From a virus, in the IMG/VR virus record IMGVR_UViG_3300042559_000515, positions 1 to 64,000 of that record: a stretch of DNA of 64,000 nucleotides. One strand, given 5' to 3'. A model generated the notes under the pieces. That model saw only the letters and a list, made by a program, of their open reading frames with translations, did no database searches and was not told the DNA's origin. Shown one piece after another: positions 1-64,000 of this stretch. Each line of letters starts with the position of its first letter. Within the stretch, counting starts at the first letter, position 1. The translations under genes were made by a program, and so were the position numbers.

Positions 1-2075
1 ATAGGGGCATTAAGGGACCTTCGTGACCGAAGTGATGCATTGCTTACTGTCTTATACGAGCGACCTACACTAGAACCAGTGACTTTTCCACTAACTTTTC
101 CAGATGGTGTTTTAGATGTACTTCCTGCTCCACCTTTACCCTTACCTTTTGTATTAAGAGCACCACCCGTCATTCGGCTAGTAGATTGCGGCTCCACATG
201 GTGGGCTTCATCTCCTGGTCCACCTCTGCCTGTATAGCCTGTTACCAGTCCAAATCTAGCCGCATTGTCTTTTATCCATGTCTTGTCACCTTCAAGGTCA
301 GCCGCTAGACCTACCTCATGTTCAGATTCTCCAGGAGCCGCCAACGCATATGCACCTCTTTTGCGAGCCTCTGGTTTCAATTCCCAAACAACATCGTTCC
401 ATATTCGGTCTGTTTCATCACCTTTTTCTGTTTTATCAGTAGGTTGGTATCGCTCCCTAAATGATGCTTCCTGTTGAGCGTTTGTACGGCGACCATTATT
501 AATGCTAATGTTTGGGTTTTCTTCTAGCATTGGTCGCAACAACGATGCAAGTCGTGGGTCAAGAGACGCTAGGTGTTTTTCATCACTGGCCTTAAGTTTT
601 TTCTTAGGAGCACTTGGACTTTCGTCATCAGTCTTTGTTGGGGTCGGTGCACTACTTTTTACTGATGCAAAACCGTCACCACTTAACCGAGAGTCAATAG
701 GGTCTCCACCATCAGGTCCTATTAATCCTAGAACATCGTCACCCAAACTAATGGCTGAGTTAGTGACATTAGATGCGTAGTTACCAAGGTAACTCACAGC
801 GTTTGTAAGAGGATGACCTTTTGTAGAAATCTTCATACCAATGATGGTAGATAACTTGTCTTCAAAAGCGGCAAGCATTTGTGTAGACAACCTGAGGTTT
901 TTTTCAAATCGTGCAAAGTTGTCCCCTTGACGACCGTAAAAACGCTCTTCACGCTTAATTCTTTCACCAGTTGTTTTTTCGTGTTGTGTTGCATAGTTGT
1001 CTTCAATACCCGTAACCTTGCGGTCCTCTTCCTTAGAGGGGTCGTACATCTCACTGCCACCAGTTTTTTTCTGGAATTCAGAGTTCTGCATGGCGTATTG
1101 GATATACATATCCTGCATCTCTGGTGACGAAACACCCATGGATGCTAAACGCTGTCGTGTATTAGAACCTTGTTGTTGTGCTCCTTTAAGCATGTCTGGG
1201 TTATTAAGACCAGCACGCTTCACAACATCTTGCATGACTTGCATACCAGAGCGCTGTTTACCACCTATGCCGTACATACCTGTACCAGCCATCATGAACA
1301 TCTGGTTAGCAGTATCGGGGGAGGCCATTGATGTAAGCATGTTTGTAACATCAGCAGTGCCAAGAGAGAATCCAGAAACGGCACGCATTGCTTCTACAGA
1401 AGAGGCTTGGTTAGAGGCTACAAGACCAGTGTTTGCCTGCATCTTAAGCATTTGGTTAATTGCATCACCACCACCAAGAAGGTAGTGCTTAGTAAGTGGC
1501 ATACGGAGGTCATTTCGGACCTGCTTGTTAGACATTCCGTACATCTGCTGTAGTTGTACAGACATACGGTCTGCCTGAAGTGAGTAGTCAGCACCTTGAC
1601 CAATACGGCTATCTGCATAAGCGTTGAGGTCTGACGCTGGTTGCAACAGTGCTCTTGTGAAGTCAGCACTTGACTGTAGGGGTCCGCCTCCACCGCCTCC
1701 ACCAGCCCCCCCACCAGCACTCATTAAGGAACTTGTTCCACCAGTAGAACCACCAGTAGAGGCTGCGATTAAGGAACTTCTTCCAGCGGCAGGAGAACTA
1801 GCACTTCCTGCCATGGGCATGTTGATGCGAGAAGAGCCACCAGCACCACCAGCACCACCTGCTCCACTTGGACCCCTAATACTGCCCATGGTTGATACAA
1901 GGTCTCTAGCAGACCTAGCCGCACTCTTCAAGGCAGTATCTAGACCACGAACACCTTCAATAAGTGAACTCATTGCGGCACGGTCTATGTTAAGACCACC
2001 ACGACCACGGGTACGGCTAGAGGAACCTAAACTATCAACTGGTGTTTCACCACCTTGGTTTTCTGGAGTAACCAT
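1..2075 (-). CDS. Tape-measure-position tail protein with M15 peptidase domain (partial)
   Basis: The frame is open from an ATG at 2075 to the left window edge, 691 codons, so the C-terminus is missing. Residues 1-150 are Gly/Ser/Ala-rich, followed by a helical, Gln/Met-rich stretch (about 150-400). Around residues 500-630 there is a VanY/M15-type D,D-peptidase signature: a motif SEHEVGLAADL with H586 and D593, and a later HHVEP motif (H626, E628), which are the expected zinc ligands and catalytic positions of the family. Known M15 domains cut D-Ala peptide cross-links. The gene follows the tail tube and tail assembly chaperone, which is the usual place of the tape measure gene. I infer a tail protein that digests peptidoglycan during DNA entry. 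A separate tail lysin is the alternative. Confidence 0.75.
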   Translation of the reverse strand, partial: MVTPENQGGETPVDSLGSSSRTRGRGGLNIDRAAMSSLIEGVRGLDTALKSAARSARDLVSTMGSIRGPSGAGGAGGAGGSSRINMPMAGSASSPAAGRSSLIAASTGGSTGGTSSLMSAGGGAGGGGGGGPLQSSADFTRALLQPASDLNAYADSRIGQGADYSLQADRMSVQLQQMYGMSNKQVRNDLRMPLTKHYLLGGGDAINQMLKMQANTGLVASNQASSVEAMRAVSGFSLGTADVTNMLTSMASPDTANQMFMMAGTGMYGIGGKQRSGMQVMQDVVKRAGLNNPDMLKGAQQQGSNTRQRLASMGVSSPEMQDMYIQYAMQNSEFQKKTGGSEMYDPSKEEDRKVTGIEDNYATQHEKTTGERIKREERFYGRQGDNFARFEKNLRLSTQMLAAFEDKLSTIIGMKISTKGHPLTNAVSYLGNYASNVTNSAISLGDDVLGLIGPDGGDPIDSRLSGDGFASVKSSAPTPTKTDDESPSAPKKKLKASDEKHLASLDPRLASLLRPMLEENPNISINNGRRTNAQQEASFRERYQPTDKTEKGDETDRIWNDVVWELKPEARKRGAYALAAPGESEHEVGLAADLEGDKTWIKDNAARFGLVTGYTGRGGPGDEAHHVEPQSTSRMTGGALNTKGKGKGGAGSTSKTPSGKVSGKVTGSSVGRSYKTVSNASLRSRRSLNAP

Positions 2076-2083
2076 TAGATTCT

Positions 2084-2251
2084 CTACCTGCCTTCACGCC
2101 ATTTTGACATACTAAACCAGTATGCACGCTGACGAACTGTCATTGATTTGAGGTCACTAAGACCAAAACCACTGTACGAAGTGGCAATCTTTTCGTATTC
2201 CCAATATATAAGTGTTAAATCAACCGAATAAAAGTGAGACCCAATCCAACA
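2084..2251 (-). CDS. Tail assembly chaperone extension, probably reached by frameshift
   Basis: This is an open frame of 55 codons in the +1 frame relative to the preceding chaperone gene, overlapping its last 10 codons. It contains a protein-like sequence with LIYWEYEKIATSYSG, then SMTVRQRAYWF, a pattern typical of second-frame tail assembly chaperone products. There is no ATG, GTG or TTG near its beginning; the first in-frame ATG is about 36 codons in. The simplest reading is a programmed +1 (or -2) frameshift within 2220-2251 that makes a longer fusion protein, as in many phages just upstream of the tape measure gene. Frame and position are seen; the frameshift is inferred. Confidence 0.6.
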   Translation of the reverse strand, partial: CWIGSHFYSVDLTLIYWEYEKIATSYSGFGLSDLKSMTVRQRAYWFSMSKWREGR

Positions 2252-3020
2252 TCACTGTTAATTCTTCATCACAATGAGCGCACTGAGTTTTCACCTCCTC
2301 CATACGAGGACCAGGTTGTGCCTGGTTAAGTTCTTTTACAATCTTTTTACGGTCAACAAGTGATAACTTCTTTGACCAGTTTTCACGAGTCTCTCGGTCC
2401 ATCTCGGTAATGATGCAACGAGAGATAATATATGTGTTTTGTTCAGCAGTTGTCTTTCCCTTTTTAAGGGCATAACGACTATCACCAGTTGTGGGGTAAT
2501 TGAGGTGAATGCTTTGCCCATTTTTTAGTTGGACAACAACTGGGCTGACAACATCTACATCACCATTTTCAATATTGAAATCGTTATCTAGGTCAATAGT
2601 GACATCATTGCTTCCGTTACAACTTCCGCACCTCAACTGCATTTCACGACCACGACCATATGTGGCACGGATTACACCGAGAAACAATAAGTCTCTATCA
2701 CCAATAATGAGTTCGTCAATAATGTTTTTATTGTTGTTGTCTAAATTGATTGAACCAATAGAAACCACAGAACGCTGAAGAAGGTAATTAAGATAATCAC
2801 CGTATGACAAATCTTCCTTAGCGTCAATTGCCGCCAAGTATTCTTCGTCTTCCCCAGTAAGTTCCCGTACTACGGCTACTTTTTCCCAATCGTTAGCGGT
2901 GGTGTTAAATACACCACGAAGCAACTTCACCTCAGTTGGAGGTGAGTCATCAATTTTTGGAATTGAACCTGCAATTGCAGCGTTGGCTGCTTCAGCCAAG
3001 TTAGATAATGATTCTGACAT
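2220..3020 (-). CDS. T4 gp26-like baseplate hub assembly / tail assembly chaperone
   Basis: A 266-residue protein with an ATG start. It has two Cys pairs, CGSC near residue 134 and CAHC near residue 249, that look like a zinc site, and acidic N-terminal helices. The layout resembles the T4-type baseplate hub assembly protein family (gp26-like), which helps assemble the tail hub and baseplate and is not necessarily in the finished virion. It lies between the tube gene and the tape-measure-position gene and ends inside the overlapping +1 frame described above. The role is assigned from the Cys pairs and gene order, with moderate certainty. Confidence 0.6.
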   Translation of the reverse strand: MSESLSNLAEAANAAIAGSIPKIDDSPPTEVKLLRGVFNTTANDWEKVAVVRELTGEDEEYLAAIDAKEDLSYGDYLNYLLQRSVVSIGSINLDNNNKNIIDELIIGDRDLLFLGVIRATYGRGREMQLRCGSCNGSNDVTIDLDNDFNIENGDVDVVSPVVVQLKNGQSIHLNYPTTGDSRYALKKGKTTAEQNTYIISRCIITEMDRETRENWSKKLSLVDRKKIVKELNQAQPGPRMEEVKTQCAHCDEELTVMLDWVSLLFG

Positions 3021-3043
3021 TTTGTTTTCCTTTGTATATTAAG

Positions 3044-3661
3044 TTAAAAGACTTCACCCATTTTGTAGCGAGTAGCATCTGCCTGATTCCACGCCGCAAC
3101 AAATCCCTCATGATGCACAGTGAGTTCCTGAACCAAAAGACCGCTGTCTCCTGCGCTCAATCCACCAAGTGCAAATACGCCAGGCCAGCAGTTAAACAAC
3201 TTCATAGCCAACTTCACATTACCAGGATTACTGTTGTTGGTACGCAAGGTGTCTCCACCTGAGTAGGTGTAGTTATTGCTGGTGGTTGGGTGGTCATAGA
3301 CCTTTACCAAAATGTCACAGCGATAGTCACCGTTTTTATTGATTCCTGTGCTTCCCCCAGGAACTCCACCTTCCCACGAGTGGATGAACTGTTGCCATTT
3401 CCAAAGTTGGTCACCTTCTGCAAAAACGCCACGGACAAATGAGACGGCACTGAAGTCTGACATACCAACCATTTTATGGGTGTGGGTATTCATGCCACCT
3501 TCACGGTATGCCAAAACATCGTTGGTGACACTAAGACCACTCATTGACGAGAATCCCAGAACACCAAGGTCTTTGCTATAGTCCTTGAGTGCTCCGTATG
3601 GTACAAGTTGCACTTGAAACTTAAAGTTACGAAGTGGGTCGGTGCGTGTGGAAGTTGTCAT
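3044..3661 (-). CDS. Tail tube protein
   Basis: A 205-residue protein beginning MTTSTRTDPLRNFKFQVQLV. The opening 'DPLRNFKFxV', the phrase 'GFSSMSGLSVTNDVLAYREGG' (about residues 36-56) and the hydrophobic strands are characteristic of gp19-like tube proteins of contractile tails. It forms the inner tube through which DNA passes. It sits 11 bases after the sheath gene, the usual sheath-tube pair. A Gly-rich insert near residues 100-120 is unremarkable. Confidence 0.85.
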   Translation of the reverse strand: MTTSTRTDPLRNFKFQVQLVPYGALKDYSKDLGVLGFSSMSGLSVTNDVLAYREGGMNTHTHKMVGMSDFSAVSFVRGVFAEGDQLWKWQQFIHSWEGGVPGGSTGINKNGDYRCDILVKVYDHPTTSNNYTYSGGDTLRTNNSNPGNVKLAMKLFNCWPGVFALGGLSAGDSGLLVQELTVHHEGFVAAWNQADATRYKMGEVF

Positions 3662-3672
3662 TGTCTTTCTCC

Positions 3673-5298
3673 TTAGAGTGTCTCTGTTGCTGTGTTTTCA
3701 CTTCCAGCAAATTGAGTGATGTTGATGATAATAAATTCAGTAGGTGATTGCAGTGCAACACCAACTTCAATATGGAGTTCTCCATTTTCTACTGCAAATG
3801 GTGGGTTGTTTGATGCGTCACAAGTGATGTAGAAAGCCTCGGTTGCATTCCGTCCCTTGAGACCACCCGAACCCCAGAAATCTGAAAGAAAACGAGAGAT
3901 GCGGGTATGGATATCTGTCCATACACGCTCACCATTTGGTTCAAAGATTGAGAAGTTTGCAATGGATTCAACATTTTCTTTGATGTAGTTAAGAGAACGG
4001 CGTACTGGAACATACTTCGTAATGTCGGTGCGCTTAAGTGTGCGAGCACCATTTGAGATAACTCCACCACCAGGAATGCTCTTCAAGGTGTTGACATGCG
4101 CATCGTAGAGAAGGCCGATTTCGGTCTCAGTAAATGTTGTAGTAAGTCCGTACACATTACGAATGTCATAACCATACCCAGCAGGTGCTTTAGCAACTGT
4201 CCGTTCTTGCTCAACACGGCTGAACAATCCAGCAATTGCACCACCAGGGAATGTGTCACGCAATGATGCGGCTCCGCTACGGGCGGGGTCTGGCATCTTC
4301 AACATTGGGTAGTACACAGCACCATAAGATGACTTGTTGTAGGTGTCGGTCAACCCAGTGATACCAACGGTCAAAGTCTGTGCTGGTGATGGGTCAATGA
4401 TGACAAAACCATTTCCACGGGCTTCAGCGTAAGTGGTAGCCATGTTTACCAGTGTGGCTGAGGTTTGTCCAACCAAGTTGATAAGCAAGGAACCTGGAAC
4501 TAAGTCCAACCTATTCAATGCAGCCAACCAGTCAGCATCGGCAATACTGCCGTCTGTACCATCAGTGTCAGAACCACTTGTTGCATCACCAATCTTGTAG
4601 AGAACAGCAGTTGAGATTGATACGGCTGTATCAAGTCCAGTGATGACATAGGTGGTTCCTGCGGTCAAAGCAGGGTTGACACCAAGAGATGAACCAAACA
4701 CCAAATCAACATAGTTGGAGTAGTTGTTGACAATTGTTGGTGCGTACTGAGGTGAGTCAGGGTCAAGAGAAATTTCTGACCAACGCTCTACCTCTGCACC
4801 ATTGAAATAGATAGCGATAGTGAAGGTAAGTGGCTGACCACCTGCAAGTGTTCCATCACGAGAGCCTTTAAGGAGGTAAACCTTTAATCCTTTTTCTGCG
4901 CTGGATGTTCCTGCGGCTACCCAGTTTGCCCAAGTTCCCTTGCTCTTTGCACGGATTTCAAACAAACCACCAGCGGCAGTGTTTACTGCGCTTCCGTTGA
5001 TAGACCCTGCAACACCAGCACTCTTTGCCCTAGCGGCGGCTGATGCAGTCACACGGTTGATGTATGCGGTGCGACCACCATTTGCAAAGAAATGGTAGAT
5101 GGCATAACCAAGATGTGATGAGTTGGTCAAATCACCATACAATGTCTTGTACTGGTTCCAAGAATCAATACGAGTAGGTACTTCAGGTCCACGAGCAACG
5201 GTGCCGAGGAATGATGTTGGGGTAACGGTAGGTCCAACTGGGGTGGTCGTTGAGAACGGACCTTCGGTGATGTATACACCTGGATAAGAGTTTGCCAT
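3673..5298 (-). CDS. Contractile tail sheath protein
   Basis: A 541-residue protein with the sheath N-terminus (MANSYPGVYITEGPF), which is the linker strand of sheath proteins. The C-terminal third carries the conserved sheath core, including 'YVPVRRSLNYIKENVESI', 'FEPNGERVW' and the final 'VGVALQSPTEFIIINITQF'. The sheath contracts to drive the tube through the cell envelope, so this gene fixes the morphotype as a myovirus. It is followed by the tube gene and preceded by candidate tail-completion genes. Length is normal for the family. Confidence 0.93.
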   Translation of the reverse strand: MANSYPGVYITEGPFSTTTPVGPTVTPTSFLGTVARGPEVPTRIDSWNQYKTLYGDLTNSSHLGYAIYHFFANGGRTAYINRVTASAAARAKSAGVAGSINGSAVNTAAGGLFEIRAKSKGTWANWVAAGTSSAEKGLKVYLLKGSRDGTLAGGQPLTFTIAIYFNGAEVERWSEISLDPDSPQYAPTIVNNYSNYVDLVFGSSLGVNPALTAGTTYVITGLDTAVSISTAVLYKIGDATSGSDTDGTDGSIADADWLAALNRLDLVPGSLLINLVGQTSATLVNMATTYAEARGNGFVIIDPSPAQTLTVGITGLTDTYNKSSYGAVYYPMLKMPDPARSGAASLRDTFPGGAIAGLFSRVEQERTVAKAPAGYGYDIRNVYGLTTTFTETEIGLLYDAHVNTLKSIPGGGVISNGARTLKRTDITKYVPVRRSLNYIKENVESIANFSIFEPNGERVWTDIHTRISRFLSDFWGSGGLKGRNATEAFYITCDASNNPPFAVENGELHIEVGVALQSPTEFIIINITQFAGSENTATETL

Positions 5299-5325
5299 TT
5301 TTGCTCCTTAGCAATAAACTGTGGG

Positions 5326-6003
5326 TTACGGGGTACTTGTGATTGGGACGACTGATGTGACAACAGTATCAACTTGTTTGAGACCATACATGTCAGCAGA
5401 AGGAATCTCTGCCGTCATTTGAAGTGTGTAAATCTTTCGGAAAATACGCTTGCGGTATCCTGCCTCTGAGTCAAGGAGGTCCGCAGTTGTCCAATCCAAA
5501 AGGTCTAAACGCCTAATTGTGTCATCCTCTGGGACTTCAATGAAACCCTTTCGGAATGGAACTATTGTACTCAACATTTGACTGCTGAGTTGGCGGTCAT
5601 GGAGAGCACTACGAGTGAAAGTAGAAACCTGATATAGAAGGTCTACTGGAACAAATTCCTGGCTGACAATAAAATCTTTGCCTGTAGAACTAATGCTTTC
5701 CATATTGGCAACACGACTGGGCCAATAGGTCATAAGGTTGGGGTCTTTAAGCATGTCAGTACGACCACTAACACCTACTTTAGGGTAATAAATTGTAGTT
5801 TCTGAGTGCTGACGATTGCGGGCATGGACAATGTCAATCATTTCAATTGTCACAAATGGGTACGAGCGCTCTGTTTCGGCTTCTGGGTAGCGAAAGAAAA
5901 CCTGTACAGGCCGTTGACCATTTCGGTCGTCACTTACTTTGAGAGTAGCAAAGCGAGCCTTAAGAGCCGCATCTTCAGCAAGAAGAAATCCAGGATTAGG
6001 CAT
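5326..6003 (-). CDS. Putative tail completion / terminator protein
   Basis: A 225-residue protein starting at an ATG that overlaps the upstream gene by 8 bases. It shows 'RYPEAETERSYPFVTIEMIDI' near residues 38-58, a pattern common in phage proteins that sit between neck and sheath genes. No catalytic motif is visible. By position directly before the sheath it is probably the tail terminator or a sheath-capping protein. The assignment rests mainly on gene order. Confidence 0.5.
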   Translation of the reverse strand: MPNPGFLLAEDAALKARFATLKVSDDRNGQRPVQVFFRYPEAETERSYPFVTIEMIDIVHARNRQHSETTIYYPKVGVSGRTDMLKDPNLMTYWPSRVANMESISSTGKDFIVSQEFVPVDLLYQVSTFTRSALHDRQLSSQMLSTIVPFRKGFIEVPEDDTIRRLDLLDWTTADLLDSEAGYRKRIFRKIYTLQMTAEIPSADMYGLKQVDTVVTSVVPITSTP

Positions 6004-6391
6004 CTGGCAACCTACTTGAAAGATGGCGCATCAGGGATTCGTTAACAGTAAACTCACGGCTCTTTGCAATAGAGCGAAGCGCACCAGTAGCAACAACCTT
6101 TTTCATTGGGTTGCCATACTCAAGGTCTTGGGCGTCAGGATGGTCAACGGTGTATTCCATAAAACCATCTTTAACAGACACATTTGCAGAATCAACTTTG
6201 TCAGCCCAGTCAGGGTGGCGAGAAAGTTGTTCTTTTAATGCGGAAGATTCTTCACTTAACACACTTGACAGTGATTGTGACATGGCACTTTCATAGGTAT
6301 CCACGGTCTCTTCCAGAATGGAAAGGATGGAGAAGTCTCCAGATACGATTGGTTTAGAGCCTGTGCTTGTATGCAGTTGTGCAGAAGTCAT
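5996..6391 (-). CDS. Putative neck / head-tail connector protein (HK97 gp10-like position)
   Basis: A 131-residue protein. An upstream GTG at 6403 is possible, but the ATG at 6391 has a good ribosome site (GGAGAAG) two bases before it, so I start there. The middle has a short strand-rich stretch, 'MEYTVDHPDAQDLEYGNP', reminiscent of gp10-like head-tail joining proteins. The rest is helical. It overlaps the downstream gene by 8 bases, which suggests coupled translation. Function is inferred from context. Confidence 0.45.
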   Translation of the reverse strand: MTSAQLHTSTGSKPIVSGDFSILSILEETVDTYESAMSQSLSSVLSEESSALKEQLSRHPDWADKVDSANVSVKDGFMEYTVDHPDAQDLEYGNPMKKVVATGALRSIAKSREFTVNESLMRHLSSRLPDA

Positions 6392-6455
6392 TACTTCTCC
6401 CACGAGACTCTAGGCGTTGTACCTCTTGGCGCTCACCAAGATTAAATCTAGTTTA

Positions 6456-6992
6456 TCAGAGTTGTGGGAGTGTTGAAGGCCAAGGGAGGTTGGTTACACC
6501 TAAAGATGCTGGACCTGGGTCAAAGGGCATTTCCTGGTTGATGTAAACCTCAATACCTTCAACGACAAGAATGACATCGTCACGAGCACGACCACGGACA
6601 CGGTAGGAAACCACCGAGAAATAGCGACCGTCATAAAGGAACATGTCATTAAGGTGGTTCTTGTACTCGTAGGGGTTGGTCACCCCAGCATTACGGAAGT
6701 CCTCAATGGATGCCACAAAGTTGGTCAACTGGACTGGTTGGCGTCCTTCAGGGATAGAGCGCTTTTGGTCTTCTGCCTCAGTAATCATAAGCACAGGTAC
6801 AACTATTCCTGTCCCGTACTTACGGCCCCCAGACCCTGGAACGCCTTCGTCATAGACATCGTCATAGACAGACTGGGTAGATGTGTTTGTACCTAATGGG
6901 GTAAATTCAAACCACACCACCGATTCACCAGCATCGTCATGATACTTTCGGTAATGCTTACGAATGTGTGAAAGTTCTCGTCTTAAATCCAT
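6456..6992 (-). CDS. Putative head-tail connector / head closure protein
   Basis: A 178-residue protein whose ATG overlaps the TAA of the upstream gene (TAATG), so the two are translationally coupled. It begins with a basic helix (MDLRRELSHIRKHYRKYH), followed by strand-rich sequence. Proteins of this type occur between capsid and sheath genes and form the neck. No enzyme motif is seen, and the assignment is by position. Confidence 0.45.
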   Translation of the reverse strand: MDLRRELSHIRKHYRKYHDDAGESVVWFEFTPLGTNTSTQSVYDDVYDEGVPGSGGRKYGTGIVVPVLMITEAEDQKRSIPEGRQPVQLTNFVASIEDFRNAGVTNPYEYKNHLNDMFLYDGRYFSVVSYRVRGRARDDVILVVEGIEVYINQEMPFDPGPASLGVTNLPWPSTLPQL

Positions 6993-7792
6993 TAGTAAAA
7001 CGCATTAGAGGTATAGCCAGTAGGAGGGTCTGTGTCAATAAAGACATCTGAACGCATCGGCTCGGAAGGCTCCTCAATAAGGATTTTTCCTTCACTGTCT
7101 TCCGCCCAGATGCGCTCCATTGGACCGTAGTCACCGAGTTCCTTAGCCTTGTACAGAGGTACATAACGATTGGTTGTACGAGACACACGGCGGAGGCTAA
7201 ATTGGGCGATGCGCTCAGGACCAATGTTGAGGTTGTTGGCGTGCTTACGGTACTCAACCTCCCATTGCTGGATAAGGTTTTGAAGCATACGAAAACGCTG
7301 TGAGCCAGGTATGTGGATGGACTCAGAGGTCATAACATCAATGTCACGGGCAAACTCTGTCATAAGAGCCTGTAGAGCCTCTACAAGGGCACCCAGACCC
7401 ACTACATCCAATACCGCAACATTAGCCTGTTCCAAAGGAACATCAATTGTGGGGGTATGGTAATTAATTGATTTCTTTGCGTAAAACTCAAGGTCAGTAG
7501 GAAGCAACCACTCATAGTAGTAACCTTCCACCATAATCTTGGTATTAGCGGCTGGGGTAGAGGCAAGACGCAAGATTCCGTTACGGGCATCAAGGGAGTA
7601 TTGAGAGGTCGTCAATTCAGTGACGGTAGAGCCAACAACTGTGGCAATCCACAAAGTATCGGTGTCCACATTTAGATTACCTAATTCAAAAGTACGACCA
7701 ATACCATCAAAGGTAACCTGAAAGAACTTGGGGAAATCACGCAGATAGTTGCGTGCTACTTCTACAATGTATTGAAGTGGTGTAAGGGCCAT
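6992..7792 (-). CDS. Putative neck / adaptor protein
   Basis: A 266-residue protein. The N-terminal half has alternating strands ('YIVEVARNYLRDFPKFFQVTF'), the middle is helical with 'VEALQALMTEFARDIDVM', and the C-terminus is Pro/acidic-rich. It is the first of four consecutive coupled genes (6992, 6456, 5996, 5326) between the fibre and the sheath. A head-tail adaptor or tail-completion role is plausible. I do not recognise a specific family. Confidence 0.4.
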   Translation of the reverse strand: MALTPLQYIVEVARNYLRDFPKFFQVTFDGIGRTFELGNLNVDTDTLWIATVVGSTVTELTTSQYSLDARNGILRLASTPAANTKIMVEGYYYEWLLPTDLEFYAKKSINYHTPTIDVPLEQANVAVLDVVGLGALVEALQALMTEFARDIDVMTSESIHIPGSQRFRMLQNLIQQWEVEYRKHANNLNIGPERIAQFSLRRVSRTTNRYVPLYKAKELGDYGPMERIWAEDSEGKILIEEPSEPMRSDVFIDTDPPTGYTSNAFY

Positions 7793-7803
7793 ACCCTATT
7801 GTA

Positions 7804-7959
7804 CTACTGGTCGCCCGACCCAGTTCCAGGTATGGTGTCAAGGAGGTCCTGGTTTAACTGGGGCTGTTGTTCACGGTGCCTATGGCTGGTCACCCTACGG
7901 ATTCGGGTGATGTCAGCCTCTGTTCCTGTGGGTTTTGGAATAGGGCGTTCTTCCGTCAT
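7804..7959 (-). CDS. Small hydrophilic protein coupled to the S74 fibre gene
   Basis: A 51-codon frame beginning MTEERPIPKP and ending DTIPGTGSGDQ. Its ATG overlaps the fibre stop codon (ATGA), and it fills the gap between two genes almost exactly, which argues that it is real. The sequence is polar, Arg/His/Gln-rich and Pro-containing, with no membrane segment. Function unknown. It could be an accessory to the fibre. Confidence 0.6.
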   Translation of the reverse strand: MTEERPIPKPTGTEADITRIRRVTSHRHREQQPQLNQDLLDTIPGTGSGDQ

Positions 7960-9320
7960 TGTGCTTCTAGGGCTTCAACTTTGGCGGAAAGTTCCTGTAC
8001 TGCTTTAACAAGGATAGAAATGACATCGTTTGTTTTCCACATCTGTGGAACAATTTCGCCATCTTCAATACCAAATTCAATAAGATTTGGTTGTACTTCT
8101 ATAATTTCATCAACAATAAAGCCATGATGAATACTGTTGTTGTATTCATATTCTTCAATTACACCGTCAGTTTCTTGAGGGATTGCTTTAAAGGTCCGTG
8201 GTGTCAGTGACTGAATGATTTCTAGTGCGTTTTCAACTGAGTTAATTTGTTCTTTGTACTTACGCAAGGATGTGTTATAAGCAACACGACCATCAGCAAG
8301 GACACGCATGTTTGCTGATGATGTTGTGGTACCAATACCAGTTAGGTAGAAGTTGCTGGAAGTTACTCGGAAAGCACCTTGAACAGTCCATGTTCCTCCA
8401 CTATTACTCCAACCAATATAATTACCACCAAATGGGTCAACATTGACAATTGCACTAAGATACCCAGCAGTAGAGGCAGAGCCAGTAATGTTGATGCCAT
8501 AGGTACCACCATCATTATAAGAAATAGAGGGTTTTCCACTGACATTGTCCCAAGCGACAGCACCTGCGGTACCCGTAATGTTGATACTGTATGTTCCACT
8601 GTTGTTGTAGACCAATGCTGGTAGACCAGTAATACCAGACCAAGCGACACTTCCTGCGGTACCAGTGACATTTCCCGTGACATTTCCCGTGACATTGCCT
8701 GCAAGGTTGGCGGTAATGGTTCCCGCACTAAAGTTTTCGCTGTAGCGAGCCAGTCTGTACCATTGACCATTTACATTGACAGACAACGGTCCTGCAAGGT
8801 TAGTACTTGGTGTCCATGATGTTGGTTGAACCCATGTATCAGCGTGATTACCACCTGTGGGTGTTGCTCCTACACGACTGAAATTAGAGCGAACAAATAC
8901 TCTTTTATCAGTAATAGCATTAGACGCAGGGGCAGAAGAGTTAATTCGCCATACAGAGGCGAGAACCACATCAGTGTCAAGGTTTACTGTGGTAGGGAAT
9001 CGGGGGTTTGTTCCTGTGTTTCCTGCAATTGCATAACAGGTGATTGTTGAGCCGCTTAGACGGGCAACGATGATGTCAAAAAAAGTAGATAACCCATATG
9101 GGGTTAAATTAACTGGTGCACCAGTGTAGGAGTAGTACGAGCCGTTAATGAGCACCTCACCAGATGCCACATTAACGGTCTCTGCACTACCTGGGGTGAT
9201 TGCCATTCCACTGACAACACCATTAACTTGCGTTCCAAGAACTTGGAAATCAAGTGAGTCTGGCTCTGCCTGATTCTGATTAAGAGCATCAGGCGTATTT
9301 GGAATTGTAAAGCCAGACAT
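7956..9320 (-). CDS. Tail fibre with C-terminal S74-type intramolecular chaperone
   Basis: A 454-residue protein. The N-terminal 190 residues are a fibre-like beta region, followed by repeated short strands ('NLAGNVTGNVTGNVTG', 'SGKPSISYNDGGTYGINITG') typical of a beta-helical shaft. The C-terminus from about residue 365 has 'TSLRKYKEQINSVENALEIIQSLTPRTFKAI', the signature of the peptidase S74 endosialidase-type chaperone. In that family the domain folds the trimer and then cuts itself off. The last 12 residues form a short coiled coil. It is a host-binding fibre or baseplate appendage, placed unusually between capsid and neck genes. Confidence 0.85.
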   Translation of the reverse strand: MSGFTIPNTPDALNQNQAEPDSLDFQVLGTQVNGVVSGMAITPGSAETVNVASGEVLINGSYYSYTGAPVNLTPYGLSTFFDIIVARLSGSTITCYAIAGNTGTNPRFPTTVNLDTDVVLASVWRINSSAPASNAITDKRVFVRSNFSRVGATPTGGNHADTWVQPTSWTPSTNLAGPLSVNVNGQWYRLARYSENFSAGTITANLAGNVTGNVTGNVTGTAGSVAWSGITGLPALVYNNSGTYSINITGTAGAVAWDNVSGKPSISYNDGGTYGINITGSASTAGYLSAIVNVDPFGGNYIGWSNSGGTWTVQGAFRVTSSNFYLTGIGTTTSSANMRVLADGRVAYNTSLRKYKEQINSVENALEIIQSLTPRTFKAIPQETDGVIEEYEYNNSIHHGFIVDEIIEVQPNLIEFGIEDGEIVPQMWKTNDVISILVKAVQELSAKVEALEAQ

Positions 9321-9327
9321 TTATACC

Positions 9328-9588
9328 TCAGACTGTGTCGTAGATGTTTCCGTGATTTGCAAGGTGGTTGTAAAGGTCGGCAGGAATTGTGTAGGTCTTG
9401 CCTTCCTCAAAATCAAATACCTCCGTGCCCCAGTGCATGCGCCAAGTTCCCTTGACACGGGCCTTCTTTGTTGCTGGTGCGCCTGGTGCGACAACTTCCT
9501 TTGCAGGTGTTGCGTCAACAACGACTTCCTCAGCGACCTCAGGGGCCTCTACAAACTCTGGGTTGGTGGTGGTCTTCTTCGTAGCCAT
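9328..9588 (-). CDS. Small capsid-adjacent protein
   Basis: An 86-residue protein directly after the capsid gene. The N-terminal half is low-complexity, rich in Ala, Val, Glu and Lys. The C-terminal half (about 47-86) is a compact globular stretch containing 'WRMHWGTEVFDFEEGKTYTIP'. Similar disordered-plus-globular small proteins lie beside capsid genes in many phages, where some decorate the capsid. A decoration or head-completion role is an inference. Confidence 0.5.
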   Translation of the reverse strand: MATKKTTTNPEFVEAPEVAEEVVVDATPAKEVVAPGAPATKKARVKGTWRMHWGTEVFDFEEGKTYTIPADLYNHLANHGNIYDTV

Positions 9589-9624
9589 GGCTACTCCTTT
9601 ACTGATTGATGGACTAAAATTGTG

Positions 9625-9660
9625 AAAGGTGGGATACTAGGCTTTCGCCGTTCTCCCACC
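9625..9660 (-). terminator. Terminator-like hairpin after the capsid gene
   Basis: On the minus strand a 7-bp stem GGTGGGA/TCCCACC (9628-9634 with 9654-9660) encloses a GGC-GAAA-GCC hairpin and is followed by TTTC. It lies right downstream of the major capsid gene. A partial terminator here would let capsid transcripts accumulate over the downstream genes. The T-tract is short, so it may be leaky. Confidence 0.5.
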
Positions 9661-9675
9661 CTACACTAACACTGG

Positions 9676-10752
9676 TTAGGCAGTAGGAACTGCGCCACCA
9701 AGGGTGTTGATGAGTACACGAGACTCGTGTGTAATTACACCGAAGCCCCAGATTGCGTACCAGGACAAGCCGTGCTCACGACCGAAGTCAATGACACCAC
9801 CGTCACGGAGTTCCACTGGCAATGCAATGGCCTGACCGAAGGCGTTGTCACCAATCATGATGCCTGTGTATGAGTTGCTAAGAACTGCGTCACGGATGCT
9901 CGTTGCTGGGTTGGAGTCAACGGTGCCGAGACCTGACTTGACCTGTGTGGTTTCAATGAAGACCACATCGTAGATGCGTCCGATTTCACCGAGCATGAAG
10001 TTGCCAGGTGCGGCGTACTTCGTGACTTCAATGAACTCAGGCCAGTCACGCAATGAGCGAGCCTGTGCAGGGTTTACGAAACAAACATAGGTGTCGCCAA
10101 GGCGAGGAATGTTCTGTCCAGCCAAGATTTCAACTGCGTCCTTGATGGTTGCAGGTGAGAGGTAGCCAGGAGCGCCTGAGTTACCAGCGGCTGCATACTC
10201 GTAAGGAGCACGAGGACCACGGGTAGAAGGTGCGGTGCGACCGAACACAACGCTTGGTGCTACAGCCGAGCCACCACCGAATGGTACGCCTGGCTGGTAG
10301 AGGGTGTTGCGTGCCTGGATGTCCATGGACTGTGCCATGTGACGACCAAGAAGTCGTGAAGCCGATGCCATAACATCGTCAAACGAAGCGTTGAGGAGGA
10401 GTTCGGTAACCGAAACTGCCTGACCCTGTTCCTTGACGGTGATTTGAATCTGGCTTGCAGAGAGGGCGACTGGGTTCATACGAACGCCTTCCGTCAATTC
10501 TGCACCACTTGTCTCGTTAATAGCGAGGTTGTTGTAGCGCATGAAGTTGATGGTAAGACCAGGCATGACGCCGAGTTCCGTCTTCTTAACTGCGAACTGC
10601 TCAAAGCGAAGCACGGGCATCGCCTGGAACAGGATTTCCTTTGACCAAATGGTCTGAATGGCGGGGGAGAGATACGAACCGCTGTCGTATCCAGCCGCCG
10701 AAGTTGCGCCAGCGGTAGTTACTGCACCGCCAGCAGGTGTTGGGTATGCCAT
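9676..10752 (-). CDS. Major capsid protein, N4-gp56-like
   Basis: A 358-residue protein of the right length for a HK97-fold capsid protein. 'SPAIQTIWSKEILFQAMPVLRFEQF' (about residues 28-52) and 'ELGVMPGLTINFMRYNNL' (about 58-75) match the pattern of N4-gp56 family major capsid proteins. 'GRHMAQSMDIQARNTLY' follows in the long-helix region. It is preceded by the scaffold gene, has a strong codon bias, and is followed by a terminator-like hairpin. It forms the icosahedral shell. Confidence 0.88.
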   Translation of the reverse strand: MAYPTPAGGAVTTAGATSAAGYDSGSYLSPAIQTIWSKEILFQAMPVLRFEQFAVKKTELGVMPGLTINFMRYNNLAINETSGAELTEGVRMNPVALSASQIQITVKEQGQAVSVTELLLNASFDDVMASASRLLGRHMAQSMDIQARNTLYQPGVPFGGGSAVAPSVVFGRTAPSTRGPRAPYEYAAAGNSGAPGYLSPATIKDAVEILAGQNIPRLGDTYVCFVNPAQARSLRDWPEFIEVTKYAAPGNFMLGEIGRIYDVVFIETTQVKSGLGTVDSNPATSIRDAVLSNSYTGIMIGDNAFGQAIALPVELRDGGVIDFGREHGLSWYAIWGFGVITHESRVLINTLGGAVPTA

Positions 10753-10789
10753 GGGGCTTTATTCCTTCGGGTTTGTGGTTGTTGTGGGG

Positions 10790-11593
10790 TTAGAAACGGC
10801 CTCGTGGAGACCGTGCATTTAGGAGCCTGTCCCGCATCTGTGCATACTTTTCCATTGACATATTGCGGATGTCATCCGCACTTAACTGCTGGTATTCCGT
10901 CTGAGTTTCCATTGGCCCAACAGGAGGCGCCGTTACTGGTGCCCCCCGCAAACGACTCTGCGATTGCTGAGTTGCTTGCTGGATTGACTCAATAATAGCA
11001 GATGAACGCTCACGAAGTATTGAAATAGAGTTTTCAATTTCTTCAGGACTGTTTCCTGCTACCAAGTCAATAAGTTCAGGAATAATTGATTCCTGTTCCT
11101 GTTGCAGTCGTTGTGCACGATAGTGCTGAATTTCCTGCATCTGGCGTTCTTTTTCAAGCAGTGCCTCTTGTGCTTGGCGCTGTGCCTCAATCTCTGCGAG
11201 ACGACCCTGCCATTCCTGCTCTACGCTATTAATGCGCTGATTGAACTCATCTTCTTTTTTAAGAAGGAGTTCTTTTGCGCTCAATTCATCAATTTCACGC
11301 TGGCGAAGGATTTCTGCTTCCTTAGCGGCACGCTCTTCTGCTTCCTTGCGTGCGGCTTCACGCTCTTGAGAGATGATTGCCATCTGCTCTTCCATGCTCT
11401 TCACACGGGTATCAGCCTCTTCAAGACGCTTGTACATCTTGTCCTTTTCCTGCTTACGGATGTTTTCTACTTCATCCTCAGAAAAGAGTTTGCTGTTGCC
11501 CTTCTTTACTGCATCCTCTACAAATTGCTCCACCATTGGAGCATCCATAGGAACGCTGATGATGTCCCCTTCGGGACCATTGTTCTTAGCCAT
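10790..11593 (-). CDS. Capsid scaffold protein
   Basis: A 267-residue, highly charged protein. Residues about 40-190 form one long Glu/Lys/Gln/Arg-rich coiled coil. The C-terminal 70 residues are Pro/Gln-rich and basic at the end (ARSPRGRF), a common capsid-binding tail of scaffolds. It sits between portal and capsid genes. Scaffolds guide prohead assembly and then leave. No protease motif is visible. Confidence 0.75.
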   Translation of the reverse strand: MAKNNGPEGDIISVPMDAPMVEQFVEDAVKKGNSKLFSEDEVENIRKQEKDKMYKRLEEADTRVKSMEEQMAIISQEREAARKEAEERAAKEAEILRQREIDELSAKELLLKKEDEFNQRINSVEQEWQGRLAEIEAQRQAQEALLEKERQMQEIQHYRAQRLQQEQESIIPELIDLVAGNSPEEIENSISILRERSSAIIESIQQATQQSQSRLRGAPVTAPPVGPMETQTEYQQLSADDIRNMSMEKYAQMRDRLLNARSPRGRF

Positions 11594-11647
11594 AGTATTT
11601 ACCTACCTTGTTTGTTTGGCGTATATGAACTTAATTAATAAGACTAT

Positions 11648-13336
11648 TTATTCTTCGTTAGGTACACGGCGCTGGGCGAACCTTGCTCCGTATGCCTTTG
11701 ATACAAGTTGATTAACCATCTGCTCTTCCATGGGGCCAACGACAGGACCTGGCATTGGACCGCCATCAGAAGAACCGTTTGCTGAAGACACATTAGCACC
11801 TCCAGCAGACACCGTTTCAGGACCAGTAGGTCCAGGAACCATTCCAGTTGCAAGCATTACTGCCATCTGGATTTGTGCGTTCAACATGTCAAGAGCGCCT
11901 TGGTCCATGGCGTCATCTTGCAATTCCTCAAAGATTTCATCCATCTTCTCGTTCGGGAATTCCTCACCGAGGAGACGAAGTGCACCACGCTTGGACTCAA
12001 GACCAAGGGCCATCTTGGCTTGGACCTCATTAAGTTTAATAAGTTGGTCAACAGGCAGAGGCTCAGGCCAATGCACCATTGTCTTATAAGTGTTGGGGTC
12101 AGCAGGGTCCAACTGTGTGAGTTGGTCACGCTCTGGCATTGCAGATTGTGATGGGTCATACATAAGCATTTGAGGCTCAAATACAGCCGCTGTACGAATA
12201 ATGATTTCGTTAATGCGTTCAAGACCCTTAGTGAAGTGAACTTTCTTCATGTTGAAGCGGTTCATCATCGGCTGATACTGAATAGCCAAGGCGGTACCAG
12301 AGGTGTTAGATACAGGCTGGAATTGACCAAGTGCAGTTTCAGGTACACCAGTAATTTCATGCATGGTGCGCTTGAGGAAACCAATAAACTCTAAGGCACC
12401 TGACATCTCACCACGAGATTCAAGGTTAAAGACGCTGGCGTCCTTGGGGAGACCCGCCCAAACCTTTTTAGGTCCACGCTCCAACTGCGAAGCCTTAGCA
12501 CCAGTGATGATAGTGACAGGTGCGGCGTGGTAGTTGATGATGTCAGAAACTTCAACCATCTTCTCGTTGAGTTCACGGTTCAGGGGGATGATATCCCAGA
12601 TGTCTGATTGACCCCATGGAGAAGAAGAAATTGAAGTGTTTGGAATGTGGACAATAGGAATGGTGCCCAAAGCGTTGGGATATTCGTCAACCAATTCATC
12701 ATTAATAAACTGTTGGATAGTTTCTTCAGTGAGGATTTCGGTAAAGGTATAAACCTGGCGGGTTCCTTCAGGAGAGGTACCCCAGAAGCGATACTTCAAT
12801 TTAAAACGAAGCAAGCGGTCACGGTCATGTGGGTGATACTCAGGGAAACAATGAGCAGGGTTCAAAGGAATAATACGGATGCGTCCCTCAATGGGTACAC
12901 CGATGGAGTCAACATAAGGTTCCTCGTAAGCAACCTTCACAAAACAGTCACCAGTGACCGAAGCCAACTGACCCATTTCCCACATTACATAGTGTTTGTG
13001 GTTGTGGTTTTCCCAAACCTGATGAAGGAGTCGGGGAATAATTGCGCTGTTTGCTTCTGGTGTACGGAACTGGATTCCCTTACCAAAGCAGAAGTTGGTG
13101 ATGTAGTCCGAGAATGTACGGACATAGTTCATGTAGAACTGAGACTCACCCATCTCACGGCGGTACGACCAATGATGTCCAAGATACCAAGCCCACGCAG
13201 CAGCGTAACGGTTTAGACGGGGTCCATGTACCTCAAACTCTTCGTCTGCAAGTTCAACTAAACCAAGTGGGGAAATGGCGACTGTTAAGTCGCTTGATGA
13301 TGCACGATAAGACGGTGACCAGAAGTCCATTGCCAT
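11648..13336 (-). CDS. Portal protein
   Basis: A 562-residue protein of portal size with the expected order of portal, scaffold and capsid. The stem region is visible in 'LNREKMVEVSDIINYHAAPV'-like helices near residue 255, followed by 'MHEITGVPETALGQ' (about 322-335), a pattern widely seen in phage portals (helix then Gly-Pro turn). The C-terminus is Gly/Ser/Pro-rich. It forms the dodecameric channel through which the terminase pumps DNA. Start choice: MAMDF at 13336; MDF at 13330 is also possible. Confidence 0.85.
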   Translation of the reverse strand: MAMDFWSPSYRASSSDLTVAISPLGLVELADEEFEVHGPRLNRYAAAWAWYLGHHWSYRREMGESQFYMNYVRTFSDYITNFCFGKGIQFRTPEANSAIIPRLLHQVWENHNHKHYVMWEMGQLASVTGDCFVKVAYEEPYVDSIGVPIEGRIRIIPLNPAHCFPEYHPHDRDRLLRFKLKYRFWGTSPEGTRQVYTFTEILTEETIQQFINDELVDEYPNALGTIPIVHIPNTSISSSPWGQSDIWDIIPLNRELNEKMVEVSDIINYHAAPVTIITGAKASQLERGPKKVWAGLPKDASVFNLESRGEMSGALEFIGFLKRTMHEITGVPETALGQFQPVSNTSGTALAIQYQPMMNRFNMKKVHFTKGLERINEIIIRTAAVFEPQMLMYDPSQSAMPERDQLTQLDPADPNTYKTMVHWPEPLPVDQLIKLNEVQAKMALGLESKRGALRLLGEEFPNEKMDEIFEELQDDAMDQGALDMLNAQIQMAVMLATGMVPGPTGPETVSAGGANVSSANGSSDGGPMPGPVVGPMEEQMVNQLVSKAYGARFAQRRVPNEE

Positions 13337-13385
13337 AGTTCTACCCCTCCTTCCTTGTGGTGGTATGTAGTTTACACAAAATTAT

Positions 13386-14036
13386 TTAGTTTGCTTTTTC
13401 GCCAAGTTCAAGGAATGTCATTTGACCAGTGCCAGCAACTGTCTTTTTACGACCGCCTCGTGTGCGGATAACATCAGGCTCTGTAAGGTAGCCAAGAGCC
13501 ATACCCTCACCAACAGGTGTACCACTATCGGGGTACTCATCAATTGATTCTTGTGTTAGTTCTAACTTGTTGTTTTCTTTAATACCTTCAACAACTTCAG
13601 GCTTAGTGATGTTCTTTTCAAACATGTTTCGGTCAATGTTGTACAAAGCCCACTGGTCACCTTCCATTGCGGCTTTACGAGCCGCTTGTGCACCAGCAGG
13701 TGAGTCGGAGTAATTCTTTGAAACATCTAAGAAAGCCGCATCACCAATTTCTGGGTCATCAGAACTACGCCATGTTCCAAGAAACATGTCTGGAGATGAC
13801 AAAAGTTCTTTTGTTGCAGGCTGTTCACCGTATGAAATTACAGACTCTGGAGTTAACTCCGCTGTTGGTACAGGCTTCTCATAACCAGGAATTGAAACCA
13901 TTGTTCCCGTTGTAGGTTCTGCACCAGTTTTTAAGTCAACTGTGAATCCGCCACCCATGGTGCGGTCAACAACCTTCTGTGGGTCTACAGGAAAAGACCA
14001 GCCCTGCCCAACATTAAAATGTTCTCTGCGGCCCAT
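13386..14036 (-). CDS. Unrecognised polar protein upstream of portal
   Basis: A 216-residue acidic protein with no membrane segment and no motif that I recognise. Its ATG shares bases with the TAA of the preceding gene, indicating coupling. It contains many Asp/Glu/Pro turns and ends with a basic patch (RTRGGRKK) before a short helix. A minor virion protein is plausible because both neighbours are virion genes. Confidence 0.5.
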   Translation of the reverse strand: MGRREHFNVGQGWSFPVDPQKVVDRTMGGGFTVDLKTGAEPTTGTMVSIPGYEKPVPTAELTPESVISYGEQPATKELLSSPDMFLGTWRSSDDPEIGDAAFLDVSKNYSDSPAGAQAARKAAMEGDQWALYNIDRNMFEKNITKPEVVEGIKENNKLELTQESIDEYPDSGTPVGEGMALGYLTEPDVIRTRGGRKKTVAGTGQMTFLELGEKAN

Positions 14037-14353
14037 TACTTGGCGCTCTTTGCAGGAGCCTTCTTCTTTGCTGGTGCCTTCTTAGCAGGAGCCTTCTTGA
14101 CTTCCTGCTTTGCAACTTCTTCTTGCACTTCGCTAATGATTGCAGGTGCTTCCTTTACAACCTTTGCAAGGAAAGAAGCAACTTTCTTGTCACCAACCTT
14201 GGTGCTGGCATATGCCAGTACAGCGGTGGAAGCAGTGATGATGCCAGCCTGAGCCTCAGCGTCAACATTCCACTTAACCAGTGCCCAAGCAACTGCTCCG
14301 AGAACTACACCCTTAATGGATTGGTCTGCAATTTGAGAATTCTTAATAGCCAT
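14036..14353 (-). CDS. Small membrane protein with a Lys/Ala/Pro histone-H1-like tail
   Basis: A 105-residue protein. Residues about 14-30 and 36-52 are hydrophobic and may form two membrane segments. The C-terminal 35 residues are an almost pure repeat of Lys, Ala and Pro (KKAPAKKAPAKKK), as seen in H1-like and DNA-binding tails. Holins often have two segments and a charged tail, but a tail this long is unusual. Holin-like or membrane-DNA tether are the two readings. Confidence 0.55.
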   Translation of the reverse strand: MAIKNSQIADQSIKGVVLGAVAWALVKWNVDAEAQAGIITASTAVLAYASTKVGDKKVASFLAKVVKEAPAIISEVQEEVAKQEVKKAPAKKAPAKKKAPAKSAK

Positions 14354-14372
14354 TTGCCAATTATACGCTAAA

Positions 14373-14669
14373 TTATCGGTGCAGGTAGTTGATTTTCTTG
14401 ACCATGCCCATGGGAATCATAATTCCGTTTCCAGCATGGGTGTCATTAATCAGAGATACCAACTTGATGCACTCTTTGTCTTTGTGCATCAAATAACCAA
14501 CAGAGAGTGATTGGGCAGGCTTGGACTTCTGAATTTCTTCATGACCAAACCACCCAGACTCAATGTCCGATGCATCTAACCAAAGGACTTCTACCAGAGG
14601 GGGCTTGGTAGGGTTCTTCTTGGTAAATACTAAATCTACGAACTTTTTGAAATCTGGGAGGTCTGGCAT
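14373..14669 (-). CDS. Unrecognised 98-residue protein
   Basis: A small soluble protein beginning MPDLPDFKKFVDLVF with a strand-rich centre ('PLVEVLWLDASDIESGWF', then 'AQSLSVGYLMHKDKECIKLV'). Strand-turn-strand spacing suggests a compact beta fold. It is followed after 19 bases by the H1-like membrane protein and preceded by the metallophosphoesterase. Function unknown. Confidence 0.55.
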   Translation of the reverse strand: MPDLPDFKKFVDLVFTKKNPTKPPLVEVLWLDASDIESGWFGHEEIQKSKPAQSLSVGYLMHKDKECIKLVSLINDTHAGNGIMIPMGMVKKINYLHR

Positions 14670-14678
14670 GACCTCATT

Positions 14679-15818
14679 TTACCCTAGTATTTTACCCTTG
14701 TAGAACATGGTCCCATCATGGATGGGGAGCATTTCGGGGTGGAACGGTCCGTCACCCTCTTGGTAGTGGATAATTCCAAGACCCTGTTGCCAGTCCTCCA
14801 CACAGGTAATGGGGCGACCATCAAGGTCCATCCCACCCTTGGTTGAGGGTACTGCACCATCTACACGGGCTAGACAGCCAAAGGAGATAGCCGCAATCGT
14901 CTTAGGACCATCCCAGTCACTACGGGTGCGCTCTGCCCACTCACGGCGGTGGATGTGTCCATAGACCACAGATGACTTCTCAGTAGCCAAATACTTGTGG
15001 GCAGTAGAGCCTCCAGAGGCAACCTTGGTTCCATGGATAATCTTGATGCGATTATTCAACCAGAACTGGCTGGCTGGATATCCAGCAAAATACTCCACTC
15101 CAAAGTCCTCAAAACGGCACAAGAATGGAATTGACAGCACTGGGAAAGAGTCAGGGGTATTCCCCCGCTTTAATCCAAATGCGGCTTTGGCATTATCAAT
15201 GATGTAGTTGGTAAGACGAATCTCGTGGTTACCCTCCATCCAGATGATACGAGCATAAGGAGCCGCATCCCTCAGTTGTGCACACAGTAGTGTCAGGTAA
15301 TCAATGGTTGCCTGAGTGGTAAGCGAGAACGCAGGACTCAGTCGGTACTTTGACATTTCAGGAAGGTCAGCATTGTCACCATTCAAAGCGATGATGTCAG
15401 GCTTCTCTGCCTTGATTACTGCAAGTGCGTAATCCATAGCGACAGGGTCATGGGTACTAACTAACTCACCACTGGCGTTTCGGAAAAACCCAGCCTGAAT
15501 GTCAGGGAGTACCACACACTTCTTCCAATCAGAAGTTGACTGCTTAACAGTCGTCTTTGGCATCTTGATTGCAGGACCCTGATTAACAGGATTCCATTCA
15601 GGACCATCTGCCCACTTAGGTGAAAATTGGATTGCAGAGAGGTCATGAATCTGTGCTTCTCCATCTTGGTCTTTTGTTAAAGACTGATAGAGAGAGACCC
15701 TCTTTACTGAACCAATTTCATTAATGTCAATGTTTTGGCGCTCAAGAACTTCAAGAAGTTTTCCTAGCGCTTTTGCATTATGTGATGGCGTGTTAAGGTC
15801 ATTCGCCAAATCGCTCAC
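14679..15818 (-). CDS. Calcineurin-like metallophosphoesterase
   Basis: A 379-residue protein with a GTG start and an AAGGAG ribosome site 9 bases upstream. All metal-binding blocks of the calcineurin fold are present in order: PDIQ at 105-108 (the usual DxH is DxQ here), GDNAD at 147-151, GNHE at 196-199, HG at 262-263 and GHIH at 287-290. Residues 1-95 form an extra N-terminal region without a recognised domain. Such enzymes hydrolyse phosphodiesters or phosphomonoesters with two metal ions. Phage members include nucleases and cyclic-nucleotide or nucleotide phosphatases, and the substrate cannot be read from the sequence. Confidence 0.85.
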   Translation of the reverse strand: MSDLANDLNTPSHNAKALGKLLEVLERQNIDINEIGSVKRVSLYQSLTKDQDGEAQIHDLSAIQFSPKWADGPEWNPVNQGPAIKMPKTTVKQSTSDWKKCVVLPDIQAGFFRNASGELVSTHDPVAMDYALAVIKAEKPDIIALNGDNADLPEMSKYRLSPAFSLTTQATIDYLTLLCAQLRDAAPYARIIWMEGNHEIRLTNYIIDNAKAAFGLKRGNTPDSFPVLSIPFLCRFEDFGVEYFAGYPASQFWLNNRIKIIHGTKVASGGSTAHKYLATEKSSVVYGHIHRREWAERTRSDWDGPKTIAAISFGCLARVDGAVPSTKGGMDLDGRPITCVEDWQQGLGIIHYQEGDGPFHPEMLPIHDGTMFYKGKILG

Positions 15819-16095
15819 AGGGGCACTCCTTATTTACATGTCGTTGTACTGTTGAAACACTGATGTCATGCCCGTTTCTACGAAGCATTTTTGTCAGCCA
15901 TGTTGCACTATACGCTTTTGAACGACCTTGTCCACGGTCAGCACGAATGCGCTCAATTGCGTTATCTAGGCTTGCTTGGTCTTCAGTGTCAAGACCGTCA
16001 CTAATAATTTTTATCTTACATGCACCAGTAATAAAACTAGGTGGTGGTGCTTCAAGGTCCGCACTAAGCGAACTCTTCTTGGCTTTTTCTGTCAT
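15799..16095 (-). CDS. Small helix-turn-helix protein
   Basis: A 98-residue protein overlapping the metallophosphoesterase start by 20 bases. The C-terminal half has a helix-turn-helix-like stretch: 'YSATWLTKMLRRNGHDISVSTVQRHV', with the spacing of a recognition helix ('STVQRHV'). It ends with a Cys pair (CPCERF). The HTH of small phage regulators or small terminase subunits looks similar. I consider DNA binding likely and the exact role open. Confidence 0.6.
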   Translation of the reverse strand: MTEKAKKSSLSADLEAPPPSFITGACKIKIISDGLDTEDQASLDNAIERIRADRGQGRSKAYSATWLTKMLRRNGHDISVSTVQRHVNKECPCERFGE

Positions 16096-16168
16096 TCAGA
16101 AATCTCCTCACGATGAAGTTACAAACCTCGTCATGAAGGTTATCACGAACTAATGCGTGATGAAAGGG

Positions 16169-16378
16169 TTATTTTTTAAGATGCCAATCAATGTGGTCAT
16201 CTAGTCGTACAGAGACATGGTCTACAGAAGTTTGCACCTTGTCTAGACGAGTCATTACTTGACCGTGGTCCTCAGTGTTGGACTTCTTTAGTGATTTAAA
16301 TTCTTTAATTGCCACACCAAACAGTCCGCCCACTGTGGTGATACTGGCAACAATAATTGTGGCGAGTGCTGGGTCCAT
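16169..16378 (-). CDS. Holin-like small membrane protein
   Basis: A 69-residue protein with one N-terminal membrane helix (about residues 5-23, 'ATIIVASITTVGGLFGVAI') followed by a charged amphipathic coiled coil ('MTRLDKVQTSVDHVSVRLDDHI'). Its stop region overlaps nothing, and its ATG overlaps the stop of the upstream gene. This shape matches hemolysin-XhlA or class-III holin-type proteins that help endolysin release. It is one of several holin-like proteins in this genome. Confidence 0.55.
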   Translation of the reverse strand: MDPALATIIVASITTVGGLFGVAIKEFKSLKKSNTEDHGQVMTRLDKVQTSVDHVSVRLDDHIDWHLKK

Positions 16379-17286
16379 TAGATATAGGGCTGTCCTCTAC
16401 GAGGGGGTCCTTGTTTCATGACCCTTCCATCTGGCCTGGTTCTCTCAATCTGCTTTCCTACAAGCCATTTAACTGCTTGCGCCCCTGGAAGTGTGATTCC
16501 ATGACCTTCAGTGAAACTTCTGATGCGTGATGATTTATTGAGGTCAGGAAGAATAGAACGCATCACTTCTTCATGGTCTTCATAGCGTGTTGTACCACCA
16601 CGCTTTAAAGATGCAGTACCGATACCTCGTGGGTCTTGCCATGGGCGCATCATATTGGCAGTCATATCAGACTCACGACCATCTACTGTCATTACTGAAG
16701 TGTCACCAGCAATGTTCCTATAGAAAGAGTTTACTTTTGGTGAACTACTGCGGGGTAGAATTTCTTCGGGGTCTGCACCTTCTAGAATATTGAGTGCTTT
16801 TACAACATTTGTATCAGATGATACAGATATAGATGGTGCCCGTTCCTTCATCATTGCCTGAACTTCAGGAATACGGCCTGTAGGCTTCAATAAATTTTCA
16901 GGCACTTCTTCACCACGAGTACGAAAATCAGTGGAAAGTGCTCTATTGATGACTCTATTTGACTCTGACTGACGGTGGCTTTCACGAACCATTGCCCGTT
17001 CTGCTGGTGTCATAGATGCAATTTCTGCAAAAGCATTAATGTTGTTGCTATCAAAGTCCATGTTTGGTGATACAGCGGCGACAATTCCAGAACCATGTGC
17101 TGGACTAATGCCAATGTCTAATGAACCTTTTCGTGTGGCTTCTTGTACACCTGGGTACCAAAGAAGTCCTTCTTGTAAAGTTTCATCTGAAGCACCAAGA
17201 ATCAAGTCTTTGGAACGCTTGCGAGCATCAGCAAATTGTTCCGCATTGATTTTAGGGTTTACATCAAAAAAAGGAAATTTTGCCAT
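16378..17286 (-). CDS. Conserved phage protein with a GIVAAxSPN motif
   Basis: A 302-residue protein. Its clear landmark is 'HGSGIVAAVSPNMDFDSNNINAF' split around residues 64-87, a motif that I associate with a conserved phage family of unknown function (recalled as DUF7178; not verified). Further conserved-looking blocks are 'SDTNVVKALNILEG' and 'GITLPGAQAVKWLVGKQIER' near the C-terminus. It overlaps both neighbours by one base, so it is part of the same coupled block. Function unknown. Confidence 0.55.
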   Translation of the reverse strand: MAKFPFFDVNPKINAEQFADARKRSKDLILGASDETLQEGLLWYPGVQEATRKGSLDIGISPAHGSGIVAAVSPNMDFDSNNINAFAEIASMTPAERAMVRESHRQSESNRVINRALSTDFRTRGEEVPENLLKPTGRIPEVQAMMKERAPSISVSSDTNVVKALNILEGADPEEILPRSSSPKVNSFYRNIAGDTSVMTVDGRESDMTANMMRPWQDPRGIGTASLKRGGTTRYEDHEEVMRSILPDLNKSSRIRSFTEGHGITLPGAQAVKWLVGKQIERTRPDGRVMKQGPPRRGQPYI

Positions 17287-17726
17287 CAGTAATCTCCTCC
17301 AGCGTCCACATTCTCTTTGTTTACCTTGCGGTAAGCCGCTGTACCACGCTGACGCTGGCGACCAGTGTCAATAGGGCGAGATGGACGGCGAACAGGTTCT
17401 GGCTTCTTGTCAATGTCAAGGTGACCTGGCTTAAAGTTGTCTAGAGGGTCGGTGTAGGGGATACCTACACCAGACATGTGGCGCTGCACATCAATACCAC
17501 CACGAGGTCCCATTGGGCTGGGAACATATGGGCTTCGGAACTCGGTACCAAAATCAGGTCGCTTATAGAACTGCTCACTAAACAATGAGCGCTTAAGGCC
17601 CCGCATTAACGGTCTGAAGTTATATGGAACACCCGCCCCTGCAAAAACAGGAGCAATAGGCATGTCTGCCGTAGAGGTAGGTCCGCTACTGTCCTGTGCG
17701 GGGGCGCCTGCGTCTGCGCCCTCCAT
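17286..17726 (-). CDS. Unrecognised Pro/Arg/Gly-rich protein
   Basis: A 146-residue protein of low complexity, rich in Pro, Gly and Arg with little predicted regular structure. It lies between the terminase-side genes and the GIVAAxSPN protein, with 5 bases to the upstream neighbour. Disordered proteins of this type can be internal head proteins. I do not recognise a family. Confidence 0.5.
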   Translation of the reverse strand: MEGADAGAPAQDSSGPTSTADMPIAPVFAGAGVPYNFRPLMRGLKRSLFSEQFYKRPDFGTEFRSPYVPSPMGPRGGIDVQRHMSGVGIPYTDPLDNFKPGHLDIDKKPEPVRRPSRPIDTGRQRQRGTAAYRKVNKENVDAGGDY

Positions 17727-17731
17727 GATTA

Positions 17732-18133
17732 TCAGTCGTAGACGACAGTTGGGTTCGGACGGTTCATGTGACCACCCGTGTTGTACTCATACTCAAAGTA
17801 TGGCATCGCATCGCCAGCAATTGAACCCTGTACGAATTCGCTGAGAACCGTAGGAGCCTCAATCCAGGTAGCGGCGCCAACATGTGCACGCTCTGCCATG
17901 GTCTGTTCTGCATGCTTGTAGAACATCTCTGGGTTGTTGTGGTTCATACGCATTGGGGATGGTGCGGTGTCCATATATGCACCCTGAGCGAAGTCCATAG
18001 GAACATCGGTGTCGGTGGCGACTCCCTCTTCAAAACGAAGAGGACCCTTGTTCATTGGGATGCTTGGCGCAAAAGAGCGTTCAAACACTGGGCTGTGCTT
18101 CTCAGGAAACATTGGTGCTGGTGAAACATTCAC
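17732..18133 (-). CDS. Unrecognised 133-residue protein downstream of terminase
   Basis: A protein with a GTG start and a GGAGG ribosome site about 10 bases upstream. It is Met/Pro-rich ('MNVSPAPMFPEKHSPVFERS') with aromatic residues near the end ('MPYFEYEYNTGG'). No membrane segment. It shares its loose composition with the next gene (17286-17726), so the two may act together. Function unknown. Confidence 0.5.
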   Translation of the reverse strand: MNVSPAPMFPEKHSPVFERSFAPSIPMNKGPLRFEEGVATDTDVPMDFAQGAYMDTAPSPMRMNHNNPEMFYKHAEQTMAERAHVGAATWIEAPTVLSEFVQGSIAGDAMPYFEYEYNTGGHMNRPNPTVVYD

Positions 18134-18196
18134 TGTAAATAGTCCTCCAAATAGGGGGTTGTGACTTTCTACAAGAATAGCATTTTTATGAACGCC

Positions 18197-19762
18197 CTAC
18201 CTGAAGAATGGGCTATTTGACTCTTGAATCTGTGGCATCGTGTCCATAACGGTCATTGCACAGGCAATTGCAAGGCTATCAGGGTAGTCGTCAAAGGCTC
18301 CCTTTTCATTTGGAGCCGCCGCTAACAGGTAAGGACCTTTATATACTTTTTCTAGGTCAGACATCTGTTGATTGAATCTTTTCCATGTACGAGTACGGCG
18401 AGCCTTACTATGACCAGGAAGGATGAGTTGGTCACGCTGAATAATCTCTGTGAGATGCACCCAGCGCTCGTTCTGAGCCTTTGAATCAGATGAGATGGCT
18501 AATACCTCAATATTAGGTAAAAGAATCTGTAGACGCTCTGCTACAGCGCCACCAACGCCCTGTGCGTCCACTCCTACACGGAGCAGGTCATAATGTCGCA
18601 AGAAGTCCACAATGTGGAAATATTGGGATTCCCATTCTTCATTGTTAATCTCAAGCCAGTTCAGGACACGATGCTCATAGAAACCGAATGGGTCTGGGTG
18701 GTCCCAGTCAACCCAGCACACAGTCACTACCGTTGAGTCGTTGGCTCTCGCCACATCTATCCCAGCGACACAAGGTGTGCGCCACCATTCTTTAACCAAT
18801 GGCATAGACGGGTCGTACAGTCGTTCCATACGCTCTTCAGTAACGAACATACCTTTTTCAAGGATGAACTTGTTCATGTAAGACATTTGGAATTCGTCAG
18901 AGTCTTCGCCAATACGCAATTTCTCTTTAGCGATGAATTTGGAGTAGTTGGGGTTGTATTTAGACGCAACCCTGTAGTCATACTCAAAGTGTGCGTTTCG
19001 GTGACCACGACCACCATTGGCGGAACGGCGCTTGTTATATTGAATCATCTTATAGAAATAAGATTTATGACGGTTAGCCGTACCAGTAAGGACCATAGAA
19101 CCGTTGTTGAACGCCAACATGGGGGCAATTGACTTGGTAATCATGACTTCATCGGCTTCCTGAGCCTCGTCCACTAGGACCATGTGGTAGGTCTTGGACT
19201 CAATCTTTGCCTTAGGGTTACATGTCTGCATACGACAGAGTGAACCAGAGTTCTTAAGGGTAATAAGGCGACCACGACCACGGGTACCACCACCTGTTGC
19301 CTTGTCATCAATCTCTGGGTCAAGGAGGAACTCAAGAGCATGGTCGCTGGTCAACTTGGACACGATACGACCAAACACAGTGTCGGCCTGCTCCTCGGTA
19401 GGAGCAAAAGTTCCAACCCAGAATCCCTTCTCAAACTTACCTAGCCACAGAGGGTAGACAGGAGCCAACTTGGGAAGGATGACCATCATGCCCGCAATAA
19501 CGGCAGACAAAACTTCAGACTTACCTGACTGGCGGGTTGCCACCACTGTCATTAGGTCACCGTCACCAAGGACGGCGGACTCTACGATTCGGTAAGCAAT
19601 TGGAATCTGGTAGGGGAAGAACTCAACATCACAGAACTCTTCGGTGAAGATAATGATGCGCTTAACTAGTTGGTCAATGAACTCGGCAGAGGTTTCATCA
19701 AGTTCCTCGCCCTCACCGAAATCTTCAGTAGGTTCAATTAGTTCATTTTCGTCTAAGGACAT
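18197..19762 (-). CDS. terL: Terminase large subunit
   Basis: A 521-residue protein with an ATPase half and a nuclease half. Walker A is ATRQSGKS at residues 75-82 and Walker B is MVLVDEAQ near 195-202 with the catalytic Glu following Asp. 'LTGTANRHKSYFYKMIQ' is the coupling region. In the C-terminal nuclease, 'AGIDVARANDSTVV' supplies the first metal-binding Asp of the RNase-H fold and 'VGVDAQGVGGAVAERL' the second. It cuts and packages DNA through the portal at 11648-13336. The gene is preceded by a small protein that may be its small subunit. Confidence 0.93.
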   Translation of the reverse strand: MSLDENELIEPTEDFGEGEELDETSAEFIDQLVKRIIIFTEEFCDVEFFPYQIPIAYRIVESAVLGDGDLMTVVATRQSGKSEVLSAVIAGMMVILPKLAPVYPLWLGKFEKGFWVGTFAPTEEQADTVFGRIVSKLTSDHALEFLLDPEIDDKATGGGTRGRGRLITLKNSGSLCRMQTCNPKAKIESKTYHMVLVDEAQEADEVMITKSIAPMLAFNNGSMVLTGTANRHKSYFYKMIQYNKRRSANGGRGHRNAHFEYDYRVASKYNPNYSKFIAKEKLRIGEDSDEFQMSYMNKFILEKGMFVTEERMERLYDPSMPLVKEWWRTPCVAGIDVARANDSTVVTVCWVDWDHPDPFGFYEHRVLNWLEINNEEWESQYFHIVDFLRHYDLLRVGVDAQGVGGAVAERLQILLPNIEVLAISSDSKAQNERWVHLTEIIQRDQLILPGHSKARRTRTWKRFNQQMSDLEKVYKGPYLLAAAPNEKGAFDDYPDSLAIACAMTVMDTMPQIQESNSPFFR

Positions 19763-19768
19763 ATTTCC

Positions 19769-19993
19769 CTATGGTTGTGTGGAACGAGATTGCAACTCAT
19801 CCCAAAGGTCTTTTACAAGATTTAACACCCTAGAGAATTCATCGGGTGATGCTTTATGGAATGCCCATTGGTCATAGGTGGCTCCAAGTTCCATAAGGCA
19901 AGCATTAAGCCACCCACGGAGTTGGATGTCATCCATATTTTTAATGCGGTCAGCCCGTGGGCGCTCCTGTTTTGTTTCCTTTCGGAACAGCAT
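19769..19993 (-). CDS. Small protein upstream of terminase, possible small subunit
   Basis: A 74-residue protein starting at ATG 19993; a TTG four codons upstream is also possible. It is helical ('DIQLRGWLNACLMELGATYDQW') and lies 6 bases before the large terminase gene. Small terminase subunits occupy this place, but no helix-turn-helix is obvious. The start overlaps the end of the upstream membrane protein gene. A start at Met24 (19936), just beyond that gene, would remove the overlap. Confidence 0.5.
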   Translation of the reverse strand: MLFRKETKQERPRADRIKNMDDIQLRGWLNACLMELGATYDQWAFHKASPDEFSRVLNLVKDLWDELQSRSTQP

Positions 19994-20408
19994 TCCAGTT
20001 TCCAATCTCGTGTGGTGTCAGGTCTAGGTAACGACCCTGCATTGCAGACAAGATACCCGATTCTTCACTGAGATGTTGTGGTTTACAGAGACCAACTTGT
20101 AGACAACGCTTAAAGGCAACAATGTAGATACCTGTCCCCTTGTTCCATGGAGAAGATGTTTGGTGCATGGTCCCAACACCCACATGAATTAAGCGTGTGT
20201 CTTTTTTCAAGATTGCGTACACACGACCATAAACATACAACTGGTCATGTTGAAATTTAAATACAAACTTAAAGTAGAAGAACGCAGGAATAATAAATGC
20301 AGGGTGTAGAACTATTGCAGATGTGGCATAACCAAGAAATACCAGCAATGGCCCAAATGTAAGGGCTTTAGCAATACTCTTAGAAATCTTGCGTGTGGTA
20401 GTTGTCAT
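19950..20408 (-). CDS. Membrane protein with two N-terminal segments
   Basis: A 152-residue protein. Hydrophobic stretches at about residues 16-32 and 35-52 ('AFIIPAFFYFKFVFKF') suggest a hairpin in the membrane. The C-terminal 100 residues are soluble with 'HVGVGTMHQTSSPWNKGTGIYIV'. The gene overlaps the KTSC gene by 29 bases and its neighbour downstream by about 44. No family is recognised. Confidence 0.5.
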   Translation of the reverse strand: MTTTTRKISKSIAKALTFGPLLVFLGYATSAIVLHPAFIIPAFFYFKFVFKFQHDQLYVYGRVYAILKKDTRLIHVGVGTMHQTSSPWNKGTGIYIVAFKRCLQVGLCKPQHLSEESGILSAMQGRYLDLTPHEIGNWNAVPKGNKTGAPTG

Positions 20409-20952
20409 CTCGTGAACCTATTCTGCTATATCTGTATGAGTTTAAAAAGTCATTAATAAAACGACCCTTTGAGTTACTGTTTGCAAAGTTATTATAGATA
20501 CTTTCAGGAACATTGTTGTACTTGTAGGTATCTCCACGCTTGTGGAACTTGACATAAACGGTGCCTAGAACATTTGTACCATATTGCGGGTCAACACCAG
20601 ATTTAGCAAGAAGATATTGTTTTTCTGCTGGCTTAGGAACAAACTTATGTGAGGCTACACGGGTACTTCGGTCAGGACCCTGACCATAGTTATCTTCTGG
20701 TGGACGAGCGTCAGCAACATAGTAGGTGTCATAGTTGATGGATACTCCACCCTCTTCACCTTCGGTTGGTAAGTTTTCTGACTTAACACGGGAAGAACCA
20801 AACATCTCAAAAGGAGGGAGGTGGTCTTCCTCTTCTCGTTCAGGTGTTCCGCTAGGGATTAACTGACGAAGGTCTCGGTTTGCACCAATCCGACCTTCTT
20901 CAGCAAGGATGTCTGTAAGACTTCTACCCAGCCGTTTTTTCGGTTTCGCCAT
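20380..20952 (-). CDS. KTSC-domain protein
   Basis: A 190-residue protein. The C-terminal 60 residues fit the KTSC domain pattern: an aromatic strand ('VKFHKRGDTYKYNNVPESIY'), then 'NNFANSNSKGRFINDFL' and a final Tyr/Arg-rich strand. KTSC is a small domain found at the end of lysyl-tRNA synthetases and as stand-alone phage proteins; its role is unknown and RNA binding has been proposed. The N-terminal 120 residues are polar and disordered. Confidence 0.6.
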   Translation of the reverse strand: MAKPKKRLGRSLTDILAEEGRIGANRDLRQLIPSGTPEREEEDHLPPFEMFGSSRVKSENLPTEGEEGGVSINYDTYYVADARPPEDNYGQGPDRSTRVASHKFVPKPAEKQYLLAKSGVDPQYGTNVLGTVYVKFHKRGDTYKYNNVPESIYNNFANSNSKGRFINDFLNSYRYSRIGSRDDNYHTQDF

Positions 20953-21058
20953 TTGATTCCTTTTGAATTAAAGCCGATTTTAGAATGGCTAATTCAACAT
21001 TAAGACGAGAAATCTCAGAAGAGAGATGCTTGATTACTTCTTGTGGGTCAATTTCCAT
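20924..21058 (-). CDS. Tiny coiled-coil protein
   Basis: A 44-codon frame starting MEIDPQEVIKHLSSEISRLN, with a clear heptad pattern of hydrophobic residues over residues 8-32. It overlaps the start of the KTSC gene by 29 bases, which suggests coupling. Too short to assign. Small coiled coils of this size are often assembly or regulatory partners. Confidence 0.5.
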   Translation of the reverse strand: MEIDPQEVIKHLSSEISRLNVELAILKSALIQKESNGETEKTAG

Positions 21059-21072
21059 GCGGAGATACTACC

Positions 21073-21600
21073 TTATTCAGGCTTAGGAAGTGCACGCCAT
21101 GCGGCTTCAAACTTAGCCGCATCCTTTGCCATTTCTGGAGAAAGTTCTAAATGCAACCACTTCCCGCCAAAACTTCCAGCGTTATCGGACTCACTAAAAA
21201 TCTTTACCCCAGCCTCATTTTCGCCTCTTGAGCACCTGAAACCTCTTCCATACCCCTGGTTTTTGTCCTTGGGGTTTGCGTCAAATGCGTAGTCGTGAAT
21301 CTCTTCAATTCCTAATTCTTTTGTGTACTTGATGAACCAGTTCCACATGGCAACGCCGACCTTGCGGTCGTCATACCCAATATCTACAGCGGCTCCAGTG
21401 GCGTGGACACTGAGGAATTTCTCCATGCCAGGGTCGCCAATCTTCTTACCAGCGGTCTTAGAGTTTCGCATCAATCGGGCGGAATAAATTCCCAGATTCT
21501 TTGTTTTCCATCTCTTGGCACAAAGTTCTGCCAGTTTCTCGGTTCCAGGCTGTGCACCTTTTCCATCAAATGCGGGATAATAACTGTATTTTCTTGGCAT
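21073..21600 (-). CDS. Endolysin, M15-type D-Ala-D-Ala peptidase
   Basis: A 175-residue single-domain protein. It has the M15 zinc pattern: 'SVHATGAAVDIGYDD' with H66 and D73, and 'KWLHLEL' with H150. These are the usual two His and one Asp zinc ligands. M15 endolysins cut peptide cross-links of peptidoglycan at the end of infection. No cell-wall-binding domain and no signal peptide, so it would need a holin. A second M15 domain occurs in the tail protein at the left edge. Confidence 0.8.
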   Translation of the reverse strand: MPRKYSYYPAFDGKGAQPGTEKLAELCAKRWKTKNLGIYSARLMRNSKTAGKKIGDPGMEKFLSVHATGAAVDIGYDDRKVGVAMWNWFIKYTKELGIEEIHDYAFDANPKDKNQGYGRGFRCSRGENEAGVKIFSESDNAGSFGGKWLHLELSPEMAKDAAKFEAAWRALPKPE

Positions 21601-21643
21601 GCACCTATTTTAGCCTATCTAGTCAAGGCTCGTTGATGTAGAA

Positions 21644-21886
21644 TCACCACTTATTTACAGGACAAAAAGCGTGTAGCAACTCTGTTTTTGTAGGCATATG
21701 ACAACCACACTTACTACATTGATGGGTAATCAAGTAGTGTGGGCAGGCTTCACAAATTGCCAATCGCTCTGCTTTCACAGTGTCAGATACTTTTGGAGTA
21801 TCAGGATTAAAAAGGGCTGTAGGGGTAACGATTCCTGCTTGTTGTTTGGCTAGGTTCTTAGCCTTCCAGTCTTGCCAAGGACTCAT
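21644..21886 (-). CDS. Small zinc-finger protein
   Basis: An 80-residue protein with a compact Cys cluster: 'ICEACPHYL', then 'QCSKCGCHMPTK', then 'FCPVNKW'. The C-terminal half fits a zinc-binding fold known from many phage small proteins, seemingly of unknown function. The ATG overlaps the preceding stop (ATGA). Likely nucleic-acid or protein binding. Confidence 0.6.
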   Translation of the reverse strand: MSPWQDWKAKNLAKQQAGIVTPTALFNPDTPKVSDTVKAERLAICEACPHYLITHQCSKCGCHMPTKTELLHAFCPVNKW

Positions 21887-22065
21887 GGCCTAACAAACCC
21901 TTCACCGTTCCAAAGCAACCCTTCTTCAACAGGGACATCGGAGACAATAATCTTTGGGTCGCTGCTGAGAATGGCTATCAACTTATCAACAGCATCCGAC
22001 TGGATATTTGGGACAGGCATTTCGCCTGCTACTTCTCCATCTACTACAAAAATAAAATGTGACAT
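21883..22065 (-). CDS. Unrecognised 60-residue protein
   Basis: I start it at the ATG at 22065 (MSHFIFVVDG), which has an AAGGAG ribosome site four bases before it. A TTG further up is less likely. Strand-rich small protein ('GEVAGEMPVPNIQSDAVDKL'), possibly a baseplate or regulatory accessory. Coupled to the zinc-finger gene by an ATGA overlap. Confidence 0.5.
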   Translation of the reverse strand: MSHFIFVVDGEVAGEMPVPNIQSDAVDKLIAILSSDPKIIVSDVPVEEGLLWNGEGFVRP

Positions 22066-22073
22066 ATCGCTCC

Positions 22074-22727
22074 TTAACAGCAACTAATGATTACGCACTG
22101 GTCTGTACCTGTCTTACGATAGCCGCCAACAGAGCAACTATCTACATTCTCAGGGCCAACTAGCCCTGAACCGCCTGAACAGGATGCATTAGCAGTTCCT
22201 GCACTATCGGAGTATAGCCATCCCCAAATAGTTCCAGTTACATACTGACCATTGTTAAGTTGGATGGTAACAAAATCAAAGTATGAAGTCCATGAACCAC
22301 AGGAACCAGTTGTGTAAGTAGTGCAACCAGAACCACTATTAGCGGTATACAAAGTGGCAGAACCGCAGCCAGCGCAATCCACCGATGATGCAGTAAAGCA
22401 ACCACTATTACAATCAGGAGCAGCAACAGTAGCGCCAGCGACATCATAAGATGGACAACCATCCTTTGTATAACGAGTGGGAATCTGGTAGGTGCGGTTG
22501 CCACATGACCCTGAGTACACAGCACTTAAAGTAGTTGTTCCCCAATCACGACCACCAGCGTCATGCCTACGGCAATCAGTCCATGCCCGTGCCCATACGC
22601 CGTCTTTCTTAGCCCATACACTTTTAGCGTAAAGCCAGTTTCCCCCTGATTTACCATACATAACGGTTCCTTGGGATTGGTCATCACCACCAACCCATGT
22701 TCCATTTTTGTTGGCTTTGAGAGTCAT
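22074..22727 (-). CDS. Cys-rich virion surface protein
   Basis: A 217-residue protein with about 17 Cys residues, concentrated after residue 60 in Ser/Thr/Gly-rich context. It starts with a repeat-like 'GTWVGGDDQSQGTVMYGKSGGNWLYAKS', a pattern of phage adhesin tips. High Cys with no reducing-enzyme motif suggests disulfide-bonded, extracellular structure. It lies among fibre genes and is probably displayed on the virion. Confidence 0.6.
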   Translation of the reverse strand: MTLKANKNGTWVGGDDQSQGTVMYGKSGGNWLYAKSVWAKKDGVWARAWTDCRRHDAGGRDWGTTTLSAVYSGSCGNRTYQIPTRYTKDGCPSYDVAGATVAAPDCNSGCFTASSVDCAGCGSATLYTANSGSGCTTYTTGSCGSWTSYFDFVTIQLNNGQYVTGTIWGWLYSDSAGTANASCSGGSGLVGPENVDSCSVGGYRKTGTDQCVIISCC

Positions 22728-22730
22728 GTC

Positions 22731-23258
22731 TTAAACCACAATCCAAACATCACCGTTACTTCCACCTGTGGGACCACTAGCAGATACGGTAATTGCAGTA
22801 GAAGCAGGACCTGTTGCACCTGTAGGACCAGTAGCACCTGTGGGACCAGTTGGTCCACCTGCGGGGCCAGTAGCACCAACGGGGCCAGTAGCACCTGTTG
22901 CACCCGTTAGACCAGTGGGACCAGTAGCACCTGTCGCACCAACTCCAGTTGGACCAGTTGGTCCTGTTAAGCCTGTGGGTCCTGTCGCTCCAACAGGTCC
23001 AGTAGCGCCTGTTAATCCTGTGGGTCCCGTGGCTCCTGTTACACCAGTTGGTCCAGTTGGACCTGCAACTGATGATGCGGCTCCAGTAGGCCCAGCAGGT
23101 CCTGAGGAATAGGCAAGAGACGACCACGCCGTGGTCCCATTACCAACTTTAAACTTACCCGTGTCTTTTTCAAGACCCATCTCACCTTCAGCAAGGATGG
23201 GGTTAGCGGTAGTCCACTCAGCCGCTGTACCTCTACGAAGTTGAATTTTAATAGGCAT
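22731..23258 (-). CDS. Collagen-like tail fibre with Mtd-type N-terminus
   Basis: A 175-residue protein. Residues 1-50 ('[20 protein letters not shown]', then '[20 protein letters not shown]') match the N-terminal module of major tropism determinant-type phage fibres. Residues 55-150 are Gly-Pro-Thr-Gly collagen-like triplets. The last 20 residues ('[16 protein letters not shown]') form a short strand-rich cap. It overlaps the next gene by one base (TAATG). Collagen-like shafts are trimeric and flexible. Confidence 0.8.
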
Positions 23259-23584
23259 TACACACCACCTGCATTAATTGAGTCAATTCCACCGTATGAG
23301 GAATTGGGAAAACCACCATCTAGATTAGTTGAACCTGATGAAGCGGTTATATCAGTTTGTAACCAAAAAACATTAGTCATGTTTTCATCATCTGCGGACA
23401 CCACAATCTGCGTCCCAATAGTAGGTACAGCCCAAACACCATTAGAAGACTGCCTACCAATACGAGAAATTGAAATTTCTGTATTCACACCTGTTACCGA
23501 AGGAATTTTTACCCGAATCTCACCTGTAGTTGGGTTGGTATAGGTGACAAGGGCACGATGAACAATAGATGAGCAACTATGCAT
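23258..23584 (-). CDS. OB-fold baseplate-like protein
   Basis: A 108-residue protein; I start at ATG 23584, two bases past the upstream stop, rather than the GTG at 23620. The core ('[20 protein letters not shown]', then '[20 protein letters not shown]') is an OB-type beta-barrel as in gp5/VgrG-like baseplate spikes. Such domains connect spike parts. Role is inferred from this fold pattern. Confidence 0.55.
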
Positions 23585-23586
23585 AA

Positions 23587-24648
23587 TTAATCCTTTAACT
23601 GGTACCAACCATCTTCCCACAAAGTGAGGAGACGGTTGAAGTACTTCTCATACATTAAACCAACGGGAGTAAGACCATATCGGTCTTTAGCGTAGGTGCT
23701 GATTAACTGGCGGTCTAGTTCTGGCGCCTTTTTAGCCGCATCTACAAACTCTTGAAGAGTGTGGCAACGGAACCCCGTCACTCCGTCTTGGACAGTTTCA
23801 GTAAAGGCGCCCCAGTCGGTAGAGATAACAGGGGTACCACAAGCCATCGCTTCAATAGCCACTGTTCCAAAAGGCTCCACATAGATTGTTGGTGCAAATA
23901 GGGCTATTGCGCCTCCCATGAGTTCGGCTCTTTTTTCTGTTCCTACAACACCTACATACTCACCGTACTCTGGTGGTACACCCTGCCCAGCAATCACCAG
24001 ACGCTTCCCTAGAGCCTTACAGACATCTACGGCTATCTGGTAGCCCTTGCGCTCAATAAGGCGTCCCATATAGAGATAGTAATCCCCAGGTGTTTCTTGT
24101 AATGGAAAATCATCAACATCAATGTAACTAGGGATGACGGTGTCATAGAACTTACCGTCAAGGGCGTGGGGGTCGGTTACCTTGGAGCCGTAACAGGAGT
24201 GCATCCATGCGTAGGACTCAAATACCTTGTAGGGGGCAAATGAGCCACCATAACCAATACCGAACTCCACACTCAATTCATTTGGGAAAGCGTCAGCAAT
24301 AGGTTTGGAGGCATAGCCAGCGATAAGACAAATAAAGTCTTTGTGCTCTAAGCGCTCTTTAATTCCCTTGATGACATTGTTGTTGAAACTAACCCAGTGG
24401 GGAAGTGTCCAATCAAAAGAAGCCGCTGAGTAATGGTTGTCTCCAACTGCAACAAGCCGTTCTTCTTCTGTAATACAAACAATGTGCTCGTCACAAGGGG
24501 CTTCATTGAATTCCCCACCATACAGATAGACCGTATGACCAAGGTCTTTCATCATGATGCAGAACTTGCGAATCTTTTCTGTATAGGCGCAAGCCGTAAA
24601 GTCTTCAGTGGTGTTTGTGTGAGGAAGACTAACTATGTGGAATCTCAT
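23587..24648 (-). CDS. Glycosyltransferase, GT4/GT1-like
   Basis: A 353-residue protein (start at ATG 24648; a TTG one codon earlier is possible). The C-terminal half has the Rossmann donor domain: 'YLYMGRLIERKGYQIAVDV', 'LVIAGQG', and the E-x7-E motif in 'VEPFGTVAIEAMACGTPVIS' near residue 262. The acceptor half starts 'FHIVSLPHTNTTEDFTACAY'. GT4 enzymes transfer sugar from a nucleotide donor. In phages they may modify DNA or glycosylate virion or host surface. Gene neighbours are fibres, so virion modification is an inference. Confidence 0.85.
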   Translation of the reverse strand: MRFHIVSLPHTNTTEDFTACAYTEKIRKFCIMMKDLGHTVYLYGGEFNEAPCDEHIVCITEEERLVAVGDNHYSAASFDWTLPHWVSFNNNVIKGIKERLEHKDFICLIAGYASKPIADAFPNELSVEFGIGYGGSFAPYKVFESYAWMHSCYGSKVTDPHALDGKFYDTVIPSYIDVDDFPLQETPGDYYLYMGRLIERKGYQIAVDVCKALGKRLVIAGQGVPPEYGEYVGVVGTEKRAELMGGAIALFAPTIYVEPFGTVAIEAMACGTPVISTDWGAFTETVQDGVTGFRCHTLQEFVDAAKKAPELDRQLISTYAKDRYGLTPVGLMYEKYFNRLLTLWEDGWYQLKD

Positions 24649-25714
24649 CAAGGACCTGCTTCTTGTTTTTAAATAATCTTAACTGGTTATGTACATATGG
24701 GCTAAGCGATTCATGAATGTGTAATTGACAATGCTCAACGATTCTGTGAGTGTCGGACATTTCCCAATCTTCTGGAATTTGATAGTAGTCCCTAAATCGT
24801 TGAATACCAGCGTTTAGTTCATCTTGCTCCGCATTTAAAAGTTCTTGTGTATCCCAAATTCCTGGGTAAAGCACTGACAAGGATGATAGTGAACTACTTG
24901 CCATGTTCTTTTTAATAAATTCAATTAGTTCTGGTTTGTTAGGTTGCACATCCGTAGGACGCATTCGTGCGTTCTCGTTACCCTTAAGGTAGTTAGCAAC
25001 TTGCATGTCAACTTGTGTATCAATAAAGTCAAGTGTAAAACCAAAAGTATTTAAAAACTCAGATGCTTTAAGAGCAATTTCTTCGGTGTTGTTAAACGGT
25101 TCTTTAGTTACTTCTGACCATTCATACAAAACTTTAAACATTTCTGAAAGAGTAAGTCCAGCACAAGGGCTTTCTGCATTATTTTTATATTTTTCACGAA
25201 CTTCTTCGTCAAGATGTAAATGTAAGTAAATAAGATAACCAACACCATGCACTGATAATATTGATTCATATGCAATTATTTTATTAATTGTAGGAACAAG
25301 TCGTTCATCTTCTTGTACAAAAAGGTGTGGACCATACAGTGTGTTGTCACAACGCCATTCTGCTTCTGGGTCAAAAAGTGCTCTTGAAGAACAAAATCCA
25401 AAATACCCTTGTGTTGTGTTGTCAATATCTGTGTCATAGATGTCAACAACTCGTTCCCAGTAATTTAAGTTTACAATTTCTTCAATATCCCCTTGTTTAG
25501 CAATTAAACAATTATTAAAAGCGTGTCTAAAAGGATGTGGGATAGCAACCACAAGGTGACCATCTTGCATAGAAAACACTTCGGCATCTATAAATGGGTC
25601 ATCACCAGCAGGGGTACGGCGGTATAAATCTACGGTAGTTCCTGTAATGTGGTCTAGTACATAAAACAACTTGTGTGTTTTAATGGCATCAATGGTAAAT
25701 GGTTTAACAAGCAT
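24629..25714 (-). CDS. Unrecognised 361-residue protein coupled to the glycosyltransferase
   Basis: A soluble protein whose end overlaps the glycosyltransferase start by 20 bases. Its mid-part ('INKIIAYESILSVHGVGYLI') is helical, and the last 20 residues contain 'NQLRLFKNKK'. It has no known motif I can place. Coupling suggests that it works with the glycosyltransferase, for example as a second sugar enzyme or a sugar-binding factor. This is inference. Confidence 0.5.
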   Translation of the reverse strand: MLVKPFTIDAIKTHKLFYVLDHITGTTVDLYRRTPAGDDPFIDAEVFSMQDGHLVVAIPHPFRHAFNNCLIAKQGDIEEIVNLNYWERVVDIYDTDIDNTTQGYFGFCSSRALFDPEAEWRCDNTLYGPHLFVQEDERLVPTINKIIAYESILSVHGVGYLIYLHLHLDEEVREKYKNNAESPCAGLTLSEMFKVLYEWSEVTKEPFNNTEEIALKASEFLNTFGFTLDFIDTQVDMQVANYLKGNENARMRPTDVQPNKPELIEFIKKNMASSSLSSLSVLYPGIWDTQELLNAEQDELNAGIQRFRDYYQIPEDWEMSDTHRIVEHCQLHIHESLSPYVHNQLRLFKNKKQVLDEIPHS

Positions 25715-25722
25715 AAGCCCTC

Positions 25723-26936
25723 TTATGGTCCAAAGTATTTAAATGTTACACCACCAGCAACACCAGCATTAAACCAACCTTGTCCACCAGTTCCTACGAT
25801 TGGTCCGCTACCTGCTGGAACTGAACCATTTGCGCCAACACCTTGCGTGCCTCGTCCTCCACCGCCGTTACCGCCACGAAGACCGTAGGCTCCACCACCT
25901 GCGCCTCCTGCACCACCGTTGTGTGAAGCACTGTTTTGAGTGGCTGCGCTGGCACCAGCAGCATCAGTTCCACCGCCGCCACCGCCAGCGTAATAACCGC
26001 AATCGTAGGCGTAGCAAGTTTGGTAGCAAGTTTGGTAGCAGGTTTCGTAACAAGTGTCGCAGCAAACCGACCCATTAATACAGTTGCCATTCTTGTCAAC
26101 ACCTTCACAGCAGCGACAGTTACAAGCGTAAGGGTTACAAGAAAATGGGTTACAGTTAAACGGGTTGCAGTTAAATGAGTAGTAATAACCATAAGTATTG
26201 TTTCCACCACCTCGTGCTGAGTTGTCTCCTGAACCAACAGCACCGCCAGTTCCGTTTGGTGCGCCACAAGAACCTGGGTGTGCGCCAGTGCCACCACCGC
26301 CACCAGTCCATGTTGTTGAGCCAATAGTTAAGGTTGTATTTCCGCCTGCTGTTGCTCCACCAGCACCATTCCCACCGTTACCTCCTGTACCACCAGCACC
26401 TACGGTTCCACTAATTGTTTGAGTTCCTGTAGTAGAAGATGTGTGAGATGCAGAAAGACGATAACCGCCTCCGCCACCTCCTGCGTAGTTGGCTCCACCG
26501 CCACCACCATACAAAAGAATTTCGGTAATGGTAGGGGCAACACCAGGAATTGAGGGTAAAGACAACGAATAAGCACCAGCAGTGGTGTTTAAATAAGTTT
26601 TCAGACTCCAAGTAGTAAACGAAACAGTATTACCTGTTGTTGTCCCAACGCCATTAACTGCACGGCAACGGACATAATAAAGTGTTCCATTTGACAACCC
26701 AGTAACAGTTGAAGAAATTGTTTGATTTTGTCCAGTAGTTGTGGTTGCTGTTACTGTTGTAAAACTAGAAAAAACAGAACTTGTTGAATAATCAAAATAA
26801 ACAACAGTTGATAAGTTGTTTGCACTTACAGTGGCGTTAAAAGTTGCTTGATTTTGATTAAAGTTTGTTACAGCATCAGTTGTTACTGTTGGTAACTCGC
26901 CAATGCTAGAAGCAAATGTGCCTTTTTTGATAGGCA

Positions 26937-26937
<1 letters not shown>
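25723..26937 (-). CDS. Gly-rich tail fibre with fibronectin-like start and Cys-Tyr repeat
   Basis: A 404-residue protein. Residues 20-115 form a fibronectin III-like or similar beta-sandwich ('VYFDYSTSSVFSSFTTV', 'LSNGTLYYVRCRAVNGVGTT'). Residues 140-250 are Gly-rich. Around residues 255-320 is a Cys-rich stretch ('NPFNCNPFSCNPYACNCRCC', later 'TCYQTCYQTCYAYDC'). The remainder is Gly-rich again. It lies among fibre genes and is probably a virion surface adhesin; the tandem Cys-Tyr repeat is uncommon. Confidence 0.7.
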
Positions 26938-30220
<3,283 letters not shown>

Positions 30221-30224
<4 letters not shown>

Positions 30225-30940
30225 ACTGGGGGCACAGAGGTTGAAGGCTCTACAACAACCTGCCCCTGCGAAATGCTTGACCAATCACCAGCACTATCTT
30301 TTACGAATAGGTCAAATGAATAGGAGCCAGCAGGGATACCATTGGTGTCAGAGATATGGATTTCTAGCGTGTAACCTGCCTTAGGCGCAATGTACCCACG
30401 CTTGTTAGAAGGGCTTAGGGCGATAATAGTTGACTCACTTGGAGCAGTTGAGAACCAGCGGAGGTCAAGGACGGTGGTTCCAGAAGTGTTCTTTGCCTGC
30501 ATGAAAGCATCAGTGACAGTCAAGATGTTGCCATCAGAATCTTTCCATGTGTAGGACTGGCGGAAGTCTGTATATTTCTTGAAACGGATTTCCATAGCGA
30601 GAGCGTCCTCCAGAGGCGTAATGTTGTCTAGGGCAGATACTGTAATTGTACCTTTTGAAATCATTGTTTGGATACCCTTAACAGTTGCAAGGACATCATA
30701 AGAAAGTTCACCGAGTGGTAAATCTTGTGTTTCTTCTGCTGTTAGGCTTAACTCCACCCCACGCTCAGTAGTAATAGTGGTGGTAATCTCGGCTACAGTC
30801 AAATCACCTGTCTTGATGTAAGCACGGGCATCAGTAGGGGCATACAAACGGCGTGTTCGTCTATCCTTAATGATAAGCAACCGTTCCCACGGTAATCCCC
30901 GTGTGAGACTGTATTTAATTGTCTGAGCCTGATAAGACAT
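30221..30940 (-). CDS. Baseplate/fibre adaptor with two beta-sandwich repeats
   Basis: A 239-residue protein with two similar beta domains. Each begins with an aromatic strand then '[15 protein letters not shown]' or '[16 protein letters not shown]', and each ends with a Ser/Thr-rich strand. The pattern recalls the LtfC/BppU-like beta-sandwich of fibre adaptors. The stop overlaps the long fibre ATG. Probably an upper-baseplate connector for the collagen fibre. Confidence 0.55.
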
Positions 30941-30964
30941 GTATCTATTCTACTTCAGAACAGG

Positions 30965-31132
30965 CTACTCGTCCCCGCCCTTTGCGATACCTGAAACAAC
31001 ATGTACAACTAGGGCTATGCCACTAATCCACAGACCATAGGTACGAACCTGTCCAGACAAAGTAATTAGAACTAATGCGGTTCCAGCAAGCGTCCACGCT
31101 AAACCTTGCAATTCTTCAAAAAATCTTTTCAC
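30965..31132 (-). CDS. Small holin-like membrane protein
   Basis: A 55-codon frame with a GTG start that shares one base with the upstream stop (TAGTG). Two hydrophobic segments lie at about residues 12-26 and 33-50 ('WISGIALVVHVV'), separated by a short basic turn, with charged ends (MKRFFEEL and KGGDE). This is the layout of small class-II holins. Coupled to the secreted protein gene. Confidence 0.55.
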   Translation of the reverse strand: MKRFFEELQGLAWTLAGTALVLITLSGQVRTYGLWISGIALVVHVVSGIAKGGDE

Positions 31133-32583
31133 TATGGCCTCCTACGGGAATCTGACTGGGGACCGCTGGAAGACGAAGAAGATACAGAAACTACTGGTGC
31201 CATAAATAATACACCAGTTGCGGCTACTAGGACCTTGCGCTGTCCGACATTGATGTTTGAACCAATCGGTACATAACTATTAAACTTATTGTCAAACACA
31301 TTGATGCTTTCTTCAAATTCGGCTCTGACTTCCTCTGAAGCGCCCTGAACGGCTTCCACCAGTTGTTCTGCTTCTGCGTCAGACAAATCTGACACTTCCA
31401 CAGCATCAAAGATTTCTGCGGCTTGCTCTGCGGTCACCGATTGGATGACATCAGGGTTTGTAGCCAGTTCTTCAGCCTCAGCCGCACTAACGCCTTCTTC
31501 AATGATGTTGTCCACAGCGGCTTGAATCTCTTCTTGTGGAAGGTCAGCAATAGCACCCAAAAGAGCCAAAACTTCTGTGTCAACTACTTGCTCAGGGTCT
31601 GGTTCAGGGGCTATAGTTGTGGTTGATGGAATTTCTAATGTGGTTGTTGTTTCTGGCACTGTTGTCGTTGTGGTTGTGGTTGGAGCCATCGTCACAACTG
31701 GTGGCACCGTTGTTGAAGAAGAAGTTGTGGTCGTTGAAGAAGTGGTGGTGGTCAACTCGGTTGTCGTGGTGGTTGGCGGCACAGTGGTTGAAGGTGCAAC
31801 TGTGGTTGTACTCGTTGAAGTCGTGGTTGTACTCGTTGAAGTCGTAGTTGTTGGTACTGGTAAAGTTAAACCTGACACCTCATTACTCCACCCCGAATAA
31901 ACGGTAATAGAATCGTTATCAGCACGAACTTTAAACTGGTATTCGGTATTCGGTGTTAGGTCTTCAACAACTGCGGATGTCTGTATTGACGAAATTGCCC
32001 ATCCAGTACGCCAGTTGTCATTTGAGAAAAAAACAGCGTATCTCTCTACCTGAGCATTAGATTGTTCTGGGGCATCCCATGATAAGTAAACCTTATTTTG
32101 GTTTGTAGATGTGACAATTAAATTCTGTGGGGCGTTTAAATACGGGGCAATTGTCGTTGTGGTGGTGCTAGTCGTTGTCGTAGTTGGCTGTTCTGGCACT
32201 TCACTAGGTACAGAGTTAGTTTCTAGTGTGTAAGAAGTGCCATACCACCTATTGGGGTCACCGCAACAAACTCCTGTGCGGAGACGGTATGTACCACTTG
32301 TTTGCACATCATAAGAAATAAATGAATCTAACCCGTAGTAGTCATCATTTGAAGACAAAACAGTGTTATTACTGTCATACAGCCAAAACATACTGTCAAT
32401 ACCGTATTGCTGGGCATTTGCCCGCACAGTAAAGGTAGTACCAGACTCCAACTCAAAGTAGAAGTCGTTGGCACCAGAGGTGGTTAAAGTTTCGGCTTTA
32501 GCGGGAGAAGACGGATAGAACCCCAGCATTGTGAGCGTAAGCCACAAAAAACAACTTGTAATCCGCAAACGGGATTTAAGCAT
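31132..32583 (-). CDS. Secreted, membrane-anchored protein with PPC-like and FN3 domains
   Basis: A 483-residue protein with a signal peptide (residues 1-31, hydrophobic core and an AKA cleavage site). Domain order: a pre-peptidase-C-like beta domain (about 35-125, with a Cys-Cys motif), a fibronectin III domain (150-245), a long Thr-rich linker (TTTTS repeats, 250-330), a helical acidic region (340-440), and a C-terminal hydrophobic segment (about 450-465) before a Ser-rich end. It resembles a host surface protein rather than a virion protein. Possible roles are surface masking or adhesion; acquisition from a host is possible. Confidence 0.7.
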   Translation of the reverse strand: MLKSRLRITSCFLWLTLTMLGFYPSSPAKAETLTTSGANDFYFELESGTTFTVRANAQQYGIDSMFWLYDSNNTVLSSNDDYYGLDSFISYDVQTSGTYRLRTGVCCGDPNRWYGTSYTLETNSVPSEVPEQPTTTTTSTTTTTIAPYLNAPQNLIVTSTNQNKVYLSWDAPEQSNAQVERYAVFFSNDNWRTGWAISSIQTSAVVEDLTPNTEYQFKVRADNDSITVYSGWSNEVSGLTLPVPTTTTSTSTTTTSTSTTTVAPSTTVPPTTTTTELTTTTSSTTTTSSSTTVPPVVTMAPTTTTTTTVPETTTTLEIPSTTTIAPEPDPEQVVDTEVLALLGAIADLPQEEIQAAVDNIIEEGVSAAEAEELATNPDVIQSVTAEQAAEIFDAVEVSDLSDAEAEQLVEAVQGASEEVRAEFEESINVFDNKFNSYVPIGSNINVGQRKVLVAATGVLFMAPVVSVSSSSSSGPQSDSRRRP

Positions 32584-32693
32584 TAAGATAGTTTACCAGA
32601 GACACGAAGAGGGACCGCCCTCAAGCAGTCCCCCTCGGTGGGTAAAGACCTCATGAATAATTATACACAACTGTGCATAATTATGTGGATAAC
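32584..32693 (-). promoter_or_regulatory. Leader with three DnaA-box-like 9-mers
   Basis: Within 32 bases lie TTATACACA (32661-32669), TGTGCATAA (32672-32680) and TGTGGATAA (32684-32692, an exact reverse complement of the consensus TTATCCACA). The second and third lie on the minus strand, the first on the plus strand. The segment is AT-rich with a TATAAT on the minus strand at 32659-32664. Downstream on the minus strand is an 8-bp hairpin (GGGACTGC/GCGGTCCC). Candidate replication origin or DnaA-controlled promoter for the secreted protein gene. Confidence 0.5.
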
Positions 32694-32924
32694 CTAGAGA
32701 ACTAGGCTAGGTGAACCACCACCATACATTCCATAATGCATAGCGAATGCAATTCTGTCTTCTTTCCAACCCAGCAAAAGAAGTGTCTTAATAGCGTCTG
32801 CTCTAGATGAAACAGTTGCAACGATGTGCTTTTTCATAAGAGACGCCGCTTCTTCGGGGGTAACAGCGTCATCTGCTCCAGGTGAGTAATAAAGATGTGG
32901 TCTAATCACATGTACCGTTGACAT
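32694..32924 (-). CDS. Unrecognised 76-residue protein
   Basis: A small helical protein starting MSTVHVIRPHLYYSPGADDA with an acidic helix 'TPEEAASLMKKHIVATVSSR' and an aromatic end ('HYGMYGGG'). It overlaps the ParB-fold gene by one base (TAATG type). Function unknown. Confidence 0.5.
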   Translation of the reverse strand: MSTVHVIRPHLYYSPGADDAVTPEEAASLMKKHIVATVSSRADAIKTLLLLGWKEDRIAFAMHYGMYGGGSPSLVL

Positions 32925-33565
32925 TAATAATCTCCTACTACGAATTTTGCTCTAAGTGGTTCGCCTTTTATGAGGGCGGCAGTTGCTCGGTGATGTCCAC
33001 CAAGCAGTCGCAGTTCCCCTGTGTGTGGATGAATATACACGAAGGGTGTTTGATTCCCAACATCCTCATGGTCAGCATGGAGGTCTCCATGTTGTCCGTG
33101 CTCTAAATAGTGTAGAACTCCACTAGAAGTAACGGAAGGCTGACTCCCGCTGAGAAATCGTGGGTCAAATTCACGAAGGTTATCTACTGATGGCTTGTCA
33201 TGAATTACCCTACTTACCAACGAAGGGTCATAACTAAATCCGCCCTTATTTTTGGTTGATTGACTCCAGGGGATACCAGTTTTAAGACTGGCGGGTTGAC
33301 CTTCTCGTACCCATGGGCTTTCTTCATAGTCAGGATTACGCCTACGAGAGTAATCAAGTTCTGCTGGTGAAGTAGGTTTACCTTGACCAAACAAAGGGTA
33401 AATGCTTTTTGACCCAAATAAGTTTTCTAGGCGCTTTGCGTAGTTTGCCTGATGATATGGGTGGCTCAGGTAAGCCATGTCAATGTATTCACCAAGTTGT
33501 GTTTCACTAAGCCTGTTGGTTGACATGGGCGTAACCTTATCCCTTAGTAAATACTTTCGCAACAT
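32924..33565 (-). CDS. ParB/sulfiredoxin-fold protein
   Basis: A 213-residue protein; an alternative start is MSTNRL at 33526. The C-terminal half has the ParB-fold signature: 'HPHTGELRLLGGHHRATAAL' with the GGHHR loop that binds a nucleotide or phosphate in ParB/Srx-like proteins. The N-terminus has 'LSETQLGEYIDMAYL'. It opens a block of four ParB-fold proteins with short divergent N-termini. The biochemical role is unknown. Confidence 0.65.
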   Translation of the reverse strand: MLRKYLLRDKVTPMSTNRLSETQLGEYIDMAYLSHPYHQANYAKRLENLFGSKSIYPLFGQGKPTSPAELDYSRRRNPDYEESPWVREGQPASLKTGIPWSQSTKNKGGFSYDPSLVSRVIHDKPSVDNLREFDPRFLSGSQPSVTSSGVLHYLEHGQHGDLHADHEDVGNQTPFVYIHPHTGELRLLGGHHRATAALIKGEPLRAKFVVGDY

Positions 33566-33577
33566 TAGAGGTGTTCA

Positions 33578-33703
33578 TCAATAAACTCCCTCGCAACAAG
33601 CATCCCTAGCGCCGCAAGATTCGCACTTATAATGAGCGTGTTCAGGACGCATTTTGCCCCCACACCAAACACATTGAGTAGAGCAGTCTTTGGCATCACT
33701 CAT
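33578..33703 (-). CDS. Tiny zinc-ribbon protein
   Basis: A 41-codon frame with two Cys pairs (CVWCGGKM and CESCG) and one more pair near the end, arranged as a treble-clef-like zinc ribbon. Its ATG overlaps the stop of the upstream frame and its stop lies 15 bases before the next start. Likely a real small zinc protein with unknown role. Confidence 0.6.
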   Translation of the reverse strand: MSDAKDCSTQCVWCGGKMRPEHAHYKCESCGARDACCEGVY

Positions 33704-33855
33704 GACACCACGAGGATGATGTCCCAGGAACTAGCCTCAATCTGGATAGCCTTTGACAATACTATGTTCTTATAACCACTAGCCTTGGCAAGGTTTGTTG
33801 CAATCTTGATGGCGTCACTGATTAAAACCGTGTGCACAGGATAGGTTACAAACAT
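33700..33855 (-). CDS. Tiny unrecognised protein
   Basis: A 51-codon frame starting MFVTYPVHTVLISDAIKIAT. The middle is amphipathic and the end is hydrophobic ('WDIILVV'). It overlaps the zinc-ribbon start by four bases (TCATGAG), so it is probably translated with it. Function unknown. Confidence 0.45.
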   Translation of the reverse strand: MFVTYPVHTVLISDAIKIATNLAKASGYKNIVLSKAIQIEASSWDIILVVS

Positions 33856-33869
33856 AATTTAAAAAAAAA

Positions 33870-34133
33870 TTATTGCTCTGTGCGTGAGATGCCAGAGTCA
33901 GACGCAAGCAACTGTCCTGACCACTCGTTGGCGTTACAGTCTTGACAATTGTCTAAATCTTTACAATTACAGCGTGATGTAATTGCATTGATAAATGCCG
34001 CCTGATTGCGCTGTCCTCGTGAAAGGAAGCCACCGCCACCTCCGAGGTTAATACCCTCAATTGCAGGTCGTTCCATTTCGCTACGGCTTGGTGTATCTGG
34101 ACCGCTACCCATGCCTGATTTTTTCTTTGCCAT
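33870..34133 (-). CDS. Unrecognised protein with Cys-rich middle
   Basis: An 87-residue protein with a Gly-rich start and a Cys cluster at about 56-70 ('RCNCKDLDNCQDCNA'). The Gly stretch (GGGGG) is near residues 30-35. It may bind zinc. It precedes the next ParB-fold gene by 33 bases. Confidence 0.5.
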   Translation of the reverse strand: MAKKKSGMGSGPDTPSRSEMERPAIEGINLGGGGGFLSRGQRNQAAFINAITSRCNCKDLDNCQDCNANEWSGQLLASDSGISRTEQ

Positions 34134-34166
34134 ACAGAAATTATACCTTAATAGCCAATGGGGGGT

Positions 34167-34568
34167 TTATGACCCTTTTCTAGGGTCAATACCTAAGTTG
34201 AATAAGTGCTTACTGTCATCCCCATACTCAATAGGGATAAACATGTCAGGGTTGATGCTAAATGCCGAAGCGACTCGGTGGTGACCATCAGAGATAACTG
34301 TTTCATCATTCTCTCGGCTGAAGAACTCAATATTGACAGGGTTTTGGACACCCTTTTCTTTGATTGAATCATGGAGGTTAAGGTTGTCATACATTTTTGC
34401 GTAAGAAATAGGGTCCATAGACTCTTCAAGTTTTTCATTTAACAATTCTGGATTTTGTGACATAGGACGCCACTCTTCCAAATCATCACCTGCTGGCATG
34501 TCCATTAACTCACGGGCAGTCATAAATAACTTGAGTTGTTTTGGATTGAGGTGATTTTTAGCCGCCAT
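34167..34568 (-). CDS. ParB-fold protein with an N-terminal QLKLF motif
   Basis: A 133-residue protein. Residues 7-20 carry 'LNPKQLKLFMTARELM', a motif repeated in other genes of the block. The ParB-fold core is 'VISDGHHRVASAFSIN' near residue 95, with a DGHHR loop. The ATG is one base from the end of the upstream paralogue. The N-terminal QLKLF matches a sliding-clamp-binding type pentapeptide, but that function is untested. Confidence 0.65.
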   Translation of the reverse strand: MAAKNHLNPKQLKLFMTARELMDMPAGDDLEEWRPMSQNPELLNEKLEESMDPISYAKMYDNLNLHDSIKEKGVQNPVNIEFFSRENDETVISDGHHRVASAFSINPDMFIPIEYGDDSKHLFNLGIDPRKGS

Positions 34569-35419
34569 TAGTAATCCTCTAAACCAGGAAGTTTGGGTTG
34601 TGAATTATTATTTGGCAAATCTTCTTGAGAAAATTGAGTAGACATCTTAGAACGGCGATTTCTTCTAAGTTCGTCCCTTAGTGCGCTTCTTGCCACACGC
34701 ACATCTTCATGTGATACCTCACCACGAAGGTAAATGCCCATGTGCTTTTCTTCAAAAGGTGTGACAATCTTTGGCTCAAACATAGTTGTGTTTACTTGTT
34801 CACTTCCAGGATTGTCTTCATTAGGTTGAATTAATCCACGCTCTACAGCGTGCTTAGCAATACGACTGCTATGAGGGGACAAGTTTGCTGAGGGGATAAT
34901 GTCAGAGTTTAAGTGGTCTTGCTTAATGATTGACATCAATGTTGGAAAAGTGTGTGTTGCATGCTTATCAAAGTACGCATTAGAAATTTCTAGAGTACCC
35001 CTCTGTTCCCCAAACAGTTTCCCAGTATTAACCATAGGGTGATTTTTAATAACCTCTACTGCCCTACTAAAACCCTCTGGGTCTGTCCTATGTGTAGCCT
35101 CGTCATTGATGACGCTACTGATGGAAGAAACATCTTCTTCAGACATGTTGGGGTCATTGAAGTCACTGAGGTGTTTGATTAGTTCATGAGAGACACCAGT
35201 GGCTCTACTTAGGTGACGGGTAGGTGCGTACTTACCCCGTTCGTTTCCATTGTCCCAGATAGGTCCGTTAAAACCTGGGTTATGGATTACGCCTACTTCA
35301 CCCCAAGCGTGGCCTGCAAGAGCACCGCTTCCAACTAAAGCGTCACTGTCAGTTGCAACAGCACGGTAACTCTTCCAACCTGCACCAAAGTTACCGTCTC
35401 CCCTAAAGTACCTACCCAT
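34568..35419 (-). CDS. Paralogue A of an unrecognised 280-residue family
   Basis: A 283-residue protein. It shares with three relatives a central block 'IIPSANLSPHSSRIAKHAVERGL' followed by an 'NP' and an 'E..NT' element, plus a C-terminal tail 'QPKLPGLEDY'. It is the most divergent of the four: its N-terminus differs ('GWKSYRAVATDSDALV'). The gene follows a holin-like gene and precedes a ParB-fold gene. No enzyme motif seen. Confidence 0.55.
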   Translation of the reverse strand: MGRYFRGDGNFGAGWKSYRAVATDSDALVGSGALAGHAWGEVGVIHNPGFNGPIWDNGNERGKYAPTRHLSRATGVSHELIKHLSDFNDPNMSEEDVSSISSVINDEATHRTDPEGFSRAVEVIKNHPMVNTGKLFGEQRGTLEISNAYFDKHATHTFPTLMSIIKQDHLNSDIIPSANLSPHSSRIAKHAVERGLIQPNEDNPGSEQVNTTMFEPKIVTPFEEKHMGIYLRGEVSHEDVRVARSALRDELRRNRRSKMSTQFSQEDLPNNNSQPKLPGLEDY

Positions 35420-35649
35420 TACTTAGACTTCTTATCTACTTTATTAAAGACATCGTTGATTTCGTCAACGGTAAGTTTTCCATCATCCATGAAGGCACGA
35501 GCAAGACCTTCAACTACAAATGAGACACCGCCAATACCTGCCATCAGTACGGCTTTCCATAGTGGAATACCAGCAATAGCGCCTGCGCCAACAACGGAAA
35601 GACCAGTGGCTGCAAAAGTGGCAAGAATACGGAGAAGAATCTGTTTCAC
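35419..35649 (-). CDS. Holin-like membrane protein
   Basis: A 76-residue protein with a GTG start. Two hydrophobic segments (about 4-24 and 30-48, 'AVLMAGIGGVSFVV') are joined by a short turn, followed by 'DGKLTVDEINDVFNKVDKKSK', a charged tail with an EF-hand-like spacing of acidic residues. The shape fits r1t-type phage holins. It sits in the accessory block, so a role in lysis is likely but not certain. Confidence 0.6.
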   Translation of the reverse strand: MKQILLRILATFAATGLSVVGAGAIAGIPLWKAVLMAGIGGVSFVVEGLARAFMDDGKLTVDEINDVFNKVDKKSK

Positions 35650-35664
35650 AGACTCTATTTTACA

Positions 35665-35838
35665 CTAACCGCCGTTGCGGTAAAAGCCACGACCAACAAG
35701 GTTGACCGATGGGGTGCCGAAGACCTTTTTCATCTGTTCTTGGCACTCTGGGCAGATAACTACTGGCTCTTCGGCATGAATTGACCGACTCTCCTCGTGG
35801 GAGTGGTCATTTGAGCATTTGTACTGATATGTAGCCAT
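35665..35838 (-). CDS. FmdB-like zinc-ribbon protein
   Basis: A 57-codon frame beginning MATYQYKCSNDHSHEES, with one Cys at the start and a CPECQ pair (residues about 30-33), then 'VNLVGRGFYRNGG'. This is the layout of FmdB-type zinc-ribbon proteins, in which 'GxGFY' closes the domain. Cysteine spacing differs from the canonical form because the first Cys pair is reduced to a Cys-x8-His. Probably regulatory or binding. Confidence 0.65.
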   Translation of the reverse strand: MATYQYKCSNDHSHEESRSIHAEEPVVICPECQEQMKKVFGTPSVNLVGRGFYRNGG

Positions 35839-36021
35839 TTAGTCGTCTTCAAATTTATTTTTCTGGAACAGGTACGCAGGGTAGGAATCCATAAAGTCAT
35901 CCGTCTCGTTTTCACGGCGCTCACGAAGAATCTGTTTCTGCTTGCGCTTTTTGTGCTCATTGTCAAACTGTGGACTTAATTTCTTTTGACGAAATTCGTT
36001 GAGGTCTACTACATCACCCAT
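35839..36021 (-). CDS. Small charged protein
   Basis: A 60-residue protein: 'MGDVVDLNEFRQKKLSPQF', then a Lys/Arg/Glu helix, then acidic residues. It abuts the FmdB-like gene. Very charged, no fold recognised. Confidence 0.45.
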   Translation of the reverse strand: MGDVVDLNEFRQKKLSPQFDNEHKKRKQKQILRERRENETDDFMDSYPAYLFQKNKFEDD

Positions 36022-36035
36022 ATGTTCTTATTCTA

Positions 36036-36440
36036 TCAATAAGTGTCGTAGTGGTAGTCTGAGTCGTCAAAGTGTGGCAAATCCACTTTATGGTCTGCCT
36101 GTGTTTGGTAGTCATAGTAATTAGCATAACCAGGACCGACTTCATAATTTACAGGAATGAACTGGTCTGGGTTCAAACGATGTTGTGCGGCAATACGGTG
36201 GTGCCCGCCAACAATATACTGGTCCTTAGGGTGTAGAGAAACAGGAATCTGTACACCTGTCTCCTTGATGCTGTCCATCAAACCATTTTGTTCCGCTTCA
36301 TCAGCCTTGCGTTCCCACAGTTCATCTGTGGATTCACCAGGAAGGTAGTCACCGTCAATTGGTTCAAAATCTTTGACGATTTCTCGTGCAGTCATAAACA
36401 GTTTTAACTGATTTGGATTTTCTTGTTTTTTCCGAGCCAT
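36036..36440 (-). CDS. ParB-fold protein with an N-terminal QLKLF motif
   Basis: A 134-residue protein. It starts with 'NPNQLKLFMTAREIVKDFEP' and has a 'YIVGGHHRIAAQHRLN' ParB-fold loop near residue 77. The C-terminus is Tyr/Asp/His-rich ('YANYYDYQ', 'DSDYHYDTY'). It overlaps the ATG of the downstream side by one base with paralogue B. Compare the ParB-fold gene at 34167. Confidence 0.65.
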   Translation of the reverse strand: MARKKQENPNQLKLFMTAREIVKDFEPIDGDYLPGESTDELWERKADEAEQNGLMDSIKETGVQIPVSLHPKDQYIVGGHHRIAAQHRLNPDQFIPVNYEVGPGYANYYDYQTQADHKVDLPHFDDSDYHYDTY

Positions 36441-37267
36441 TACACGAATCCTTCCATTCCAGGCAAAAACTGGTCACTCAACCCTTTTCTAGTGACAGGA
36501 GTAGTGTTTCTAATCTTAGGCTTGCGGAGCATCTCACGAACATCCTGTCGTGCGGCACGCACCATATCAGGGTGAATGGCTTCATCGGGTTGGTCATTAC
36601 CCCACACATTGTTAGCAAACTCACTACCTACAGAACGATTATGTTGTCTGATGGTGTTTGTTACTTCTGCGTTAGGGTTTGCGGGGTCTGTTTCAACTAA
36701 ACCCTTATCTAGTGCTGTTTTAGTCAATTTACTACTATAAGGAGATAACGAACCAGACGCAATTATTTTTTCTGCACCTAAATCACGCTTGGCAAGGGCG
36801 GCAAGGGTAATAGCAGTGTGGGGCATACTTGGGTCCGCAACCATGTTGTCAATTTGTATAGACGATGGTATTCGTTCAAATAGAGTTTCTGGTTGAAAGT
36901 ATTTGTTACCCTCTATGTGTGGCTTCATTGCCTCTTTATCAAAACCCCCACTACGAAGAGCATGTAGTATCTGGTTTGCGGAATCTTCGTGACCAGTCCA
37001 GTCATCTTCTGGAATACTTTCAATTTTGTCCGAAATGTGTCTTAGATAATTATTACTTAAACCTGTCACATTGTATGGGTCACGGTAATTAGTTTTTGCA
37101 CTATTATCAAAAGGGACAACATACTTTGATGGCGAGTGTGACACACTGATACTTGCGTATGGTCGGCGCTTTTCTACACCACTAAGTGTTTCTACCTCAA
37201 ATTCATTACCTACAGCGTTATATGTAGACATGTCTTCTTCATGGTTTTTAAAGTATTCAATTGCCAT
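36440..37267 (-). CDS. Paralogue B of the 280-residue family
   Basis: A 275-residue protein. Shares with paralogues C and D the order: aromatic N-terminus ('YFKNHEEDMSTYNAVG'), 'RPYASISVSHSPSKYVVPF', a central 'HTAITLAALAKRDLGAEKII' block, 'SGSLSPYSSKLTKTALDKGL' and a C-terminal 'KGLSDQFLPGMEGFV'. The conserved end across the family suggests a short functional tail. No catalytic motif recognised. Confidence 0.6.
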   Translation of the reverse strand: MAIEYFKNHEEDMSTYNAVGNEFEVETLSGVEKRRPYASISVSHSPSKYVVPFDNSAKTNYRDPYNVTGLSNNYLRHISDKIESIPEDDWTGHEDSANQILHALRSGGFDKEAMKPHIEGNKYFQPETLFERIPSSIQIDNMVADPSMPHTAITLAALAKRDLGAEKIIASGSLSPYSSKLTKTALDKGLVETDPANPNAEVTNTIRQHNRSVGSEFANNVWGNDQPDEAIHPDMVRAARQDVREMLRKPKIRNTTPVTRKGLSDQFLPGMEGFV

Positions 37268-38100
37268 TAGACAAAACCTTCCATGCCTGGGAGGAACTGG
37301 TCGCTAAGTCCTTTGGCTGTCACTGGCTTGGGATTGCGCTTGCGACCAAGAATCTCACGCACAGCCTCTTTACCTCGGATAACACTTGTATCAGGGATAG
37401 GTGCTCCTTTTTCACGGATAACATCTGCGTATTCACTTGACATGGTGTGACGAAGTTGTCTTTGCTCCTCATAGTCACCAGCGGTGCTTTCTGCGCTTGG
37501 GTTACCTGAATGGGCACTAACGGGTAGCCCACGCTTAATGGCGTTTTGTGTCAGTTTGCTACTGAACTTTGTCAGTGAACTATCTGCCACAAATGGCGCA
37601 CGGTTCCCCTCATCGTAGGCAATACCAAGAAGGTTGATACCTGCGGCATTCATGGAGGGGTCAGAGTACATTCCGTTAATGTATGTCTTTGCAGGTTTTG
37701 ATTCATAAAACAAATGTTCTGGTGTAATGTGGGGGTTGGTGCGTGCCTGCTCCACCGCCCAATCCATTGTCTTACCGTGGCTTGGATATCCTCTAAGAAC
37801 ACCAAGCGCACGCATAGCATCCATTTTTTCAGGGTTATCGGCTATATCTGGTTCGTCAAGTAATGAACGATACCTTTTGGTCAGGTATTCGGGGTGGAGA
37901 CCAGTCTGACCACTGTCATCAGCGTAATTAGGACCTTGTTCATCATCAAAAGTAGGGGTGTACTCTGCAAACTGGTGATATGTACCTACATTTGCATTCG
38001 GCACCGCACCAGTCTCAGGTTTTGGTGTACCTAATGCTCTGTAAAACGACTGAAACCCACCAGGGTAGTGTTGGCGAGATTCAAGAATATATTCAGGCAT
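37267..38100 (-). CDS. Paralogue C of the 280-residue family
   Basis: A 277-residue protein with the family core ('INLLGIAYDEGNRAPFVADS', then 'SLTKFSSKLTQNAIKRGLPV', then 'NPSAESTAGDYEEQRQL') and the identical C-terminal tail 'LSDQFLPGMEGFV'. The N-terminal half differs most. It overlaps both neighbours by one base, so the three genes behave as one translation-coupled set. Confidence 0.6.
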   Translation of the reverse strand: MPEYILESRQHYPGGFQSFYRALGTPKPETGAVPNANVGTYHQFAEYTPTFDDEQGPNYADDSGQTGLHPEYLTKRYRSLLDEPDIADNPEKMDAMRALGVLRGYPSHGKTMDWAVEQARTNPHITPEHLFYESKPAKTYINGMYSDPSMNAAGINLLGIAYDEGNRAPFVADSSLTKFSSKLTQNAIKRGLPVSAHSGNPSAESTAGDYEEQRQLRHTMSSEYADVIREKGAPIPDTSVIRGKEAVREILGRKRNPKPVTAKGLSDQFLPGMEGFV

Positions 38101-38957
38101 CAGACAAAGCCTTCCATACCAGGTAGAAACTGAGCGCTGAGACCCTTCTTTGTGACAGGCGTGTTATTTCGGGCTGGTGTGCCACGCTGACCACGAAGCC
38201 ATCCACGGATGTCATCCCTAGCACCCTTTACTTCTTCTGGAGAAATTGGTGTCTCTGGCTGGTCCATACCCCAAGGGTTATCTTGTCTTTTTACCCTGAT
38301 AGTCCGCTTGCTCTTGTCAATGTCATTTGTAATCTCTGCTTCGGGGTTATCCCGATGTGTTTCAACTGGCAGACCTCTGGTTACAGCATTCCTAACCAAT
38401 TGGCTACTAAATGGAGATAGGTCATCAGATGCAATTATCTTTTCTGCCTTTTGGTCACGCTTTGCAATAGCGGACAAAGTCATGGCTGTGTGAGCCATAC
38501 TTGGGTCAGACACCATATTTGTAATCTCTATAGACGATGGAACCTCTTCAAACAAAGTTTCTGGTTGAAAATGGGGGTTACTCCGCATCTGACCCCGTAC
38601 ATATGCCTTACTGACAGGGTCTGACATGTGCATGATGCCGATGGTGTGCATGGCATCGTCATCATAGCCAGTCCAGTTATCTTCACCTTTTTTTGTAAGT
38701 TTGTCTGCCAGATGACTTACATAATCATCGCTGAGACCAGTGTCTGTGTAGGAGTCACCACCAATATTTGTGTAGGGTACGACAAACCTTCCTGGCCTGT
38801 GCTTTACATTAATTGTTGCAAAAGGTCGCTCTTGTAAGTCACCTGGGTCATCAGGAAGTCCAAAGAATGGGTCAGGCTCTACATCAACAGGCTTTCCTAA
38901 TGCGGTGTAGGAAAAATTACCTTCGTAATCTGTGTTCTTAGAGTAATCAATTGCCAT
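38100..38957 (-). CDS. Paralogue D of the 280-residue family
   Basis: A 285-residue protein closest to paralogue B: 'FSYTALGKPVDVEPD', 'RPFATINVKHRPGRFVVPY', 'FQPETLFEEVPSSIEITNMV', 'HTAMTLSAIAKRDQKAEKII' and 'DDLSPFSSQLVRNAVTRGLP'. It ends 'LSAQFLPGMEGFV'. The 'FQPETLFE' stretch is shared with B. This looks like recent duplication of a family that is common enough in related phages to be kept. Confidence 0.6.
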   Translation of the reverse strand: MAIDYSKNTDYEGNFSYTALGKPVDVEPDPFFGLPDDPGDLQERPFATINVKHRPGRFVVPYTNIGGDSYTDTGLSDDYVSHLADKLTKKGEDNWTGYDDDAMHTIGIMHMSDPVSKAYVRGQMRSNPHFQPETLFEEVPSSIEITNMVSDPSMAHTAMTLSAIAKRDQKAEKIIASDDLSPFSSQLVRNAVTRGLPVETHRDNPEAEITNDIDKSKRTIRVKRQDNPWGMDQPETPISPEEVKGARDDIRGWLRGQRGTPARNNTPVTKKGLSAQFLPGMEGFV

Positions 38958-39358
38958 TACGAGTTCTTTAGACGGCGGTTGACGAAATCTGCCTGCTCTT
39001 GAGGTAAATCAGGTCCAGCGGTTGGTCTACGAGTTGTGACAAGGTTTCCTGACTCATATGCCTTCATAGCAGCGCCCATCAGTGCAGAACCAACGCCTTT
39101 TCCACGGTGCTCTGGCTCAACTTCAAGACTTTCAACTGAGTTTGGTGCAAGAGTGGGGTTCATGGAGTAATAAGCATCACCCGTTCCATGCAGTACCAGA
39201 CGACCCATCACATCTTCGCTTGTGTAACTCCCACCATCATTAGGAAGTGCAGTCAATGTGGTGTACATAGGGTAGCGACCGTCCTCAAAAGGTAGTCGTT
39301 CATCAGAATGCTCTAATGAAATTTGAAACTGATTGAGGTTGAGATGCTTCTTAGCCAT
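38957..39358 (-). CDS. GNAT-type acetyltransferase
   Basis: A 133-residue protein. The acetyl-CoA-binding motif A is 'VESLEVEPEHRGKGVGSALM' near residues 75-94 with R/Q-x-x-G-x-G/A spacing, followed by a helix. It has an N-terminal 'LNLNQF' motif before the catalytic domain. GNATs transfer an acetyl group to an amine; substrate is not readable. It is coupled to paralogue D by one base. Confidence 0.75.
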   Translation of the reverse strand: MAKKHLNLNQFQISLEHSDERLPFEDGRYPMYTTLTALPNDGGSYTSEDVMGRLVLHGTGDAYYSMNPTLAPNSVESLEVEPEHRGKGVGSALMGAAMKAYESGNLVTTRRPTAGPDLPQEQADFVNRRLKNS

Positions 39359-39417
39359 ACACTTAGTTTACTATGGTCAAACGGCGAATTTTTTTACTCC
39401 GTTCAGCGCCCTAGTTG

Positions 39418-39687
39418 TCAGCGCCGCCTGTTTCGCTGTTCTGCATTTGCTTGACGAGTCTGGATACCCAACTTACGGGCGACCGCTACCTCACGATGGA
39501 ACTGCTCTGGGTTGTGTTGTGCCATCCGTGACATGTGTTGCCAGTGTGTACGGTCCATGTTCCAGCCCGTAGCCGCCTCTACACCTTCTTTTAGGAGTCC
39601 AAAGCCAATCCTCTTGGGGTGTTTTTGCAACTCATTGGAAATAATGTTCTTATTTTCCTGGTGTTCTTCGTCAGAAATCTTTGCCAT
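39418..39687 (-). CDS. Small basic helical protein
   Basis: I start it at the ATG at 39687 (MAKISDEEH), which has a GGAG ribosome site; a GTG at 39726 is possible. Residues are charged, with a long helix ('RTHWQHMSRMAQHNPEQFHR') and a basic end (AEQRNRRR). Nucleic-acid binding is plausible. No family recognised. Confidence 0.5.
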   Translation of the reverse strand: MAKISDEEHQENKNIISNELQKHPKRIGFGLLKEGVEAATGWNMDRTHWQHMSRMAQHNPEQFHREVAVARKLGIQTRQANAEQRNRRR

Positions 39688-39691
39688 AGCC

Positions 39692-40018
39692 TTAACTCCT
39701 CTTTTGAGTCCAGTGTTCACCTGCACGGTGCTGATTAATGACTCCTACACCGTCCTTGTGGGTGGCAACATCTTCCAAAATGTCTCCAGAGGGGCTGAAA
39801 ACGCTACGAAGACCACCAACTGGGGTGTGTTCTAGTCCATAACCGTCTACTGCAACGAATCCAACACCCCATTTAGCGTCAGAATCGGCTTCATAAGGGG
39901 AAAGACCTGCATCATGGAGCACATCATGACCAATAAAGCGTTCTCCAGCGACCGTCATCTTCTCACGGCGGTGTGCAGACTTCAGTAATGCGTTGAATTG
40001 GTCGGGGTTAAGTGCCAT
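39692..40018 (-). CDS. Small protein with N-terminal LNPDQF motif
   Basis: A 108-residue protein beginning 'MALNPDQFNALLKSAHRREK', the same short pattern found at the N-termini of the ParB-fold and GNAT genes. Its remainder is strand-rich ('SDAKWGVGFVAVDGYGLEHT'). Function unknown; the shared N-terminus ties it to the neighbouring block. Confidence 0.5.
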   Translation of the reverse strand: MALNPDQFNALLKSAHRREKMTVAGERFIGHDVLHDAGLSPYEADSDAKWGVGFVAVDGYGLEHTPVGGLRSVFSPSGDILEDVATHKDGVGVINQHRAGEHWTQKRS

Positions 40019-40027
40019 TTACCTAGT

Positions 40028-40219
40028 TTACTTCAAGATTCCCCATGTGGGATTAGGTTGGAACCTGATGTCATTGGACTCAAAATGCTTGACAATACCC
40101 GACTCAAGCACGACAACCCAGCAGGTGTTAGCGCCCCAGCCATAATCAATGAGTAAAAGTGCTACCCCATCACCGAGAGGGGTAGAAACCTCTAGTGGCT
40201 GTTGGAATTCGTGAATCAA
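40028..40219 (-). CDS. Small beta-rich protein, TTG start
   Basis: A 63-residue protein. The start is a TTG just after the TAA of the upstream ParB-fold gene. Sequence 'VSTPLGDGVALLLIDYGWGA' and 'ESGIVKHFESNDIRF' suggests an SH3-like small beta-barrel known from many phages. Function unknown. Confidence 0.5.
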   Translation of the reverse strand: MIHEFQQPLEVSTPLGDGVALLLIDYGWGANTCWVVVLESGIVKHFESNDIRFQPNPTWGILK

Positions 40220-40627
40220 TTAGTCTCGTTCGTGGAGATAGGTCTCATCTTCACGATGCACATGTGCGGGAAGGCGTTCCGACTGCGCCTCTGGGTCGTT
40301 CACAGCCTCTTTGTAGGTCACAGGGACCATCCATGAGGGGTCAATGTCATGTGCGGCGGCAATACGGTGTGCACCATTGACAATACTGGTCTGACCACGG
40401 CTCCTGCCAAGACGAATGGGGTTGACCATCCCCTCTTTACGCAGGCTCGTATGCAGTCCTGACTTATATGCTTCATCGCTTTTGCGATTCCAGAATAATT
40501 CTTCAGAAGGATGACCAGACCTAGTGACATCTTTTGTGGTCATTTCAAGGTCTGAGCCTTCAAGTTCTTCACGGAGCATGCTGGCTGGCATAAAGAGTTG
40601 TTCGTTGAGGTGATGCCAAGTAGCCAT
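40220..40627 (-). CDS. ParB-fold protein, first gene of the minus-strand cluster
   Basis: A 135-residue protein beginning 'HLNEQLFMPASMLREELEGS', a shortened form of the QLKLF motif. The ParB-fold loop is 'IVNGAHRIAAAHDID', in which the second-to-last His of GxHHR is Ala. It is the promoter-proximal gene of the minus-strand block, next to the divergent control region, so it may be among the first expressed. Confidence 0.65.
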   Translation of the reverse strand: MATWHHLNEQLFMPASMLREELEGSDLEMTTKDVTRSGHPSEELFWNRKSDEAYKSGLHTSLRKEGMVNPIRLGRSRGQTSIVNGAHRIAAAHDIDPSWMVPVTYKEAVNDPEAQSERLPAHVHREDETYLHERD

Positions 40628-40782
40628 CTATCCAGTATAGGGCTATCTAGGTGTGCAGGTGATTGTCCCGATTCCTGGTTAGGGCTATGTGGTGCGTGGG
40701 TGGTTTAGGGCTTAGTCGGTCCTACCCCCCACCCTGTCCGAGGGTACCACTTAACCATGGGGGGTGTCAAGCCCTGAGCATA

Positions 40783-40853
40783 TGACATTCGTCACATGTG
40801 CCCATCGTCACACCCCCGACCATGTGACCTTCGTCACAGTGACCTTTGTCACA
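40783..40853. repeat. Four TGAC(C/A)TTCGTCACA-type palindromic repeats
   Basis: Sites at 40783-40796, 40803-40812 (half site), 40823-40838 (TGTGACCTTCGTCACA, an almost perfect dyad) and 40839-40853. GTCA halves start at 40791, 40807, 40833 and 40848, so spacing is about 15-16 or 26. This looks like a regulator-binding array or origin iterons. Proximity to the divergent start supports operator function. Confidence 0.6.
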
Positions 40854-40863
40854 CCCCGTTTAC

Positions 40864-40903
40864 TTGACATCCAGGAAACCCTTACACCGCAAGGGTTTGC
40901 GGG
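40864..40903. repeat. Inverted repeat AAACCCTT-N7-AAGGGTTT, copy 1
   Basis: A perfect 8-bp dyad at 40876-40898 preceded by TTGACATCC and followed by GCGGGG. A second related copy lies at 41186-41222 (diverged), and a 7-bp dyad CCCTTAT/ATAAGGG at 40955-40971. The TTGACA upstream of copies 1 suggests promoter elements. Confidence 0.5.
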
Positions 40904-40954
40904 GTACTCATCATAGTTCCCCCCCAATGTCAACCCCCCCTACTCCCCAGTAAA

Positions 40955-40971
40955 CCCTTATGGCATAAGGG
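40955..40971. repeat. Inverted repeat CCCTTAT-ggc-ATAAGGG
   Basis: A perfect 7-bp dyad with a 3-base centre, in the middle of the divergent region. It shares its CCCTT/AAGGG core with the neighbouring copies, so all three could bind one protein or form related hairpins. Confidence 0.45.
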
Positions 40972-41086
40972 AATCCTCTCAGACGCTCTCTAAGCCCCTC
41001 TACCCATGAGTAACCCCCTCTAGGCACCTAGCACCCATTTTGCGCATTTAAACGGCTCTACGGCGATTCTGCATGTTTATGCAGGG

Positions 41087-41121
41087 CTTCAAATACCCCT
41101 GATTTCATTGACTATTTGAAG
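41087..41121. repeat. Inverted repeat CTTCAAATA-N17-TATTTGAAG
   Basis: A perfect 9-bp dyad at 41087-41095 and 41113-41121 with a 17-base spacer. Could be an operator or a hairpin. No other copy in the region. Confidence 0.4.
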
Positions 41122-41185
41122 ATTGAGCCTGTCAAAAACACCAATGAAAACGGGCTTTTTGGTTTTGACATCGCAGATATTCCAT

Positions 41186-41222
41186 ACATCCCATGAAACC
41201 CTTGAGCCATAAGGATTTGCGC
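41186..41222. repeat. Inverted repeat of the AAACCCTT type, copy 3
   Basis: Diverged copy with CCTT/AAGG core and the same flanking GAAACCC and TTTGCG elements as copy 1. Preceded by TTTTGACATCG at about 41163-41173. Spaced about 320 bases from copy 1. Confidence 0.4.
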
Positions 41223-41647
41223 CCATTTGGCACATATTTCATACAGAAAATGATGCATGAACATGCACTACAACTGGGGCTATGGAATCAGGGGCACACA
41301 CAAGGGGGCGAGGGGGGCAGGTATTCCCCACACCTCCGATGCCCAAGGCACAATCCCGATGCCCCAGCACACCCCTGAGCCTCCAGCACCTACTCCCCCC
41401 TCAGACCACACAGAAGAGCCTTCAGAGCGTTCAAATACCCTCTCTGCCACCTGCATACCCTCCCCCTGTCTTCCCCCTATCAGAGGCTCTCCCAGCACGG
41501 TTTGGGCGCCCTTTTCCTCACCCCCCTATCCCTCGGAGCCTTGCCATATATGGGCAAAAAAAGAATCAGAAAAAACATTTGAAAACTATTGACATTCCGA
41601 AATGCCCTCTGCGAGACTGGGGGTGAGGGGCGCTTCGGCGCCTCGCT

Positions 41648-41814
41648 CTTTGAAAACTGAAGATTCCGCCGTGTTCTTGATGGCTGGGCTTTGCCCATTC
41701 CATAGCGCCCTGTTCCTGTCCTGCCCTAAGTCCTTGGGCATTGCAGTTCAGATTCAGTTGCCTCCACGGTTCATGGAATCCAGTCAGTCCCTTGAAAATT
41801 GAAGATTCTCCGCC
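41648..41814. repeat. Direct repeat TTGAAAA(C/T)TGAAGATTC(TC)CGCC, two copies
   Basis: Copies at 41648-41670 and 41791-41814 agree over about 21 of 23 positions. Each lies about 140 bases apart, in the last part of the divergent region upstream of the structured leader. A hairpin with a TTCG loop (41627-41644) precedes the first copy. Promoter or protein-binding elements are likely. Confidence 0.5.
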
Positions 41815-41856
41815 AGCAGAGCAAACGCTCGCCACGCTGGTTTACGGTCAGAGCAC

Positions 41857-42348
41857 TTGACCCAGTTCATACGAAGCCCTTGGCAGGGTGAGAATCAATC
41901 AGATATGCGCCACGGTCGGCAAGGGGTGGCAACCCCTCCCCAGTCAGACCGTGGTTATTGCGAACTAGCAGGTTCTGTGAACCTCCTCGGCTCCGCTAAG
42001 TCCACTCGGTGGATACTGGCGGATGACCCACTGACGCTAAGTCCAACGCTGACACTGCATTGTGTTGACCCCATAGTGGGTCACTTGCTCCAAGGAGCCT
42101 TTGCAGGACAGGCAATGGTAATGCGAATCGGATGGAGGGTTCCGTTCATCAAGGTCACCACTTCGGTGTGTGCGCCAATTACGAACGAGGGCAGGTGTCA
42201 AGGGATTGGCACGACACACAGAACAGAGGCTCTGCGGAGAAGGACTCAACTAGCACCGACTACACGGCACACGGTTCGCAACCCACACCAGTTGACGCTC
42301 AAGGTCAGTTGGAAAGCATCAGCACATGGTGTGGGGTCGCAACGGTGT
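41857..42348 (+). other. Densely folded leader without a gene
   Basis: An open frame runs through this segment and into the next gene, but the composition is not protein-like and the real start is downstream. Instead there are strong stems: CCACGGTC/GACCGTGG (41910-41917 with 41947-41954) enclosing AGGGGT-GGCA-ACCCCT; AGGTTC/GAACCT (41970-41984); TCCAC/GTGGA (42001-42013); TGACCCAC/GTGGGTCA (42024-42031 with 42076-42083). It may be a structured RNA leading the plus-strand operon. Confidence 0.55.
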
Positions 42349-42422
42349 CGGGGGGTTCGCCCCTCGGCTCCGTGCCACTGGCACATCGCAAGGTGTGCTG
42401 GTGGGACGGATAATCCGTTCCC
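42349..42422 (+). promoter_or_regulatory. Tripartite hairpin element, copy 1
   Basis: H1 is a 7-bp stem with a TTCG loop (42349-42366). H2 is a two-part stem CCAC/GTGG plus G(C)ACA/TGTGC (42375-42404). H3 is GGGACGGA/TCCG-T-TCCC (42403-42422), which reuses bases 42403-42404 of the H2 3' arm. AAAGGAG follows at 42429, then ATG at 42445. Confidence 0.6.
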
Positions 42423-42444
42423 TCTACCAAAGGAGCACCACACA

Positions 42445-42906
42445 ATGGCACTTAATGTTGATTGGGGAAACACCCCCGTTTATAAAGAGTTCCTCGCCAC
42501 CACCCCTGATGGCGACTTCACTGACTCCAACGGCTACCCACGCTTCCCTATCGGTGACCTCATGTTCAGCATGATGATTGTCCAGCAGGGTCGCATCTCT
42601 GAGAAGAACGCCCACAAGGTGTTCGCTCGCCTGTCGCTTTACCTTGAAGCGATGGTCGGTGGTTCATTCTCACGAGTGTGGGATGGCGAGAAGGTCATTG
42701 AAGAACGACTCAGCCCTGAGCACATCAAGCGTGCGATGGGCTTGCGAGTCAATGTGTCCGATGAGTCCGATACCAGTTGGGTGCAGTACTTCTTGCGTCT
42801 TGTAAAGCGTGAGAATGCTGAGCCTGTTGCTGGCATGACCGAATGGACAACGGCGAATATCAAGCGCCACCTTGCGAAGTACGAGGTTGACTACCTCGCC
42901 TCGTAA
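42445..42906 (+). CDS. First plus-operon gene, unrecognised
   Basis: A 153-residue protein. I place the start at 42445 because it has AAAGGAG nine bases before and follows the tripartite element; the in-frame extension to 41857 is rejected. Composition is normal, with 'GDLMFSMMIVQQGRISEKNA' and 'LSPEHIKRAMGLRVNVSDES'. The strand-helix mix suggests a compact domain. Function unknown. Confidence 0.55.
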   Translation: MALNVDWGNTPVYKEFLATTPDGDFTDSNGYPRFPIGDLMFSMMIVQQGRISEKNAHKVFARLSLYLEAMVGGSFSRVWDGEKVIEERLSPEHIKRAMGLRVNVSDESDTSWVQYFLRLVKRENAEPVAGMTEWTTANIKRHLAKYEVDYLAS

Positions 42907-42926
42907 GTCACACCCACTACCAAAGG

Positions 42927-42996
42927 CATCAGCGCTTCGGCGCTGGTGTCCTCACTGTGCATCGGCTTCGGTCGGTGCATGGTGAGGACATTGTCC
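42927..42996 (+). promoter_or_regulatory. Tripartite hairpin element, copy 2
   Basis: H1: CATCAGCGC-TTCG-GCGCTGGTG (42927-42948). H2: TGTCCTCAC/GTGAGGACA (42947-42955 with 42982-42990) enclosing GCATCGGC-TTCG-GTCGGTGC (42959-42978). H3: GGAC/GTCC (42986-42989 with 42993-42996), using bases of the H2 3' arm. A start at 43019 follows. Confidence 0.75.
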
Positions 42997-43018
42997 ACAA
43001 CACAAGGAGCACCACACA

Positions 43019-43384
43019 ATGAAAGCAACCGACCCTGAGTTTGCAGGAATGCACCACGATGAAATCTTGAAGCACTTTGCAGGCATCAAGGCAAGCATCA
43101 AGAAAATGGGGGGCGTGACAGTCCCTCCAACACGCCAGCAGGTTGAGTGGGACAGCGTCCCTCTCATTCACGAAGACGCAACAATCGGTCATGTTGTCAA
43201 AGACATCCGAATTGACAGCGTTGGTCATGTCGGCATCGTTGATGATGTGAGCGTCATCACGAAGCGTGACGGACGCACAGCAGTTGTTGTGTCGTTCCGA
43301 TTCGTCAACCACACAACGCTCAACCAATCCCGTACCGACATCAGAACTCGCAAGGTTGAGTTCATCCTCAACAACAACCAATAG
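43019..43384 (+). CDS. Unrecognised 121-residue protein
   Basis: A strand-rich protein with 'HEDATIGHVVKDIRIDSVGH' and 'AVVVSFRFVNHTTLNQSR'. A Thr/Lys/Asp-rich surface is visible. Starts after an AAGGAGCACC ribosome site. Function unknown. Confidence 0.5.
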   Translation: MKATDPEFAGMHHDEILKHFAGIKASIKKMGGVTVPPTRQQVEWDSVPLIHEDATIGHVVKDIRIDSVGHVGIVDDVSVITKRDGRTAVVVSFRFVNHTTLNQSRTDIRTRKVEFILNNNQ

Positions 43385-43392
43385 GAGCACCA

Positions 43393-43677
43393 ATGACAAC
43401 ACCTAAGACATACCCAACCTTCACTGACCCTGACGGCGTCCTACAGCCGTTCAAGGGTATGACCACGGGGCGCCATGCGAAGCGTGTCGTCTCGTACTGG
43501 CGCAAGGATGCGAGTGAGCCGTGGAAACGCTTCGGTAACTCCGTGAGCGTTGACGCCATGGACAAGCGCATGCGTCACATTGAAAAGCAAGGATGGAAGA
43601 TTCGTTACTCCATCATTGACATGGACAACCAACTCACCATCAAACAAATTGAAACCATCAACAAGGAGAACAAATAA
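43393..43677 (+). CDS. Unrecognised 94-residue protein
   Basis: A soluble basic protein ('VSYWRKDASEPWKRFGNSVS', 'RHIEKQGWKIRYSIIDMDNQ'). The ATG has an AGGAG site; the stop overlaps the next ATG (TAATG). Function unknown. Confidence 0.5.
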   Translation: MTTPKTYPTFTDPDGVLQPFKGMTTGRHAKRVVSYWRKDASEPWKRFGNSVSVDAMDKRMRHIEKQGWKIRYSIIDMDNQLTIKQIETINKENK

Positions 43678-44006
43678 TGAGCACATCAACCAACACACGC
43701 CACCCACTGACCATCTCGTACACCCTCATGGTGAGCGAGGAATTGCTGGACAACCTCAAGTCGCATGACGGCACCCGTTACTGGGTGCTGGGCGAATACG
43801 AAGTCCACACTGACTTTGAGGGTGAGACCTACATCACCGACAACGGTCACCGCTTCAACTACGACACTGAGACCGCACTGCGTGGCATCGCACTGTGGAT
43901 TCAGAACGGTGGTGACTGGGACGAACTCAAAGACTTGTCCACCGACCACTACGACCACGATGCCATTTGGCAGTACGGGTTCTTCGGTGAACTTGTCTAC
44001 GGCTAA
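43677..44006 (+). CDS. Unrecognised 109-residue protein
   Basis: Acidic protein with aromatic-rich centre ('WVLGEYEVHTDFEGETYIT') and a Trp-rich end ('WIQNGGDWDELKDLS'). Coupled to the upstream gene by TAATG. Function unknown. Confidence 0.5.
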   Translation: MSTSTNTRHPLTISYTLMVSEELLDNLKSHDGTRYWVLGEYEVHTDFEGETYITDNGHRFNYDTETALRGIALWIQNGGDWDELKDLSTDHYDHDAIWQYGFFGELVYG

Positions 44007-44052
44007 CCCATTGACCACCTACAACAACAACACCAACCAACAAGGAGCAATC

Positions 44053-44997
44053 ATGACCACATCAGTAACCGAGGTGCAGAGCACCCTTTCAACCTTCCAG
44101 CCTCGTGACCGCAAGTACGACTTGCGCACCGCCGAGGGCAAGTACTTCAAGCGCCTCAACTCGTACAACAGTGAGTACACAGTGACCACTGGCGTTGTCA
44201 TCGTCCCTGAGGAGCGTGGCTACGGCGACACTGCCACCGTCATTGATGTGACCTACGATGCCATCCATCTTGTGCGCACCGTTGATGTTGACAGCGACCT
44301 CGTTGAGACCTACCTCAAGGGCAAGTTGCAGTACGACTGGCAGTCTCGTGACCGCAAGAAGGCATCGTTCATTGTCGTCAACGAGGCGCTCTTCCAAGAG
44401 AGTTGGTCGGGCGGTCGCTGGGTGCATGTTGACTACTCCGTGTGGTCGCTTGAAGAGGGTGGCGAGGTAGTTGCCACCACTGGCACCAGCGACACTGACC
44501 ATTACGAGACCTCACGCATTGTTGCTAAGGCGCTCGGTAATCGTGTGTTTGAGATGAACTCGGACATCCAAGCCAATGAAGCACGCAAGGCACAGGCTGA
44601 CGAGCATGCACGCAAGGTTGCCGATGTCTTGTCAGCGTTCGTGCCGTCCTACTCCTACGAGCGTTCGCTTGCCGAAGCCACCAAGTTCATTGAGCGTGGT
44701 GTGAAGGAGTCAGAGGGTGAGAACAGTCACTGGCACAATCATGTGCATGTCGCCATTGACATTGAGGTGATGAAACTCTGTAAGCGATATGTACAGATTC
44801 TCGGTGCGACCACCGACACTGTCCGCATTGCGTTCAACTCGTACAGCGGTGACATCAAGGTCGTTGATGAGCACATGGCATACGCCACGGTCATCGCAGA
44901 GCGCACTGGTGGTGGCTGGTCAAGCAACGACTTCTCAGGAGCGTTGCTGGGTCAGGTACTTCACCGCTTCACCAAGATTGTCTGCCAGCACATCTAG
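44053..44997 (+). CDS. Unrecognised 314-residue protein
   Basis: The ribosome site CAAGGAGCAATC supports the ATG at 44053; an upstream extension to 43765 would run through the previous gene and is rejected. Regions include 'FQPRDRKYDLRTAEGKYFKR', a helix 'ANEARKAQADEHARKVADVL' and 'KLCKRYVQILGATTDTVRIA'. Largest unknown of the first half of the operon. Function unknown. Confidence 0.55.
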   Translation: MTTSVTEVQSTLSTFQPRDRKYDLRTAEGKYFKRLNSYNSEYTVTTGVVIVPEERGYGDTATVIDVTYDAIHLVRTVDVDSDLVETYLKGKLQYDWQSRDRKKASFIVVNEALFQESWSGGRWVHVDYSVWSLEEGGEVVATTGTSDTDHYETSRIVAKALGNRVFEMNSDIQANEARKAQADEHARKVADVLSAFVPSYSYERSLAEATKFIERGVKESEGENSHWHNHVHVAIDIEVMKLCKRYVQILGATTDTVRIAFNSYSGDIKVVDEHMAYATVIAERTGGGWSSNDFSGALLGQVLHRFTKIVCQHI

Positions 44998-45018
44998 TCA
45001 CGACAACATCCCCCAAGG

Positions 45019-45103
45019 CATCACAGGCTCCCCCAGCCTGTGGTGTCCTCACAGGACATCGGCACTCCCCCAAGTGTCGGTGTCTTGTGAGGGCATACAG
45101 CCC
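45019..45103 (+). promoter_or_regulatory. Tripartite hairpin element, copy 3
   Basis: H1: CATCACAGGCT-ccccc-AGCCTGTGGTG (45019-45045). H2: TGTCCTCAC/GTGAGGGCA (45044-45052 with 45087-45095, one G.U) enclosing GACATCGGCACT/AGTGTCGGTGTC (45055-45066 with 45073-45084, 12 bp). H3: GGGC/GCCC (45091-45094 with 45100-45103), reusing the H2 3' arm. The next start is at 45130. Confidence 0.75.
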
Positions 45104-45129
45104 AGCACCACTATCAACAGGAGAATCCA

Positions 45130-45675
45130 ATGGGCGTTTATCAATACGCAATTACAAAGACCAAGCGAATCAAGGGACTGTCCGATGTCTTCGGTGACAT
45201 CGGTGTGGTTGAGTTCCGCTACAGGTACTCGTGGTCACCGAACGAGAAGTTTGAGAAGTACTGCGCTCGCCTTGACGCCAATATTGAGCGCAAGTGGGCA
45301 GGCACTGAGTTGCCGATTCTTGTGACCGACAAGAAGGGCAGGGGCTTGTCAGTGTGGGTCGGTGACAGTGCGAACTGGTGTGACGGTGACAGCAAGGGTG
45401 GCGAGATGCCAATCGGCTCATCGCAGGGCTGGGATGCCTTGTGGCACTGGGCAGAACGCAATGGTCGTTTGGAGATTCCACTGTGGTTGATGACCGCTGG
45501 CGACTTTGAGCACAGCCAAGAGATTCCATTCGTCCCGACTACTGAGAAGGCATACCGAGAACTGGTGGACGCCTGCTCCACTCTCCGCCTCCGTCAGCGT
45601 GGCGACAGCAACGCTCAGCCACAGATTCCGAACAACCGCTACTGGGTCAACAATGACCTCTACACATACCTTTAA
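45130..45675 (+). CDS. Unrecognised 181-residue protein
   Basis: Soluble protein with 'VGDSANWCDGDSKGGEMPIG' and a Trp-rich region ('SQGWDALWHWAERNGRLEIP'). Preceded by tripartite element 3. No family recognised. Confidence 0.5.
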   Translation: MGVYQYAITKTKRIKGLSDVFGDIGVVEFRYRYSWSPNEKFEKYCARLDANIERKWAGTELPILVTDKKGRGLSVWVGDSANWCDGDSKGGEMPIGSSQGWDALWHWAERNGRLEIPLWLMTAGDFEHSQEIPFVPTTEKAYRELVDACSTLRLRQRGDSNAQPQIPNNRYWVNNDLYTYL

Positions 45676-45685
45676 GGAGAACCCA

Positions 45686-45982
45686 ATGACCATCAAGCAA
45701 TACACAGTCACAATGTCCAGCACGCACTTCGTGCTTGCCGAATCCATATCGCAAGCGGAGAGCATCGTGTACGAGGCACTGCTTCGTCTCTCCAAGGTGG
45801 ACGAGCGTGTCCCCGACAGTGAGGTGGACTGGTTCCACGCAGTCACCCTTGAGGACGGGCACTACTCAACCATCGTGCGAGACGGTGACGAGATGAGTGA
45901 CTACGACAGGAAAGTCCAACGATTGAAGCGAGTGCGAGAACTCGTTGAGAAGGTCTGCAACGAAGAGATGGAGAAGAACTAA
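45686..45982 (+). CDS. Unrecognised 98-residue protein
   Basis: Start ATG at 45686 has an AAGGAGAACCCA site. Helical with 'LAESISQAESIVYEALLRLS' and a charged C-terminus. The stop overlaps the next start (TAATG). Function unknown. Confidence 0.5.
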   Translation: MTIKQYTVTMSSTHFVLAESISQAESIVYEALLRLSKVDERVPDSEVDWFHAVTLEDGHYSTIVRDGDEMSDYDRKVQRLKRVRELVEKVCNEEMEKN

Positions 45983-46284
45983 TGACCACAATCACAGTTA
46001 CATGGAAGGCGTTTGCGGACTCACTGACCTTTAAGGAGAAGGTCACATCGGCAACCATTAAGACCAACCGCATTCAAGGTGATGGCATCGCCATCGCTGA
46101 GGTGGTGTTCCGTGACACCAACCTCTACCAAGGCGTGCTGTGGGACTTGCTGGAGCCTGTCCTGCCTGAGAACCGAACACACACAGCACTGAGTGTTGGT
46201 GACGAGGTGACCGTTGACGGTCGCACTTACCAATGCGCCAGTATCGGCTGGGTGGAACTCACCTTTGACGCAGTCAACCAATAA
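45982..46284 (+). CDS. Unrecognised 100-residue protein
   Basis: Beta-rich ('VTATWKAFADSLTF'-like start, then 'VLWDLLEPVLPENRTHTALS'). Coupled to its upstream neighbour. Function unknown. Confidence 0.5.
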   Translation: MTTITVTWKAFADSLTFKEKVTSATIKTNRIQGDGIAIAEVVFRDTNLYQGVLWDLLEPVLPENRTHTALSVGDEVTVDGRTYQCASIGWVELTFDAVNQ

Positions 46285-46314
46285 ACAACCAGTTCTAGTA
46301 AAGGAGAACAAAAA

Positions 46315-47034
46315 ATGTCAGCCACCACCATCACCCCCCGTCAGCAGTCATTTATTCGCTCACTCTTAGAGGAGCGTCTTGATGTACTGGAAATCACCAA
46401 CCTTGACGAGTACATCGTCTCGGTCGGTCTCAACGCACTCACAGCGAACTCTGCGAGCAAACTCATTGAGCATCTCAAGTCGGTGCCTGTGGGCAAGAAG
46501 TCAGAGCATGCGCACTTGCCCGAAGGTCGGGTCATCGTCAACAAGTTCGCCAAGGAGTGCACGCTCTGTGGTGGCTTGGTGGACAGCGGTGCTGGTCATG
46601 CAGTGCAGACTGCTAATGGCTGGCGGACATTCCATGCGATGGACAAGTGCAGTGCACCAGCCGATGCTCCACGCATCACGGTTGAGTCCAAGCGTGCGTA
46701 TCGCTGTGACGATGGCACTGTCGCTATCGCCTACACCACACAGAACGGTCGCATTGCGATGCGCCGTCTTGTGATTCACGAGGACAACAAGGGTTCTCTT
46801 GAGTACTGGAAGGGCGGTGTCGCCATCGTGAGCGCCACTGGCTCGCTCCTTACGCAGGAGCAGGCATCCGAACTCGGCAAGGTGTACGGGTTCTGCATCT
46901 GCTGTGGCAAGGACTTGAGTGAAGACCAGTCGCTTGCTGTCGGGTATGGCAGGACTTGTGCTGGCAACAATGAGTGGTGGTACCCATCACCCAGTGAAGC
47001 ACGAGAGATTCTCAACCGACCAGTCAGTATCTAG
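46315..47034 (+). CDS. DUF6011-like zinc protein
   Basis: A 239-residue protein. Zinc-like sites: 'ECTLCGGLVDSGAGHAV' (about 80-96) and near the end 'FCICCGKDLSEDQSLAVGYG', then 'RTCAGN'. The second pattern (CxxCG-x-L-...-GxG-x-x-C) is that of DUF6011, common in actinophages. N-terminal helices contain 'TPRQQSFIRSLLEERLDVLE'. Nucleic acid interaction is likely given its place beside the helicase. Confidence 0.65.
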   Translation: MSATTITPRQQSFIRSLLEERLDVLEITNLDEYIVSVGLNALTANSASKLIEHLKSVPVGKKSEHAHLPEGRVIVNKFAKECTLCGGLVDSGAGHAVQTANGWRTFHAMDKCSAPADAPRITVESKRAYRCDDGTVAIAYTTQNGRIAMRRLVIHEDNKGSLEYWKGGVAIVSATGSLLTQEQASELGKVYGFCICCGKDLSEDQSLAVGYGRTCAGNNEWWYPSPSEAREILNRPVSI

Positions 47035-47054
47035 TTCAACCCATTAGTTGAGGG

Positions 47055-47135
47055 GACAGCACGAGCAACTGTTCGTGCCGTCCTCACTATCTATTCGCAA
47101 TGTGTGAGTAGGTAGTGAGGGCGATATCATCGCCC
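47055..47135 (+). promoter_or_regulatory. Tripartite hairpin element, copy 4
   Basis: H1: GACaGCACGA/TCGTGCcGTC (47055-47064 with 47073-47082). H2: GTCCTCACTATCTA/TAGGTAGTGAGGGC (47080-47093 with 47109-47122, 14 bp). H3: GGGCGAT/ATCGCCC (47119-47125 with 47129-47135), which takes up the last four bases of the H2 3' arm. Precedes the helicase start at 47167. Confidence 0.75.
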
Positions 47136-47166
47136 CTGAGCACCCAACATAACCAAGGAGTATTCC

Positions 47167-48705
47167 ATGTCCCACCGTTCCGCACTTGATGCCCTGCTGT
47201 CCTCAGCAGTGCGTGTCCCCAAACCCATTGATGTCTGCCCCGAACTCACAGCGCTGTCGGGTGCACATGACTATGACCTCGGCTTTGACCTGTCACTGCC
47301 ATTACTCCCGTACCAGCGTGCTGGTGTGGCGTATGCGCTCAAGCAACGCCGTGTCATCCTCGGTGACGAGATGGGCTTGGGCAAGACCCCACAACTCATT
47401 GCCGTGGCTCTCAAGGCTGTTGAGGACGGTCACCGTGCACTCATCGTGGTGCCACCGTCACTGCGCCTCAACTGGGACAGAGAGATTGCCAAGTTCACCT
47501 CTCGCCGTCTCACCGTGGAGATTGCTGAGGGCACCACGCCCTACGCACTGCGCAAGTCTGATGTCGTCATCATCGGTGACGCCAGTGTGGTCGGCTGGGC
47601 GCCTGCGCTCAACCGTCTCAACTTCGGTGCACTGTTAGTTGACGAGGCACACCGCTTCAAGAACCCCAAGGCAAAGCGCACCATCGCATTGCAGGGCATC
47701 GCTCGTGGCATTGATGCTGACGGGTATGTCGTGCTCGCTTCGGGTACGCCAGCAACCAACCGCCCCGTTGAGTTGGTCGCACTGCTTGACACCATCGGTC
47801 GCCTTGACCCTGTGTTCGGTTCTGCTGGTTCATTCAAGTGGCGCTACTGCGACCCGATTCGCAATGCGTTCGGCTGGACATTCAACGGTTCAACCAACAG
47901 TGCCGAGTTGCACGACAAGTTGCGTGGCACTTGCTACATCCGCCGTAAGAAGGCTGATGTGCTCACCGAGTTGCCAGCCAAGCGCCGTGCTCAGGTTGCT
48001 ATCGCTCTGACCGATGTGGAGTTGCGTGAGTACCTCCGCATTGAGTCTGACTTCCTCATGTGGGTGTACGGCAAGGGTGGTCGTGAGGCTGTCATGCGTG
48101 TGTCTCGTGCCGAGGCAATCACGCAGTTGACCGCACTGCGACAGGAGATGGCAAAGGTCAAGGTCAAGCACGCCATTGAGCACATTGAGTCCATCGTTGA
48201 GGGTGACCAGCCAGTGGTCATCTTCGGACATCACCGTGCGGTGCTTGAGTCCATCATCGCTGAGTGTGAGACACGCTCTGCTGAAGACCCACGATGGAAT
48301 GTCGTGAGTGTTCTCGGTGGCAAGTCCGATGCACAAAAGCAACAAGCAGTGGACGACTTCCAGTCGGGTCGTGCGAGCGTGTTCGTGGGCAACTACACCT
48401 CCGCTGGTGTCGGTCTCACACTCACTCGTGCCAACCAGTGGGTGAGCGTGGAGTTACCGTGGACACCTGCTGAACTACAGCAAGCCGAAGACCGATGCCA
48501 CAGATTCACGCAAACAGAATCTGTGACTTGCTGGCACCTGACTGGTGCTCGTGCCAATGGTCAGTTGACCATTGACGACCGACTCTTCGGTCTGCTCAAC
48601 AGCAAGGCGGAGGTTCTCTCCGCAGTGCTTGACGGCAACGCCGAAGACCTCGGTGCTGAGGCTGGCTCACTGCTCGCCTCGCTCCTTGGTGACTGGGTCG
48701 GCTAA
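47167..48705 (+). CDS. SNF2-family helicase / ATPase
   Basis: A 512-residue protein. SNF2 motifs in order: Q-like 'LLPYQRAGVAYALKQ' near 46-60, Walker A 'DEMGLGKT' (67-74), Ia 'ALIVVPPSLRLNW' (91-103), DEAH (159-162), III 'SGTP' (192-195), IV-VI in the C-terminal half ('PVVIFGHHRAVLESI', 'VGNYTSAGVGLTLTRANQWV', 'QQAEDRCHRFTQTESV'). It resembles SMARCAL1-like SNF2 ATPases. These reanneal or remodel DNA; here a role in phage replication is likely. Preceded by tripartite element 4. Confidence 0.88.
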   Translation: MSHRSALDALLSSAVRVPKPIDVCPELTALSGAHDYDLGFDLSLPLLPYQRAGVAYALKQRRVILGDEMGLGKTPQLIAVALKAVEDGHRALIVVPPSLRLNWDREIAKFTSRRLTVEIAEGTTPYALRKSDVVIIGDASVVGWAPALNRLNFGALLVDEAHRFKNPKAKRTIALQGIARGIDADGYVVLASGTPATNRPVELVALLDTIGRLDPVFGSAGSFKWRYCDPIRNAFGWTFNGSTNSAELHDKLRGTCYIRRKKADVLTELPAKRRAQVAIALTDVELREYLRIESDFLMWVYGKGGREAVMRVSRAEAITQLTALRQEMAKVKVKHAIEHIESIVEGDQPVVIFGHHRAVLESIIAECETRSAEDPRWNVVSVLGGKSDAQKQQAVDDFQSGRASVFVGNYTSAGVGLTLTRANQWVSVELPWTPAELQQAEDRCHRFTQTESVTCWHLTGARANGQLTIDDRLFGLLNSKAEVLSAVLDGNAEDLGAEAGSLLASLLGDWVG

Positions 48706-48730
48706 CACAATCTGAGGTGGTGCTCACGGG

Positions 48731-48811
48731 CGTCACGAGGTGCGAGCCTCGTGGCGTGCCGTGGTCATTGTGGGGTCGGGACACTCCGCAGTGACCACGG
48801 GACGCAAGTCC
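48731..48811 (+). promoter_or_regulatory. Tripartite hairpin element, copy 5
   Basis: H1: CGTCACGAGG/CCTCGTGGCG (48731-48740 with 48747-48756). H2: CCGTGGTCA/TGACCACGG (48759-48767 with 48792-48800) enclosing GGGGT/ACTCC. H3: GGAC-GCAA-GTCC (48800-48811), sharing the last base of the H2 3' arm. The next start is at 48843. Confidence 0.65.
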
Positions 48812-48842
48812 AAACAGCACCAACACAACAAGGAATTAAACA

Positions 48843-49211
48843 ATGAAGACACAAGCAATCATCACTATCAACCATCCCGACAACCTGTCAGCGAACTGGG
48901 TTATCGCTGATGTCATTGACCCATTCATCGCTGATGTCAACACTGGTGGCAACGATGAATGGAATCTCGCCTTGGCGTTGTCACTGACCGAGACGCAACT
49001 GCGTGACAAGGCATTGCGCAGTGCGCTGTTGCTGGTTCTCAGTGACTTCCCTGCGGACATGAGCAACGAGTGGATTCTTGACGGCGTCCTCAATGATGAC
49101 GAGCGCATCATTGTGTGGGAGCCGTTCTCCATCGTCAACTGGGACAAAGAAGAACTGGTCGCTCACATTGAGCAGACAGCGGACACCATCTACAACACAT
49201 ACTTTCAATAA
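48843..49211 (+). CDS. Unrecognised 122-residue protein
   Basis: Acidic, Asn/Leu-rich protein with 'PDNLSANWVIADVIDPFIAD' and 'DEWILDGVLND'-like helices. Preceded by tripartite element 5. Function unknown. Confidence 0.5.
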   Translation: MKTQAIITINHPDNLSANWVIADVIDPFIADVNTGGNDEWNLALALSLTETQLRDKALRSALLLVLSDFPADMSNEWILDGVLNDDERIIVWEPFSIVNWDKEELVAHIEQTADTIYNTYFQ

Positions 49212-49222
49212 GGAGACAAACA

Positions 49223-49420
49223 ATGAAGACAGAGACCATCAACAACATCCTGCTCGTACTACTGGGAATGGCACTTGCTCTTGGGAGTGTCATCTTGTGG
49301 GACACCGTGGACTACTACGCCAAGTGTGATGCGGTCGTGGTGCAGGACATCAATGGCAATCGCTACTGCGTGGACAAGGCAACGCTCGTTGAGAGCACAA
49401 CAACTAATTACAACAAGTAA
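49223..49420 (+). CDS. Small membrane-anchored protein
   Basis: A 65-residue protein. Residues 6-24 ('INNILLVLLGMALALGSVIL') are a membrane helix; the rest is Cys-containing and outside or inside by prediction only. A ribosome site AAGGAG precedes it. Function unknown. Confidence 0.55.
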   Translation: MKTETINNILLVLLGMALALGSVILWDTVDYYAKCDAVVVQDINGNRYCVDKATLVESTTTNYNK

Positions 49421-49430
49421 AGGACACATC

Positions 49431-49712
49431 ATGAACCCATACGAACAACCCGAACAACCAATCGGTTGCCAATGCAATGTCACCTTCGGTGGTCAAGAGA
49501 TGGCAGTCATCATCGCATTCGGTGATGACCCAGTTATCACTGACGACATCGGCAACCCTTGGTATGACCTTGACATCAATGTCTTCTACTACCTCAACGA
49601 TGCAGAGACAGACCAACTACACGATGCAGTCAACAAAGGCTTAGAGGGCTTTGCTGTTGACGGCGAAATTGAAATAGTCATTGACAGTGACTTTGAATAC
49701 CTTTTTCTTTAA
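49431..49712 (+). CDS. Unrecognised 93-residue acidic protein
   Basis: I start at ATG 49431 (AAAGGACACATC before). The frame could extend to 49275, but that would overlap the membrane protein. Residues include 'EMAVIIAFGDDPVITDDIGN' and a Phe/Leu-rich end. Function unknown. Confidence 0.5.
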   Translation: MNPYEQPEQPIGCQCNVTFGGQEMAVIIAFGDDPVITDDIGNPWYDLDINVFYYLNDAETDQLHDAVNKGLEGFAVDGEIEIVIDSDFEYLFL

Positions 49713-49724
49713 GGAGCAACCAAC

Positions 49725-50045
49725 ATGAACATCACATCAGAACAAGAGCAGGCAGTAGACAACTGGGAGTACCAGTACCGACCCATCAAGAACCACATCA
49801 GTGGTGACCTTGGATGGAACGGCACCGTCTTTGAGACCTACGGAGACGACATTGCGTTCGTGGTTTCACAGCCACAAAACCTCATATGGACATGGGTAGA
49901 CACCGACAATGGCACAACCATCCTCAGTGGTTACCACCTTGTCAATCGCATCGGTTACTTCGTGACCGAGTACCCATGGGTGAGACCAACCGAGGTGCAG
50001 GTAGAGACCTACACAGAAGAAGAAACAGAAGAGGAGCCGTTCTAA
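49725..50045 (+). CDS. Unrecognised 106-residue protein
   Basis: Acidic C-terminus ('VETYTEEETEEEPF') and Trp-rich centre ('LIWTWVDTDNGTTILSGYHL'). Its TAA overlaps the next ATG. Function unknown. Confidence 0.5.
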   Translation: MNITSEQEQAVDNWEYQYRPIKNHISGDLGWNGTVFETYGDDIAFVVSQPQNLIWTWVDTDNGTTILSGYHLVNRIGYFVTEYPWVRPTEVQVETYTEEETEEEPF

Positions 50046-50269
50046 TGCAGAACATCAAGTTCGTTCAGAGTGTGACCATCTCGGTCACCTTTGACATGTC
50101 CTTTCCCAGCGACTGGACACTCCAGCAGATTCTGGAGAGCATCAAGGACACCACCACTGATATCAGTGCACATGTCCTGCCCGAAACACTTCCACAAGGT
50201 GCAGTAAGTAACAGCACCATTGTGGATGACATCATTATCAACCACACCGCCATACAGGAGAACAACTAA
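50045..50269 (+). CDS. Unrecognised 74-residue protein
   Basis: ATG 50045 overlaps the upstream stop (TAATG). Strand-rich ('VQSVTISVTFDMSFPSDWTL'). Also overlaps the next start by one base. Function unknown. Confidence 0.5.
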   Translation: MQNIKFVQSVTISVTFDMSFPSDWTLQQILESIKDTTTDISAHVLPETLPQGAVSNSTIVDDIIINHTAIQENN

Positions 50270-50682
50270 TGACCGCAACAACCGCCAGTGACTTCCAAGT
50301 CACGCTCGCATACATCCAACAGAACATTGATGCCATCGCTGAGTTTGCTCAGCAGTTCCTCAATGAGAACTACTTTGAAGACGATGATGTCTTCCACTCA
50401 TACGGAGACCGTGTTGACCTCAACTTCATCCGAGATGAAGATGACAACAAGTGGAGGTGCTTTGCATACCCAGTGGTCAACGGTGACCCCTCCTATGACT
50501 ACGAGGTAGCCATCCCAGTGGACACCGATACCTACAAGGTTGTGCGGTTCTACAAAGACATCAGCCGTGCCAACAAGGTCATCCTGACTGGACTTACCTT
50601 GCAGGACGCAAAGGAACACTGCAAGCGTGATGACACGCACAGTGACGACTGGTTTGACGGATACGAAAAGGAAAGCAAGTAA
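50269..50682 (+). CDS. Unrecognised 137-residue protein
   Basis: Acidic protein with helix 'NIDAIAEFAQQFLNENYFED' and a strand-rich middle. TAATG links it to both neighbours. Function unknown. Confidence 0.5.
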   Translation: MTATTASDFQVTLAYIQQNIDAIAEFAQQFLNENYFEDDDVFHSYGDRVDLNFIRDEDDNKWRCFAYPVVNGDPSYDYEVAIPVDTDTYKVVRFYKDISRANKVILTGLTLQDAKEHCKRDDTHSDDWFDGYEKESK

Positions 50683-50873
50683 TGGAAACACAAGTCAGCA
50701 AGCAATCACTGGACACCATCGTTGATGCTCTGTTCCTCTACATGAAGTGGAACGAGGGATTCTCAAAGGTGGCTATCACACAGAACGACTACGAAGCATC
50801 AGCACGACACATCATCAACGCAAACAACGCAGAGCGAGCAATCGCAGAACTCAAACAACAAGGAGACAAATAA
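50682..50873 (+). CDS. Unrecognised 63-residue protein
   Basis: Helical protein ('SLDTIVDALFLYMKWNEGFS', then 'RHIINANNAERAIAELKQQG'). TAATG coupled on both sides. Function unknown. Confidence 0.5.
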   Translation: METQVSKQSLDTIVDALFLYMKWNEGFSKVAITQNDYEASARHIINANNAERAIAELKQQGDK

Positions 50874-51046
50874 TGAACCCTGAGAAATACCATTGGTTCG
50901 CAGAAGACGGTTCCTATGGCAGTGGTGTCACCCTCGTGGTGGACACCAGCAACTGGACGGATGAAGACTGGCGAGACATTGAAGACACATCAGACAGCGA
51001 GCGCTCCACAGTGGCGCTTGAGATAACCAAGAAGAGAAAGGGGTAG
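50873..51046 (+). CDS. Unrecognised 57-residue protein
   Basis: Start ATG 50873 overlaps the upstream stop; an upstream extension to 50747 is rejected because it runs through the previous gene. Small strand-helix protein ('YGSGVTLVVDTSNWTDEDWR'). Function unknown. Confidence 0.45.
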   Translation: MNPEKYHWFAEDGSYGSGVTLVVDTSNWTDEDWRDIEDTSDSERSTVALEITKKRKG

Positions 51047-51049
51047 GTC

Positions 51050-51283
51050 ATGCCCACCACATCACCAGCGACTTACTACAAGGAATCCATCAGCAATGCG
51101 TTTGGCTCCCTCGTAGGCAAAACAGTATTGCGAGTGCGTCCGTTCGTACCGAGCGAGTATGAGATGTTTGGGTGGTCAGAAGGTCACGCATTCCTCATTG
51201 AGTTTGACGACAACACCTTGCTCATTCCCGTATCAGATGAAGAGTGCAACAGCGCAGGCTGGCTGTACATTGACGAACTCTAA
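51050..51283 (+). CDS. Unrecognised 77-residue protein
   Basis: Beta-rich sequence ('LVGKTVLRVRPFVPSEYEMF', 'FDDNTLLIPVSDEECN') without a membrane segment. Could be a small OB-like fold. Function unknown. Confidence 0.5.
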   Translation: MPTTSPATYYKESISNAFGSLVGKTVLRVRPFVPSEYEMFGWSEGHAFLIEFDDNTLLIPVSDEECNSAGWLYIDEL

Positions 51284-51300
51284 AAGAAAGAACAACAAAT

Positions 51301-51849
51301 ATGAACACCAATCTTTGCAGTAACTGCAAGACCGAACTCAACGAAGATTCCATGCGCTGGTCAAGCGTCCTCAGCGGAGAAATCTGTGAGGGTTGCTTTG
51401 ACGAAGACATGACTTACCCAGCGACCATCCGTATCGTTAACCCGAACGGTGATGTGGAGACCTACCTTGTCGGTGACCTCAACATCATTACCGAGTACGG
51501 AGACGATACAGACCTCCCTGCCAAGCGTCAGTGGGTCAGCACCGATGGCTGGCGTGGCTATAACAAGACAGAGATTGATGGCTGGGTAGCAGTACTCACT
51601 GGATGGACAACGGGTGGCTATGACGACCCCATCGCTCGTAGGAAGCGCCTGTTCAACAACTTTGCTGAGTACCTGCTAACCAATGACATCTACCCACCAT
51701 GTCAGGTTGCCTTGATTACCGACACCACATCCAACCTGTTTTCAACCGCAGTGACCGTTCAGGTTCTTGCAAAGGATGAGGACACATTCAACAACTGGCT
51801 GAACTCAACCGAGTACCCAGCCGAAGAACTATCACACTCATTGTCTTAG
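51301..51849 (+). CDS. Zinc-finger-start protein of 182 residues
   Basis: The N-terminus has 'LCSNCKTELNED' and 'ICEGCFDEDM', a four-Cys zinc ribbon. The remainder is Trp/Thr-rich, acidic. No known family. The plus-operon has several such Cys-rich starts. Confidence 0.55.
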   Translation: MNTNLCSNCKTELNEDSMRWSSVLSGEICEGCFDEDMTYPATIRIVNPNGDVETYLVGDLNIITEYGDDTDLPAKRQWVSTDGWRGYNKTEIDGWVAVLTGWTTGGYDDPIARRKRLFNNFAEYLLTNDIYPPCQVALITDTTSNLFSTAVTVQVLAKDEDTFNNWLNSTEYPAEELSHSLS

Positions 51850-51861
51850 AAAGGAGACACC

Positions 51862-52113
51862 ATGACCACCATTATCCGTAACTATCAGAAAGATGAACTC
51901 ATCTCTGATGCACAGGACATCTACACCAACTACACCTTTGAGGAACTTGATGGTGCGGTGTTCTTGACCAGTTGTGACATCACAGGCGCTGAGATTTACC
52001 ACCTGACCAACGACAAGGTTGCTTGGATTCAATCCATTGACCTTGACTGGGTCGCTCCGTATGACGAGCGTGTCCTTCGCACGACATCATTAGACACTGT
52101 GGAGGTCAAGTAG
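51862..52113 (+). CDS. Unrecognised 83-residue protein
   Basis: Acidic protein with 'AQDIYTNYTFEELDGAVFLT'. Preceded by an AAGGAGACACC site. Function unknown. Confidence 0.5.
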   Translation: MTTIIRNYQKDELISDAQDIYTNYTFEELDGAVFLTSCDITGAEIYHLTNDKVAWIQSIDLDWVAPYDERVLRTTSLDTVEVK

Positions 52114-52115
52114 CC

Positions 52116-52358
52116 ATGGCAACATTCAAGTTCAAAGTTCAGTGGGACATAGAGGTAGACATAGACGCCATTGATGAAGACGAGGCATACGAAATCATCT
52201 ATGGCGATGTCCTCCTTGATGCCTACGGCAGGGGCAAAGGCTCCCTCAGTGTTGACCTCGTAGAAGACATTGAAAAAAGTGAATGGGGTTTGTTTGATAC
52301 CGACCCCGAAGAAGAACCAATTACCTACCTCGCTCTTAATGACGAGGATTACCTCTAA
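52116..52358 (+). CDS. Unrecognised 80-residue acidic protein
   Basis: Beginning MATFKFKVQWDIEVDIDAID; strand then Glu/Asp-rich helices, end 'YLALNDEDYL'. Could be a DNA-mimic type protein by its charge; no further support. Function unknown. Confidence 0.45.
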   Translation: MATFKFKVQWDIEVDIDAIDEDEAYEIIYGDVLLDAYGRGKGSLSVDLVEDIEKSEWGLFDTDPEEEPITYLALNDEDYL

Positions 52359-52368
52359 GGAGAACCCA

Positions 52369-52602
52369 ATGATTAACCAACTACCGTTCTGGTGCCGTTC
52401 ATGCGAAGCGGACTTCAACAACTTTGATGAGCAGGGAGTGTGTGGCAAGTGTGACACACCAAATGTTCTTGAGCGCCACAACATCACAGTGACCATTCCA
52501 GTAGACGCCTTCTCACTGCTTGACGCTCAAGCAAATGTAGAGGCTCTCATCAAGCAATTAATCAAACAGCAAATCGTCTCTCCAGAGACAACAGTGTTCT
52601 AA
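52369..52602 (+). CDS. Small zinc-ribbon protein
   Basis: A 77-residue protein; start ATG 52369 has an AAGGAGAACCC site. 'FWCRSCEADFNNFDEQGVCG' and 'KCDTP' give a four-Cys zinc ribbon at residues 9-29; the rest is a helix 'SLLDAQANVEALIKQLIKQQ'. Likely nucleic acid binding. The in-frame extension to 52270 is rejected. Confidence 0.6.
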   Translation: MINQLPFWCRSCEADFNNFDEQGVCGKCDTPNVLERHNITVTIPVDAFSLLDAQANVEALIKQLIKQQIVSPETTVF

Positions 52603-52615
52603 GGAGGACATCAAC

Positions 52616-52900
52616 ATGGGATACCAAACAGCACTCGGCATTGCCGAGACCGACATCAGCCTCAGCCAGCAAGTGTCATGGCACTTCAGTAGCAACTGCT
52701 ACCCACCAGTGCCACAGTTGATGGTGCCAGTGGCAGTAGAAGCCATTGAGAAAGTTCTCTACGAAGACGGCGGTGAATTACTTCAACTGCCCGAAGGTGT
52801 GTCCTTCCGTGGTGACACTGAGGTCAATGCATACACCATCGTGGAGAACCTCCACCTGTGGGCATTCGTACACGACAACCTTGAAGGAGAGGACGAGTAA
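52616..52900 (+). CDS. Unrecognised 94-residue protein
   Basis: Helical with Ser/His-rich centre ('LSQQVSWHFSSNCYPPVPQL') and an acidic end. TAATG links it to the next gene. Function unknown. Confidence 0.5.
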   Translation: MGYQTALGIAETDISLSQQVSWHFSSNCYPPVPQLMVPVAVEAIEKVLYEDGGELLQLPEGVSFRGDTEVNAYTIVENLHLWAFVHDNLEGEDE

Positions 52901-53121
52901 TGGCTGAACAAATAAATACATCCATTGTCATTCATCACCGAGGATTCCTCCTCGGCTACAGCGTGTCCGTGACGCTTTGGGTAGAAGGTGAGTTTGAGCC
53001 ACTGGTGGACAACCGACAGTGGACATTCACCAAGCGCAAGGCTCGCAGTATCGCACAAAAGAATGTCATGGCGATAGAAGCCATCAAAAAACTACAGGAG
53101 GCAATGCGTGCAGGTATCTAA
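52900..53121 (+). CDS. Unrecognised 73-residue protein
   Basis: Strand then basic helix ('VDNRQWTFTKRKARSIAQKN'). Overlaps the small membrane protein gene. Function unknown. Confidence 0.5.
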   Translation: MAEQINTSIVIHHRGFLLGYSVSVTLWVEGEFEPLVDNRQWTFTKRKARSIAQKNVMAIEAIKKLQEAMRAGI

Positions 53122-53299
53122 CTACCAACGATTCCGAAACCGTGTGCTGTACCCCATCGCAAGCATCTTTTTTGTGGTGGCTCTGTACATCTCATGGTTC
53201 AAGTCCATCTACCTTTACGGACAGCCCATCACGCTGTTAGTAGTCATGACTCTCGTTGGGTTCGGGTTTGCAATCGCAAACTTTAAACCCAAACGCTAA
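53108..53299 (+). CDS. Small two-segment membrane protein
   Basis: A 63-residue protein, GTG start at 53108. Two hydrophobic stretches (about 14-31 and 38-56: 'ITLLVVMTLVGFGFAIANF'). A holin-type or anchoring role is possible. Overlaps the previous gene by 14 bases. Confidence 0.5.
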   Translation: MQVSNYQRFRNRVLYPIASIFFVVALYISWFKSIYLYGQPITLLVVMTLVGFGFAIANFKPKR

Positions 53300-53315
53300 G
53301 TTGTCATCAACCAAT

Positions 53316-53339
53316 CACGCCGATAAATTAGTCGGTGTG
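53316..53339 (+). other. Leader hairpin of the DUF932 gene
   Basis: CACGCCGA-TAAATTAG-TCGGTGTG: an 8-bp stem with an 8-base loop, upstream of 53382. No T-tract follows. Could be a leader hairpin or an mRNA stabiliser. Different from the tripartite elements. Confidence 0.4.
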
Positions 53340-53381
53340 GTACCACCCACAACAAAAACCAAACACAGAAAGTAACTAACC

Positions 53382-54407
53382 ATGTCACGAGAAACTTACG
53401 AATGGCTCAACACCAACATCCTTGTCGGATTCAGCGAACAGCGAGGTAATGCATGGCATTACAAGGAGTCAGCACAAGGCACCGAACCCAACCACTACAC
53501 GGGAGCAGTTCCTGTGGATGATGTCCTCCGCCGTCTCTTCAACTGGACAGCAGTTGAGGCTGAGTCCTGTGTCCGTGTCCCAAATGGTGACGGAACATTC
53601 CGCCTCATCACTGACCCGACCCGAAAGGCAATCGTCCATTCCGATAACGACACCGTCTTTGCGGTGTTCAAGAACTCTTACCAAGTTCACCAGTACAAGA
53701 AGTGGCTCCTTGACACCGTTGCGAATCTTGTTGACGACAACGACCTCGCCATCGGCGGTGCTGGTCTCCTCCGTCAAGGTGCCAAGGCATATGTTCAGGT
53801 GGAATTGCCTGAGACGATTAAGACGCCATCAGGCTTTGACATTCGTCCTCACCTCCTCGCCTGCACATCACATGACGGCACCCTGTCATCAACCTTCCAG
53901 TTGGTATCCACTGTGGTCGTGTGTGACAACACGCTCGCTGGTGCCTTGAGTGAGAAGACAGCCAAGCACAAGGTGCGCCACAGCAAGCACTCCATCGGCA
54001 AGTTGCAGACAGTCCGTGACGCTCTCGGAATCATCCATGAGTACACAGATGACCTCATGCTTGAACTGGAGCGCCTGTCCACTCAGAAGGTCTCTGACCG
54101 TGAGTTCAATGCAATCATTGAGCACCTCGTGCCACTATCAACAGACTTGGACATCCGTCCTCAGGTCAAGGCTCGTGTGGAGAACAAGCAGGAACTCCTG
54201 CGCCACATGTACACCAATGACCCGATGGTCTCTCCATGGAAGGGCACTGCGCTCGGAGTACTTCAGATGTGGAACACCTACCAGCACCACTTCGCTGGTG
54301 CAGACGGTTCCCGTATTGAGCGCAACATGCTCAACGGCATCACTGGTAAGACCAGCGACCAAGACAAGTTCGTCTTGAACGCCATTGACAACTTGGTGCT
54401 CGCCTAA
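53382..54407 (+). CDS. DUF932-family protein
   Basis: A 341-residue protein of the DUF932 (phage/plasmid-like) family: landmarks 'KAYVQVELPETIKTPSGFD', 'STFQLVSTVVVCDNTLAGAL', 'KHSIGKLQTVRDALGII', 'PWKGTALGVLQMWNTYQHHF', 'ERNMLNGITGKTSDQDKFVL'. The family is found on phages and plasmids and may act in replication; biochemical role is unknown. Its stop overlaps the WhiB start (TAATG). Confidence 0.75.
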   Translation: MSRETYEWLNTNILVGFSEQRGNAWHYKESAQGTEPNHYTGAVPVDDVLRRLFNWTAVEAESCVRVPNGDGTFRLITDPTRKAIVHSDNDTVFAVFKNSYQVHQYKKWLLDTVANLVDDNDLAIGGAGLLRQGAKAYVQVELPETIKTPSGFDIRPHLLACTSHDGTLSSTFQLVSTVVVCDNTLAGALSEKTAKHKVRHSKHSIGKLQTVRDALGIIHEYTDDLMLELERLSTQKVSDREFNAIIEHLVPLSTDLDIRPQVKARVENKQELLRHMYTNDPMVSPWKGTALGVLQMWNTYQHHFAGADGSRIERNMLNGITGKTSDQDKFVLNAIDNLVLA

Positions 54408-54784
54408 TGGCAACGGAGGTAGAAGTGGGGGGCGTCAAGCCCCCCTCTTCTCGTTACATCCGCTTGACGGACTACGACACAGGTAACTTCGTTGACCTAC
54501 CTAGCCTCAAGTTTGAGGACGATGGTCTGTGGAGGGACAAGGCATACTGCAAGGGTCAGACATACATGACCCCTGTGTTCTTCACCGAGAATGCACAGCG
54601 CAACAACACACGGGCAATGATGATTGAGAAAGCACAATCATTCTGTAATAAGTGTGAGGTGCGCAAGGAGTGTTACAACTTCGCACGGAAAAATGACTTC
54701 AGGCATGGTGTGTGGGGTGGTGTGGACTTCTTCGTATCCAGCGAATCACCACGCCGTATCCCTCTTCCCGACAGCATTGATTAA
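54407..54784 (+). CDS. WhiB-family transcription regulator
   Basis: A 125-residue protein with the four iron-sulfur Cys: C48, C80, C83, C89 and the GVWGG motif at 101-105, preceded by the 'FF' and Trp/Cys region ('LWRDKAYCKG'). WhiB proteins bind a 4Fe-4S cluster and act with the sigma factor; phage WhiBs can redirect host transcription. Coupled to DUF932. Found so far only in actinobacteria and their phages. Confidence 0.88.
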   Translation: MATEVEVGGVKPPSSRYIRLTDYDTGNFVDLPSLKFEDDGLWRDKAYCKGQTYMTPVFFTENAQRNNTRAMMIEKAQSFCNKCEVRKECYNFARKNDFRHGVWGGVDFFVSSESPRRIPLPDSID

Positions 54785-54796
54785 AGAAAGACATTT

Positions 54797-55138
54797 ATGA
54801 AATTGAATATCAGCGAATTATTGGAGTCAACCTACTCAACAGAGCATCCTGAACTACTGGCGATGTATCACATTGACATTGAAGAAGAGGGGGAGGACGG
54901 CTCATGGCATGGGAAACTATGGTGGGACATGGAAGGTCAAGAGCGTACAATTCCATTCCTTGCAGTTAGTAACGCAAATGATGGTGGCAAGAACAAGTAC
55001 ACACCAATCACGGGTGTTGCAGATAAGAAAGCATTCTTTGAAGCATCACAAAAAGCATTCCCACAGTCTGCGGAGCCAGCAGACACGGCATGTGTTTATC
55101 TAGAACTGCGTCAGGCAGTACTGGACGAAATGGAATAA
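54797..55138 (+). CDS. Last plus-operon gene, unrecognised
   Basis: A 113-residue acidic protein with Trp-rich middle ('GSWHGKLWWDMEGQERTIPF'). Codon use is more AT-rich than in the rest of the operon. Ends just before a structured segment and a terminator. Confidence 0.5.
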   Translation: MKLNISELLESTYSTEHPELLAMYHIDIEEEGEDGSWHGKLWWDMEGQERTIPFLAVSNANDGGKNKYTPITGVADKKAFFEASQKAFPQSAEPADTACVYLELRQAVLDEME

Positions 55139-55143
55139 CAGCA

Positions 55144-55227
55144 GTGGTGGTCACGCCAGCAGAAGGTGACCGTAAATAAGGGGAATCGTAATCCCCGTGC
55201 GCAGTGATTAACGGGTGCGCTTACCAC
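55144..55227 (+). ncRNA. Possible structured RNA (multi-helix) before the terminator
   Basis: P1: GTGGT/ACCAC (55144-55148 with 55223-55227). Inside: GGTCAC/GTGACC (55149-55154 with 55166-55171), GGGGA/TCCCC (55180-55184 with 55192-55196, 7-base loop) and GCGCA/TGCGC (55199-55203 with 55216-55220). It is a closed multi-branch fold directly followed by the terminator. The anticodon-like loop is not a tRNA (no D or T arm). Confidence 0.4.
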
Positions 55228-55234
55228 AAGGAAA

Positions 55235-55270
55235 GACCCTCACCTTAATCGGTGGGGGTCTTTTCCTTTT
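55235..55270. terminator. Rho-independent terminator, probably bidirectional
   Basis: Ten-pair stem GACCCTCACC/GGTGGGGGTC (55235-55244 with 55251-55260), loop of 6, T-tract TTTTCCTTTT after it on the plus strand, and a less regular T/C run on the minus strand. It separates the plus operon from the convergent minus-strand block. The stop codon of the minus-strand zinc gene lies in its loop. Confidence 0.8.
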
Positions 55271-55403
55271 CCTTTTCCTCAACCAACGGAAGAGAAACCA
55301 CTCTGTTGGCTTTCTTTGGACACTTGTGTGTCGGTGGGATTGCCAACTTGATACTGGTACTCATTGAGACATTGCACGATGGGCACTGATACTTCTCAGT
55401 CAT
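55245..55403 (-). CDS. Small zinc-ribbon protein
   Basis: A 52-codon frame: 'MTEKYQCPSCNVSMSTSIKL', then 'THKCPKK', giving a CPSC pair and a later CP pair, then a Glu/Lys tail. Its ATG overlaps the end of the next upstream gene (ATGACTGA) and its stop lies in the terminator loop. Probably a real small protein. Confidence 0.6.
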   Translation of the reverse strand: MTEKYQCPSCNVSMSTSIKLAIPPTHKCPKKANRVVSLPLVEEKEKEKTPTD

Positions 55404-55608
55404 TATTGATTACCTTCCATGGACGCCACTTAGCAAGAAACTCCATGACCTCTGTCCTGTCCCACAGTGGTGTTGATGCCAACTGCACGAATGGTTCAGG
55501 GAACTCAGCCATCTGACGGAGTGAGTGAATCCGTTGCTTGGACACGCCAAGAACCTCAGCGACCTCAGAGGTGCCGAGAATATCTTCAACGGGTAGACAC
55601 TTACTCAT
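55396..55608 (-). CDS. AlpA/MerR-like small DNA-binding protein
   Basis: I start at ATG 55608 (MSKCLPVEDI); an extended frame to 55701 overlaps the Rpf-like gene. 'LGTSEVAEVLGVSKQRIHSL' is a winged helix-turn-helix of the AlpA/excisionase type, followed by 'FPEPFVQLASTPLWDRTEVM', the usual second half. 70 residues. It may be an excisionase or a repressor. Divergent placement not seen. Confidence 0.7.
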   Translation of the reverse strand: MSKCLPVEDILGTSEVAEVLGVSKQRIHSLRQMAEFPEPFVQLASTPLWDRTEVMEFLAKWRPWKVINND

Positions 55609-55648
55609 GACTCCATAGTACCTTTCTTGTAGACCGCTTTGTCTAGGA

Positions 55649-56212
55649 CTAAGGGCGAGTCTTCTTCCACTCCGCCATACCAGCCTCGGTGTAGCGGTCA
55701 CGGAGTGGTTTGCGTGTCTTCCAGTTAATGCAGTTCTTGCCCCAGTTCTTTGAACTGCGCCAGCCGATTGCTGGTCGGAAGAAAGGCTTGTTGTTCAACT
55801 TGTCATCAAGTGTTCTGAACACATTCTTGGTCTGAAATCCGAAGAACGAGATTCTGTTGGCAACGATAATTTGCTCTTCTTTGGTTGCGTTCTTTGGTGA
55901 TGTTGCGAACTGCCATCCACCGAATCCACGCCATGCGCTTTGAGCGATACCGAGACCACCTGCGTAGTAGCCACCGTCATTCCACTTGTGGTTGGTCTCA
56001 CACCATGAGACTGCTTCCCAGAAGCGGACTGAGCCTGCCTTTTTAGTTTTGAGTTGTGCCTGTAGTTCAGGATGCATCATGTTGATGCTTTGCGCTTGGA
56101 CTGTTGTAGCCACAGTGGTTGTAGTCGTCACCTCCACTTCTTGTGCCGATGCTCCATGCATCCCTAATGGAAATGAAAGTGTGGCGACTAAGCCAATGCG
56201 TGCTAACAGCAA
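55649..56212 (-). CDS. Rpf-like secreted transglycosylase
   Basis: I prefer a TTG start at 56212, six bases after AAAGGAG, because the ATG at 56251 lies in a terminator hairpin. It gives a signal peptide ending at ASA, then a Thr-rich stretch. The catalytic domain has 'WEAVSWCETNHKW' (the conserved Glu), 'YYAGGLGIAQSAWRGFGGWQ' and 'KNATKEEQIIVANRI', the Rpf lysozyme-like fold. The C-terminus ('NWKTRKPLRDRYTEAGMAEW') is an extra. Rpf proteins cleave peptidoglycan and can wake dormant cells. The secreted form is unusual for a phage. Confidence 0.8.
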   Translation of the reverse strand: MLLARIGLVATLSFPLGMHGASAQEVEVTTTTTVATTVQAQSINMMHPELQAQLKTKKAGSVRFWEAVSWCETNHKWNDGGYYAGGLGIAQSAWRGFGGWQFATSPKNATKEEQIIVANRISFFGFQTKNVFRTLDDKLNNKPFFRPAIGWRSSKNWGKNCINWKTRKPLRDRYTEAGMAEWKKTRP

Positions 56213-56246
56213 GGTGTACTCCTTTGTAGGCGGATAAAGCACGAAA

Positions 56247-56295
56247 CCCATACCAAGAGAGACACGAGTGTCTCAGGGGGTGACCTTGGTATGGG
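56247..56295 (-). terminator. Long hairpin after the WhiB gene
   Basis: Perfect 11-bp stem CCCATACCAAG/CTTGGTATGGG (56247-56257 with 56285-56295) enclosing GAGACAC/GTGTCTC. On the minus strand TTTCGTGCTTT follows. It stops the WhiB transcript or sets the level of the Rpf-like gene, and contains the alternative ATG at 56251. Confidence 0.6.
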
Positions 56296-56320
56296 CTTCT
56301 GTATCTACTATACAGGGTAG

Positions 56321-56728
56321 TTACTCCAACAACCCATACCTAACTGTTGATATGTCAATCACTGTTTCATTCATGTACGGAATAACACTCATGTTCACAT
56401 TCACATTCTCCGTACTATCTTTGTGAGCGCTAGAACAAAGTTCGCAGTCACAGCCCTGTCGGTAACGGAGCCATGACCCGTGTGGCTTCAGAAGGGACTG
56501 CTTGCCATCCTTCATGGGCTGTCGCTCCTTAGGTGTGAGACCGCCCCACATGCCCCACTTCTCGTTTATGCCATCGTTGAGGCACTCTTTCCACAGAGGG
56601 CAACAACGGCACACTTCTCTCGCAATGGAGTAGTACTGCTCTGGTGCGTCCGCCTCCATGGGTGGATACCAAAACACATTGTTCCTCTTATGGCAGAGGG
56701 CTTCTAATCGCCAGTCTTCATCAATCAT
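56321..56728 (-). CDS. WhiB-family transcription regulator
   Basis: A 135-residue protein. Cys at C12, C40, C43, C49, and GMWGG at 59-63 followed by 'LTPKERQ'. All are the WhiB signature, with 'WRLEALC' as the usual start of the domain. C-terminal extension with a second Cys pair ('GCDCELCSSAHK') is not usual. Divergent from the plus-strand coiled-coil gene at 56778, so the 49 bases between them hold both promoters. Confidence 0.88.
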   Translation of the reverse strand: MIDEDWRLEALCHKRNNVFWYPPMEADAPEQYYSIAREVCRCCPLWKECLNDGINEKWGMWGGLTPKERQPMKDGKQSLLKPHGSWLRYRQGCDCELCSSAHKDSTENVNVNMSVIPYMNETVIDISTVRYGLLE

Positions 56729-56777
56729 TAATTAATCCATGTTGTGTTTCGTACACTAGAAAGGTAGGTTTATTCCT

Positions 56778-57146
56778 ATGACAACCAATACAAATACCCA
56801 GTCCCTGTCCACCCTCGTTGAAGAGCGAATCCGACTCAAGGCTGAGTTGGACAATCTCACTCAGCGTCTCAAAGACTTTGACGAACTCGTCATCGCTGAA
56901 CTCCAAAGCCAAAATCTCACGAAGTTTGAGACCGCCGTTGGCAAGGTCAATCTCGTCCAGAGCAACACTGTTGTTTGGAATGACGAGGTTCTCAAGGAAC
57001 TTCTCAAGCCAGTTCAGTGGAAGCGAATCGTCATTGAGAAGGTTGACAAGTCCCGTCTTGACGCCGAACTCGTGGTCGGTCGTATTGACGAGAGCCTCGT
57101 TGAAGTGGCTCGCTCCATCAAGCAGTCCAAGCCGTTCTTGCGCTAA
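56778..57146 (+). CDS. Coiled-coil protein, single plus-strand gene
   Basis: A 122-residue protein. Residues 10-50 form a coiled coil ('VEERIRLKAELDNLTQRLKD'); the rest is strand-helix with 'KSRLDAELVVGRIDESLVEV'. It reads away from the WhiB gene and towards the DUF6378-like gene. Could be a Gam-like or single-strand DNA accessory; not proven. Confidence 0.55.
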   Translation: MTTNTNTQSLSTLVEERIRLKAELDNLTQRLKDFDELVIAELQSQNLTKFETAVGKVNLVQSNTVVWNDEVLKELLKPVQWKRIVIEKVDKSRLDAELVVGRIDESLVEVARSIKQSKPFLR

Positions 57147-57148
57147 CA

Positions 57149-57493
57149 CTAAATCCACTGCTCGTCAGGACGCTGGCTCTCTAGGGGGTCGGCGTCCTGC
57201 CTTTGGACACAGTCCCATCCACAACTGTCGTAGCCTGCGATGTCTGCCCAGTGGTCTTTCTTGTCAGGTGTCCATGCAATGCGTGCAATCTTGACGAGCA
57301 TCATCATGACGGCAACATCGTGGGGACGAATACTTAATTCACCTCGTGATTGCATTGTGCGTTCAAGATATGCCTGCCACAAAGAACCACACGCAGAAAA
57401 GTTATCTAGTGGGTCTCCGTAGTCGGTATTCCTACCACCATTGATGTAAGCAAGTGACTCTTCTAGAATCTCGGAACGAAAGTTCTGTTCCAT
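57149..57493 (-). CDS. DUF6378-like protein
   Basis: A 114-residue protein: 'YINGGRNTDYGDPLDNFSAC', 'LSIRPHDVAVMMMLVKIARI' and 'DHWADIAGYDSCGWDCVQ', which match the DUF6378 pattern (R..DYG..NF, MM..KIAR, D...D.AGY). In other phages this small protein is often beside nucleotide metabolism genes. Function unknown. Confidence 0.7.
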   Translation of the reverse strand: MEQNFRSEILEESLAYINGGRNTDYGDPLDNFSACGSLWQAYLERTMQSRGELSIRPHDVAVMMMLVKIARIAWTPDKKDHWADIAGYDSCGWDCVQRQDADPLESQRPDEQWI

Positions 57494-57496
57494 GGA

Positions 57497-57808
57497 TTAC
57501 TTGCTAAGAGCCTTTACAATCTCACGAGCCTCGTAATGGCTGACGCATTCACAGACAAAGTCGTAATCCATGGAGCCAATGCGCTTGGAGCGTGCCACCA
57601 CATAGTTACCGTTAGGCATCTTAACGATGGAGTAGTCAACCTCTACGGGTGCTGGTGGTGTGTAGGAACCAATGTTCTCACCCTTGTTCTCCCAGCCATT
57701 GGGATACTTGTCAACTGCTTTTTGGTATTGCTCTTTAAAACTAGGCAACTTCTGTTGGTTCTTACTCATTTGGGTGTAGTAACCCTCAGATAGTTTTTCG
57801 TAATCCAT
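57497..57808 (-). CDS. Unrecognised 103-residue protein
   Basis: Start ATG 57808 (MDYEKLSEGY) with an AAAGGACATCAA site. Helical N-terminus ('KLPSFKEQYQKAVDKYPNGW') and strand-rich end ('IVKMPNGNYVVARSKRIGSM'). Function unknown. Confidence 0.5.
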   Translation of the reverse strand: MDYEKLSEGYYTQMSKNQQKLPSFKEQYQKAVDKYPNGWENKGENIGSYTPPAPVEVDYSIVKMPNGNYVVARSKRIGSMDYDFVCECVSHYEAREIVKALSK

Positions 57809-57859
57809 TTGATGTCCTTTCAAATTGTGGCGAATTGTAGTTTTGTGTTATGCGCCTTG

Positions 57860-59296
57860 TCAAGACTCTTCTGACAGGTCAATGATTTCTGCGTACATGG
57901 CATCGGTTGCCTCTGGACTCATCCCACCATTGGGCAGTTGGCGAGCCTGCTCCCCTGCCTTGGCTCCGAACAAACGAGACAGGACACCGCTGGTGCCACG
58001 AGCCTCAACCTCAAACCGTAGGGTGTCTCGGCTGTCAGAGATGTTCTTCATGCGCTCCACCATGTTGAAGACTCTGTCCATTTCTGTTGACAGCGTGGTG
58101 TCAATTCCTTGACCTTCTAGTTCTTCAGCGAACCTAGCGAACATCACACGACCCACCTGCATCTCTACGAGAGCACGCATAGCGGCGTTTAATTGGTCTT
58201 TGGTACGAATCTCAATGGGCAAAGAAAACGCACACTCACTATTCTCTTGAAATTGAGGACAACGACTTGCCAAGTAACAATGATTACATTGCCTCAAAGG
58301 GTTGGCGTTGTAACGAAGAACATTGACCTGTTCTGGGTCAATTTCTATTGATTCTCCTTGGTTATCTGTGTGTTGAGTACCTATAGAAGTAACCGTCTCA
58401 ACACCCATAACTGGGAGTAATCTTTTTTCGCTTTCGTGCCTCTTTTCAGGTACCTGTGGAACAATGTTTGTACCCCTCGGTGCCACAGATACCGTATTAT
58501 CGGTATCCCCTGAAATCATTATGATTTGGTTGTCATCAGTGAGTGTGAACTCTTCTTCGTCATCAACATTCATAAGGTCATAGCCCCCAAAGTTTTTAGT
58601 TTCCCATGCTCTCCACGATTGGATAGCGAGGTGTGCCACAGCGTTTACTTCATCTTCAAGGACTGCGTTGTAATCCACACCAAGACGCTGAATGTCGTTG
58701 CGGTGTCTCTTGCGTGCGCTCTCTTTTTGTTGTGCTGGGTAACGGTGTAGTGCGTGTCCATCCCACACCTGAGTCTCTCCGTAACGCAGTGCGCTAGACC
58801 ATGAGACGACTACAACGGACTCCCAGTTGATGCGACCAATTACATCAGGCTTAGAGGTCATACCGATTAATTGCGTTGACCAGCGTGTAGCAATCTGCCC
58901 GATGCGTGAGATTGTCTTACCTGTGATGGCTTTGTCTGAGATAGCCACACGACCATACTTCTGACACAGCCACTGGAGACGCTCTAGGTCATCGGGGTCA
59001 TTCCAAATGGGCACATACTTCTCACCCATCCATGACCCATCATAATCTGGTCGTCCAATTACATAAGTCAAATTATCTATGTGCTCACGAATAAATGAGT
59101 CATAACGAGCCAAGTCTTCATCATTCTCTGAGACATAGAGGATGATGTCATGCCCCTGATACACCGTTGCGAGGTCTAACTCTTTGCGCTTAGGAACGGC
59201 GTAATGGGTCAGGTTGATACCGAATCGGGTAACACCTGCGCTCAACAACATAGACCTGTATGAGCCTTTCTCGGCTCCTCCAAAGAATACTTTCAC
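57860..59296 (-). CDS. Large unrecognised protein with a Cys cluster
   Basis: A 478-residue protein with a GTG start overlapping the previous stop (GTGA). N-terminus is a nucleotide-like region ('MKVFFGGAEKGSYRSMLLSA', then 'HDIILYVSENDEDLARYDSF'). A Cys cluster near residue 333 ('CNHCYLASRCPQFQENSECA') could bind an iron-sulfur cluster or zinc. The C-terminus has coiled-coil helices. No family recognised. Confidence 0.5.
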   Translation of the reverse strand: MKVFFGGAEKGSYRSMLLSAGVTRFGINLTHYAVPKRKELDLATVYQGHDIILYVSENDEDLARYDSFIREHIDNLTYVIGRPDYDGSWMGEKYVPIWNDPDDLERLQWLCQKYGRVAISDKAITGKTISRIGQIATRWSTQLIGMTSKPDVIGRINWESVVVVSWSSALRYGETQVWDGHALHRYPAQQKESARKRHRNDIQRLGVDYNAVLEDEVNAVAHLAIQSWRAWETKNFGGYDLMNVDDEEEFTLTDDNQIIMISGDTDNTVSVAPRGTNIVPQVPEKRHESEKRLLPVMGVETVTSIGTQHTDNQGESIEIDPEQVNVLRYNANPLRQCNHCYLASRCPQFQENSECAFSLPIEIRTKDQLNAAMRALVEMQVGRVMFARFAEELEGQGIDTTLSTEMDRVFNMVERMKNISDSRDTLRFEVEARGTSGVLSRLFGAKAGEQARQLPNGGMSPEATDAMYAEIIDLSEES

Positions 59297-59475
59297 TTCT
59301 TAGGTTCCATAAACTGTCGCATACGCACCCTCATCTCAACCAACTGGTCAGACAGTTCAGATACAACTTTTACAGGTACTTCTTTGTCTTGAGCCGCTTT
59401 TCGTAAAAGGGCGTCAGCAACTAACAGAGCAGTTCGTGCTTGACTGAAATAAGACTTGGGAAGACGCTCTGCCAT
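59293..59475 (-). CDS. Small helical protein
   Basis: A 60-residue protein beginning MAERLPKSYFSQARTALLVA. Two helices with an Arg/Met-rich end. Coupled to the large unknown gene by a GTGA overlap. Function unknown. Confidence 0.5.
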   Translation of the reverse strand: MAERLPKSYFSQARTALLVADALLRKAAQDKEVPVKVVSELSDQLVEMRVRMRQFMEPKK

Positions 59476-59481
59476 AGCACC

Positions 59482-59727
59482 TCAGTTGGGGGGCTTACGC
59501 CAGACAGATGGGCTGTGTGCCTCTTCAATCTCTTGGCGATGTTCATCGTCCTCATAGAGGCGAACAATGTGCATACATGGTGGTTCACCAGACACTTCTT
59601 CTTCCATCCACTCATCATCGGACATCGGAAGTCCATCATGGGTGTAGCACACGGCTGGACCGCACCAGCCATTTTCCATTCCAATTTCCAACCATGTATC
59701 AAAATCAATATCCATGTCGTCAATCAT
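59482..59727 (-). CDS. Unrecognised 81-residue acidic protein
   Basis: I start at ATG 59727, overlapping the upstream stop by 8 bases, not at the longest frame (59979). 'GWCGPAVCYTHDGLPMSDDE' and 'EEVSGEPPCMHIVRLYED' are a conserved-looking small phage pattern. Three Cys residues. Function unknown. Confidence 0.55.
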   Translation of the reverse strand: MIDDMDIDFDTWLEIGMENGWCGPAVCYTHDGLPMSDDEWMEEEVSGEPPCMHIVRLYEDDEHRQEIEEAHSPSVWRKPPN

Positions 59728-60196
59728 TCCAGTGTCGTTCGGCTTTGGCAAGGGCTTGTGCGTCAAGTTCTTTAGAGAGTTCATCCCATCCTCTGATAGT
59801 TCGTCCGTCAACCCATTCTGGTCTTGGGATGCTTGGGATAGAGACAAGAAGGGATGTAATCCCTTCATGAACGGACTTAGCGACAGTGGAGGGGTCTGTG
59901 TCAACGAACCAGTCAATTCTTCCGTATCCTGCTTGGATACCACGAATACGCTCCAGTTTGGCATCGGGAGATGTTTCATAAGTTAAATCAATCGCTCCTG
60001 CTTTATAGCCTTCACGCTTAAGCCACTCCATGAGTATAGGTGTTTTTTTATCGTCAAGTCCGTGAGCAAGTACACAGATACGCCCTTCGTACATTGGAAA
60101 CATCATGTTCCATAATTTTCGTCCTTCTTTTGTTGGTTGTCTAGCACCAAGTTCATCCCCAGGATGAGCAAGGACATCAAAACCAAAGACAATCAC
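59720..60196 (-). CDS. HAD-like phosphatase-type protein
   Basis: A 158-residue protein with GTG start. The N-terminus 'MIVFGFDVLAHPGDELGARQ' and the end 'RIDWFVDTDPSTVAKSVHEG' then 'ITSLLVSIPSIPRPEWVDG' recall the last motif of HAD-like enzymes (DD/DTDP loop). The first Asp motif (DxD) is degenerate ('FDVLAHPG'). A nucleotidase or a remnant is possible. Confidence 0.5.
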   Translation of the reverse strand: MIVFGFDVLAHPGDELGARQPTKEGRKLWNMMFPMYEGRICVLAHGLDDKKTPILMEWLKREGYKAGAIDLTYETSPDAKLERIRGIQAGYGRIDWFVDTDPSTVAKSVHEGITSLLVSIPSIPRPEWVDGRTIRGWDELSKELDAQALAKAERHWND

Positions 60197-60660
60197 TTGT
60201 CGTACAAGCCCATTGCCTTGCGCTCAACATGAGCGACATGAGCGCCTACTGGACAGTACATACAGATGTACTGACGGTGTTCGGGTGGTACACCAGTCTT
60301 GCGTCCGATGGTCTTGGATTCATCACACCAGTCGGGGCAACCACCTTCTGGACGATTGTGTTGGTTAAAGCACTTGAGAGCCTGAACCTTGAGGTCGTCT
60401 CGTGTCTCACGGATGTAGACATCTTGTTCTGCCAACTCACCCTTGAGCGCCGTTTCAACATCCAGTTTGCTGGCTGTCTCTGGGTCTACACGGTAGATGA
60501 GTGCACGGCAGTTGTCGGGGTCTTGTACCTGACCATTGTGTCTATCACACAATTCAATTAACTCTTGGTCGTACTCAACAGGTCCGTCATATGGACGCAT
60601 CTTGTACATAACTCCGTGTGTCTTACAAATAAGAATACGGTCAAAACCTGTCTCAGCCAT
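60193..60660 (-). CDS. Unrecognised Cys-rich protein
   Basis: A 155-residue protein. Cys pairs: 'ICKTHGVMYK', 'GCPDWCDESK', 'ICMYCPVGAHVAHV'. The last pair looks like a zinc or iron site. SD (AAGGAG) before the ATG lies in the 3' arm of a perfect 8-bp hairpin (60667-60689). Function unknown. Confidence 0.55.
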   Translation of the reverse strand: MAETGFDRILICKTHGVMYKMRPYDGPVEYDQELIELCDRHNGQVQDPDNCRALIYRVDPETASKLDVETALKGELAEQDVYIRETRDDLKVQALKCFNQHNRPEGGCPDWCDESKTIGRKTGVPPEHRQYICMYCPVGAHVAHVERKAMGLYDK

Positions 60661-60666
60661 TTGATA

Positions 60667-60689
60667 CTCCTTAGATAGTTACTAAGGAG
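60667..60689 (-). promoter_or_regulatory. Hairpin that can hide the ribosome site of 60193-60660
   Basis: CTCCTTAG-N7-CTAAGGAG, a perfect 8-bp dyad; on the minus strand its second arm is CTAAGGAG, the ribosome site of the next gene seven bases before its ATG. Pairing would block translation. No ligand site is visible. Confidence 0.55.
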
Positions 60690-60710
60690 ACTATCACATG
60701 TTTTTGGTGG

Positions 60711-60926
60711 TTAGACGATGGGGGAATTATCTGCACGGACAGATTCATCGTTGTGGATGATGTGTGCAAGGTTGCGTGCGTTGACAGGCGCATCGGGTCC
60801 ATGGAATGTCCCGTAGTGGAGGTTGCGCTTGTAGACAGATGACTTCTGACCACTTGCATGGTGGTCAATCTTGATGTCCTTGCTTGAGTGTCCATAGGAC
60901 TCAAGCCAAGGGTACATGCTTGCCAT
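60711..60926 (-). CDS. Small unrecognised protein (run of short genes)
   Basis: A 71-residue protein, 'MASMYPWLESYGHSSKDIKI', His-rich. ATG overlaps the TAA of the upstream gene. It is the last gene of a run of nine short genes. Function unknown. Confidence 0.5.
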   Translation of the reverse strand: MASMYPWLESYGHSSKDIKIDHHASGQKSSVYKRNLHYGTFHGPDAPVNARNLAHIIHNDESVRADNSPIV

Positions 60927-61132
60927 TAGAGACCTGAATCAGCCAGTGGGTGGCGCTCAACGATGCTGTACAGTTCGCCCGTTGGGTACTGTGACTGCAA
61001 CACATTCATGCGTGCCGTTGCCGATGTTGGGTCAACCTCTCCACCACGGTCGGGTGTGAGTGACTTGTACTTGCCATCGGAAAGACCAAGACGAAGGTCT
61101 CGGTTCATTGAGCGTGAATCATTAACTGCCAT
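60926..61132 (-). CDS. Small unrecognised protein (run of short genes)
   Basis: A 68-residue protein with 'NRDLRLGLSDGKYKSLTPDR' and 'ARMNVLQSQYPTGELYSIVE'. One-base overlap with both neighbours. Function unknown. Confidence 0.5.
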   Translation of the reverse strand: MAVNDSRSMNRDLRLGLSDGKYKSLTPDRGGEVDPTSATARMNVLQSQYPTGELYSIVERHPLADSGL

Positions 61133-61377
61133 TACAACATTCCTTCATTTGGATTGGGACGAGAACTAATTAAAACCATTGCGTGCCGTCTTGCATCTCT
61201 TTCAGCATTTTGACCTGCAAAATGACCACTCATTTTTTCTCCGTCAAATACTTGAGAAACACCGCCGTTGTTATGATGGCGGATAGCAATGTTGAGATGT
61301 GGATGACCAACCCGTTCTAATGACCACGGGCTTCTTTCTGTTGTTTCCTCAACGGTTTTGTCTTTTTTGCGCAACAT
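61132..61377 (-). CDS. Small unrecognised protein (run of short genes)
   Basis: An 81-residue basic protein with 'AIRHHNNGGVSQVFDGEKMS'. One-base overlap downstream. Function unknown. Confidence 0.5.
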   Translation of the reverse strand: MLRKKDKTVEETTERSPWSLERVGHPHLNIAIRHHNNGGVSQVFDGEKMSGHFAGQNAERDARRHAMVLISSRPNPNEGML

Positions 61378-61395
61378 AACAGAACTATTTTACCA

Positions 61396-61818
61396 CTAAG
61401 GAGTCCAGCCAGCGGCTGATGTGCGACTGAAAGCATCAGCGTCACTGTCAAATCCTGATTCCCTTGCTGAAGCCCTACGCCGTGCACGCAATTCTTCTGG
61501 AGAGATACCCAACCGTGATGCTGACTCCTCGTCAAATTCACGCCTCTTTCGGCGGTCAGACATACCTTGCTTTAGGCTTGCAACACCCTTAATAAGGTTG
61601 CCAGCGTTTGCAGGTACTTCCCAACGGGATTTCTTTGTATCTACATAATCGGGTGTTGAGCCATAATCACGATTAAGACTGACATTAGGAGAATCAAACT
61701 TTACTTGAGATACCGCAGGGGGCTTTGGCTCACTCCATGTAGTTGGTTGAACGCCAAGCGTTTCTGGGACACCAATACCTTGCTGGTACCGACCGTTGCG
61801 CATTCTTCCTTGTGTCAT
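61396..61818 (-). CDS. Unrecognised 140-residue protein
   Basis: Start ATG 61818 overlaps the upstream stop (ATGA); GTG at 61824 also possible. 'VPANAGNLIKGVASLKQGMS' is a helix, then a charged Arg/Glu region 'ISPEELRARRRASARESGFD'. Likely virion or head protein by context. Confidence 0.5.
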   Translation of the reverse strand: MTQGRMRNGRYQQGIGVPETLGVQPTTWSEPKPPAVSQVKFDSPNVSLNRDYGSTPDYVDTKKSRWEVPANAGNLIKGVASLKQGMSDRRKRREFDEESASRLGISPEELRARRRASARESGFDSDADAFSRTSAAGWTP

Positions 61819-62123
61819 GACCACAATCCTTGCATTGAGTATCGGCTAGAACCTGAGAAATTGTCTTCCATAAAACCATTACGGAACATCACGGGTGCAC
61901 CTGACACCCATGAACGGTATGTCGGGAATGCACGGTCAATTGTGAGGGCGTCTGCAACACCCATCTCCTGCTTAGACATCCCTCTAGACTCTGGAAACAA
62001 TTGTTGTGGCACCACAGGACGAATCGCCCGAATATCTTCGGGTGTAGAGATTGCACTCTGTAGAGCCATGTCTACGAGCATCTCTTGTCGTGACTGCCAC
62101 GGCTTAGAAGGGTACTGAGCCAT
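61815..62123 (-). CDS. Unrecognised 102-residue protein
   Basis: 'MAQYPSKPWQSRQEMLVDMA' helix, then Pro/Met-rich. One-base overlap with the next gene. Function unknown. Confidence 0.5.
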   Translation of the reverse strand: MAQYPSKPWQSRQEMLVDMALQSAISTPEDIRAIRPVVPQQLFPESRGMSKQEMGVADALTIDRAFPTYRSWVSGAPVMFRNGFMEDNFSGSSRYSMQGLWS

Positions 62124-62374
62124 TACTTACAGTCGGCGCAAGAACCAGAACCCTTGGGGGTGTTGGTACCACAGTTAGCGCATGATTCCATTTCAGGGCG
62201 CTGAATACCACCAGCAGGGGCGTTATCCATATTCATGCGTTCACCTGTCTTTGGGTGAATGTATGGACCATTCATGCTCTCAAGTTCTTTCATTGACATG
62301 GGTTTTGGTGCTTTAAAGAACCTAGCCCTATCAACACGACCATCTCCTGGTTTTCTACCTATTCCACGAGGCAT
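62123..62374 (-). CDS. Small zinc-ribbon-ended protein
   Basis: An 83-residue protein with an end 'CANCGTNTPKGSGSCADCK', a four-Cys zinc ribbon. Upstream it has 'KPMSMKELESMNGPYIHPKT'. One-base overlap with both neighbours. Function unknown. Confidence 0.6.
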   Translation of the reverse strand: MPRGIGRKPGDGRVDRARFFKAPKPMSMKELESMNGPYIHPKTGERMNMDNAPAGGIQRPEMESCANCGTNTPKGSGSCADCK

Positions 62375-62658
62375 TACTTATCTTCCTTGTCTAAGCCAAA
62401 CTCTTTTAATGTTTCAGGAGAGAAAGTAGCAACCTCTGTGTTGAGGTATGGAGCCTTAGAAGGGTCATCCATCCATTCTCGTGCACTGTCCTGTGCTGGG
62501 TACATGTCAAGGTTTGGTGGCTGTTCTGAACCATCTCCCTGTGTACGAATCATGTCGTTTGCTGAAGTAGCAAGTGAATGACCAAGTCGTGCAACATGTG
62601 CAAAGTTACCCAAACCAATCATGGATGGATACTTTGAGGGGTCTTGCTGACGAGGCAT
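62374..62658 (-). CDS. Unrecognised 94-residue protein
   Basis: 'MPRQQDPSKYPSMIGLGNFA' then helices and an acidic end. One-base overlaps on both sides. Function unknown. Confidence 0.5.
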   Translation of the reverse strand: MPRQQDPSKYPSMIGLGNFAHVARLGHSLATSANDMIRTQGDGSEQPPNLDMYPAQDSAREWMDDPSKAPYLNTEVATFSPETLKEFGLDKEDK

Positions 62659-62987
62659 TAACGGACACCACCACGGATGGCGTTACCAATTTCATCGGCG
62701 TATGGACCGACATCCATGCCACGGTCACGGTCTTTGCGGTACTGGTTGATGAGGTCTTGACCCTTGTACTCGTCAATCTCTTCTGGGTAATCTCCGCCCT
62801 CAAAGTGACGCTCGTATGCCTCATTGTCTGCATACAAAGGTGAGTTTGTGCTCACCTCGTCAAATGCATTCTGCAAAGGCTGGATGGCTGTCTCATTAAT
62901 CCAGTCAGCCAAACGAGCCGCAATTCGTGGGGTATCACGGTGCACAGAGCGACCTCCGTGATTGCGTGTATCCATTCCTTTAGGCAT
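62658..62987 (-). CDS. Unrecognised 109-residue protein
   Basis: Starts MPKGMDTRNHGGRSVHRDTP; a helix 'ARLADWINETAIQPLQNAFD', then acidic, then basic end. Function unknown. Confidence 0.5.
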   Translation of the reverse strand: MPKGMDTRNHGGRSVHRDTPRIAARLADWINETAIQPLQNAFDEVSTNSPLYADNEAYERHFEGGDYPEEIDEYKGQDLINQYRKDRDRGMDVGPYADEIGNAIRGGVR

Positions 62988-62988
62988 T

Positions 62989-63252
62989 TTAGTTTTCTCC
63001 TCTTACTCGGCGGTCTTGTACATCTTCTTCGGTGCGCTCATAGTCGGACGGAAGTCCAACACGGCTCTGAAGAGGACGGCGTGTGCGGTCTGCTGGACCG
63101 ACTGCTTCATCGTAGTCTGATTGCTCTGGGTCATAGTTGATACCCATGAGACCAGCGTTACGCTGTGCGAGCATTTCCTGCTGTGCAATCATCTGATTGC
63201 GCATGTTGATATATGGGTCTGCGATAGGACGCATTCTTTCGTTATGTGCCAT
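62989..63252 (-). CDS. Small protein, sister of the next gene
   Basis: An 87-residue protein starting 'MAHNERMRPIADPYINMRNQ', parallel to the start of 63252-63689 ('MAYNEKGRFIADPYLTTRKY'). The two share an N-terminal 'MAxNExxRxIADPYxxxR' motif, so they come from one ancestor or target the same partner. Confidence 0.55.
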   Translation of the reverse strand: MAHNERMRPIADPYINMRNQMIAQQEMLAQRNAGLMGINYDPEQSDYDEAVGPADRTRRPLQSRVGLPSDYERTEEDVQDRRVRGEN

Positions 63253-63689
63253 TAGTCTTCCTCATCTTCCTTATAGACTTTGTAGTCACGGCGCATTGGC
63301 TTAAAGACTGTGACACCATGACCTGATTCTTGGAATGCCTGAATACCTGCGTCAACTGGAATAGACGAACCACCTTGTCCGTACAAGGTATCTTTACTAC
63401 CCTCTGGCATAAGGTCTGCATCGGTGAATGTATCGTAGGCATAGCCATCGTCATCTCGTTCAAAACCTTGTTGCATATTGCTACGACCTTCAAGATGTGG
63501 AGCATCCCCACTTGGCAGGTCCATATCTTCACGAATCTGCTGTGCTAAGTCACGAGGACCTCGTGCTTCATTTCGCACATCGGTTGCTTGACGATATACA
63601 GAAGTGAGACGCTCTGTAATGTCGTTACGGTATTTCCTAGTAGTTAAATAAGGGTCTGCAATAAAGCGACCTTTTTCGTTATATGCCAT
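63252..63689 (-). CDS. Unrecognised 145-residue protein with shared N-terminus
   Basis: 'MAYNEKGRFIADPYLTTRKY' then helices; acidic middle; end 'YKVYKEDEED'. One-base overlap with the downstream gene. See 62989-63252 for the shared start. Confidence 0.55.
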   Translation of the reverse strand: MAYNEKGRFIADPYLTTRKYRNDITERLTSVYRQATDVRNEARGPRDLAQQIREDMDLPSGDAPHLEGRSNMQQGFERDDDGYAYDTFTDADLMPEGSKDTLYGQGGSSIPVDAGIQAFQESGHGVTVFKPMRRDYKVYKEDEED

Positions 63690-63696
63690 TAGAAAC

Positions 63697-64000
63697 TCAC
63701 TTTACTTTCTCAGGGATTGGGAGTGATAGTGCCATACCACCTGAAGGTGACTTTGGTGGCTTCTTACTGTTGCGAAGAATTGACGAACCGCCTTCATCCT
63801 TTGGAGGATTGTCCCGAAAGGAGTTGCTGTCAGCCCCTTTAGGCTCTCTTGCGTAGTAATCACCTTCAGGCTCAGAATTAGGCTTTTCAAGGGTGTACTT
63901 TTTATTTGCGCCTGTTTGAGTGAACTCGCCTTTTTCGTCTTCTCCACTCCATGACTGGAGGCGAAGTTCTGGAGTAAGTCGGGGGTGTTGTTGACCCGCA
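63697..64000 (-). CDS. Partial unrecognised protein at the right edge
   Basis: The frame is open to the window end, 100 codons visible, stop at 63697. C-terminal sequence is charged and disordered ('QSWSGEDEKGEFTQTGANKK') and ends 'MALSLPIPEKVK'. Seven bases before the next start. Probably part of the same run. Confidence 0.55.
   Translation of the reverse strand, partial: AGQQHPRLTPELRLQSWSGEDEKGEFTQTGANKKYTLEKPNSEPEGDYYAREPKGADSNSFRDNPPKDEGGSSILRNSKKPPKSPSGGMALSLPIPEKVK

Follow-up and report, generated by a model that had tools for sequence, protein, structure and literature searches.

The RNase III sites of phage T7 are single hairpins with internal loops. Repeated between the cistrons of one phage mRNA, they split polycistronic mRNA into mono- and dicistronic messages (PMC4858673); one of them, R1.1, is described in PMC8708148, and a duplex of 12 bp is enough for single-strand cleavage by E. 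coli RNase III (PMC8708148). A long hairpin located 5' of a ribosome site is present also in the 5' UTR of the Staphylococcus aureus cspA gene, where, after an experimentally shown cut, a shorter 5' hairpin remains and the mRNA becomes more stable and better translated (PMC3386247). In actinophages, the closest described arrangements are the ESAS/SAS sequences of cluster K mycobacteriophages (PMC3203893) and the Microbacterium EF/EG repeats (PMC7302621), about ten copies of which, located in one genome region, lie just 5' of start codons and before genes of different families. As for overlapping segments of one RNA that pair alternatively, trp-type attenuators use the pairings 1:2, 2:3 and 3:4.

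Here we report an element found in a stretch of 64,000 nucleotides (hereafter the window), which is part of a virus record of 83,630 bases. Like the T7 sites, it is repeated between cistrons of one operon, and its H2 hairpin resembles that of cspA in that a cut would leave a shorter 5' hairpin, as we propose for H3. It differs from the T7 sites, to which no sequence relation is known, in having three abutting hairpins (H1, H2 and H3) with shared strands, a nearly perfect H2 and 5-9 copies, and in that its cleavage is only predicted; cspA in turn is a single chromosomal gene without H1, and its hairpin is not repeated (PMC3386247). The ESAS and EF/EG sequences are conserved-sequence repeats with inverted repeats of 17-18 bp, ESAS having in addition a fixed 13-bp start sequence, whereas a three-hairpin fold, shared strands and covariation are not reported in the parts of those papers available to us (PMC3203893, PMC7302621). 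The 13-bp sequence, GGGATAGGAGCCC or GGGAAAGGACCCC, is absent from the element-associated starts, where the start regions read AAGGAGCACC or CCTGAGGAGG. In contrast to trp-type attenuators, the element has no visible leader peptide and no terminator T tract, and occurs in many copies per operon.

The first-pass annotation of the window knew no described family with this layout, and our searches agree with it: Rfam 15 gave 0 matches at the gathering score for the window and six related loci and only sub-threshold, chance-like matches for three more loci, and no description of this element was found in literature searches. We conclude that this RNA family is new but belongs to a general kind already known, the cis-acting intercistronic RNAs of phages; its membership in the class of RNase III sites is putative. 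As an undescribed family, it combines very strong covariation with many copies per genome and a tie to independent translation starts.

Layout of the element in the window

Five intergenic three-hairpin segments, in which H3 takes over bases of the H2 3' arm, had been described from the letters of the window alone. All five are present where they had been placed (Table 1), and none of 200 dinucleotide shuffles per segment folded as well (0/200); these segments account for five of the window's strongest hairpins. H3 is built on the 3' end of H2 in all five copies, and the outer stem of H2 given for copies 2-4, GTCCTCAC paired with GTGAGG(A/G)C, is correct. There is no linker between H1 and H2, and their junction bases (4-7 nt) are common to both. 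When the outer 5' arm of H2 is called X, its 3' arm Y and the 3' arm of H3 Z, the hairpins form a chain, W:X / X:Y / Y:Z, which refines the first description.

Copy 5 belongs to the family with 45.6 bits in covariance model R2, and the counterpart of copy 2 in the related contig L005 scores 79 bits. Copy 1, the most diverged of the five, had no covariance-model match; its L005 orthologue (L005 1300-1500) keeps the order H1-H2-H3, and its H2 loop is enlarged by an insert of about 100 nt, which carries a further long hairpin.

Table 1. Elements, downstream genes and companion structures (positions in the window unless another record is named; z, fold score against dinucleotide shuffles; bits, score with covariance model R1)
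Feature	Position	Strand	Hairpins	Bases common to H2 and H3	Remarks
Element copy 1	42342..42421	+	H1 42342-42373, H2 42369-42410, H3 42403-42421	42403-42410	z -5.5; leader of the operon's first gene
Gene after copy 1	42445..42906	+			no family match
Element copy 2	42925..42996	+	H1 42925-42950, H2 42944-42993, H3 42986-42996	42986-42989	z -7.0; 76 bits
Gene after copy 2	43019..43384	+			no family match
Element copy 3	45017..45103	+	H1 45017-45047, H2 45043-45096, H3 45091-45103	45091-45094	z -8.3; 74.9 bits
Gene after copy 3	45130..45675	+			L005 homologue sits behind the copy-2 element
Element copy 4, before SNF2 helicase gene	47052..47135	+	H1 47052-47085, H2 47079-47123, H3 47119-47135	47119-47123	z -8.9; 66.7 bits
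SNF2-type helicase gene after copy 4	47167..48705	+			PF00176 E 7e-30, phrog_62 E 1e-96
Element copy 5, after helicase gene	48730..48811	+	H1 48730-48757, H2 48754-48805, H3 48800-48811	48800-48803	z -6.3
Gene after copy 5	48843..49211	+			no family match
Class B element, G002	33914-34008 and 34528-34626				L168
Class B element, G006	2528-2619 and 6209-6306				L176
Pre-DUF932 hairpin, window	53300-53381				
Pre-DUF932 hairpin, G001	47258-47339				
Pre-DUF932 hairpin, G002	24282-24377				
Pre-DUF932 hairpin, G006	9617-9713				

Further copies and carrier phages

Further copies were searched for with the DNA pattern GTCCTCACN{22,34}GTGAGGGC, two more patterns and the covariance model R1, which was built from 13 copies. 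One phage family proved to carry the element, in 36 IMG/VR contigs, a figure that we counted from model hits and hairpin scans and that includes many near-duplicates; parsing left 52 non-redundant copies. One genome has 5 to 9 copies, all on the operon strand of a single operon and clustered in a zone some 5 to 10 kb long, when sense-strand matches and diverged copies are counted and mirror hits on the other strand are left out. The compared carriers (G000, G001, G002, G005 and G006) are one phage family with contractile-tail genes, according to genome-wide protein comparison and to family matches for portal, terminase, major head protein, tail sheath, DNA polymerase, DnaB helicase and UvsX-like recombinase.

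A sequence search of 50,697 phage records gave no credible match. Among isolates, the closest by portal protein are the Streptomyces phages BRock, GiJojo, Alone3 and pSt2308 (52-57% identity), in which model searches found no significant match; the distant helicase relatives L007-L024 and L029 gave none either. A portal gene with 75% identity is borne by a MAG contig labelled Chloroflexi, which may be a misbinned phage.

Conserved fold and sense-strand action

An alignment of the copies had been suggested as a check for covariation. In the alignment of 64 distinct sequences, which was fitted to the model, H1/H2 pairs are kept at 97.4%, with two-sided change in 25/27 pairs; 0/500 shuffles reach any of five covariation measures, and pairing falls to 32-50% when the partner is slid by 1-3 columns. 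An independent MAFFT alignment of 13 copies gave 98.3% paired, with two-sided change in 16/27. This covariation of H1 and H2 is decisive for a conserved RNA fold. The two sequence-based outcomes named beforehand as refuting the element, a lack of covariation and a lack of further copies, were both looked for, and the results favour the element.

The wobbles comprise 273 G-U and only 12 A-C, indicating that selection acts on the sense RNA rather than on a DNA palindrome, and the element model scores far lower on the opposite strand. A repeat acting at the DNA level, such as a cruciform, recombination site or mobile palindrome, would agree with the gene reshuffling at element borders between the window and L005; with selection on the sense RNA visible in both the wobbles and the strand scores, we regard it as extremely unlikely, and cruciforms and mobile palindromes were rejected by the G-U/A-C asymmetry.

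Certain pairs are near-fixed: in H1, C-G in 64/64, A-U in 62/64 and a U.G wobble in 58/64 sequences; in H2, the blocks CU/AG and CA/UG, while most other H2 pairs vary freely. Because most pairs are free and few near-fixed, the fold appears to count most, and some partner may read the sequence of the element as well. Loops are mostly 3-6 nt long and resemble UUCG, GNRA or UNCG; these tetraloops are interchangeable, and no invariant column was found among the unpaired nucleotides.

Position of the elements in the operon

The end of H3 lies 6-29 nt 5' of the ribosome site and 19-42 nt 5' of the start codon (site recognised in 51/52), and in most copies the upstream stop lies within some 30 nt of the beginning of H1. 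In the element zones of G002 and G006, where genes were called with a simple script, all of the 20 same-strand intergenic gaps of at least 60 nt hold an element (20/20; the three-hairpin element in 16 and the class B element described below in 4), and 0/17 of the short, mostly coupled junctions do. The earlier description of a repeated, structurally conserved sense-strand RNA directly 5' of plus-operon genes, including that of the SNF2 helicase, is borne out.

An intrinsic terminator, pause or antitermination site might be seen in such GC-rich hairpins within an operon, and the put RNA of phage HK022 also consists of two adjoining hairpins. A T tract follows H3 in 0/52 copies, however, on which ground an intrinsic terminator or attenuator was rejected; moreover, the element lies always within 42 nt of the start codon (51/52 with a recognised start) and recurs many times per operon, so that a transcription signal appears very unlikely.

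The genes downstream of the elements are mostly without family. Comparison of the window with L005 reveals that genes have been reshuffled right behind the elements: a near-same copy 2 precedes different genes in the two, and copy 3 likewise. Such an occurrence ties the element to independent translation starts and not to gene function, and in close relatives it argues against gene-specific sensing. A metabolite riboswitch would have conserved unpaired aptamer nucleotides and a stable link to one gene type; here loops vary freely, and the window and L005 show no such link. With the tetraloops interchangeable, no unpaired nucleotide conserved, the predicted balance of H2 and H3 unequal among copies and the downstream genes different, a ligand switch is disfavoured.

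H2 and H3 share a strand

Y pairs both with X, forming H2, and with Z, forming H3, and X-Y-Z sets such as GTCC-GGAC-GTCC, GTTC-GAAC-GTTC, GCTC-GAGC-GCTC and GCTG-CAGC-GCTG are found. The mutual exclusion of H2 and H3 that had been proposed for the window is accompanied by compensatory change, X, Y and Z being altered together in copy-4 orthologues: the window has GTCCTCA..TGAGGGCGAT..ATCGCCC and L005 has GCTCTCA..TGAGAGCGAT..ATCGCTC. In the related copies L153 and L165, GGAC..GTCC is replaced by GCAC..GTGC. Summed over 24 distinct types, H3 exceeds shuffled downstream sequence with z = 8.2 (0/20,000 draws); taken copy by copy, the signal is weak, the observed score being reached by 14% of shuffles and by 22% of swaps, because H3 is short and the best position was searched. 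Shuffling Z among copies gives an extreme-looking result, on which we did not rely, Z having been chosen for its pairing with Y. We accept that H3 is real at the family level and in orthologue pairs, and that H2 and H3 are mutually exclusive. Single folds and the sequence ATCGGG..CCCGAT in L038 had pointed to a fourth helix, W:Z, in which the stretch preceding H1 would pair with the H3 3' arm; it was rejected (P about 0.12 against shuffled controls).

Proposed processing of the operon transcript

The arms of H2 measure 19-24 bp in 50/52 copies, and the portion of H2 outside the H3 overlap 14-16 bp in 44/52; the duplex is long enough for RNase III, and the elements are intercistronic, with several copies per polycistronic operon. 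They probably mark where the long phage mRNA is cut or partitioned. Our tentative reading, to which we give somewhat less than an even chance, is that they are intercistronic processing sites in the manner of the phage T7 RNase III sites, the cleavage itself being inferred. H2, corresponding to about two helical turns, would be cut by a host RNase III-type double-strand endonuclease, leaving H1 to cap the 3' end of the upstream mRNA. The 3' arm released by the cut would then refold to H3, and this short hairpin, close to the new 5' end, may stabilise the downstream mRNA and keep the start site clear. The host enzyme is assumed because no phage RNase III gene was found in seven phage records, several of which are fragments.

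When H2 is cut mid-stem in silico, the predicted probability of H3 reaches a mean of 0.90 and is more than 0.8 in 46/52 copies; this rise is partly trivial because the competitor X is removed, and it is compatible with processing without being proof of it. Further points count against processing: near-invariant pairs in H1 and H2, including the U.G wobble, are needless for a substrate recognised purely by length and duplex, and copy 1, in the leader of the first gene, has no upstream cistron to cap. If the elements served as passive structural spacers, whose stable hairpins block exonucleases and insulate ribosome sites with neither cleavage nor switching, their stable folds, tetraloops and occurrence in all long gaps of the zone would be expected; the pairing of Y with both X and Z and the narrow length of H2 would be left unexplained, and we regard this role as improbable.

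The main rival to processing is a bistable regulatory switch, in which one factor, either a phage or host protein or the ribosome as it completes translation of the upstream gene, shifts the balance of X:Y and Y:Z at all copies together and alters initiation or elongation on the next gene. The joint change of X, Y and Z, the near-equal alternative folds of many copies, the near-invariant pairs with their conserved U.G wobble and the start of H1 close to the upstream stop speak for it. In G002 and G006, furthermore, the ribosome site lies in a GAGG-loop hairpin with covarying flanks (e.g., ATACCTGAGGAGGTAT, TTACCTGAGGAGGTAA and GACCTGAGGAGGTC) in 20/20 genes following an element, against 5/169 other genes, at least 2 of which follow a variant element; this hairpin could be a translational operator. 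The balance of H2 and H3 predicted by folding of the intact RNA varies widely, however (mean probability of H3 0.49, range 0.00-0.98 among copies), unpaired sequence is not conserved, the ribosome site is left free by H2 and H3 alike, and the phage group of the window is without the ribosome-site hairpin. We consider the switch rather unlikely. A more specific form, a new class of phage regulatory RNA in which one phage factor flips the H1/H2/H3 strand-exchange unit of every copy, is unlikely in our view; if true, a strand-exchange unit at each independent translation start would mean that switching takes place at the RNA level for the operon as a whole, the unit being paired in some phages with a hairpin displaying the ribosome site.

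For studies of phage transcript splitting, the 52 copies, with almost free sequence and a fixed fold, offer a natural series, which suits also the question of whether hairpins with a common strand are made for refolding upon cleavage.

Companion elements and other features

The class B element occupies gaps of the same operon and consists of a three-way junction with an invariant TTCAAT loop, followed by a hairpin; this loop is T-loop-like and the element perhaps tRNA-like. Many copies are present in L035, L046, L058, L061, L064, L105 and L124, and it was not found in the window. In 19 sequences, 96.6% of cells are paired, with two-sided change in 9/14 pairs and 0/500 shuffles reaching the covariation score; L048, which spans two copies, gave no Rfam match at the gathering score. 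With this companion, structured RNA is unusually dense in the operon.

A single hairpin of another kind, of the type CACG..TA..ATT..CGTGGTAC, is conserved before the DUF932 gene in four genomes (Table 1). Long intergenic hairpins 5' of genes are present also in BRock (8612, 11173 and 33873) and GiJojo (108123; L195-L206), several of them sharing a recurring TTTAGTC / GGCTATG internal loop. On the minus strand of the window, positions 57860-59296 encode a queuine tRNA-ribosyltransferase-like protein (phrog_887), a similarity that suggests 7-deazaguanine modification of DNA or RNA. A long tail-fibre-like gene occupies 26937-30284, also on the minus strand, and its collagen-type repeats produce strong hairpins in coding DNA.
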